Below are positions 1 through 28,979 of a DNA stretch of 28,979 bases, one piece after another. Origin of the DNA: a virus; IMG/VR virus record IMGVR_UViG_3300042470_000593, positions 1-28,979 of that record. One strand, written 5' to 3'. The notes below the pieces were generated by a model. It did not search any database. It was given only the letters and a program-made list of their open reading frames with translations, and was not told the origin of the DNA. The position numbers and the translations under genes were made by a program. Positions within the stretch are counted from its first letter, which is position 1; the number at the start of each line of letters is the position of its first letter.

Positions 1-39
1 CTTGATCGGTGACTCCGTCGCCACGACGGTAACGGTCAT
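1..39 (-). CDS. 5' end of the collagen-repeat tail fibre gene (duplicate fragment)
   Basis: These 39 bases encode the first 13 residues of the fibre (MTVTVVATESPIK) on the minus strand and then run off the left end. The full gene is read at 27185-28891. The ATG at 39-37 overlaps the TGA of the 36-386 gene in an ATGA, which implies translational coupling and fixes the fibre start. Confidence 0.85.
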   Translation of the reverse strand, partial: MTVTVVATESPIK

Positions 40-127
40 GCCCGCACCTCGCAGACGCCGGCCAGGGCCGTCCGCTTCGCGTCGCCTGGAGCCGTCCACG
101 CGATCCGGAACCCATACGTCCCCGTCG
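1..127. repeat. Left copy of the 127-bp terminal direct repeat
   Basis: Bases 1-127 are identical to 28853-28979. The reading frames of the tail fibre and of the 36-386 gene run correctly across the junction, so the repeat is best read as the overlap of a circular assembly and not as a biological terminal redundancy. A length of 127 is also a common assembler k-mer, which is inference. The true unit length would be 28,852 bp. Confidence 0.95.
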
Positions 128-386
128 ACATCGCGGCGGTCTGCGTCTCCGACATCGCCACGCTCAGTCGCGACCAGCCGGCCACCGGGTTCCCGAGCGA
201 ATCGAGTGCCGGCCCGACGTAGGCCACGCTCGGCACCTGGAGCTGCTCACCGGTCAGCAGGGAGAAGACCTTGGCGGCGAACTGGTAGCCGGAGAGTTCG
301 AGCTCTACGTCGACCGTGGTCGAAAACTCGTCCCCACGCACGAGGGCGACGTTCATCGAACCCGGGAGCTGCGAGACGGTTGCCAT
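36..386 (-). CDS. Tail/baseplate-associated protein, BppU N-terminal-like
   Basis: The 116-aa product contains VALVRGDEFSTTVDVELEL followed by short beta-prone segments and ends in AGVCEVRA. This layout, a small beta-rich module just before a collagen-type fibre, resembles the N-terminal domains of BppU-like upper baseplate or fibre-anchor proteins. The gene overlaps the fibre by 4 bases (ATGA), so an anchor or adaptor role for the fibre is inferred. The ATG at 386 has only an AAGG next to it (AAGGCATG), too close for a normal ribosome site, while a candidate promoter (393-425) ends just upstream; a leaderless or very short 5' end is possible. The identity of the fold is a weak call; the structural context is the stronger evidence. 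Confidence 0.5.
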   Translation of the reverse strand: MATVSQLPGSMNVALVRGDEFSTTVDVELELSGYQFAAKVFSLLTGEQLQVPSVAYVGPALDSLGNPVAGWSRLSVAMSETQTAAMSTGTYGFRIAWTAPGDAKRTALAGVCEVRA

Positions 387-392
387 GCCTTG

Positions 393-425
393 AACCTATC
401 CCTCGGGTAGTTGCCCGGTGAAGTT
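393..425 (-). promoter_or_regulatory. Candidate promoter for tail genes (AACTTCACCGG family)
   Basis: On the minus strand AACTTCACCGG (425-415) is a one-base variant of an 11-mer found upstream of the capsid gene. A TTCACC box (422-417) is followed after 18 bases by TAGGTT (398-393). The start codon at 386 lies about where transcription would begin. It lies over the end of the 396-719 gene. This is motif evidence only. Confidence 0.35.
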
Positions 426-719
426 GCGGCGCCGCTGGGCACGGATCGCGTCCGTCCACCGCGACCGGATCGCCTCGCACATCCGCTCAATCTCCTCTGG
501 GCTCGGTGGCTCCCGCCCTTTCGCGCCGCCGCCCCGGCCCTGGCCTACGCGAACGTCGCGGAGCTGATCGCGGAGCCGCGCGTCGAGCCGGCGACGCGAG
601 ATCCCAGCCAGCCAGGCGGCCTCGTCACGGGACGAGCCGGCCAGGAGGGCCTCTCGGACGATCCGCTCCTGGTCGGGCGTCAGGAGCTGCGGACGGCACT
701 GTGGCGGGAGCTCGGCCAT
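396..719 (-). CDS. Small helix-turn-helix protein, possible late regulator
   Basis: The 107-aa product has a helix-turn-helix-like segment around residues 15-45 (VREALLAGSSRDEAAWLAGI), a basic Gly/Arg linker, and a C-terminal PSPEEIERMCEAIRSRW motif. A similar TPTEIRQRAAIIRAGW motif occurs in the 3873-4091 product, so the two share a short module. The start at 719 gives a 1-base TGATG overlap with rusA. It is the last gene of the early block before the fibre and packaging genes, where phages often encode a late transcription activator; that role is inferred from position and fold. It could equally be an unrelated small DNA-binding protein. Confidence 0.6.
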   Translation of the reverse strand: MAELPPQCRPQLLTPDQERIVREALLAGSSRDEAAWLAGISRRRLDARLRDQLRDVRVGQGRGGGAKGREPPSPEEIERMCEAIRSRWTDAIRAQRRRNFTGQLPEG

Positions 720-1156
720 CACAGCCTCCGGACGATCACCCGCGTCCGGGCCTCCTCCTTGCGTGCCGCGAACCGCTTCCGGACCGCGGCCTCGATCACC
801 TGGGCGTCGTCGCGCCACACCGTCCCGGCGTCCGTGATCGCGTCGAGCACACCCTTCGCCACGTTGTCCCAGTCGCCCAGGTTGCGGCCCGGGTTGGCCG
901 GGGCTCCGGACGCGAGCCCCGCCTTCGTCCAGTGGCTCGGCGGCCTGGCGTAGACGGCCTCGATCTCGACCGAGAACCCGCCGTCCGTCGCCCCCGGCCC
1001 CGAGGCCTTCGCGAGCAGCTCAACGGCCTGGCGGTAGGCGTGGATCGGGTGGTCGGCTGGCGTGTAGGCTCGTGCGCGGCCTCCCCAGGTCGAGAGCCTG
1101 GGCCTGGGCTGCGGGACCGGCTGGCCCGGGATCACGATGTCGAGAACGACTGCCAT
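719..1156 (-). CDS. rusA: RusA-family Holliday junction resolvase
   Basis: The 145-aa product begins with IPGQPVPQPRPRLS, the usual RusA opening, and carries the acidic catalytic signature GDWDNVAKGVLDAI followed by WRDDAQVIEA. In RusA enzymes these aspartates bind magnesium and cut four-way DNA junctions symmetrically. Length is normal for the family (about 120-150 aa). In a phage it resolves branched DNA before packaging, working with the Sak4-like ATPase and SSB-like protein encoded further upstream. Its stop overlaps the next start at 719. All key aspartates are present. Confidence 0.9.
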   Translation of the reverse strand: MAVVLDIVIPGQPVPQPRPRLSTWGGRARAYTPADHPIHAYRQAVELLAKASGPGATDGGFSVEIEAVYARPPSHWTKAGLASGAPANPGRNLGDWDNVAKGVLDAITDAGTVWRDDAQVIEAAVRKRFAARKEEARTRVIVRRL

Positions 1157-1194
1157 GCCCCCAGCGTGGGCACCGGCCGGCCTGGTTCCATGCT

Positions 1195-1476
1195 CTAGCG
1201 GACACGCTGGAGGGCCGCCTCGCGGGCGTCCACGTCAGCCCACGAGTAGTCGTGCCAGTAGGCGACCGCCGTGAAATCGACTCCGAACGTCTCGGAGAGG
1301 GCCGTCTGGAGCACCTCCAGACGCTCGATCCGCCGGCAGGTCAGGCCCGTGGCCCAGGCCGCGCGGACGAACGGCGTGCCCTGGTAGACCGAGACCCAGA
1401 TCTTCTCCGGGACGTCCTCCTCGTGGGGAGCGAACGCCGCGGCGGCCATGTGCGCGAGCTGCTCCTGGGTCAGCAC
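1195..1476 (-). CDS. Hypothetical protein, 93 aa
   Basis: The product starts at a GTG (1476) that overlaps the stop of the preceding 29-aa ORF by 7 bases, so the two are probably translationally coupled. It is mixed in character, with a Trp/Tyr-rich stretch near the C-terminus (VAYWHDYSWADVDAREAAL) and a central TGLTCRRIERLEVLQ segment predicted helical. I do not recognise a family. It sits between the replication initiator and rusA, in the DNA-metabolism block. An ATG at codon 10 is an alternative start. Confidence 0.6.
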   Translation of the reverse strand: MLTQEQLAHMAAAAFAPHEEDVPEKIWVSVYQGTPFVRAAWATGLTCRRIERLEVLQTALSETFGVDFTAVAYWHDYSWADVDAREAALQRVR

Positions 1477-1559
1477 CGGAGAAACTCCACGAGGAGCCCG
1501 TCGCCTTCCTCCTGGTCCCAGTCCGGTCCCCAGGCATCGTCGAGATCGAGGGTCTTCAT
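1470..1559 (-). CDS. Tiny acidic protein, 29 aa
   Basis: The ORF encodes MKTLDLDDAWGPDWDQEEGD followed by nine residues ending LRC. GGGAGG lies 6-7 bases before the ATG, a strong ribosome site, and the stop overlaps the GTG of the next gene, so this looks like a real translated ORF. It is very acidic. It is the first gene after the candidate promoter at 1590-1621. No function is known to me. Confidence 0.6.
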   Translation of the reverse strand: MKTLDLDDAWGPDWDQEEGDGLLVEFLRC

Positions 1560-1589
1560 GGGCGGCCTCCCAGGGGTCGAGCCGCGCCC

Positions 1590-1621
1590 ATTGTCCCCCT
1601 GGTGCCCCTGCCGCTGAAGTT
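1590..1621 (-). promoter_or_regulatory. Candidate promoter, AACTTCAGCGG family
   Basis: The minus strand carries AACTTCAGCGG (1621-1611). TTCAGC (1618-1613) is followed after exactly 17 bases by GACAAT (1595-1590), a plausible -35/-10 pair. It lies just past the end of the replication gene and 31 bases before the 29-aa ORF. The identical 11-mer precedes the capsid gene. Confidence 0.45.
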
Positions 1622-2468
1622 ACGCGGCGCCCTCCCTGATCTTCGCGGCGAGGGCCGCCTTCGTCGCCTCGAACCGGGCCGCGTCGTCACCACTCCAGCC
1701 CTGGGCCGGTGGCCTGTCGTCCGGCCGGCCGGGGCCGGCGGCAGCCCGCCTCGGGTTGTCGAACTGGCCCCCGAGGACCTTGTCGACGAACCCCTCGGCC
1801 ACGAGCTGCGGCAGCGTCACGGGGTCCGCGAAGTAGCGGCATCGCGGCAGGGCCTCGATCGCGGCGAGGGCCTTCGCGAACCAGCCGGGCTCGGCCAGCC
1901 GGTCGGCGACCCGGTCCGGCGGGTCCGGGAGCTTCCAGGGACGCCCCGTGCCGGCCCGCCAGGCCTCCCGGAGCGTGGGCCAGCCGGGGGTGCCGGTGTC
2001 CGGCTCCGGCTGCGCAGCTTCCTGGGGGGAAGAAGAAGAAATTCTATCTCCTCTATCTCTGGCGCGTCGCGCCCCTCGTGGGGGCGCCGCGCGCCCCTGC
2101 TGGGGGCGCGTCGCGCCCCCGAGCTTGTCTGCCTGGTGCCGGACCGTCGCCAGAGCCCGTGATTTTGCGGCTTTTGAGAACCGGCGATCCCATCCGGGGA
2201 TAGCAACGGTCCCGTTGTCCGCGTCGATCACGATCCAGCCAACGTCCTGCACGGCCTGCCAGAACGATTCGTCGCCCCCGCAGATCCTCGACAGGAGCCG
2301 GATTGAGATCCTGGCGGTCCCGTCCGAGGAGTTCAGGGACGCCCACCCCCAGAGCATCACGAGCCGGCCCACGACCTGGTCGGTCGGCAGGCCGGTCCGG
2401 TCCACGAGGTCGAGCACCTCGGGCTTCTGTGGAAGGCATACGTCGTACGGGATCCACTCACCTGCCAT
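1620..2468 (-). CDS. Replication initiator / replisome organizer-like protein
   Basis: The 282-aa product opens with MAGEWIPYDVCLPQKPEVLD and a winged-helix-like domain (about residues 1-100), as in phage replisome-organizer N-terminal domains. A basic, low-complexity linker follows (about 115-160), then a compact C-terminal domain rich in Trp, Phe and Arg that could contact DNA or a host helicase loader. The start is set by GGAGGG six bases upstream and an 11-base overlap with the previous gene. The linker-coding DNA holds three GC palindromes and a purine/AT-rich tract (2029-2120), so the gene probably contains its own origin as lambda O does. No helicase or primase gene is seen, so host enzymes would be recruited. 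The family call is moderate. Confidence 0.6.
   Translation of the reverse strand: MAGEWIPYDVCLPQKPEVLDLVDRTGLPTDQVVGRLVMLWGWASLNSSDGTARISIRLLSRICGGDESFWQAVQDVGWIVIDADNGTVAIPGWDRRFSKAAKSRALATVRHQADKLGGATRPQQGRAAPPRGARRARDRGDRISSSSPQEAAQPEPDTGTPGWPTLREAWRAGTGRPWKLPDPPDRVADRLAEPGWFAKALAAIEALPRCRYFADPVTLPQLVAEGFVDKVLGGQFDNPRRAAAGPGRPDDRPPAQGWSGDDAARFEATKAALAAKIREGAA
2029..2120. other. Candidate replication origin inside the initiator gene
   Basis: Three adjacent GC palindromes occur: GGCGCGTCGCGCC (2061-2073), GGGGCGC-CGC-GCGCCCC (2081-2097) and GGGGGCGCGTCGCGCCCCC (2102-2120). They abut a stretch at 2029-2060 made of GAA repeats and TCTATCTCCTCTATCTCT, unusually AT-rich here and a plausible unwinding element. 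Iterated palindromes next to an AT-rich tract inside the initiator gene mirror the lambda O/ori layout. Function is inferred. Confidence 0.5.
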
Positions 2469-2655
2469 CTGGTTCCCTCCTGTCCATGAACCACTTCCTC
2501 CTGAACGTCTCCCAAAGTTCCTGTCCCCCGGCCGCCCTGTAGGCCAGGTAGGCGATCGTCGCCTGTTCGATGTCCGGATCTCGGGCCGCCTCCTGGGCCG
2601 CCTTGCGGGCGGCCAGCTCCTCGCGGCGTCGGGCTTCCTGCCAGTCAGACGGCAT
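2458..2655 (-). CDS. Hypothetical protein, 65 aa, charged and helical
   Basis: The product is dominated by charged residues, with a long Glu/Ala/Arg-rich helix (EARRREELAARKAAQEAARD) and a C-terminal LWETFRRKWFMDRR segment. It begins three bases after the stop of the ParB-like gene and overlaps the replication initiator start by 11 bases, so it lies inside the replication operon. It may be an accessory factor for the initiator, but I do not recognise a family. Its ribosome site is weak, which fits coupling from the upstream gene. Confidence 0.6.
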   Translation of the reverse strand: MPSDWQEARRREELAARKAAQEAARDPDIEQATIAYLAYRAAGGQELWETFRRKWFMDRREPDGR

Positions 2656-2658
2656 CGG

Positions 2659-3492
2659 TCAGATCGCGCTGTAGTCGAGGCCGTCGACGGTCGGGAACTC
2701 CTCGTTCGTCCGCCATGTGAGAATCCCGACCTTCTTGCCGCTGCGTTCGGCATTGAAGGCCTTGATCGCCCTGGCGGCTGCCTCTCGACGGTTGGGCGTT
2801 GCGGAGCTGCTGCGGATCCGAATGATCCCTTCGCGGAACACGTTGAAAGGCCGCTTCAGTTGACTCGAACCGCCACGCATCACCTCGGAGAAGTCGTTTG
2901 CGAGATCTTGGTCAACCATTCCGAACAGGTAATGCACAGCGGCACACTGCGCGTTCCTCCAAATCGGGATCGTGTTCGAAACTGCAACGCTGTCGACGAT
3001 TCCTTGGTGCTTGCTCAGCATCTCCCTGGCGACTGCCACCGAGAACCCGTCCGTAGATTTGGCACCTGACGCAGGAATACAGCCCAGCTCGCGAAACTGG
3101 TACAGCACGACCAGCGCGGCGGCCACGTTCTTCATGCTCGCGCCAGTCTCGATCGACAGTACGTCGGAGATCTTGCGACTCCTGCTCGCCTGGTCGATCG
3201 TGGCAAATGCAGTCTCGGGAAGCCCGTAAACCACAAGAGTGTCGAAGGCACATCCGGACTCAACGCAGGCCGACAGCCTGTGCTGCCCGTCGAGCAGGCG
3301 TCCCGTGGACGCGACCTTGATCGTGCCCCCGTTCAAGTCCCACTCGCCGCGCTTCATGGACTCGGCAAGCCTGCTCACGTGCTGCCGGCTGATCGGCCTG
3401 TTCATCGCGTTCGTCGTCAACAGCGACGCGGCGACTTCAGGAGTGATCCTCCGCTGGATCGTGTTCACGCCTTCTTTTCCTTTTGAAATCAT
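2659..3492 (-). CDS. ParB/Srx-like nuclease-fold protein
   Basis: The 277-aa product carries LLDGQHRLSACVESG near residues 67-82, the signature of the ParB/sulfiredoxin-like fold, after a region resembling the family's usual opening (ISRQHVSRLAESMKRGEWDLNG). The rest is helical and ends in DYSAI. Members act as DNA-binding or nuclease proteins; what this one does is unknown. GGAAGGTG lies five bases before the ATG at 3492; an internal GTG at codon 9 is an alternative. Base composition is visibly more AT-rich than in neighbouring genes, as is the short spacer before it, suggesting recent acquisition. It has no ParA partner, so plasmid-style partitioning is unlikely. Confidence 0.65.
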   Translation of the reverse strand: MISKGKEGVNTIQRRITPEVAASLLTTNAMNRPISRQHVSRLAESMKRGEWDLNGGTIKVASTGRLLDGQHRLSACVESGCAFDTLVVYGLPETAFATIDQASRSRKISDVLSIETGASMKNVAAALVVLYQFRELGCIPASGAKSTDGFSVAVAREMLSKHQGIVDSVAVSNTIPIWRNAQCAAVHYLFGMVDQDLANDFSEVMRGGSSQLKRPFNVFREGIIRIRSSSATPNRREAAARAIKAFNAERSGKKVGILTWRTNEEFPTVDGLDYSAI

Positions 3493-3543
3493 GGAATCAC
3501 CTTCCCGTCTTTGGTTGCAACAAAAAACACCACCGGCAGCACG

Positions 3544-3873
3544 TCACCGAGACGCCGCCGTCGTCCTGTACTCGTCCTCACTCCGTCCCCCCGGGTTCCG
3601 CACCGTGCGGCCCGTCTTCTCGATCAGCCCGGCCCGCCGCATCTCCGCGAGCCGCTTGTTCGCCTGGTGCTTGTCGAGCCCAGCCCGTGCCGCGATCTCC
3701 GTCTGGCCGGCCGGCCCGGCCTCCAGGGCCGCAAGGATCCGCCGCCGATGGTCGGCGGCCAGCCCGTGGGCCTGGGCCGCCGCAGCCTTCGAGGTCGGAG
3801 GATCCGTCGGCCTGGCCGCCGCGAAGATCGGCAGGTCGTAGATCGCGTCGAGCTGTGACTTCACGGCAGCCAT
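3544..3873 (-). CDS. Winged-helix DNA-binding protein
   Basis: The 109-aa product has a clear winged-helix core: HRRRILAALEAG, then QTEIAARAGLDKHQANKRLA as helix-turn-helix, then AEMRRAGLIEKTGRTVRN as the wing. It also has the TDPPTSKAAA stretch often found before such domains in phage proteins. The start at 3873 overlaps the preceding stop (TGATG). The fold is MarR/ArsR-like without a sensor domain. It may regulate early transcription or replication; the target is unknown. Together with the protein at 6788-7003 it is one of the few candidates for an immunity regulator. Confidence 0.7.
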   Translation of the reverse strand: MAAVKSQLDAIYDLPIFAAARPTDPPTSKAAAAQAHGLAADHRRRILAALEAGPAGQTEIAARAGLDKHQANKRLAEMRRAGLIEKTGRTVRNPGGRSEDEYRTTAASR

Positions 3874-4091
3874 CACCGCCTCGCCACCGCCTCGGCGAAC
3901 CCCATCCGGAGCCGCCGTTCGTCGTCCGTCCACCCCGCTCGAATGATCGCGGCCCGCTGCCGGATCTCCGTGGGCGTGGGGTCCACGATCCGCACCATCG
4001 CGCCGCCGCGCCGTCCGCGGTTGCCAACGAGGCCGGGCCGCCGTTCCTCCAGGAACGGGAATACAAGCTGAATAACTGAAGCGTCGAACAT
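3873..4091 (-). CDS. Small protein with TPTEIRxR...IRAGW motif
   Basis: The 72-aa product has a hydrophobic start (MFDASVIQLVFPFLEERR), a basic spacer, and a C-terminal TPTEIRQRAAIIRAGWTDDE motif that is nearly repeated in the 396-719 product. I recall similar short motifs in small planctomycete and phage proteins, without known function. GGAGGG six bases before the ATG supports the start at 4091; an internal ATG at codon 32 lacks a ribosome site. It is coupled to the winged-helix gene by a TGATG overlap. Confidence 0.6.
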   Translation of the reverse strand: MFDASVIQLVFPFLEERRPGLVGNRGRRGGAMVRIVDPTPTEIRQRAAIIRAGWTDDERRLRMGFAEAVARR

Positions 4092-4116
4092 CGGGAGCCC
4101 TCCGTGGCCCTGGTGG

Positions 4117-4602
4117 TCAGAACGGGATGTCGTCGGCCGCGCCGGGAGCGTCCCGGTGCTCGGCCTTGAACTTCTGGTCGGCCGTCCTGGCCTTCGTGTG
4201 GGCCGGTCCGGCCTGCGTCAGGAGCTGCTCGGGGTCCGGCAGGAACTCGCCGACGTTCACGAACGTCCGGCCCGTGTTTCCGACTCGGTGGTAGACCCGA
4301 GCGCGAACCGTCCGGCCGATCAGGGCCTCCGGATCCGCCTCCTTCCACGGCGCGGCCGCGTAGCCGAGGGCCTTCGCGAGCGACACGATCAGCTTCTGCC
4401 CCCAGCCGATGTCCGTCGGGAATCTGCCCCACACCCAGCCATAGCGGTCGTCGTCGGCCGCCAGGGCGACCGAGAACTTTCCGTCCTCGTTGCCGGACCG
4501 CTTGATCGTGAACCTGTGCTCGCCTTCCGGGACCAGCTCGCGGTCCCGGGCCGGCTTCGCGGCTGGCGTCTCGATCTCCTCGAAGTCCTCGAACCACTCC
4601 AT
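4117..4602 (-). CDS. Single-stranded DNA-binding-like protein
   Basis: The 161-aa product has a beta-rich body (about residues 25-115, with HRFTIKRSGNEDGKFSVAL and IGRTVRARVYHRVG), a flexible Ala/Lys/Gln tail, and ends exactly in DDIPF. That acidic-hydrophobic tip is the hallmark of SSB proteins, where it docks partner enzymes. The start at 4602 follows AGGAGG by seven bases and overlaps the preceding stop (TAATG). It lies two genes after the Sak4-like ATPase, a common pairing in phage recombination modules. The OB fold itself is inferred; the tail is seen directly. Confidence 0.7.
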   Translation of the reverse strand: MEWFEDFEEIETPAAKPARDRELVPEGEHRFTIKRSGNEDGKFSVALAADDDRYGWVWGRFPTDIGWGQKLIVSLAKALGYAAAPWKEADPEALIGRTVRARVYHRVGNTGRTFVNVGEFLPDPEQLLTQAGPAHTKARTADQKFKAEHRDAPGAADDIPF

Positions 4603-4865
4603 TACCGAGCCTCCTGCATGGCCCGAGCCTGGGCGGCCGCGATGGTGCGGATCGCCTGGACAAGGGCGGGGGTGTACCTGCACACGCGATAGACGATCGC
4701 CGGGGCCGGGAGCCCGGTGGCGGCCGCGTACTTCCTGACCAGGCCCTCCGTCGGGTACGGGTGGCCGTCTTGGACGAGCAGCTCGCGGATCTCGCCGATC
4801 GAGTACCAGTCGCGGCCGGGCCGCGCGAGCTGCTTCATCACCGGAAAGGTGTCATGCCACGGCAT
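4602..4865 (-). CDS. Hypothetical protein, 87 aa, possible HTH
   Basis: The product contains WYSIGEIRELLVQDGHPYPT and then GLVRKYAAATGLP, a spacing that could form a winged helix-turn-helix, followed by a basic C-terminal helix. It overlaps the Sak4-like gene by 14 bases and the SSB-like gene by one base, so the three are tightly coupled. I do not recognise the family. A DNA-binding accessory protein of the recombination module is the most natural guess. Confidence 0.55.
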   Translation of the reverse strand: MPWHDTFPVMKQLARPGRDWYSIGEIRELLVQDGHPYPTEGLVRKYAAATGLPAPAIVYRVCRYTPALVQAIRTIAAAQARAMQEAR

Positions 4866-5826
4866 CGGCGGCCTCCTCCTTCGCGCGGATCGCCGACTCC
4901 CTGGCGTCGAGCTGCACGAGCAGTGCCTCGGCCTCGGCGTTCGAGATCTCGCCGGCCACCAGCCGCGCGTCGATCCGCTCCCGCAGCTCGTCGCACTCGA
5001 ACGCGGTGGCGGCCTTGCCGATCAGCAGAAGTGCCCGAGCCACCAGCCGGCCCGAGGCCCTGGTGTCAGGGGGCGGGGCCTGTGCCGACTCGGGCTCGAC
5101 TCTTGCACGGGGAGCGGCCGCATCCCCGACAGGCCCCGCGGTGCCCTCGGACAGCCAGGCGGCCAGCTTCTTCCCGAGATCCTCTCCGGCCTCGCGGATC
5201 ACCGCGTCCTTCAGCCACGCGGCCCGCGTCTTCGTCACGACCAGGTCGTGGTCCTGGCTCACGTCGCCGACGACCGTGAACTCGTACTCCAGGCCGTCAC
5301 GCTGAACCGGCTGGAGGCCGACCTTCCGGACCTGATTGCGGCCGCCGACGTTCTCGACGACATACTCGACCTTAGACCGCAGCGTGCAGATCACGTGCAT
5401 GGGCGCACCGAGGATCGCGTCTACCAGGGCGTTGTGCCGTGGCGTCGCGTCCCTCCAGGCCCCGAAGTTCCCGCCCCCCTGGTTCCGCTTGCCGGCGTTG
5501 TCGACGTACTCCAGGATGCCGCCCTTGCCGGCCCATGCGTGGGACAAGCTGTCGATCACCACCGTCGAGTAGCCGGCCTCGGCCGCGTCGCGGATCGCCT
5601 GGATGAACCGCTCGACCTCGTACGTGTCGAGTTCCTGCACGTCGAACGCCAGGCCACGCTCGCCGGCGTACAGGCTGGCCGAGCCACGCTCCGTGTCGAT
5701 CACCGCGATCCGGCCACCGAGGCCGCTTGCGATCCGCAGGGCCGTCATGGTCTTCCCGCTGCCGGCCGGGCCGATCAGACCGAGTCGCAGCTTCGCGGCC
5801 GCCTTCGTTGCTACCTTGAACGCCAT
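4852..5826 (-). CDS. Sak4-like RecA-fold ATPase (phage recombinase)
   Basis: The 324-aa product begins with a P-loop, GLIGPAGSGKTMTALRIA (about residues 16-33), followed by VIDTERGSASLYA and a Walker B strand TVVIDSLSHAW (about 87-97). The layout matches the AAA_24/Sak4 group of phage ATPases, which assist single-strand annealing by pairing with an SSB; an SSB-like gene lies just downstream. The last 100 residues are Ala/Pro-rich and then helical, likely a partner-binding extension. AGGAGA before the ATG at 5826 supports the start. It could support replication restart as well as recombination. Confidence 0.8.
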   Translation of the reverse strand: MAFKVATKAAAKLRLGLIGPAGSGKTMTALRIASGLGGRIAVIDTERGSASLYAGERGLAFDVQELDTYEVERFIQAIRDAAEAGYSTVVIDSLSHAWAGKGGILEYVDNAGKRNQGGGNFGAWRDATPRHNALVDAILGAPMHVICTLRSKVEYVVENVGGRNQVRKVGLQPVQRDGLEYEFTVVGDVSQDHDLVVTKTRAAWLKDAVIREAGEDLGKKLAAWLSEGTAGPVGDAAAPRARVEPESAQAPPPDTRASGRLVARALLLIGKAATAFECDELRERIDARLVAGEISNAEAEALLVQLDARESAIRAKEEAADAVA

Positions 5827-5829
5827 TCG

Positions 5830-6045
5830 TCACTTCTCCTGGGGTGGTGTCAGATCCCGAGGCCGCGATCCGTCGCAGCCCCGGGCGTGGTTGCATCCCT
5901 GCCAGCCGGCCTCCGGCCGGCATCCGCGGCGACGGCATCCGCCGTCCCGCCCGTCATGGTTCGTGAGATCGAGCAGCGTCCAGAACCAGGCCACGGCTCC
6001 CGCCAGGACCAGGATCGCCGCGGCGTTCATCTGCTCGTGGGTCAC
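5830..6045 (-). CDS. Small membrane-anchored Cys-rich protein
   Basis: The 71-aa product has one membrane segment near the N-terminus (AAAILVLAGAVAWFWTLLDL, about residues 8-27) and a hydrophilic tail with three spaced cysteines (GGCRRRGCRP, QGCNHARGC) and many Arg/Gly/Asp. It overlaps the preceding gene in ATGA. An early membrane protein with a Cys-rich tail could act in superinfection exclusion or host takeover, but there is no direct evidence. No family recognised. Confidence 0.55.
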   Translation of the reverse strand: MTHEQMNAAAILVLAGAVAWFWTLLDLTNHDGRDGGCRRRGCRPEAGWQGCNHARGCDGSRPRDLTPPQEK

Positions 6046-6278
6046 TCGTCGCCCTCCTCGTAGGCGTGCTCGATGTACGGCTCGACCTCGTCGCAGGCCG
6101 CGCGAGCCTCCAGGACCAGGGCAGGGGAGATCCCGTAGAGCCCGAGGCTCTGCTGGATCAGCGACCGGACGAGCCGCACGAGCACCCGGACGGCTGCCGT
6201 GAGCTTCGCCATGTGGTAGGCGCGGCTCTGGCGGTCCGTGCCCTCCCAGATCGAGCGATGGTGTGGGCGTCGTGCCAT
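6042..6278 (-). CDS. Hypothetical protein, 78 aa, helical
   Basis: The product has a basic N-terminus (MARRPHHRSIWEGTDRQSRA), a helical middle (LTAAVRVLVRLVRSLIQQSL) that is amphipathic more than membrane-spanning, and an acidic end (YEEGDE). A GAGGT site precedes the ATG at 6278, one base after the stop of the gene at 6280. It is the third gene of the early cluster of small ORFs. I do not recognise a family. Confidence 0.55.
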   Translation of the reverse strand: MARRPHHRSIWEGTDRQSRAYHMAKLTAAVRVLVRLVRSLIQQSLGLYGISPALVLEARAACDEVEPYIEHAYEEGDE

Positions 6279-6279
6279 G

Positions 6280-6498
6280 TCAGAACCTCACGTCGGAGGC
6301 TTGGACGGCCAGCCAGAACCCGTCGCCCTCGATCGTCAGCCGCTCGCCGTCGATCTCGGTGATCCTGCCGCTCCAGTCCTTGCCGCCGCTGCGGCCGTTC
6401 ACCAGGTCGCCGACCGCGTAGTGGTGGCCGTAGGTCTCCTGCATCCCTGCCGCTGCGGCGGCCGCCTCGGCGTCGCCGGGCATCTTGTCGACGTCCAT
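6280..6498 (-). CDS. Hypothetical protein, 72 aa, KOW/SH3-like barrel
   Basis: After a flexible Ala-rich start the product contains YAVGDLVNGRSGGKDWSGRI and then TEIDGERLTIEGDG ending VQASDVRF. This beta-strand pattern resembles a small SH3 or KOW-type barrel, as found in nucleic-acid-associated proteins. The upstream AAAGGAC lies nine bases from the ATG. Two copies of GTTCTAACCACG precede it at 6551-6562 and 6518-6529, so it is probably a controlled early gene. The function is unknown. Confidence 0.6.
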   Translation of the reverse strand: MDVDKMPGDAEAAAAAAGMQETYGHHYAVGDLVNGRSGGKDWSGRITEIDGERLTIEGDGFWLAVQASDVRF

Positions 6499-6517
6499 GT
6501 CGAAGTCCTTTTCGATT

Positions 6518-6562
6518 CGTGGTTAGAACTGACGGGCGGTGTTGTAGAGGCGTGGTTAGAAC
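6518..6562. promoter_or_regulatory. Two operator-like repeats, CGTGGTTAGAAC
   Basis: CGTGGTTAGAAC occurs exactly at 6518-6529 and 6551-6562, 33 bases or about three helical turns apart, in the gap before the 6280-6498 gene. A third exact copy lies at 6736-6747. Three exact 12-mers within 230 bases and only in non-coding DNA indicate a protein-binding site, perhaps for the HTH protein at 6788-7003. Confidence 0.6.
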
Positions 6563-6565
6563 CCG

Positions 6566-6712
6566 TCAAGGCCAGAATATGCCCCCGTACTTGAGGGCCG
6601 TTTCCACGGCCGCGGCGACGGCCCTGGCGGCAGGTGAGTCGGTGCCCAGCTCCTGCCCGAGGCGTACTAGCAGTAGCGATTGCATGACAGCGGACCACTG
6701 GATCGACTTCAT
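6566..6712 (-). CDS. Small protein, 48 aa
   Basis: This short ORF starts MKSIQWSAVMQSLLLVRLGQ and ends KYGGIFWP. AAGGAGG lies four bases before the ATG at 6712, one of the best ribosome sites in the window, which is the main reason for calling it. It is flanked on both sides by copies of the GTTCTAACCACG element and preceded by a candidate promoter. It is helical and mildly hydrophobic, without a clear membrane span. Function unknown. Confidence 0.6.
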   Translation of the reverse strand: MKSIQWSAVMQSLLLVRLGQELGTDSPAARAVAAAVETALKYGGIFWP

Positions 6713-6735
6713 CTGCCCTCCTTGGCTTTTGGCGA

Positions 6736-6768
6736 CGTGGTTAGAACTACCATCGACCCAGACCTGAA
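6736..6768 (-). promoter_or_regulatory. Candidate early promoter overlapping the third operator copy
   Basis: On the minus strand TTCAGG (6768-6763) is followed after 17 bases by TCTAAC (6745-6740). The TCTAAC lies within the third GTTCTAACCACG copy (6747-6736), so a protein bound there would cover the -10 box. The promoter would serve the 48-aa ORF and the early genes downstream of it. Confidence 0.45.
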
Positions 6769-6787
6769 CAGGACTTGAGGGGGAAAC

Positions 6788-7003
6788 CTAGGAGGCGTCT
6801 CGAACGCGGGGCCGGCCCGTGGGGGGCTTGATCTTGGCCTTCCGCTTGACCTCGTCCAGGTCGTAGACGAGTGCCCGGTCGTGGAGGTGGCCGCACCACA
6901 GCTCCCCGGCCAGGGCGAGCTGCCGGATCCGGCCCATCGTGCAGCCGAAGATCTCGGCCGCCTCGCGGGTCGAGCAGAGCTTGCGGTCCTTGGGGAGTGG
7001 CAT
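6788..7003 (-). CDS. Small HTH protein, excisionase or repressor candidate
   Basis: The product contains LCSTREAAEIFGCTMGRIRQ, then LALAGELWCGH and a wing-like ALVYDLDEVKRKAK stretch. This is the MerR/excisionase-type winged helix common in phage Xis and small regulators. The ATG at 7003 lies eight bases after GGAGG and is preferred over the ATG at 7009, which is only two bases away. It is transcribed divergently from the integrase across an inverted-repeat-rich control region, as expected for an excisionase or a lysis/lysogeny regulator. Which of these it is cannot be decided here. Confidence 0.75.
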   Translation of the reverse strand: MPLPKDRKLCSTREAAEIFGCTMGRIRQLALAGELWCGHLHDRALVYDLDEVKRKAKIKPPTGRPRVRDAS

Positions 7004-7009
7004 TTCCAT

Positions 7010-7171
7010 CGCCTCCGCAGCGTAGGGCCTTCCGTGCCCGAATCAACGCGGGCGGTTTGCCTTTTGGCGAACCAGCCGCGTAGCGTTCAGTGGCCGACCG
7101 TTCGGCCGAGGTTGCGTCCCAGGACGGGATCGCAACCTTCTCTAGTGGCGGGGACAGGACGAAAAGGTGCC
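7010..7171. promoter_or_regulatory. Divergent control region with three inverted repeats
   Basis: Between the HTH gene and int lie GGTTTGCC-TTTT-GGCGAACC (7054-7073, one mismatch), the perfect palindrome GGCCGA-CCGT-TCGGCC (7092-7107), and a hairpin with arms GGTTGCG and CGCAACC (7110-7137) whose inner bases also pair (CCC with GGG). A TTCAGT box (7086-7091, plus strand) directly precedes the second palindrome, but a good -10 is not evident. The pattern suits operators of an immunity switch. Confidence 0.55.
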
Positions 7172-7237
7172 ATGACCAGCCGTGCGGCGGCCAATCCGCA
7201 CGACCGTTACGACCAGAATCCCGCCCGCGGAGGATGA
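7172..7237 (+). CDS. Leader ORF 1 upstream of int, 21 aa
   Basis: MTSRAAANPHDRYDQNPARG plus a final Gly is encoded after AAAAGG-TGCC, a good ribosome site. Its stop overlaps the ATG of the next short ORF in ATGA. The ORF contains the left copy of the repeat that flanks int (7182-7214). It may be a leader peptide that passes ribosomes towards int; expression is not proven. Confidence 0.4.
   Translation: MTSRAAANPHDRYDQNPARGG
7182..7214. repeat. Left copy of imperfect repeat flanking int
   Basis: GTGCGGCGG, AATCCG and CACGACCGTTACGACC occur here in the same order as at 8215-8256, where the middle is nine bases longer. The copy forms a hairpin (GTGCGG with CCGCAC). Flanking of the integrase gene by matching elements suggests integrase or excisionase arm sites. 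Confidence 0.5.
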
Positions 7238-7287
7238 TCACCGCACGGAAGCGTGGCCTATCCCTAGTTCGGAGGTTCACGCCATGA
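7234..7287 (+). CDS. Leader ORF 2 upstream of int, 17 aa
   Basis: MITARKRGLSLVRRFTP, a very basic peptide, runs from the ATGA at 7234 to a stop that overlaps the int ATG, again as ATGA. GGAGG abuts its start. Two successive 4-base overlaps in front of int suggest translational coupling. It could be fortuitous given the short length. Confidence 0.35.
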   Translation: MITARKRGLSLVRRFTP

Positions 7288-8183
7288 GACTCACCACATT
7301 TCTCGACACGATCTACGTCCCGCTGCGGCTCCGCGGCCGCTCCCCGGAAAGCGTCCGCCTGCTCCGGCACGCGATCACGCAGTTCTCCAAGTGGCTCGGC
7401 CGGCCGGCGGTCCTAGACGACCTCGAAGACCTGGTCGTCTCCCAGTGGCTCACCGCGATGTCGGCCACGAAGTCGCCGAACAGCGTGGCCCGCGAGCGGT
7501 CCGGGATCCTCGCCCTGTGGAACCTCGCCCAGGGTCGCGGGCTTGTGCGGCTGCGGCCGACGGTCGCCCCCGAGCTCGTCCCGCAGAGTGTCCCCCGCGC
7601 GTTCACGGTCGACGAGCTGGCCCGCCTGGCGGACTCGGCCCAGCTCTCATACGGCTGGGTCGGCCCGGTCCCGGCCCGCGTGTTCTTCTCGGCCCTGATC
7701 GCCGTCGGCCTGGAGACCGGCGAGCGGATCTCCGCGATCCTCAACACGCCGCGACACTGCTGGACGCGACCCGCCCTCATGGTCCCGGCCGCGATCCGGA
7801 AGGGCCGCCGTCAGGAGCGGGTCTACGAGTTGTCGCCCGAGGCGTCGGACCTGGTGGACGCCGTCAGCCGGCACGAGGGGCCGACCGTGTTCTGGTGGGT
7901 CGCGTCTGGCACAGCCCTACGGAAACGCTGGAAGACGATCACCAGGCGGGCCGGCCTCGGGGATGGACGCGACGTGCAGTTCCACGCCCTCCGGCGTTCG
8001 ACCGCGTCGCACCTCGCGGCCGCCGGCCTGGACGCGACAAGCTACCTTGGGCACTCGACGGATCGGATCACCAGGCGTTCGTACCTGGACCCTCGCGTCG
8101 TCGATTCGCGTCGGCCGAAGGCCTGGCAGTCACTGCCCCGCGTGTTCCGTCCGGACCCGGATCCTCCGGCACGATCGGCGTAG
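7284..8183 (+). CDS. int: Tyrosine recombinase (phage integrase)
   Basis: The 299-aa product has an N-terminal SAM-like DNA-binding domain (FLDTIYVPLRLRGRSPES onward, about residues 5-85) and a catalytic domain with TGERISAIL for the first Arg, HALRRSTASHLA for His-x-x-Arg, LGHSTDRITRRSYLDP for the last His and the Tyr nucleophile. All catalytic positions are present and length is normal. The start at 7284 follows GGAGG by eight bases and overlaps a short leader ORF. It integrates the circular genome into the host chromosome, so the phage is temperate. It is the only clear plus-strand gene of normal size, and its transcript meets the end of the long minus-strand operon at a shared hairpin. 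Confidence 0.95.
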   Translation: MRLTTFLDTIYVPLRLRGRSPESVRLLRHAITQFSKWLGRPAVLDDLEDLVVSQWLTAMSATKSPNSVARERSGILALWNLAQGRGLVRLRPTVAPELVPQSVPRAFTVDELARLADSAQLSYGWVGPVPARVFFSALIAVGLETGERISAILNTPRHCWTRPALMVPAAIRKGRRQERVYELSPEASDLVDAVSRHEGPTVFWWVASGTALRKRWKTITRRAGLGDGRDVQFHALRRSTASHLAAAGLDATSYLGHSTDRITRRSYLDPRVVDSRRPKAWQSLPRVFRPDPDPPARSA

Positions 8184-8214
8184 CCTGACCTTTTCGAGAA
8201 TCCCGTCCCCGGAT

Positions 8215-8256
8215 GTGCGGCGGGTTTGAATCCGGCGACGCACGACCGGTACGACC
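8215..8256. repeat. Right copy of the repeat; candidate attP core
   Basis: GTGCGGCGG, AATCCG and CACGACCGGTACGACC repeat the element at 7182-7214. This copy also contains GGGTTTGAATCC, close to the T-arm of a tRNA (usually GGTTCGAATCC), followed by seven acceptor-like bases. Integrases often use the 3' end of a tRNA gene as target, and attP is normally beside int, so this is the best attP candidate. No complete tRNA is present. Confidence 0.45.
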
Positions 8257-8262
8257 GGTGCG

Positions 8263-8291
8263 GCCGCCGTGGGCTCGGCTCCCACGGCGGC
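8263..8291. terminator. Bidirectional terminator hairpin between int and the late operon
   Basis: GCCGCCGTGGG (8263-8273) and CCCACGGCGGC (8281-8291) form a perfect 11-bp stem with a 7-base loop. It lies 80 bases after the int stop and 17 bases after the stop of the convergent gene at 8308. There is no long T-run on either side, but the placement between converging transcripts supports termination. Confidence 0.7.
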
Positions 8292-8307
8292 ACCCACACC
8301 AAGTCGA

Positions 8308-8604
8308 TCAGCGGTAGCGGATCACCGCGTACCAGCGGCGCGTAACCGGCGAGTAGGCGCACCCCTCCTCGACGATGACCCGCTTCCCGAAGAAGCAGCA
8401 GGCCCGGCGGGCGGCCTCCGGCGTCGATCCGCAGCCGATGCCCTCGCACTGTCCGCAGGACGAGTGAACGAGCGTCCCACGCCTGGCGATGATCGTGGCG
8501 TGATCCTGGGCGGTCACGACGACGGACCGGCGGGGGGCGACGATCACGTCGTTAGCCACGGCGGCCGACGAGACGAGGGCGAGAACAAGAACGAGCGAAC
8601 GCAT
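8308..8604 (-). CDS. Small secreted Cys-rich protein
   Basis: The 98-aa product starts with MRSLVLVLALVSSAAVAND, a clear signal peptide with an Ala-x-Ala-like cleavage site, and has at least six cysteines (SSCGQCEGIGCGS, RRACCFFGK, EEGC). It ends in TRRWYAVIRYR. I recall similar sequences in planctomycete phages and genomes without known function. AAAGGACT precedes the ATG at 8604. The frame is also open back to a GTG at 8772 that overlaps the previous stop, giving a possible 154-aa form, but the signal peptide argues for 8604. It is the last gene of the long minus-strand unit and may modify the lysogen's or the lysing cell's envelope. Confidence 0.7.
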   Translation of the reverse strand: MRSLVLVLALVSSAAVANDVIVAPRRSVVVTAQDHATIIARRGTLVHSSCGQCEGIGCGSTPEAARRACCFFGKRVIVEEGCAYSPVTRRWYAVIRYR

Positions 8605-8768
8605 AGGGCGAGTCCTTTCGCTAGGGGAAACCGAACCAGCCCTAAGCGTGGCAGGATCTCGCGGCGGGTCTATGCCCTGGCGGCGCAGTCGCTCCGTAAC
8701 AGGAATCCAACCATTCGGTTTCGCCGCGTAGTTCCGGACGGCGGAGCCGCCGCTTATCCTGCGTGTTC
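8605..8768 (-). other. 164-base spacer, open in the downstream frame
   Basis: This is an unusually long gap for this genome. TAAGCG near one end and CGCTTA near the other could pair, and GGCGGCTCCGCC is a short palindrome. The frame of the 8308-8604 gene stays open through it to a GTG at 8772. It may hold a structured leader, a promoter, or an N-terminal extension of the secreted protein. Confidence 0.4.
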
Positions 8769-9068
8769 TCACTTCAGCCGCTCCAGCAACGCGCGGAGCG
8801 TGGCCGCGAACCGCTCGCCGTGATCGTCCGCGTATGCCGCCGCGGCCACCTCCACCGCCTCCCGCTCTGCGGCGGTGAGCGTGGCGTCCATTGTCACCGT
8901 CACGTTGCCGCCGCAGACCGACAGCGTGGCGTCCTGCTCCGCGAGGCGGCGGATGGCGGTGTGGAGTCGTTCGATCTCTGCGTGCGCCGACTGAAGCCGC
9001 AGCCGCGCGATTTCAGCGTCTCCGCATTGAGCAGCAGACGGCGGATTAACGTCGGTGGTTGTTGTCAT
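8769..9068 (-). CDS. Hypothetical protein, 99 aa
   Basis: The N-terminal half is a helix (AEIARLRLQSAHAEIERLHT) likely to form a coiled coil. The C-terminal half, LTAAEREAVEVAAAAYADDH followed by GERFAATLRALLERL, resembles a short segment that I recall from many small planctomycete and phage proteins. The function is not known. The ribosome site before 9068 is weak. It lies in the distal part of the late operon with the nucleotide-hydrolase-like gene. Confidence 0.6.
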   Translation of the reverse strand: MTTTTDVNPPSAAQCGDAEIARLRLQSAHAEIERLHTAIRRLAEQDATLSVCGGNVTVTMDATLTAAEREAVEVAAAAYADDHGERFAATLRALLERLK

Positions 9069-9107
9069 GTCTTGCGTCCGCCGCTGCTGATCTTCCGTGT
9101 TCTGCCG

Positions 9108-9593
9108 TCACCCCGGCGCTTTACATCCCGGCCCGCGTAGCGTGCCGCTGTTCAGTTCGGGCCACACGGCCTCGGAGTGGATCGCCGCGAGCATCCCCCA
9201 GGCAGCGTGGCCCAGGTGGTCCTCGGAGCGGTCTCCGGCCAGGTAGCGGTAGACGTGCCGGAGGGCGTGATTCAGTAGGTCGCTCACCGGCATCCCGGCT
9301 TCCCAGTTGTAGTCGCCGTATTTCGCGGCCCCTTCGGCGCAGGCCCTGGCGACGGCCTCCAGGCCGATCGGTGAGACCAGGTCGTAGCGTGTCGCCTCCG
9401 CGTCGCTCGACCGCACAGCGCCGGTCGCGAATCGCACCGTCCCGCCGTCCTGCTCTTTCATCCGTCGCTCCCGTATCTCGGTGATGGCGTGCATCAGGAA
9501 CAAGGCTAGCGTTCCGCTGGTGCCCGTCCATGCCCCGGAGAACCGGCGCGCCCGCTGCTCGGCCTCGACCAGGTGCTCGTCGGTGAGGATCAC
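9108..9593 (-). CDS. DUF5664-like dATP/dGTP diphosphohydrolase N-terminal domain protein
   Basis: The 161-aa product carries RYDLVSPIGLEAVARACAEG, then AAKYGDYNWEAGMPVSDLLN and HALRHVYRYLAGDRSEDHLG with HAAWGMLAAIH. The conserved order matches the DUF5664 / dGTP_diPhyd_N family, related to MazG-type helical hydrolases and including MazZ of phages that replace adenine with 2-aminoadenine. The residues before it (about 1-60) are a helical extension. No PurZ-like gene is present, so Z-DNA is not implied; a role in nucleotide pool control is inferred. It overlaps the phosphoesterase gene in ATGA, so the two products may act together. Confidence 0.75.
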   Translation of the reverse strand: MILTDEHLVEAEQRARRFSGAWTGTSGTLALFLMHAITEIRERRMKEQDGGTVRFATGAVRSSDAEATRYDLVSPIGLEAVARACAEGAAKYGDYNWEAGMPVSDLLNHALRHVYRYLAGDRSEDHLGHAAWGMLAAIHSEAVWPELNSGTLRGPGCKAPG

Positions 9594-10600
9594 GAGGACC
9601 GGACCTTCCCGTCTACGATCCGAAGGTTCATCACGTCGAACTCACCGTCCTCCGAAACTCTTACTGTCGCGAACCCGTGGTTGTACTTCGCGAAACGGGC
9701 GTACTCGGGCCGCAGCTCGGCCAGACAGCCGGTCGACCAAGTGAAAACCTCGCGGCCGAACATATCGGGCTCACAGTGGGCCGAGGTCCGGTGGCCGTGC
9801 CCTTCGAGGACCGTGTGGTGGAGCCGCAGGAACGCCCCGCGGGCCTGGTTCACCGGGGCCGCGAACCCGGCCCCCTTCTCGTGCCCGTGCAGGATCGGCA
9901 GCTTGCCGACCATGATCGGCCGGCCGTCCTCGACGAGGTCGATGTCGTGCCGCTCCAGGTGGAGCCAGGCAGGCAGGCCCATCTCCGGGCCGTCCGAGAC
10001 CTCGGGGGCGTGCTGCCACAGCCAGTGCTTCCACCGCTCCTCGTGGTTCCCCGCTTTCATCACCATCGGGATCGACGGGAACTCCTGGCGGATCCACCCC
10101 ATGAACTGCCGCACCTGCTCCAGCTCCCGGCGGAAGTTTCTTTTCGCCGGGTTCTTGATGAACCGGCTGATCGCGTAGAAGTCGCAGATGTCGCCGTTCA
10201 GGACGAGGCCGGAGATCTTCCGCTCCTTCAGGTACGCGACGGCCGCGGCCAGGGCCTTCTCGGAGTGGTACGGGACGTGGACATCGGAGAGCACCCCGAC
10301 CAGGCCGACGACCTCGAACGTGTACGGACCCCACGACTCGGCCTGGGACTTCGGCATCTCGACCGTCTGGCCCGGCTTGCGAGCAGGCCTCGGGCAGGAT
10401 CCAGCGCCCTTCCGTGCGGACTGCGCGGCGTTCCCAATCTGGCCCAGCTCCTGGCGGATCCGCGAGCGGGCCGCGTCGAGCGTGATCGCGCCGCCTGTGT
10501 CCTCAACGAGCCGGCGGGCCAGCGTCCTGGCCGGCCACTCGGGGAACTGGCGGATCAGGGCTATAGCGCGGTGCTGGATGCTGTCCTTCGGCTTCGCCAT
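9590..10600 (-). CDS. Calcineurin-like metallophosphoesterase with N-terminal HTH-like region
   Basis: The 336-aa product has all metallophosphoesterase motifs in order: LSDVHVPYH (about residue 104), LNGDICDF, MKAGNHEERW, ILHGHEKG and EGHGHRTSAH. These bind two metal ions and hydrolyse phosphomono- or diesters. The first 60 residues (HRAIALIRQFPEWPARTLAR onward) look like a DNA-binding helical domain, joined by a basic Pro/Lys linker. GGAGGG precedes the ATG at 10600. In phages such enzymes may process DNA ends, nucleotides or signalling molecules; the N-terminal domain points to DNA. It is coupled to the DUF5664-like gene. Confidence 0.8.
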   Translation of the reverse strand: MAKPKDSIQHRAIALIRQFPEWPARTLARRLVEDTGGAITLDAARSRIRQELGQIGNAAQSARKGAGSCPRPARKPGQTVEMPKSQAESWGPYTFEVVGLVGVLSDVHVPYHSEKALAAAVAYLKERKISGLVLNGDICDFYAISRFIKNPAKRNFRRELEQVRQFMGWIRQEFPSIPMVMKAGNHEERWKHWLWQHAPEVSDGPEMGLPAWLHLERHDIDLVEDGRPIMVGKLPILHGHEKGAGFAAPVNQARGAFLRLHHTVLEGHGHRTSAHCEPDMFGREVFTWSTGCLAELRPEYARFAKYNHGFATVRVSEDGEFDVMNLRIVDGKVRSS

Positions 10601-10621
10601 TGCTCGCCCTCCGTGGTCAGT

Positions 10622-10831
10622 TCATCGTCCCCGTAGCCTGTCGCCGATCCATGCCCCGAACTCGTTTAGTTTCTGCTGCCGTTGCTTGCATCGGCACGGC
10701 CTGCCGGTGATCCGCTTCACCAGGGCAGGCGTGATCCCGACGGCGGCCAGTCCGGCGGCGACAGCATCCCCGAGCCCAGGCCGCCGCAGCCTGGCGACCC
10801 GGTCGCGGATCTCCTCGATCGTCTCCGTCAC
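10622..10831 (-). CDS. Small tail-region protein with CxC motif, 69 aa
   Basis: The product has an acidic helix at the start, then GLGDAVAAGLAAVGITPALV and KRITGRPCRCKQRQQKLNEF. The pattern of a helix, GI.P, then C.C with KRQxxLN is one I recall in small phage proteins of unknown function encoded near tail genes. It begins with GTG, overlapping the previous stop (GTGA). The two cysteines could bind metal or form a disulfide. Confidence 0.6.
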   Translation of the reverse strand: MTETIEEIRDRVARLRRPGLGDAVAAGLAAVGITPALVKRITGRPCRCKQRQQKLNEFGAWIGDRLRGR

Positions 10832-11361
10832 GGAACCGTCCGTAGTTGGAAGTCAAAGTCGGCGCAGCCCGTTAGACCTAGGCTGCCGGACTGACTGACC
10901 AGCGTCAGATCGTCCCGCTTGATGACGGGGAACCCCGACTGTTCGCACTTCTTGACGATGCCGGACCAGTTACAGAACCCGCTTACAGGCGGGCTCGTCG
11001 AGCCAGACCCCGGCGCCGGGATCCGCGTACTGATCGAGAGCGACACGTCGACGAGCCACTCCCCACGCTCCAGCGAATAAATCGGCCCACATCGACAAGT
11101 CACCGAAGCGACGATGTTTGACCCGTCGCCCTCCGGCTTGTCCAGGTCTGCGACGTTGACGCCGTTGACAATCGCGTACTCGGTGTTGTTCACCCAGCCG
11201 AACTCCTCGTCATACGAGGTCGTGGTCGAGCACGAGAACTCCGCGGTCGTTCCCGAATACGTCACGCCGCTCGCGGTGTCGATCGTCCAGTCGGCCACCA
11301 CCGACTGGCACTCGCCGCACTCGCATTTGTTGCAACACAGCGAACACGGCAAGATGACCAC
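10828..11361 (-). CDS. Cys-rich tail-tip-region protein
   Basis: The 177-aa product opens with PCSLCCNKCECGECQ, six cysteines in 14 residues, then a beta-rich body with Ser/Thr/Gly runs and further cysteines, ending FDFQLRTVP. The dense N-terminal cluster suggests a metal site or a disulfide knot; the rest resembles an extracellular beta-domain. It is encoded after the tape measure and the 304-aa tail protein, so it may be a tail-tip or decoration component. The start is GTG at 11361, and the stop overlaps the next gene. No family is recognised. Confidence 0.6.
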   Translation of the reverse strand: MVILPCSLCCNKCECGECQSVVADWTIDTASGVTYSGTTAEFSCSTTTSYDEEFGWVNNTEYAIVNGVNVADLDKPEGDGSNIVASVTCRCGPIYSLERGEWLVDVSLSISTRIPAPGSGSTSPPVSGFCNWSGIVKKCEQSGFPVIKRDDLTLVSQSGSLGLTGCADFDFQLRTVP

Positions 11362-11362
11362 A

Positions 11363-11716
11363 TCAGCACTCCGCGGCGATCAAGTACCAGTATCCGTTCC
11401 TGCCACGGGCGACGATCACCCAGCGGTCGGCCTCCACGTCTGCGAACTTGTTGACGCACTCCTCCAGCGTGTCCGGAGGGAGCTTCTTCGCCTCCGTCGG
11501 CGGGGTGCCCTGCTCGTACAGCTCGATCGTCGCGAGCGACCCCTTTTCCCACGCCGTTGTCGTCTTTCCCAGCCTGACGGGATCTCCTTCGTCGCCGACC
11601 TGGCGGAACGTGATGGGGGCCTTGTCCCTTCCTCCGCGCTCGTAGGCCAGGGTCGCCCGCGCCACGCGCGCGGCAGCGTCGCCAGTGAACGCGACCTTGT
11701 TCGACGCCTTCGCCAC
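11363..11716 (-). CDS. Tail-region protein, 117 aa
   Basis: The product has a beta-rich core (KAPITFRQVGDEGDPVRLGK, TAWEKGSLATIELYEQG) and ends DRWVIVARGRNGYWYLIAAE with a final Cys. The aromatic end and strand pattern fit a small virion or tail-tip protein. It starts at a GTG with GAGG upstream and lies between the 304-aa protein and the Cys-rich protein, separated by nine and one bases. Family not recognised. Confidence 0.55.
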   Translation of the reverse strand: MAKASNKVAFTGDAAARVARATLAYERGGRDKAPITFRQVGDEGDPVRLGKTTTAWEKGSLATIELYEQGTPPTEAKKLPPDTLEECVNKFADVEADRWVIVARGRNGYWYLIAAEC

Positions 11717-11725
11717 GGTTCAGCC

Positions 11726-12640
11726 TCAGTTGATGGGCGGCACGCCAATGATGAACGGATGGCCGAACTTGCCAACGAACTGCCGCGACTCGTAGACCTC
11801 GACCCCGTCGCCGTTGTTGATCACGTCCGGCTCCAGGCCAGCGACCTTCGCCACGCCGTTCTCCAGGGCGACGGGTTGCTTCACGGCCTTTCCGTCGTTG
11901 CCTATGATCGTCGCCCGCTGATCGCCCAGCGTGTTCGGATCTCCGTTCGCGTCGACCTTCTGCATGAAACCAACGTCCCACGGTTTCAGCTTCCAAGTCG
12001 TCTTGTCGTACCGGAACTCCCACTTCGTCTCGACCACCGTGATCTCCGGAAGCGTCGGGTCGGCAGGCGTGATGACGCGCTTCGCCGCGCTTCTGAACTC
12101 GCACTTCCACGTGAGCGGATCGCCGTCTCCCCAGGCGTCGGAGTTACAGGAGTTCGAGTAGTCGCGTGCATCCTGCGCCCAGGTGTCGTCCTGGTAGAAC
12201 TTGGTGAGCGTGAACGAGAACTCGGACTCCTCCTTCTCCAGTCCGTCCAGGGCGTCGCCCGCAGAGTTCACGATGGAGTCCCCGAACTTGTCCAAGACCG
12301 CCGGGGCTGTCGACGTGCCGCCGCCAGCCTCCCAGGCGTCATGTGGGACGCCGTTAGCGTCTGGGTTGCGCGCAGCCGGCGGCACGTAGTAGGTGATCGT
12401 GTGGATCCACAACATCGCGACGTCGTCGTGCGGGGAGAGCTCGAACTCCATCGCCCTACAGGCGGCCACGTCAGGATGGGGGGCTCCCCATGCCACGCCA
12501 GGCGCGGCACTGATCAGTGCCTTCGAGGTGTTCGGGTTGTCGACGCGAACGATGAACTTCCGCGTCAGACGGAGAGACTCCCCGTACTTCCCGGAGACGC
12601 TCGTCCCGGTCGCGACCTCGGCGTACCCCACGACGGCCAT
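11726..12640 (-). CDS. Putative tail-tip / distal tail structural protein, 304 aa
   Basis: The product follows the tape measure directly, the usual place of distal tail or tail-tip proteins. It is beta-rich and aromatic (KWEFRYDKTTWKLKPWDVGF, MLWIHTITYYVPPAARN) and contains GNDGKAVKQPVALENGVAKV. I recall similar sequences among planctomycete-associated phage contigs but no named family. AGGAGGT lies four bases before the ATG, one of the strongest ribosome sites in the structural region, implying high expression. The role is inferred from position and composition. Confidence 0.6.
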   Translation of the reverse strand: MAVVGYAEVATGTSVSGKYGESLRLTRKFIVRVDNPNTSKALISAAPGVAWGAPHPDVAACRAMEFELSPHDDVAMLWIHTITYYVPPAARNPDANGVPHDAWEAGGGTSTAPAVLDKFGDSIVNSAGDALDGLEKEESEFSFTLTKFYQDDTWAQDARDYSNSCNSDAWGDGDPLTWKCEFRSAAKRVITPADPTLPEITVVETKWEFRYDKTTWKLKPWDVGFMQKVDANGDPNTLGDQRATIIGNDGKAVKQPVALENGVAKVAGLEPDVINNGDGVEVYESRQFVGKFGHPFIIGVPPIN

Positions 12641-12649
12641 CTGGACCTC

Positions 12650-14185
12650 CTAGAACGCGAATTCCGCGACGCCTTCACCCTCGACGAGCTGCTGGATGCC
12701 GCCCGCGATCTGCCGCTGGACTTCGAGCTGCTGCTCGGCGACATCGCCGCCACCGCCGCGCATGAGTCGGAACATCTCGGAGACACCCTCGCGGGACCGC
12801 GAGTCGATGCCCTTCACGATCGGGGACACGTCGACTGTCTGCGTCACCTTGATGGCCTGCCTGGCCGCTTCGTCCTTCTGCGTCGCGGCGTCGCGGGCCT
12901 TGCCGATCGACTGCTCGATCGTGGTCTTGAAGAACCCGGCAGACTCAGCAGTCGCCGCCGTGAGGGCCGGTTTCGCGGCCCCGAACGCCACCGCGAAGTC
13001 CTTCTCGGCCTGCTTGCCGGCAGCGTTCACGTCGTTCGTGATCGACTCATTGAATCCCTTCGCGCCGGCCACGAGAGCGTCGATCGTGGACGTGTCGAAC
13101 CCGAGGTAGGAGCCGATCTTCTGCGCGATCACGACGAGACCTTCGAGCGGCTTCGTCAGGCCCAGAATCAGCGACCCGAGGATTGCCTTCGCGATGTTGA
13201 AGACGCCGGAGAAGAACGACGCCACACGGTTCCCGGCTTCCCACACGCCCGACCAGCTCACCCCCACGCTCGACACGTAGTCCCAGAGGGCTTTCCCGTT
13301 CGTGACGAAGTAGTCGGCCACGCCCGCGAAGAACACGGCCCCCTGTAGGATCGCGTCGCCGATCGCCTGGCCGATGCTGGCACCACCCACGCCGGCGACG
13401 AACGTTGAGAAGGCGTCCGTCACACTCTGCACGGCCGGAGCCAGGTAGGCCACGACCTGCTGCACGACTCCCGATACCGCCTTCTGTGCGCGCGTGAAGG
13501 CGTCGTTCATGGCCTCGACGTTCGTCCCCTGGACGTTCGTCAGCGACAGCCCGAAGGCCTCGGCCTCCTTGCGGGCAGCAGCGATGCCGGCGGCCCCATC
13601 CGAGAACAGCGGCATCAGTTGCGCACCGGCACGGCCGAACAGCTTGACGGCTGCGGCCGACTTCTCGGCGGCTGTGGGCAGCTTGGATATAGCAGTCGCG
13701 ATCGCGTCGAACCGTTCGGCCGACGACATCCCGTTCAGTTCAGCGACCGACAGGCCGAGCGACGAGAAGGCCCCGGCCGCCACGGACGACCCCTGGGACG
13801 CCTTGACGAACGCCACGTCGGCACGGGTGGCCGCGCCAGCCAGTGTCTCCATCGACACGTCGGCCAGCGATCCAGCGTAGGCCAGCCCGGCGAGCTCGCC
13901 GTAGGTCATGCCCAGCCGGGCGGCCATCTTCGATGTCGAGTCGATCACCTCGGCCTCGGCCTGGCCCATCCGCACGAGTGACGAGACGGCCGATCCGACC
14001 TGGGATACGATCGACCCGAACAGTTGCGCCCCCTGGATCGCGACCAGCGAATTCATCCCGGACCGCAGACTGGAGACCTGTGCGGCCATGCTTTTCATGG
14101 AGGCCGACGCGGAGTTCACCCCGGACGTTAGCCCGGACGTGGACGCCGTGAAGACTGCTCGTACTTTGCCGATCGTGCTCGCCAT
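12650..14185 (-). CDS. Tail tape measure protein
   Basis: The 511-aa product is long, Ala/Ser-rich and helical, starting ASTIGKVRAVFTASTSGLTS with repeated SGVNSA/SGMNS-type turns, as in tape measure N-termini. Hydrophobic segments in the middle (IGQAIGDAILQGAVFFAGVA; IAKAILGSLILGLTKPLEGL) are the usual tape measure membrane-active regions. It follows the G/GT pair, overlapping the GT stop by one base (TGATG). By the rule of roughly 0.15 nm per residue the tail would be about 75 nm long. It is short for the class, in keeping with the small genome. Confidence 0.88.
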   Translation of the reverse strand: MASTIGKVRAVFTASTSGLTSGVNSASASMKSMAAQVSSLRSGMNSLVAIQGAQLFGSIVSQVGSAVSSLVRMGQAEAEVIDSTSKMAARLGMTYGELAGLAYAGSLADVSMETLAGAATRADVAFVKASQGSSVAAGAFSSLGLSVAELNGMSSAERFDAIATAISKLPTAAEKSAAAVKLFGRAGAQLMPLFSDGAAGIAAARKEAEAFGLSLTNVQGTNVEAMNDAFTRAQKAVSGVVQQVVAYLAPAVQSVTDAFSTFVAGVGGASIGQAIGDAILQGAVFFAGVADYFVTNGKALWDYVSSVGVSWSGVWEAGNRVASFFSGVFNIAKAILGSLILGLTKPLEGLVVIAQKIGSYLGFDTSTIDALVAGAKGFNESITNDVNAAGKQAEKDFAVAFGAAKPALTAATAESAGFFKTTIEQSIGKARDAATQKDEAARQAIKVTQTVDVSPIVKGIDSRSREGVSEMFRLMRGGGGDVAEQQLEVQRQIAGGIQQLVEGEGVAEFAF

Positions 14186-14855
14186 CAGCCCTTCCCCTTG
14201 TTCCTGATTGCGGCCGGGATCTTCATCAGCTCCCGCATCATCTCGGCCTCGGTCTGCGTCGGCTCACTCCCGTCGTAGGTCGGCAGGAACATCTCCTCGG
14301 CGTGCTCCGCAACCTTCGCCCCCAGGGCGTTTGCCAGGACCACCGTCTGCCGTGCGGACCGTCGCCAGTCGTCGCCGAACGGCTCCAGCCGATACGCTGC
14401 GGCCCAGCGTCGCATCTGCCGGACCGACATCGTGCCCATCATCTCGTCCGCGTTCGCGATCCCCAGGTATGCGGCGAGCCTGTAGGCGAACGCCACCCAC
14501 GGCTCGCCCTTTATTTTCCCTGCTCCTCCCGCATGGCTTGCTCGTCGTTCCGAAGCACGGTCTCCCAGCACTTGCCGTAGAGCCACATCAGCGCCCGCGG
14601 CCCCGAGGCCGTCAGTGCCCCCAGGTCGCCGTCCCCGTACTTGCGTCGGCCCTTGTCGTCGGCCACACACACGGCCACCGTCTTCACCATAAGTTCGGCC
14701 GACGGGTCGGCCCCTTCGAGCTTCCGGTGAGCGGTCGCCAGGGCGTGCCACTCCTCGAAGGTGGGCCACCGCAGGCGGACCTCCTTCTTCGTGCGCGGCA
14801 TCGTCACGACGACAGGCTCGTCGGCCAGGCCCAGCAGGTCATCTAATCGCTCCAC
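14185..14855 (-). CDS. Tail assembly chaperone GT, -1 frameshift fusion
   Basis: Reading from 14855, ribosomes that slip -1 on GGGAAAA (14514-14520) continue in a second frame as IKGEPWVAFAYRLAAYLGIA onward to a stop at 14185, giving about 223 aa. The T part contains MSVRQMRRWAAAYRLEPFGD, typical of the second half of siphovirus tail chaperones that contact the tape measure. The T frame has no convincing start of its own near the slip site, which supports expression as a fusion. G and GT together keep the tape measure soluble and load tail-tube subunits. Confidence 0.85.
14511..14855 (-). CDS. Tail assembly chaperone G
   Basis: The 114-aa product starts at GTG (14855) after GGGAGG. It contains VVTMPRTKKEVRLRWPTFEE and ends MREEQGK. 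Size, helical content, and position between the tail-tube genes and the tape measure match the lambda gpG class. The end of the gene carries the slippery heptamer used to make GT. The final codons are CAG GGA AAA TAA, so the slip occurs one codon before the stop. Confidence 0.85.
   Translation of the reverse strand: MERLDDLLGLADEPVVVTMPRTKKEVRLRWPTFEEWHALATAHRKLEGADPSAELMVKTVAVCVADDKGRRKYGDGDLGALTASGPRALMWLYGKCWETVLRNDEQAMREEQGK
14514..14520 (-). promoter_or_regulatory. Programmed -1 ribosomal slippery site, GGGAAAA
   Basis: The heptamer fits X-XXY-YYZ in the correct phase (G GGA AAA), the same type as lambda's GGGAAAG. The zero frame stops at once (TAA, 14513-14511) and the -1 frame stays open for about 109 more codons. 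GC-rich sequence downstream could provide a stimulatory structure. Confidence 0.9.
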
Positions 14856-14856
14856 G

Positions 14857-15234
14857 TCAGCCTCCCGTGTACTGAAACTCGGCCGAGAACTTCATCAGCT
14901 CGCCGACAGCGCCCTGGATCTGGTACTTCATCAGCGTCGCCTCGAACGCCAGCGAACCGATCGAAGTGGTCACGGTCAGAGTTGCCTTGTGGCCCACGTC
15001 GGACCATGCAAACCCTGGATTCCCTAGCATCGTGACAGTCGCCGTGCCCGGCTCAATGGCAGTACAGTTGCGACTTTTCAGGACTCGACTGTCCCACCCG
15101 GTGCCGACCAGGTCGGAGTCGTAGTTCGTCGTGTCCTGTGTCACGGCCTGGGCAGGCGTAGTTTCCCAGTTCAGCACCTGGCCGAGCGTTGCGCCGTCGA
15201 AACTGACGGAAGACCCCTGGGCGAAGTAGGCCAC
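14857..15234 (-). CDS. Tail-tube-like protein 3
   Basis: The 125-aa product is beta-rich: MAYFAQGSSVSFDGATLGQV at the start and ATLMKYQIQGAVGELMKFSA near the end. The final GELMKFSAEFQ matches the ends of the two genes before it (GELVKWTATFK, GEMVKGTATYV), so the three look like tandem paralogues. In siphoviruses a protein of this kind forms the tail tube, and location just before G/GT is standard. It is the most divergent of the three, so it may be the true major tube protein or a specialised ring. Start is GTG after AGGAGT. Confidence 0.65.
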   Translation of the reverse strand: MAYFAQGSSVSFDGATLGQVLNWETTPAQAVTQDTTNYDSDLVGTGWDSRVLKSRNCTAIEPGTATVTMLGNPGFAWSDVGHKATLTVTTSIGSLAFEATLMKYQIQGAVGELMKFSAEFQYTGG

Positions 15235-15244
15235 GAGCGGACTC

Positions 15245-15583
15245 CTACTGCTTGAACGTCGCCGTCCACTTCACCAGCTCGCCGACGGCATACTCGATCT
15301 CGCTCTCGGTGCACTTGTAGCCGCCGTAGGTCGACCCGACCGTCGGAGCCGCCCCCGACAGGCCCGTCGCCGTGACGGTTTCGGTAATGCCACTCACTGC
15401 GCCGGACCCCGCGTCCGGCAGTCCATCGACATACACCCGGTCTGCTCCCTCCGCGAGATCCAGGGTCGAGGCGTCGATCCGGTTCGAGGAGCTCGTCGGA
15501 TCGTCGCGGCTGGACTTGTACTTGACGTTCGTCAGGCCTGAGAGCCCGCCGAAGGTGTGGCCCTGTGAGGTTGCGACAGGCAT
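15245..15583 (-). CDS. Tail-tube-like protein 2
   Basis: The 112-aa product shares TNVKYKSSRDDPTSSSNRID with the preceding paralogue (TNVKVKNVGADPTSSSNKVD) and TESEIEYAVGELVKWTATFK with its end. The body is Gly/Ser/Thr-rich and beta-type. GGAGG lies ten bases before the ATG. The two are close relatives, one base pair of genes that arose by duplication. One may form the tube and the other a decoration or a terminal ring; sequence alone cannot decide. Confidence 0.65.
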   Translation of the reverse strand: MPVATSQGHTFGGLSGLTNVKYKSSRDDPTSSSNRIDASTLDLAEGADRVYVDGLPDAGSGAVSGITETVTATGLSGAAPTVGSTYGGYKCTESEIEYAVGELVKWTATFKQ

Positions 15584-15585
15584 TA

Positions 15586-15936
15586 TTATTCCGCCTCCTT
15601 GTAGACGTACGTGGCCGTGCCCTTGACCATCTCACCCACCGCGTACTCGGTCTCGACCTCGGTGCATATCCAGCCGCTGGTCGTGCTAATAGGCGTCACC
15701 GATGGAGCAGTCCCGTAGAAGGAGCAGGTGACCGTGGTCGTAACTCCGGAAGGAGAGGCCCCCGCGCCGTTGTCGACGAGCGGAGCGTCCTGATACACAC
15801 GCGCCGTATCACTGAGCGTCGTCACGTCGACCTTGTTGCTCGACGACGTGGGATCCGCTCCCACGTTCTTCACTTTCACGTTCGTGCATCCGGCGGGCAG
15901 CGACGGCCCTGGACTCGGCATCGACGACAGCGGCAT
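15586..15936 (-). CDS. Tail-tube-like protein 1
   Basis: The 116-aa product has a short Pro/Ser-rich head (MPLSSMPSPGPSLPAGC), then the block TNVKVKNVGADPTSSSNKVD, and ends EVETEYAVGEMVKGTATYVY. The shared blocks make it a paralogue of the 15245-15583 product. It follows the tail terminator gene by ten bases, the place where the major tail protein normally lies. AGGAGA precedes the ATG. The added head with one Cys is not found in the other copies. Confidence 0.65.
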   Translation of the reverse strand: MPLSSMPSPGPSLPAGCTNVKVKNVGADPTSSSNKVDVTTLSDTARVYQDAPLVDNGAGASPSGVTTTVTCSFYGTAPSVTPISTTSGWICTEVETEYAVGEMVKGTATYVYKEAE

Positions 15937-15946
15937 CTCGTGTCTC

Positions 15947-16342
15947 CTACTCCACCCAGTGGATCGCGTACGTGTGATCGACCGAATACGTGGGCCGGTC
16001 GCGGCCGTCGAGGTAGACCGGCTGGCCGTCGACCTCGTCGTTCAGAGCCGACAGCTCTATCGTGACCCCCTCGGCTTGCCCGCTGAAGTTGTGGAGCCCC
16101 TCGCGGCAGGCATCCGCCAGCTCCTTCGCCTGAAGGTAGGAGTCGGCGTAGATCGAGACCGAGAACGTGCCCAGGACGTTGGGGACCGCGTTGTCGAGGG
16201 TGGCGGCAGTGTCGCGGGTGGTCGAGGCCCTGGCGAACGTCACGTACGGAGGTGCCGCACCCTCCGGGGCGTCGACCGGATAGGCCAGGCACTCGCAGGC
16301 GTCCTCTATGGCCGCCTTCATCCACACCTCGGGGATCGCCAC
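15947..16342 (-). CDS. Tail terminator (DUF3168-type)
   Basis: The 131-aa product begins AIPEVWMKAAIEDACECLAY and contains PPYVTFARAST, a beta strand FSVSIYADSYLQAKELADA and ends TYSVDHTYAIHWVE. This helix followed by Y.FsvsiyA....A..la pattern is that of DUF3168/gp11-type tail terminators, which cap the tube and join it to the head. The start is GTG (16342) after GGAGGG. Neighbours on both sides are head-tail joining and tail-tube genes. One chance copy of the AACTTCAGCGG element lies within it. Confidence 0.75.
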   Translation of the reverse strand: MAIPEVWMKAAIEDACECLAYPVDAPEGAAPPYVTFARASTTRDTAATLDNAVPNVLGTFSVSIYADSYLQAKELADACREGLHNFSGQAEGVTIELSALNDEVDGQPVYLDGRDRPTYSVDHTYAIHWVE

Positions 16343-16343
16343 G

Positions 16344-16841
16344 CTACCCTCCGTATCCCTTGTTTTGATTGCCCTTCACTTCGCCCTGTGCCTTTTCCAG
16401 GGCGGCCGCCAGTTCCGTCGCGAGCTGGCTAGCGACCTGGTCGCGGATTGAGTTGAAGGTGTCTCGCATCATGTGCTCGCCCTTCTGCCAGGTCGTGCCG
16501 TACTCCTTCCAGATCGCTTTCCTGGAGTTCCAGCCGTAGCGGTAGCCCAGGCCGGCGACCGCGACGCCCCCCGTGTTCGTCCCGATCCATCGCGACTTCG
16601 CCATTACCGACTTCCGCAGCTCGCCGGTGGACTTCGCCTTCTCGCCCTTCTTGCGGCGGCCGCGCCTCGTGCCGGTGGGCGGGGTGTTCTGCCGTAGCAG
16701 CTTTACTCCTCCGGACTTCACGACGGCCCGCTTCATGCAGGCGAGCAGGTGCTTTTTGGCGATGTGGCCGGGCAGGTTCGCGTAGGCCGTCGCCAGGCCT
16801 TCGACGCCACCCACGAGCTGGCTCCAGTTCACGTTGATCAC
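16344..16841 (-). CDS. HK97 gp10-like tail completion protein
   Basis: The 165-aa product contains an N-terminal helix (LVGGVEGLATAYANLPGHIA), a basic loop TRRGRRKKGEKAKSTGELRK, and a C-terminal half with GYRYGWNSRKAIWKEYGTTW and EHMMRDTFNSIRDQVASQLA. This matches the HK97 gp10 family: a basic patch, an E-[FY]-G-T strand and a last helix of about 30 residues. The GTG at 16841 overlaps the previous stop (GTGA). It acts at the head-tail interface before tail joining. Confidence 0.8.
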   Translation of the reverse strand: MINVNWSQLVGGVEGLATAYANLPGHIAKKHLLACMKRAVVKSGGVKLLRQNTPPTGTRRGRRKKGEKAKSTGELRKSVMAKSRWIGTNTGGVAVAGLGYRYGWNSRKAIWKEYGTTWQKGEHMMRDTFNSIRDQVASQLATELAAALEKAQGEVKGNQNKGYGG

Positions 16842-17173
16842 GTCGCCTGCTCCTCGACGGAGAGTTCGAGCTCCTCGCGGTGCCCGCGTTCCACGACGCC
16901 GCTGATGTAGAGGATCCGGTCGGCTCGCGAGATCCAGCGGAGCCGCATAGCCCCGGTGACTCCGGGCACGTAGCGGATCCGGACCGTCGCCGAGACCGTG
17001 CCGCCGATCTGGCCGCGCCGGCTCTGCTCGAAGTAGGTGGTCGCCTCGTACGAGCCGCGCACGATCGCCAGTGTGGACCAGGTCTGCACACTCTCCCCGA
17101 GCTCGTTCCGCGTCTCGGTGGGCGACTCGATCGCGTACTTCTCGCGGAGGATCCCGGCGGGGAGCGGCATCAC
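16838..17173 (-). CDS. Head closure / head-tail adaptor protein
   Basis: The 111-aa product begins MMPLPAGILREKYAIESPTE and shows NELGESVQTWSTLAIVRGSY and then RIRYVPGVTGAMRLRWISRA. The pattern of a small barrel with R..........D..G.....W....V.a.i matches the SPP1 gp16 / phage_H_T_join family. It seals the portal after packaging and receives the tail. It overlaps both neighbours by four bases (ATGA, GTGA), as expected of a coupled connector set. Confidence 0.8.
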   Translation of the reverse strand: MMPLPAGILREKYAIESPTETRNELGESVQTWSTLAIVRGSYEATTYFEQSRRGQIGGTVSATVRIRYVPGVTGAMRLRWISRADRILYISGVVERGHREELELSVEEQAT

Positions 17174-17721
17174 CAGGCCCCCGTCGAGGACTCGCTCGCC
17201 AGGAGCATCTCGAACGCCATCGGCAGCTCGCCGATCCCGTCGGCCGTCGTGGCCTCGCGGTTCGCGTACAGGTGCCCCACGAGCAGGAGGATCGCGGAGC
17301 GGAGCTGCGGGGCGATCGCCATCCCCGGCTCGGCCCCGGCCCAGTAGGAGACCGTGAGCTTCCCCGAGGGCACGGAGTCGAACGTGATCGCCGACAGGTC
17401 GCCCTCGACCTCATAGGTCTCCTGGGAGACGGCCTCTCCGTCGGCCTCGACGACCAGGGCGTGGTCCTCACCCACGAGCAGCGGCCCGTACGGGAGGTCG
17501 GCCACGGCGACGCCGTCCGTCCAGGTCGCCAGGTACTGGGTCGCGGTCAGCGTCTGCCCCAGCCTCCGCTCGACGACCCGCCTGGCGGTCGCCAGGAGGC
17601 CCAGGACGAGGGAGTCGTCGTCCGTCTGGTCCGGCGACAGCCGGAGGTGCTCGCGGGCCTCGTAGAGCGTCACCGGCTCGGCGATCGGGGGCGTCAGGAC
17701 CGAGACCGAGCGGGGCCGCAT
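17170..17721 (-). CDS. Head-tail connector (HK97 gp6-like)
   Basis: The 183-aa product has the family signature near its start: PPIAEPVTLYEAREHLRLSP with D.SLVLGLLATARRVVERRLGQTL. A beta-rich middle and a long C-terminal helix (LRSAILLLVGHLYANREATT) follow. gp6-type proteins form a ring under the portal. GGAGG precedes the ATG at 17721. The gene begins a new unit after the two hairpins behind the capsid gene. Confidence 0.85.
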   Translation of the reverse strand: MRPRSVSVLTPPIAEPVTLYEAREHLRLSPDQTDDDSLVLGLLATARRVVERRLGQTLTATQYLATWTDGVAVADLPYGPLLVGEDHALVVEADGEAVSQETYEVEGDLSAITFDSVPSGKLTVSYWAGAEPGMAIAPQLRSAILLLVGHLYANREATTADGIGELPMAFEMLLASESSTGAW

Positions 17722-17742
17722 GGGAAGCCTCCAGGATGTGAC

Positions 17743-17778
17743 GACGCCCCGGCTGCCGACTGCGGCTGCCAGGGCGTC
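17743..17778 (-). terminator. Second hairpin between capsid and connector genes
   Basis: Arms GACGCCC and GGGCGTC lie 22 bases apart, and GGCAGCC/CGGCAGCC-type inner pairing extends the stem. With the hairpin at 17796-17831 it fills the 124-base gap. It may partly stop transcription or protect the capsid mRNA 3' end. Confidence 0.5.
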
Positions 17779-17795
17779 CGGATCAGCCGCCAGCT

Positions 17796-17831
17796 ACCCC
17801 CGGGCGAGCTCGTGGAGCGTCGCCCGGGGGT
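17796..17831 (-). terminator. Strong hairpin behind the capsid gene
   Basis: ACCCCCGGGCGA and TCGCCCGGGGGT form a perfect 12-bp GC-rich stem around a 12-base loop, 15 bases after the capsid stop. There is no U-run, so it could be an attenuator or an mRNA stabiliser instead of a full stop. Downstream structural genes have no obvious promoter, so partial read-through is expected. Confidence 0.65.
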
Positions 17832-17845
17832 GGTGGTTGGAGGCG

Positions 17846-18991
17846 TCAGTCGATGATCAGCTTCGCGACGAACTCGGGGGCGTGGTTCGTAATACCCACC
17901 CGCTGCTTGCCCACGAACCGGACCTGGTCGAAGGCCGACCGCACTTCGCGGAGGGCATCGACGCGGAACCCGGAGGCCTTGACGGCCACCGCGGTGCTCA
18001 GGCTGAAATCACCGTAGAGGACGAGCGTGCCCGAGGGCATCTGGTTCGTCGTGTAGACCGGCCGGCCGAACACGGTCGGCAGGCTGGCGTCGGCGAGCAT
18101 CATTGTGCCGGTGCCGGCGTTCGCAGCCATCAGGGCACCGTAGCCCTCGGGGCTGCACACCCAAGCGGTATTCGCCGCGAGGGGGTCGACCTTGCCGATC
18201 AGCTCGGCCAGGTCGGCCGCGGTCGTCGCCTTCGCAGACGCGACAGCCACCGACTGCGTCACCTCTCCGACGAGCCCGTCGACACCAGCGGTATTGTCAC
18301 CCTGGAGCCAGGCGTGGTCGATCTTCGAGGCGAACGCCGTCCCGAAGGCCGCGGTCACGAGGGCACCGATGTCCGTCACCGCGTCCTCGATCATGTCGTT
18401 CGACACGTCGAGGATCGAGCGGATGCCGAACAGGTTCACGTCCACGCCAGTCGTGGCGATGTTGGACGGGCTGACTTCGGCCGCCTCGGAGTAGAACGAG
18501 GCCGAGGCCGCGCCCAGCTTCGGGAGCGTGATCTTCTTCGCCAGCGTGCTGACGACGAAGGCCAGCCGAGCGCCCACGCTCGCCCGGTTCAGGACGTTGA
18601 TCACCGAGCTGTAGACCTCGGAGGGCACCAGTTCGGCGCCCAGGTTCGCGCCACCCTCGGACCAGGCGCGAACTTCGCCGCGGGCCAGGCTGCGGAGGTA
18701 CTTGTCTGCGGTGTTGCTCACGACGGTCCCCTTCTTCTCGGCGGTCTCGATCACGCTCCTGGCCTCGCAGTCGTCCACGACGACGGAGCGGAGCGCCTTC
18801 ACCTTGGCGTCGATCTCGTTCTCGATCCGCAGCTCGTTCGTCACCTGCTCGCAGCGGGCGGCAGCCGCCGTGATCTGCTCCTCGATGCTCGCCGACTGCT
18901 CGTCGGAGTCGGGGGTCACGGCCCGCAGCTCCTCGATCTGGGCGGTCAGGGTGGCGGCTTCGTCCTGGAGGCGGCGGCGCTTGAGCGACAT
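17846..18991 (-). CDS. Major capsid protein, HK97 fold
   Basis: The 381-aa product has an N-terminal coiled coil (LQDEAATLTAQIEELRAVTP, about residues 8-75), the delta domain that serves as scaffold and is removed by the prohead protease. The mature part starts near residue 100 and includes GGANLGAELVPSEVYSSVIN, the AEVSPSN region and CSPEGYGALMAANAGTG, all typical of HK97-type capsids. AAGGACT precedes the ATG. A fused scaffold explains the absence of a separate scaffold gene. The gene stands alone between a candidate promoter (19037-19068) and two hairpins, fitting strong, separate expression. Confidence 0.92.
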   Translation of the reverse strand: MSLKRRRLQDEAATLTAQIEELRAVTPDSDEQSASIEEQITAAAARCEQVTNELRIENEIDAKVKALRSVVVDDCEARSVIETAEKKGTVVSNTADKYLRSLARGEVRAWSEGGANLGAELVPSEVYSSVINVLNRASVGARLAFVVSTLAKKITLPKLGAASASFYSEAAEVSPSNIATTGVDVNLFGIRSILDVSNDMIEDAVTDIGALVTAAFGTAFASKIDHAWLQGDNTAGVDGLVGEVTQSVAVASAKATTAADLAELIGKVDPLAANTAWVCSPEGYGALMAANAGTGTMMLADASLPTVFGRPVYTTNQMPSGTLVLYGDFSLSTAVAVKASGFRVDALREVRSAFDQVRFVGKQRVGITNHAPEFVAKLIID

Positions 18992-19036
18992 GGGCTGGAG
19001 TCCTTGTGTTCGGGTGTTCGATCAACAACACACGCC

Positions 19037-19068
19037 AACGTAGGATCCGCGCACTCGCCGCTGAAGTT
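19037..19068 (-). promoter_or_regulatory. Candidate capsid gene promoter (AACTTCAGCGG)
   Basis: The minus strand carries AACTTCAGCGG (19068-19058). TTCAGC (19065-19060) is followed after exactly 17 bases by TACGTT (19042-19037). The predicted transcript would start near 19030, about 40 bases before the capsid ATG. The same 11-mer occurs at 1611-1621 and a near copy at 415-425, each with a -10-like box at a matching distance. Confidence 0.5.
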
Positions 19069-19076
19069 GCCCCGTA

Positions 19077-19226
19077 CTACGGCAGAACATTCGCGGAGCC
19101 GGGCTCCATGCTCGCGCGGGCCGCGGCCACGGCGGCGGCCGCCCTCGGGGCCTCGTCGCGCGATGCGACGTCGCCGGCCGACAGCCAGACGAGGAACGCC
19201 AGGATCCAAGACCAGAGCGCGGCCAT
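19077..19226 (-). CDS. Tiny exported or membrane protein, 49 aa
   Basis: The product has one hydrophobic segment (ALWSWILAFLVWLSAGDVAS) resembling a signal peptide or anchor, followed by EAPRAAAAVAAARASMEPGS. I recall tiny planctomycete phage proteins with the same order of a hydrophobic start and an APRAAAAVA stretch. The ATG overlaps the stop of the previous gene (TGATG). It could be a spanin-like or holin-associated factor; no function is known. Confidence 0.55.
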   Translation of the reverse strand: MAALWSWILAFLVWLSAGDVASRDEAPRAAAAVAAARASMEPGSANVLP

Positions 19227-19498
19227 CACCACCCCCTCGCGTGTTCGAGCTGCTGGTAGCCGTCCTCGCCGACCTGGGCTCGGACCAGGTGCTGCGGCTG
19301 GGCCGGCGGCGGGTCGGCCACGATCGCGATCCACAGGAGGCTCTTTGCCGCGCGGGCGATCCAGCGGAGAACCGGACGGTCCGGGGCCGGCGGGGAGAAC
19401 GGGCCGGGGAGCGGAACGGCGCCGGTGGAGTTCCACCAGCCGACCGCCAGGCACAGGGCGCACACGAGCACGAGGTTCCGCTTCGAGATCTCGATCAC
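19226..19498 (-). CDS. Small membrane protein, holin candidate
   Basis: The 90-aa product has a first membrane span (LVLVCALCLAVGWW, about residues 9-22), a Pro-rich loop, a second hydrophobic helix (LRWIARAAKSLLWIAIV, about 44-60), and a polar tail ending HARGW. Two spans in under 100 residues next to an exported protease gene is the layout of many holin genes, so it is a holin candidate. It overlaps the protease gene in ATGA. The Trp-rich end resembles tails I recall from planctomycete phage proteins. Confidence 0.5.
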   Translation of the reverse strand: MIEISKRNLVLVCALCLAVGWWNSTGAVPLPGPFSPPAPDRPVLRWIARAAKSLLWIAIVADPPPAQPQHLVRAQVGEDGYQQLEHARGW

Positions 19499-20562
19499 TT
19501 CTCACCCCCTTCGTCGAGCCAGTCGCCGTGGTGCAGGTCTCGCCATGCGAACCCGTGGACGCCTCCGATCACGAACGAGTCGCCCTGGGCCAGGATCGCG
19601 GCCGCGTCGGCCGGCGAGATCCAGAACGATCCGTCGGGCTGGTCGGCCGGCCACTTTGCCCCGCCCACCCAGCGGTCGCCCCACGAGTTCAACACCAGGA
19701 CTCCGTCCCGCTTGCCTTCGTTCTTCGCGTAGCGGACCGAGCAGATTAGGAGGCAGTGGTTCCACTGCCCGCCCCTTCTCAGGAAGCCGTCAGCGTCCCT
19801 GGTGGTGCTGGCCGCGAAGCCCACGTTGGAGCACACAGGCACACAGAAGCCGGCCTCCAGGGCGGCGCACAGGCCCTCGTACGTCTCGCACAGGGCGACC
19901 GCCTTCGCCGTGTGCTCGTTCGCCCGCTTCGCCAGGTCCGGCGGGACGCCGTACGCTCCCCACTCCTTGGACCTGGGGATCGAGTAAGTGGAGAGATCCG
20001 TCTCGCCGTACTTCTCGCGGTACAGGATCCCGCCGTGGCCGTTCTTCAAGCCGGCCACCCAGCGGGCCGCGGCGGCCCCGTAGGATCCGTCGCTCCAGCC
20101 GGCGAACGTCACAGGCGGGAGTCGGCCGGCCGTGCGGGATCCCCCGTATATGGGCTCGGTGGCGACCAGACGCGGAGCGTCGGCGGTCGCACCCGTGGCC
20201 CAGTCCACCGACTGGCCGATGTACGAACCCATCGCCCAGCCGAACGACACACACGATCCGTGCGAGCCCTGGTTCCACGGACCGAACGGAGTCCCGTAGA
20301 CGGCCCGGTGTGCCCGGTCCGCGTAGCGGTACAGGAACGTGTCCTTCCCCTGCGCCTTCGCCAGGCACTCGGCTCCGGCACTGCGCCAGAGCGGGTCGTC
20401 GAGCTCCCCGAGGAACTCCCGGACGCCTGCCGGGTTCGCGTTGTAGCCGTAGTTGCCGGCGACGAGCGTGCTGGTAGGCCTTGTGGAGTGTGTCCACGCC
20501 AGGCCCGCCAGGGCCACGAGCAGCACGACAACGAAGAACCGGAACGCCTTAGCGTGTGACAT
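19495..20562 (-). CDS. Exported papain-family (C1) cysteine protease
   Basis: The 355-aa product has an N-terminal hydrophobic segment (AFRFFVVVLLVALAGLAW, residues 6-23), a signal peptide or anchor, then a papain-type catalytic domain. Gln98 and Cys104 lie in PWNQGSHGSCVSFGWAMG, His269 in GGQWNHCLLICSV, Asn292 in VLNSWGDRW. All four positions of the C1 family are present. Papain-family enzymes cut proteins; in the periplasm this one could attack the envelope, a surface layer or peptide cross-links. No lysozyme, amidase or other endolysin is recognisable elsewhere, so it may serve lysis. It overlaps the preceding membrane protein gene by 14 bases. Confidence 0.85.
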   Translation of the reverse strand: MSHAKAFRFFVVVLLVALAGLAWTHSTRPTSTLVAGNYGYNANPAGVREFLGELDDPLWRSAGAECLAKAQGKDTFLYRYADRAHRAVYGTPFGPWNQGSHGSCVSFGWAMGSYIGQSVDWATGATADAPRLVATEPIYGGSRTAGRLPPVTFAGWSDGSYGAAAARWVAGLKNGHGGILYREKYGETDLSTYSIPRSKEWGAYGVPPDLAKRANEHTAKAVALCETYEGLCAALEAGFCVPVCSNVGFAASTTRDADGFLRRGGQWNHCLLICSVRYAKNEGKRDGVLVLNSWGDRWVGGAKWPADQPDGSFWISPADAAAILAQGDSFVIGGVHGFAWRDLHHGDWLDEGGEK

Positions 20563-21100
20563 CGGCGGCGGCCCTCGCGATGTCGCGGAACGCCGTGATC
20601 CACCGCGCCCGCTGCTCTGGTGAGATCGGCCCGCCGGACTTGCCGACGGCCTGTTCGAGGTAGGCCGCGATCGCGTCGCGTGCCGCCGGCTGGCGGGCGC
20701 CGATCGAGATCCCGCGGCAACGCAGCTCGCGGGCGCGGTCCCGGAGCGTGTCGATCGAGACTCCTGTCCGGAACATGGGCTCGGGCTGGAGCCCGTCCCA
20801 CTCGATCTCGGCCGCCAGTTCCTCGGTCAGGGCCGCGATCGTGTTCGCATCTTCGGCGGCAGACGGCCCACGGAACAGGCCTCGCAGCACGAGCGGCCCG
20901 GCGTCGGGGGCCGGCGTCGGGGAGGCGTCCCGCTGCGAGCCGGACCAGGAGAGCAGGGCGGCCACCAGCAGGGCGACGGCCAGGGCCTGCCGGGGGCCGA
21001 CCTTCGGAGCGTGCTTCGCCATCAGCTCGCGGATCTGGACGAGCACGTCGGGGCCGGCGAACGCGAACGCAGCCCCCAGGATCAGCGCGGCCGTGATCAT
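20549..21100 (-). CDS. Two-span membrane protein, 183 aa
   Basis: The product has two hydrophobic segments, ITAALILGAAFAFAG (2-16) and ALAVALLVAALLSWSG (39-54), separated by a charged loop, then a Pro-rich hinge and a soluble domain of about 110 residues with paired helices (AALTEELAAEIEWDG; ELRCRGISIGARQPAARDAI). It is coupled by overlaps to the upstream 124-aa gene (ATGA) and to the protease gene (14 bases). Such topology suits an envelope partner for the protease, holin or spanin. No family recognised. Confidence 0.55.
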   Translation of the reverse strand: MITAALILGAAFAFAGPDVLVQIRELMAKHAPKVGPRQALAVALLVAALLSWSGSQRDASPTPAPDAGPLVLRGLFRGPSAAEDANTIAALTEELAAEIEWDGLQPEPMFRTGVSIDTLRDRARELRCRGISIGARQPAARDAIAAYLEQAVGKSGGPISPEQRARWITAFRDIARAAADVTR

Positions 21101-21471
21101 GCGGCGGCCCTCAGTAGCGGCAGGAGCTGCTCGATCGCCCCGGAGGCGAGCGACAGGACGAGCGACCGGACGGCCGGGCGGGCCGCCAGCCATAGCGGCA
21201 GGAGCATCGTCGGGACCGCGTAGTCGGCCACGGAGTCGAACAGAGCGGCGACCGCCTCCAGGACGATCTCCTTCTTCGCCGGGCCGGGCAGATCAAGGAG
21301 TTCGGCGCCTGTGATCGCCAGCCGCAGCAGGCCCACCAGCAGGTCGCCGAACTCGATCCATGTGAGCCCGTCGGACGACACGAGCTTCGCAGTTGTGATG
21401 TAGGCCTTCACGGCCTGGGCGATGTCCGTGTAGGCCGAGCCGGCCCTGATCGGTGCCTCGGAGATGCTCAT
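21097..21471 (-). CDS. Hydrophobic helical protein, 124 aa
   Basis: After a polar start the product contains WIEFGDLLVGLLRLAITGAE, an acidic KKEIVLEAVAALFDSVADY stretch, and a hydrophobic Pro-containing end, LASGAIEQLLPLLRAAA. I recall similar proteins in planctomycete-associated phages, unnamed. It is mostly helical and could associate with membranes. GGAGGAGG precedes the ATG at 21471, and that ATG overlaps the previous stop (ATGA), so this start is preferred over the GTG at 21486. Confidence 0.6.
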   Translation of the reverse strand: MSISEAPIRAGSAYTDIAQAVKAYITTAKLVSSDGLTWIEFGDLLVGLLRLAITGAELLDLPGPAKKEIVLEAVAALFDSVADYAVPTMLLPLWLAARPAVRSLVLSLASGAIEQLLPLLRAAA

Positions 21472-21632
21472 CGTTTCCTCCTCCACACGAGACCGGCTGG
21501 GACTTCACGCGATCGCCGTGCCCGGCAGGCCGGGCAGACGAGATACTGGAGCTGCACGTCGGCCGAGGCCTGCTTCGAGGTCGCGACCCGCATACGCTCG
21601 CCGCAGCGTGTGCAGTTGGCCGGCGTGCTCAC
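21468..21632 (-). CDS. Zinc-ribbon-like protein, 54 aa
   Basis: The product has two Cys-x-x-Cys pairs, NCTRCGERMR and LVCPACRARR, 22 residues apart, with a basic end VWRRKR. This is a small zinc ribbon, as in Com-like phage translational regulators and other nucleic-acid-binding proteins. It starts at GTG (21632) in a GTGA overlap with the protease-HAD stop and couples to the next gene in ATGA. A regulatory role for the insert downstream of it is possible but not shown. Confidence 0.7.
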   Translation of the reverse strand: MSTPANCTRCGERMRVATSKQASADVQLQYLVCPACRARRSREVPAGLVWRRKR

Positions 21633-22588
21633 GAGGCCTCCGCGTTCATCCGGGCGGCGGCGGCCGCCGCTGCGGCCTTTGCCCCCAGGAGCGTCGAGAC
21701 CTTGAACGACCTGGTCGTCGCCTCGGGGATCGTCTCGGGCGTGTCGTCGATCCAGATGTCGACCTCCAGGCCGGCGGCCTGGGCCGCGGCCCGCTTCTGC
21801 TCGCCGGGGCCGCAGAGCACAAGGGCCGACAGCCCGTCGAAGGAGTCGCCGAAGGCGTCCCGGACAGCGGCCCGGTTCTCCTCGGTGTCCTCGCGCCTCG
21901 TGATGCAGCAGACGCGGTTCCCGCGGGAGACCGCGTCGGCGATGAAGGACCGCCAGAGCCCAGGCGCCGCTGTGAACGTCTGGTCGAAGTCGATCGAGAT
22001 CTGGAGCCCGCCGTCGGCGGCCACGGCCCGCGCGGCCTTCCAGGCCTCGATCGAGCGGAGCCCGAGGGACGACGAGGGGTAGGCGGCCCGGGTCACTGGC
22101 GACACGTCGTATAGGCCCGCGGCCTCGTGGATCGTCCGGATCGGGTTGCCCTTCTCGTCCGCCGTCCACTGCTCGCCGCCGGCACTGACGGAGAACGCGA
22201 ACGAGCTGCCGTAGATAGTCTTCGAGCGGATCAGAACGGCCAGATCGCGGCCGAGCTGCGTCTCGGGGAGGTCCATCTCGTAGGCCAGGCCGCGCGAGTC
22301 CTTCTGGATCCGGAGCGTGCCGTTCGTGGTCCGCGACAGAACCTGGGAGTCGTCGTGGTTGAACAGGCCCACGACATCGACCGGGCCGCGCGGGTCGTTC
22401 TTGTGCCGGCCGAGGATCTTGTCGAACGCCGTTGAGGCGAACTTCTCGCGGAACCCGCCCAGGTCCACGGACAGGCTGTCCCACGGCGGGGCGATGCCGC
22501 GGATCACGACCGGGCCGTCCGCCCTGGCCTCGATTCCCAGGCCGTCGTCCCCGAGGTCCGCGAAGGAGAGGTAGCGTCGTTCGAGCAT
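21629..22588 (-). CDS. Prohead protease (S78) fused to a HAD-like domain
   Basis: Residues 1-165 match the HK97 prohead protease family: LFNHDDSQVL with His78, YGSSFAFSV with Ser129, and Glu155 in TIHEAAGLYDVSPV, the usual His-Ser-Glu set. It would trim the capsid delta domain. From about residue 195 a second domain begins: ISIDFDQTFTA (Asp200 and Asp202, HAD motif I), CCITRRED (Thr230, motif II), Lys265 in GPGEQKRAA, and DIWIDDTPETI (Asp281/Asp282, motif IV). So the four HAD phosphatase motifs appear in order. The join at EAWKAARAVAADGG is smooth, with no frameshift. Usual prohead proteases are about 180-220 aa. The HAD activity and its substrate are unknown. Confidence 0.85.
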   Translation of the reverse strand: MLERRYLSFADLGDDGLGIEARADGPVVIRGIAPPWDSLSVDLGGFREKFASTAFDKILGRHKNDPRGPVDVVGLFNHDDSQVLSRTTNGTLRIQKDSRGLAYEMDLPETQLGRDLAVLIRSKTIYGSSFAFSVSAGGEQWTADEKGNPIRTIHEAAGLYDVSPVTRAAYPSSSLGLRSIEAWKAARAVAADGGLQISIDFDQTFTAAPGLWRSFIADAVSRGNRVCCITRREDTEENRAAVRDAFGDSFDGLSALVLCGPGEQKRAAAQAAGLEVDIWIDDTPETIPEATTRSFKVSTLLGAKAAAAAAAARMNAEAS

Positions 22589-22601
22589 GGTCTAGCCTCA
22601 G

Positions 22602-24422
22602 TCAGATCGTGGAGAGAAACGACTCGATGTCCGCGTAGACCTGGTCGAGACCGGAGGACTCTTTCGCCAGCACGGCCAGCAGATCGGCAGCCTCCAGAAG
22701 CAGCGCCTCGACTTCGTTCATGTCCTGATCTATGCCGCGTTTGCCGAACTTTTCGGCGATCTGCTTCATCTTCTGCTCGTACTTTGCGCGAGCTGCTGCG
22801 ACCTTCTCCTCCTTGACCCTGGCGATGTCCTTCATCCGGGCGGCAAAATGCTCGGCTGCGCTTTTCTTGGCCCCATCCATCGCGGCGAGCTTCTGCTCCA
22901 GCTCGGCCTTCTGTTTCTTCAGCCCTTCAAGCTTCTTTGAGATCTTCTGAACTTCCCTGTCTGCTTCCTTCTGCGTGCCCTCAATTCGATCTCGCAGTCG
23001 CTCGCGTCGTACTTTCTGCTGTGGTGTAGCCGGCTGTGAATCGGACCCTCCAACCACTCCAGAACCTCCTGACGAACCACCTCCGCCGCCGCCTGCGCCG
23101 TCACCGCCACCTTCACCGCCAGAGCCGCCGCCCGCGAATTGTCCGTTTGGGTCGCGCGGCTGATCTGATGAATAACGAAACGAGCGGCTGGACTGCTGCC
23201 CGGCCGCCTGCTGTGCCGCCGCCCCCAGCGTCGAGAACCCGAGCTGCACGTAGGTCTCGTCGGCCGCGGGATCGTCGAGGAGCGGCAGGTCTTCGAGGTC
23301 GCGGATCTCGTTCGGGCGGATCGCGCCCATCGACCACATCGCCTGATAGAGCTGCGACCGGGCGGCCGTGTCGCCACGGAGCAGGCCGCGGCCGTCGAGC
23401 TTCGCGTAGACCCCGTCGTAGGTCGACAGGATCGAGCGGTCGATCGCGCCCTCCAGCCGCCGCTGCCAGGGCAGCAGGCAAAACACTTGGGCGGTAAGGA
23501 ACTCCTGTTCCACGTTCGACCATCGCGCCATCGCGGAGTCACCCACGAGGGTCGAGGGCACACCGAAGGCCCGGGCGATCTCGCCGACCAGGGCGTTCCG
23601 CAGCTCTTGGAAGCCGGACGCCTCCTGACTGTCGCCCTGGAGCGTCTTTGCCTGGACCTTCTTCGGGAGGACAGCCGTCCGGCCGCGGTTCCGCGGGCCG
23701 CCGTACATCTCCCGCCACTGCTCGCGGAGCGTGTTCATCGCCTCGGCCGGGATCTGCTCCTGTGTCTCCAGGACGATGTCCGGCCGCGCGGCGTTGTCCC
23801 AGTAGGCCGAGGCGGCGGTGTCGAGTTTGCGGGCCAGGGCGATCGACGTGCCGCACAGCTCGGCAGGCACCATCCCGAGGTAGCCGTTATCGGAGAGCCA
23901 TCGGACGTGAAGGATCTCGTCCTGCGAGAAGATCCGCGACTCGTTCCCGTCGCCCATGTACGAGTAGGAGAGCGACTTGTCGGCCAGCCGGCTGACCGTC
24001 ATTCGCGACGGGTGCAGCGGCTCCAGCGACTGGAGGAACCCGCGCGGCCCCGGCACGATCCGGCAGTAGGAGTTCCCGTAGAGGGCGGTGTGATGGATCA
24101 CGAGCTCGGTCAGCTCGTAGGAGGACATCCAGCCGTTGGGCCGCTTGGTCAGAACCCTGTAGGTGTCGCCGGGGAGATCTTCGGCCTTCACGCGGCGGCC
24201 GTTCGGCAGCGTCCGCATGATGTGGAGCGGCATCGACGCCAGCGACTGCGCCAGGAACCGGACACACGCCAGGATCGCCGTGACCCGGATCGCCGTGTGT
24301 GGGGCGATCTCGTGGTATCCGTCGAGCGCCCAGCCCGTGGGAATCGACCGCAACTCCAGCGGCTTTGAGGCCGTCTTGCGCCGGGACGGCCTTCGGGCGG
24401 CGGGCTGCTTCTTCGCGGTCAT
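22602..24422 (-). CDS. Portal protein with C-terminal coiled-coil extension
   Basis: Residues 1-400 form an HK97-type portal: IRVTAILACVRFLAQSLASM, NPx-like GNSYCRIVPGPRG, DEILHVRWLSDNGYLGMVP, FGVPSTLVGDSAMARWSNVE and MGAIRPNEIRDLEDLPLLD are all family blocks. It forms the ring through which DNA enters. The usual length is about 400-430 aa. Here RDPNGQFAGGG (about residue 422), a Gly/Ser linker (430-460) and a 130-residue Lys/Glu/Ala coiled coil (about 468-600) follow. The extension's DNA is less GC-rich than the portal part, suggesting a later addition. It may act as an internal scaffold or bind another head protein. It overlaps terL by four bases. Confidence 0.9.
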   Translation of the reverse strand: MTAKKQPAARRPSRRKTASKPLELRSIPTGWALDGYHEIAPHTAIRVTAILACVRFLAQSLASMPLHIMRTLPNGRRVKAEDLPGDTYRVLTKRPNGWMSSYELTELVIHHTALYGNSYCRIVPGPRGFLQSLEPLHPSRMTVSRLADKSLSYSYMGDGNESRIFSQDEILHVRWLSDNGYLGMVPAELCGTSIALARKLDTAASAYWDNAARPDIVLETQEQIPAEAMNTLREQWREMYGGPRNRGRTAVLPKKVQAKTLQGDSQEASGFQELRNALVGEIARAFGVPSTLVGDSAMARWSNVEQEFLTAQVFCLLPWQRRLEGAIDRSILSTYDGVYAKLDGRGLLRGDTAARSQLYQAMWSMGAIRPNEIRDLEDLPLLDDPAADETYVQLGFSTLGAAAQQAAGQQSSRSFRYSSDQPRDPNGQFAGGGSGGEGGGDGAGGGGGGSSGGSGVVGGSDSQPATPQQKVRRERLRDRIEGTQKEADREVQKISKKLEGLKKQKAELEQKLAAMDGAKKSAAEHFAARMKDIARVKEEKVAAARAKYEQKMKQIAEKFGKRGIDQDMNEVEALLLEAADLLAVLAKESSGLDQVYADIESFLSTI

Positions 24423-26056
24423 AGTGCGACGATGTCCCAGGAGTCGGCCTGCCCTGCTGTGTCAGTCATCGCGAGCGCGAGGCCCATGATCGTCGCGACT
24501 GCTCCGTCAATCTTCTCGGTCGAGCGTCCCCGGTCCGGCTTGATGTTCCCGCTGGTGTCCTCGGCGAGCTGCACGTTCCCGAAGTTCCAGGTCAGGACCG
24601 GCGAGCGCCACCGGATCTTGCGCGCGGCCACGAGCCCTTCGAGGAACTTCGACGGCCCCGTCAGGGCACCGATCGACTGCGGTATAGCCTGCACTTCGAG
24701 CCCTGCCCGCTGAAGTTGGGTCGCCACGCTGCCGAGGTTCCACTGGTCCGCCCCGATCTTCCGGACGTGGTGTCTCGTGGCGTAGTCCACGATCGTCGCG
24801 GCGACGCGGTCGTGGTCGAGCCTGGCGCCGTCGGTTGGGATCACCCAGCCTTCGCGGATCCACTGGGAGTAAGGGATCCGATCCTTCCGCTCGCGTTCGG
24901 CGATTGTGTTCTCGGGGACGAAGTAGATCGTGTCCACGTCGTACGATCCGTCCGGGTTGCCGAACACGAACGCCGCGCAGGTCAGGTCGATGTTGTTCGC
25001 TAGATCGAGCCCCAGGTAGCAGGGCCGGCCGTCGAGCGGCTCGGGCGGATCGGCGACACACGCGGCCAGGGACTCGGGGGCGAACCACCTGGAGTCGGTC
25101 TCCGTGGGCACGTTCATCCTGTAGCGGAGCCAGGCGTTGAGCTTCGCGGGGTTCTGCTTCGCCTCCAGGGCGTCGGCCCGGAACGAGTCGAGGGAGATCG
25201 TCGTCCCGAGGCTCGGGTTCGCCTTGAACCACTGCCGCTCGTCGAACCAGTCGGCGGCGTCCTCGTCGGCCCGGTAGATCTTCCCGAAGAACGACGGGTC
25301 CACGGACGGATCAGCCTGGACCCGTTCCGCGTATTGCCAGAGCTGCCACCACAGGTCACCAGGCTGTCGCGAATAGCCCGCCGTCGAGATCGAGATCACG
25401 ATGGGCGATCGCCTGGCCGCACCGGCGTAGCGGAGGGCGTCGTAGAGCCTGGTGTCACGCTGCGCGTGGGCCTCGTCCAGGAGCACGGCCGAGGCGTTCA
25501 GACCCTCGGCCCGGAACCCGTCGGCCGAGATGACCGTGTACCTGGAGCCACTCTCCCGGTGGACGATCGTGTTCCGCGAGTCGATCACCTCCAGCCGCTT
25601 CGCCAGGTGCGGCGACGAGCGGACCATCGAGGCCGCCTCGCGGGCGATGATCCCGGCCTGGGCTCGATCGCTCGCCGCGGAGATCACCTCGGCCCCGGGC
25701 TCGCCATCGGCGACCGTCAGGTACAGGGCCAGGGCCGACAGCAGCGTCGACTTCCCGTTCTTCTTCGGCGTGAAGATCGCGGCCGTCCTGTAGCGGCGTC
25801 GCTTCTCCGCGTCGACCCAGCCGAACAACGGCTCGATGATGTCGCGCTTCTGCCACTCCAGGAGCTGCATGGGCCGGCCGGCCCATTCCCCCTTCGACAT
25901 CTGGCAGAAGGACTCGACGAACCTGATCACCTTGTTCGCGCGGGCCTGCTCGTAGGTGAACCCGGCCACGGCCTCGGGCCTGGCGTCCGGCTTGGCGGCT
26001 CGCGGCTTACGAGGTTTCGCGGAGGAACTCCTCGAACTCGTCCTTCTGGGTGGCAT
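24419..26056 (-). CDS. terL: Terminase large subunit
   Basis: The 545-aa product has a basic N-terminal tail, an ATPase domain with Walker A FTPKKNGKST (about residues 95-104) and Walker B AVLLDEAHAQ (about 190-199), and a nuclease domain with YLGLDLANNIDLTC, VDYATRHHVRKIGADQW and KIDGAVATIMGLAL carrying the metal-binding aspartates. It matches the HK97-type Terminase_1 family. It cuts and pumps DNA into the prohead with TerS and the portal. The ATG at 26056 overlaps terS by 50 bases; an internal GTG near residue 30 is an alternative start that would shorten the overlap. Confidence 0.93.
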   Translation of the reverse strand: MPPRRTSSRSSSAKPRKPRAAKPDARPEAVAGFTYEQARANKVIRFVESFCQMSKGEWAGRPMQLLEWQKRDIIEPLFGWVDAEKRRRYRTAAIFTPKKNGKSTLLSALALYLTVADGEPGAEVISAASDRAQAGIIAREAASMVRSSPHLAKRLEVIDSRNTIVHRESGSRYTVISADGFRAEGLNASAVLLDEAHAQRDTRLYDALRYAGAARRSPIVISISTAGYSRQPGDLWWQLWQYAERVQADPSVDPSFFGKIYRADEDAADWFDERQWFKANPSLGTTISLDSFRADALEAKQNPAKLNAWLRYRMNVPTETDSRWFAPESLAACVADPPEPLDGRPCYLGLDLANNIDLTCAAFVFGNPDGSYDVDTIYFVPENTIAERERKDRIPYSQWIREGWVIPTDGARLDHDRVAATIVDYATRHHVRKIGADQWNLGSVATQLQRAGLEVQAIPQSIGALTGPSKFLEGLVAARKIRWRSPVLTWNFGNVQLAEDTSGNIKPDRGRSTEKIDGAVATIMGLALAMTDTAGQADSWDIVAL

Positions 26057-26474
26057 TGTTCACGACCAGACCGGCTCGGCTGCTCGGCGTGCAGCCGAAC
26101 TCCTGCTCGATCTTGAGCAGGTCGGCCGCGAACCCGCGGAGCGCCACGACATCAGGGTTGCCAACCCGACGGCCTGATCCAATGCTGGCCGCGAGGCCGT
26201 TCGCCTTCACCTCGCGGTAGGCCTCCAGCCACAGGTCGTAAGTCAGGCAGTAGCGTTCCAGGGTCTCGCGGTCGGCGACCGTCAGGACGCCCATCGACGC
26301 GAGCTGCGGGGCGCGTCGGTTCCACATCGCGAGGGCCTCGCCCTGGAGGTGCGGCGATGCTTCGAGCGGCCCGGCCGGAGGCAGCGGCTCGCCTTCGTGG
26401 CGGCCTTCCTTGGATGGGTCGCCACGAAGGAGGCGTAGCTTCGTCGGCTGCTTGCGTGGTCCTCGTTTCCCCAT
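26007..26474 (-). CDS. terS: Terminase small subunit, P27 family
   Basis: The 155-aa product begins MGKRGPRKQPTKLRLLRGDP, the standard opening of P27-type small terminases, and contains LTVADRETLERYCLTYDLWL and a C-terminal ALRGFAADLLKIEQEFGCTP. It recognises the packaging site and positions TerL. AAGGAG lies five bases before the ATG at 26474, so the longer open frame upstream is not part of the gene. A 101-base gap separates it from the HNH gene, where a cos site is expected. Confidence 0.9.
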   Translation of the reverse strand: MGKRGPRKQPTKLRLLRGDPSKEGRHEGEPLPPAGPLEASPHLQGEALAMWNRRAPQLASMGVLTVADRETLERYCLTYDLWLEAYREVKANGLAASIGSGRRVGNPDVVALRGFAADLLKIEQEFGCTPSSRAGLVVNNATQKDEFEEFLRETS

Positions 26475-26575
26475 GACTGCTCCTTGAAACAACCTCGAAA
26501 ACGGCCGGAAATTCGCGCGGAGGGCACGCGAGACTAGGGACAAAATGGCAGGCTTCGACCGACCCCACCCCCCCA
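26475..26575. other. HNH-terS gap, candidate cos region
   Basis: In HK97-type phages that package from cos ends, the cut site normally lies just before terS beside an HNH gene. This 101-base gap holds a minus-strand G-run (GATGGGGGGGTGGGGTCGG) and CGCGCGAATTTCCGG. The cut position itself cannot be read from the sequence. A headful (pac) mechanism is not excluded. Confidence 0.4.
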
Positions 26576-26872
26576 TCACGAGATAAATCCGCGCCTCCGC
26601 TGCTCGGCGATCGTCTTCTGAGCGTGGTGGGCGCGGCATAAGACCTGGAGATTCGCCAGGTCGTCCGTGCCGCCGTCTTCGAGCGGCAGGATGTGGTCTA
26701 CGTGCAGCTCGCGGCCGCCGACGGCTCGCAGGCAGACGCGGCAGCGGGCGGCGTCCCGGACGATCACTGCCCGCCTGATCGCGGCCCACCGCGAGGTCGT
26801 GTAGTGTGCCTGCTCCCGCGTCCGCGGCGACTTCAGCCTCGGAGGCTTCCAGCGTGGGACGGCGTCAGGCAT
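26576..26872 (-). CDS. HNH endonuclease, packaging-associated
   Basis: The 98-aa product has CRVCLRAVGGRELHVDHILP and then DDLANLQVLCRAHHAQKTIA, the full HNH motif with two Cys-x-x-Cys zinc pairs (CRVC, LCRAH-type) and the catalytic His in HVDHI. Proteins of this kind next to terS/terL are required with terminase for cos cleavage in HK97-like phages. It is free-standing, not within an intron. The start overlaps the previous gene by eight bases. Confidence 0.88.
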   Translation of the reverse strand: MPDAVPRWKPPRLKSPRTREQAHYTTSRWAAIRRAVIVRDAARCRVCLRAVGGRELHVDHILPLEDGGTDDLANLQVLCRAHHAQKTIAEQRRRGFIS

Positions 26873-27188
26873 CGACTCCAGGCTCCAGGAGTCGCGGCAC
26901 GAGCGGCATGATCACCGACATGGGGACGACCTCGATCTCGGCGAACCGGCTCCGGTCCAGGTGCGAGAACCCCTCGGCCAGCAGGCCGCCGGGGCCGACC
27001 TCGGAGAGCAGGTCGGCGCAGCACATCCAGCGTCCGTCGGTCAGCCGGACGGGCGAGACGTGGAGCGACGGGCTGCCGTGCTGCTCCTGGATCTCGGCGA
27101 GCCGCGCGGCGATCGGGTCGCCGAACACGAGGGCCAGGTCGACGGCCATCTCGTAGGCCAGGGGGAGCGTCAGGTCTGCCAGTGTCAT
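26865..27188 (-). CDS. Hypothetical protein between fibre and HNH, 107 aa
   Basis: The product starts TLADLTLPLAYEMAVDLALV and contains SLHVSPVRLTDGRWMCCADL, and ends EVVPMSVIMPLVPRLLEPGVDA. It is a mix of helices and strands with no membrane span. The ATG at 27188 overlaps the fibre stop (ATGA), so it is co-translated with the fibre. It may be a fibre chaperone or attachment factor; no family is recognised. Confidence 0.55.
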   Translation of the reverse strand: MTLADLTLPLAYEMAVDLALVFGDPIAARLAEIQEQHGSPSLHVSPVRLTDGRWMCCADLLSEVGPGGLLAEGFSHLDRSRFAEIEVVPMSVIMPLVPRLLEPGVDA

Positions 27189-28891
27189 CGGCCGAGCTCC
27201 TGCTGGAGGCGGAGCCACGCGGCACCGAAGGCGTACATCTGAAACTGCGTCATCGCGTCGCCGATCGTGTAGCCTCGGCACGTTCCGACGGCTGGCGCGT
27301 ACCCGTTCACGCTCGTCGTCGCGGCGCCCCCCGAGACGTTCGTATAGCTCGCGGCCATAATGCAGAATTGCCCGAGGGGTTGCTCGGTCGATGTGTTCGT
27401 CGTCGTCGCCTCGGTCGAGACCCGCTCGCCCGCCTCATAAAACCAGAGGCTCGTCGATGAGCTCCGGTTCACGATTTTGAGGTTCGCGGCTTGCGTGAGC
27501 CCGCTTTTTGTCGGGTTGCCGAACACGCCAGTGAAGCCCCAGGTCGTGCCGCCCCAGATTAGATACCAACCTCGTGGGCTCGTTATTGGTTCATTGAAGA
27601 ATCCACCGATCAGGTAGCGGTTTGGTGCATCCGCGCCGGTGTAGTCGATCCCGATGTGCCCCGTCGCCCAGCTCGTCCGGAGCTGGGCGAACGTCCCGAG
27701 CGTGAGGTAGCGCGTCGTGCCGTTGCCGGTCAGGCCTGTGGCCTCGGCGTACGAGCCCGAGACGAAGTTGTTGTTCGTGTCCGTCGTGTTCCCGTACTGG
27801 GTGCCGGTCCGGCTCGGGCCGCGGTAGATCGGCACCAGCGCCGCCGTGAGCGACGACCCACAGAAGACGTTCAGCCTCCAGATCTTCGACCGCAGGCCGG
27901 CAGCAGCGATCGCCACGCAGAACCGGGTGACGGCCGCGCGTGTCGCGGTCGATACGGATCCTCCAGCGGTCGACACCCGAGAGACCCAGTCGTCGGCGTC
28001 CGCGATTCCGTCATATCCCGGGAGGTACGTTGCCGAGGTCTGGAGCGTCGAGATATTCGTCGTGTTCGTCGAGACCGTGCCACTCAGCGACGAGACGGTT
28101 CCGTTCGTGTAGCTCAGCGCGCCGTCGATGTTTTGCATGACGTAGCCGAGCTGGTCGTCGGTGCCGAAATTCCCCGTCGCCATGTCGGAGACGTAGACCT
28201 GGTGCTCGTACAGCGTCGGGGTAGTTGTCAGGACTCCGCCCGTAGTCGTGATGGCGATCTGGTCTGGCGTTGACCCGATCGCGCCGGCGTTCGTCAGGTT
28301 GCCGTGAGTGTGTGCCGACGGCTCGAACGTCGAGGGCTTGTCCGTGATGCCGGCCCAGGTCGTCGTCCCGGGAGGTCCAGTCTCACCCTGCGGCCCCGTG
28401 TCGCCGGTCGCGCCGGCCTCGCCGGTCTCGCCCTGGTCGCCCTTTTCGACGACGAGCTCCCAGTTGTAGGCGGGCGGCGCGCCGCCGATCGTCCATCCGC
28501 CGGTCGTCGGGAGCCAGTAGAGCGACCCGTTGTGGGTCACGGCATCGCCCACTCCGTAGACCGTGTACCCGTCCCAGGCCCCGCGCATGACAAACGGAGC
28601 CGGCCCCGTCGGCCCTTGCGGCCCGGGATCGCCCGGATCGCCCTGGTCCCCGGCGTCGCCCTTCGGGCCGGCTTCGCCTTGCGGGCCGGGATCTCCCTGA
28701 TCGCCCTTGGGGCCTGTGCTGCCAGCCGGCCCGGTGCTGCCAGGCTCGCCCGGCTCGCCTTGCGGGCCTTGCGGTCCCGCACCAGCGGACACCGTCGTGA
28801 GGATCTTCGTCGTGGGCGACGTTACATCCACTCCGTCGCCAGCGGCGACCACCTTGATCGGTGACTCCGTCGCCACGACGGTAACGGTCAT
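27185..28891 (-). CDS. Collagen-repeat tail fibre / receptor-binding protein
   Basis: The 568-aa product starts MTVTVVATESPIKVVAAGDG (same as at 39) and has two Gly-x-y blocks: a long one after about residue 39 (GPQGPQGEPGEPGSTGPAG onward) and a short one after about residue 153 (GDQGETGEAGATGDTGPQG onward). Between them is a small domain, VMRGAWDGYTVYGVGDAVTH with YWLPTTGG, of the kind found in carbohydrate-binding or fibre-shaft modules. Beyond residue 200 come tail-fibre-type EPSAHTHGNLTNAGAIGS and a large beta-rich C-terminal domain that likely binds the host surface. The fibre trimerises through the collagen-like parts. The start at 28891 is chosen from the intact copy at 39. Confidence 0.85.
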   Translation of the reverse strand: MTVTVVATESPIKVVAAGDGVDVTSPTTKILTTVSAGAGPQGPQGEPGEPGSTGPAGSTGPKGDQGDPGPQGEAGPKGDAGDQGDPGDPGPQGPTGPAPFVMRGAWDGYTVYGVGDAVTHNGSLYWLPTTGGWTIGGAPPAYNWELVVEKGDQGETGEAGATGDTGPQGETGPPGTTTWAGITDKPSTFEPSAHTHGNLTNAGAIGSTPDQIAITTTGGVLTTTPTLYEHQVYVSDMATGNFGTDDQLGYVMQNIDGALSYTNGTVSSLSGTVSTNTTNISTLQTSATYLPGYDGIADADDWVSRVSTAGGSVSTATRAAVTRFCVAIAAAGLRSKIWRLNVFCGSSLTAALVPIYRGPSRTGTQYGNTTDTNNNFVSGSYAEATGLTGNGTTRYLTLGTFAQLRTSWATGHIGIDYTGADAPNRYLIGGFFNEPITSPRGWYLIWGGTTWGFTGVFGNPTKSGLTQAANLKIVNRSSSTSLWFYEAGERVSTEATTTNTSTEQPLGQFCIMAASYTNVSGGAATTSVNGYAPAVGTCRGYTIGDAMTQFQMYAFGAAWLRLQQELGR

Positions 28892-28979
28892 GCCCGCACC
28901 TCGCAGACGCCGGCCAGGGCCGTCCGCTTCGCGTCGCCTGGAGCCGTCCACGCGATCCGGAACCCATACGTCCCCGTCG
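28853..28979. repeat. Right copy of the 127-bp terminal direct repeat
   Basis: Identical to 1-127. It repeats the start of the fibre gene and the end of the 36-386 gene, so a circular map should count it once. Confidence 0.95.
28888..28979 (-). CDS. 3' end of the BppU-like protein gene (duplicate fragment)
   Basis: The last 92 bases of the window repeat the 3' end of the 36-386 gene, ending in the same TGA at 28890-28888. The upstream part lies past the window edge and continues at 128 on the circular map. Confidence 0.85.
   Translation of the reverse strand, partial: TGTYGFRIAWTAPGDAKRTALAGVCEVRA

Follow-up and report, generated by a model that had tools for sequence, protein, structure and literature searches.

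A movable late gene module built around a papain-like protease in planctomycete phages: a possible lysis cassette

The closest described systems are the holin-endolysin cassettes, such as lambda S-R-Rz or those with the SAR endolysins of P1 and 21. These are compact, movable late modules in which membrane proteins stand beside the enzyme, the latter being exported or signal-anchored in some cases. They are placed either ahead of the terminase or last among the late genes. In lambda, the lysis genes directly precede the terminase region. Cysteine peptidases also serve phage or virus lysis: PeiW and PeiP of methanogen viruses are pseudomurein endopeptidases of the C71 transglutaminase-like family. 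In mycobacteriophage LysA, the papain-family (C39-like) domain N5 cuts wall peptides as one domain of modular multi-domain endolysins (PMC3314691). CHAP and NlpC/P60 enzymes of the papain superfamily likewise cut wall peptides (PMC10318531). The module described here shares compactness, mobility, position and membrane neighbours with the holin-endolysin cassettes. It differs from them in that a papain-type protease, predicted to be exported, replaces the peptidoglycan hydrolase, that a membrane protein of unknown fold (M214) is its constant partner and that no spanins are recognisable.

The stretch of DNA analysed (the window) is a linear virus record of 28,979 bases, possibly a fragment and probably incomplete, with nearly all genes on the minus strand. 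It carries an HK97-type siphovirus set of small and large terminase, HNH, portal (PF04860), S78 prohead protease and capsid (PF05065), together with connectors, tail genes, a tape measure protein, a collagen-like protein and an integrase. The S78 protease (21629–22588, minus strand; PF04586, E 7e-35; PHROG 80), which has an extra C-terminal domain, and the HK97-type major capsid protein (17846–18991, minus strand; PF05065, E 1e-28) are the upstream and downstream borders of a slot holding six ORFs. All six ORFs of the preliminary description are present, close to where it had placed them; they lie on the minus strand, overlapping or abutting. They are linked by start/stop overlaps (GTGA, ATGA, ATGA, a 14-base overlap, GTGA and TGATG), and no promoter- or terminator-like sites were seen between them.

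The first ORF, a 54-aa zinc ribbon (ZnR, 21468–21632, minus strand), had been counted in the set. In four more distant relatives of the window phage (L155, L159, L163 and L165), the gene order is S78-ZnR-capsid with nothing else in between. These relatives without the cassette thus reveal an insertion slot and place ZnR in the head module, which rules it out as a cassette member. The cassette consists of the five remaining genes, HOL129, M214, the C1 protease, M90 and T49, which form a separate module. They are co-directional with the late head genes and overlap them. The cassette is not a head gene set, and it is new to all the family libraries used: searches with its genes in Pfam, PHROG, NCBIfam and PADLOC gave no useful match.

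Two head proteins of the window carry unusual segments. The extra domain of the S78 protease matches phrog_4919/4256, of unknown function there, and displays by eye a HAD-phosphatase-like motif (ISIDFDQTF...WIDDTPE). In the portal protein (22602–24422), a glycine-rich linker is found together with a long coiled-coil tail at the C-terminus (about residues 415–606). Contigs L169–L173 match the portal query over this tail only, which gives the impression of a scaffold-like segment gained by fusion or exchange.

C1 (355 aa, 19495–20562, minus strand) is confidently assigned as a papain-like (C1A-type) cysteine protease on the basis of its motif, an AlphaFold model and Foldseek. The AF2 model, obtained with 37 aligned relatives as input, had a pLDDT of 85. 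Its best Foldseek match was xylellain (3ois, E 9.5e-10), followed by cathepsins, and 234 PDB chains matched at E ≤ 0.001. The tetrad residues Q98 (20269–20271) and the nucleophile C104 (20251–20253), both in the active-site stretch QGSHGSC (20251–20271), H269 (19756–19758) and N292 of the NSWG motif (19687–19689), occur in the right order and were invariant in 69/69 distinct sequences, as were C244 and C270. The fold match and the tetrad agree with the papain-type protease and C104 nucleophile proposed in the preliminary description. While fold and Q-C-H-N tetrad are shared with xylellain and other C1A peptidases, C1 differs from these by an identity of 16–17%, below PF00112 detection, and by being a phage protein with a predicted membrane anchor. 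Since the Pfam C1 profile PF00112 gave no match to it at E ≤ 1, nor in the genome search, we term the protein C1A-like and not a PF00112 member. C1 was not recognised by Pfam, NCBIfam or PHROGs and matched no known peptidoglycan hydrolase family; a PDB sequence search gave nothing meaningful, matches being obtained by fold search alone.

Export of C1 is predicted from a membrane/signal segment at its N-terminus, located at about residues 3–26 in the window. A hydrophobic segment of this type was found in 80/80 viral C1 copies (the best 80 of 136 stretches). Penetration of the envelope from the virion, also envisaged earlier, is therefore unlikely. If it acts in lysis, C1 would, like LysA N5, bring a papain-superfamily peptidase to phage lysis, and Foldseek detected weak similarity to some LysA proteins. 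In contrast to N5, it is a single-domain protein of the cathepsin/xylellain type, with predicted export. It would also parallel PeiW and PeiP as a cysteine peptidase used for lysis of a host with a special wall.

Upstream of C1 lies M214 (183 aa, 20549–21100, minus strand), its constant neighbour. The window protein is composed of two N-terminal spans, a Pro-rich linker and a helical domain of ~110 aa predicted to be periplasmic. The two spans noted earlier are thus present in the window, but several homologs have one only. Its AF2 model (pLDDT 88) found no significant match in a fold search against the PDB; a propeptide of the cathepsin type is one conceivable identity. The first cassette gene, HOL129 (21097–21471, minus strand), encodes a hydrophobic protein of 124 aa, or 129 aa when read from an upstream GTG (to 21486). 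It is a holin candidate, and it belongs to no Pfam, NCBIfam or PADLOC family.

Downstream of C1, M90 (19226–19498, minus strand) is a 90-aa membrane protein with a conserved pattern, PxRPV...AKxAKxGLW..AEPxP...GW. Lipobox-like strings occur in 33/57 M90 sequences, but the hydrophobic stretch that precedes the Cys is very short, and the window M90 has no such string. T49 (49 aa, 19077–19226, minus strand), with an N-terminal hydrophobic Trp-rich helix, is found in most cassette loci; its relatives end with a CxxGxC motif in 6/7 sequences checked, and this motif is absent from the window T49. Elsewhere, a three-span protein resembling GlsB/YeaQ was present in 45 of the 72 cassettes with enough flank, one such protein passing the PF04226 cut-off, and in some carriers a 59–65-aa two-span protein replaces it or is added to it. 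The GlsB/YeaQ-like family is otherwise known from bacterial stress genes; the phage proteins (e.g. L100:3243-3497) could have a holin role. No small protein with 1–3 spans near C1 reached the cut-off of a holin family, the best being Phage_holin_3_2 with E 0.041.

C1 is encoded in 136 viral-contig stretches, the best 80 loci being 57–96% identical, an occurrence far beyond chance. None of the 50,697 phage records scanned encodes a C1 relative. Co-conservation was counted over 88 loci, of which 71 or 72 had enough flank. M214 was directly upstream of C1 in 67/71 and HOL129 upstream in 58/71, while M90 was found downstream in 65/72 and a T49 relative nearby, also in 65/72. The co-conservation expected for six genes therefore holds for M214, HOL129, M90 and T49 with C1, the zinc ribbon lying outside. 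Comparison of distance matrices was not discriminating, with rho of 0.34–0.42 for C1 against its partners and 0.20–0.60 against head genes.

The cassette occupies at least three genome positions: between S78/ZnR and capsid, in the window and its close terminase relatives; upstream of the terminase (e.g. G002, G007, L024 and L048); and after the tail genes beside a strand switch (e.g. G003, G009 and G013). Its location within the head module, previously regarded as a clue, is consequently not supported as one. Carrier portals are of PF04860, PF05136 and SU10/P22 types (HK97-, lambda- and SU10/P22-type), showing that the cassette is common to the carriers and the heads are not. The cassette genes therefore move as a group between phages whose head and portal genes are unrelated. 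Some contigs of this collection deserve separate mention. A CsrA-family regulator (PF02599) is encoded in carriers L100/L101 (G013) and L089–L092 (G010), with E 4.5e-12 and 7.9e-16. The 77-kb G010 (L089–L092) matches head-tail joining and cement proteins twice and may represent two joined phages or a duplication. Contig L085, with the synteny of the window phage, is binned as an alphaproteobacterial MAG and is probably a misbinned virus sequence.

A scan of bacterial genomes located the C1 gene in the Blastopirellula marina DSM 3645 chromosome and also in MAGs of planctomycetes. A C1 relative was present in 12/392 planctomycete genomes, and in 1/395 genomes of the phylum of Mucilaginibacter, that one being the seed itself. 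Four planctomycete genomes, G026 (B. marina), G149, G361 and G367, carry the cassette in prophages, just upstream of the terminase region, in line with the planctomycete hosts suspected earlier. The order in these prophages is HOL129, usually a 97–105-aa protein, M214 and C1, followed usually by an M90-like protein of 97–109 aa, a thioredoxin-like protein and genes that run up to the terminase. When single-sequence profiles were compared, M214 was clearly identified upstream of C1 in 5 of the 12 planctomycete genome loci, with one borderline case; the remaining loci carry membrane proteins at this position which were not recognised as M214 homologs. An independent M214 search gave 5 matches in the 392 genomes, all 5 beside C1.

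The distant planctomycete C1 genes adjoin small membrane proteins, several of them among phage genes, and some of the encoded proteins are without a signal segment. Such an arrangement, a signal-less C1 beside small membrane proteins, is reminiscent of cytoplasmic endolysins which depend on a holin. Other distant copies were seen in chromosomes. L147 and L150, in chromosomes of planctomycetes with no evident phage genes near, are flanked by membrane and lipoprotein-like proteins and are possibly domesticated. The Mucilaginibacter loci L086 and L087 are chromosomal relatives with 37–39% identity and without cassette partners, a cellular branch of the family; the L086 copy has no signal segment and lies among ordinary chromosomal genes.

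We propose that HOL129-M214-C1-M90-T49 is a movable late module by which planctomycete phages break through the envelope of the host when infection ends, a reading that we hold to be, on balance, probable. It is suggested by a cassette which is movable, late, co-directional with morphogenesis genes and located at lysis-typical positions, by the membrane proteins around a predicted exported hydrolase, and by the lack of another recognisable lysin. Like phage lysis cassettes, it is movable and sits among late genes, where lysis genes are typically located; a muralytic enzyme of known family was recognised neither in C1 nor in the other carrier ORFs scanned. Five carriers (the window, the B. marina prophage, G013, G018 and G010, the largest of 60–77 kb) were scanned with Pfam over all or most of their ORFs; at a cut-off of E ≤ 1e-4 (1e-3 in the case of B. 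marina) no peptidoglycan hydrolase family was revealed. Nor did Amidase_2, SLT or Phage_lysozyme exceed the cut-off in any of 26 records. The absence of an endolysin in carriers is suggestive but weak evidence, since every virus record may be incomplete and since a 24-kb fragment of a relative that lacks the cassette shows no recognisable endolysin either. The earlier statement that there is no classical endolysin thus holds for the 29-kb window but, this being a linear and probably incomplete record, shows less than was implied.

The planctomycete wall itself is peptidoglycan and lysozyme-sensitive (PMC4432640). The host with an unusual envelope invoked in the preliminary description is thus not required. 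The same property implies that an enzyme cutting proteins alone might not open the wall, so that C1 must either cut wall peptides or work with an unseen lysin. The second option leads to a different reading, in which C1 is an auxiliary late enzyme clearing envelope or periplasmic proteins (an S-layer-like coat or membrane-wall anchors), much as a spanin or outer-layer helper would; the wall itself would be opened by an endolysin too divergent to be recognised or located off the fragment. Proteins are the normal substrates of C1A enzymes, endolysins can be very divergent and all records may be fragments; the lysozyme-sensitive wall and the C1-less relative point the same way. This reading is doubtful, given that the five scanned carriers provided no hydrolase candidate and that the cassette with its small membrane proteins sits at classical lysis positions.

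Other roles would place C1 outside lysis. An exported protease with membrane proteins could alter the surface of the host, either in the course of infection or in the lysogen, through superinfection exclusion, receptor removal or lysogenic conversion, and the integrase gene of the window and the prophage state of some carriers would be compatible with this. We find it improbable, however: the genes overlap and are co-directional with late head genes, no separate promoter- or terminator-like site was seen for them, and PADLOC, whose models cover known anti-phage defence systems, returned no match for the cassette proteins. Counter-defence, by degradation of periplasmic or membrane defence proteins of the host, would also suit a phage protease that is conserved, mobile and accompanied by a conserved anchor, but C1 is found very widely next to holin-like proteins and in late operons, which makes this highly improbable. 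As to a role in head assembly, or in entry as a virion-borne enzyme, the location of the window C1 between the prohead protease and capsid genes is the point in its favour. Head maturation is ruled out by the varying position of the cassette and by the phage's own, dedicated S78 protease; with the N-terminal segment of every viral copy taken into account, we give a head or virion role very little credence.

Under the proposed lysis function, the cassette proteins would be made together with the late genes. C1 would be exported across the inner membrane and stay anchored there or bound to the periplasmic domain of M214, which would keep it ready or inactive. According to its predicted topology, M214 may thus be the natural anchor or safety catch for C1. 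HOL129, M90 and, elsewhere, the two-span or GlsB/YeaQ-like three-span protein would bring about membrane collapse or trigger release. Active C1 would then cut envelope peptides, either stem peptides of the wall or envelope proteins, and the cell would open. A thiol-redox step may intervene in some carriers. Thioredoxin-like proteins, present in the four prophages and in L145, and the CxxGxC tails of T49 relatives suggest thiol control of C1 in these cases; since the window T49 is devoid of this motif, such control would not be general. A bolder version, in which planctomycete phages lyse by proteolysis of a load-bearing envelope protein, with M214 as safety catch and no peptidoglycan hydrolase at all, appears to us rather unlikely.

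Going by phrase searches of the literature, the exit route of planctomycete phages is apparently undescribed, and our literature search brought up no description of planctomycete phages carrying genes of this kind. M214, HOL129, M90 and T49, hitherto unnamed families, are here assigned to one functional unit, which offers a means of detecting planctomycete phages in metagenomes. The module is present in a sequenced isolate, B. marina DSM 3645, and one catalytic mutation makes the question directly testable. If the cassette lyses cells, a cathepsin-type protease would join the known lysis enzymes, and its action would reveal what holds the planctomycete envelope together.
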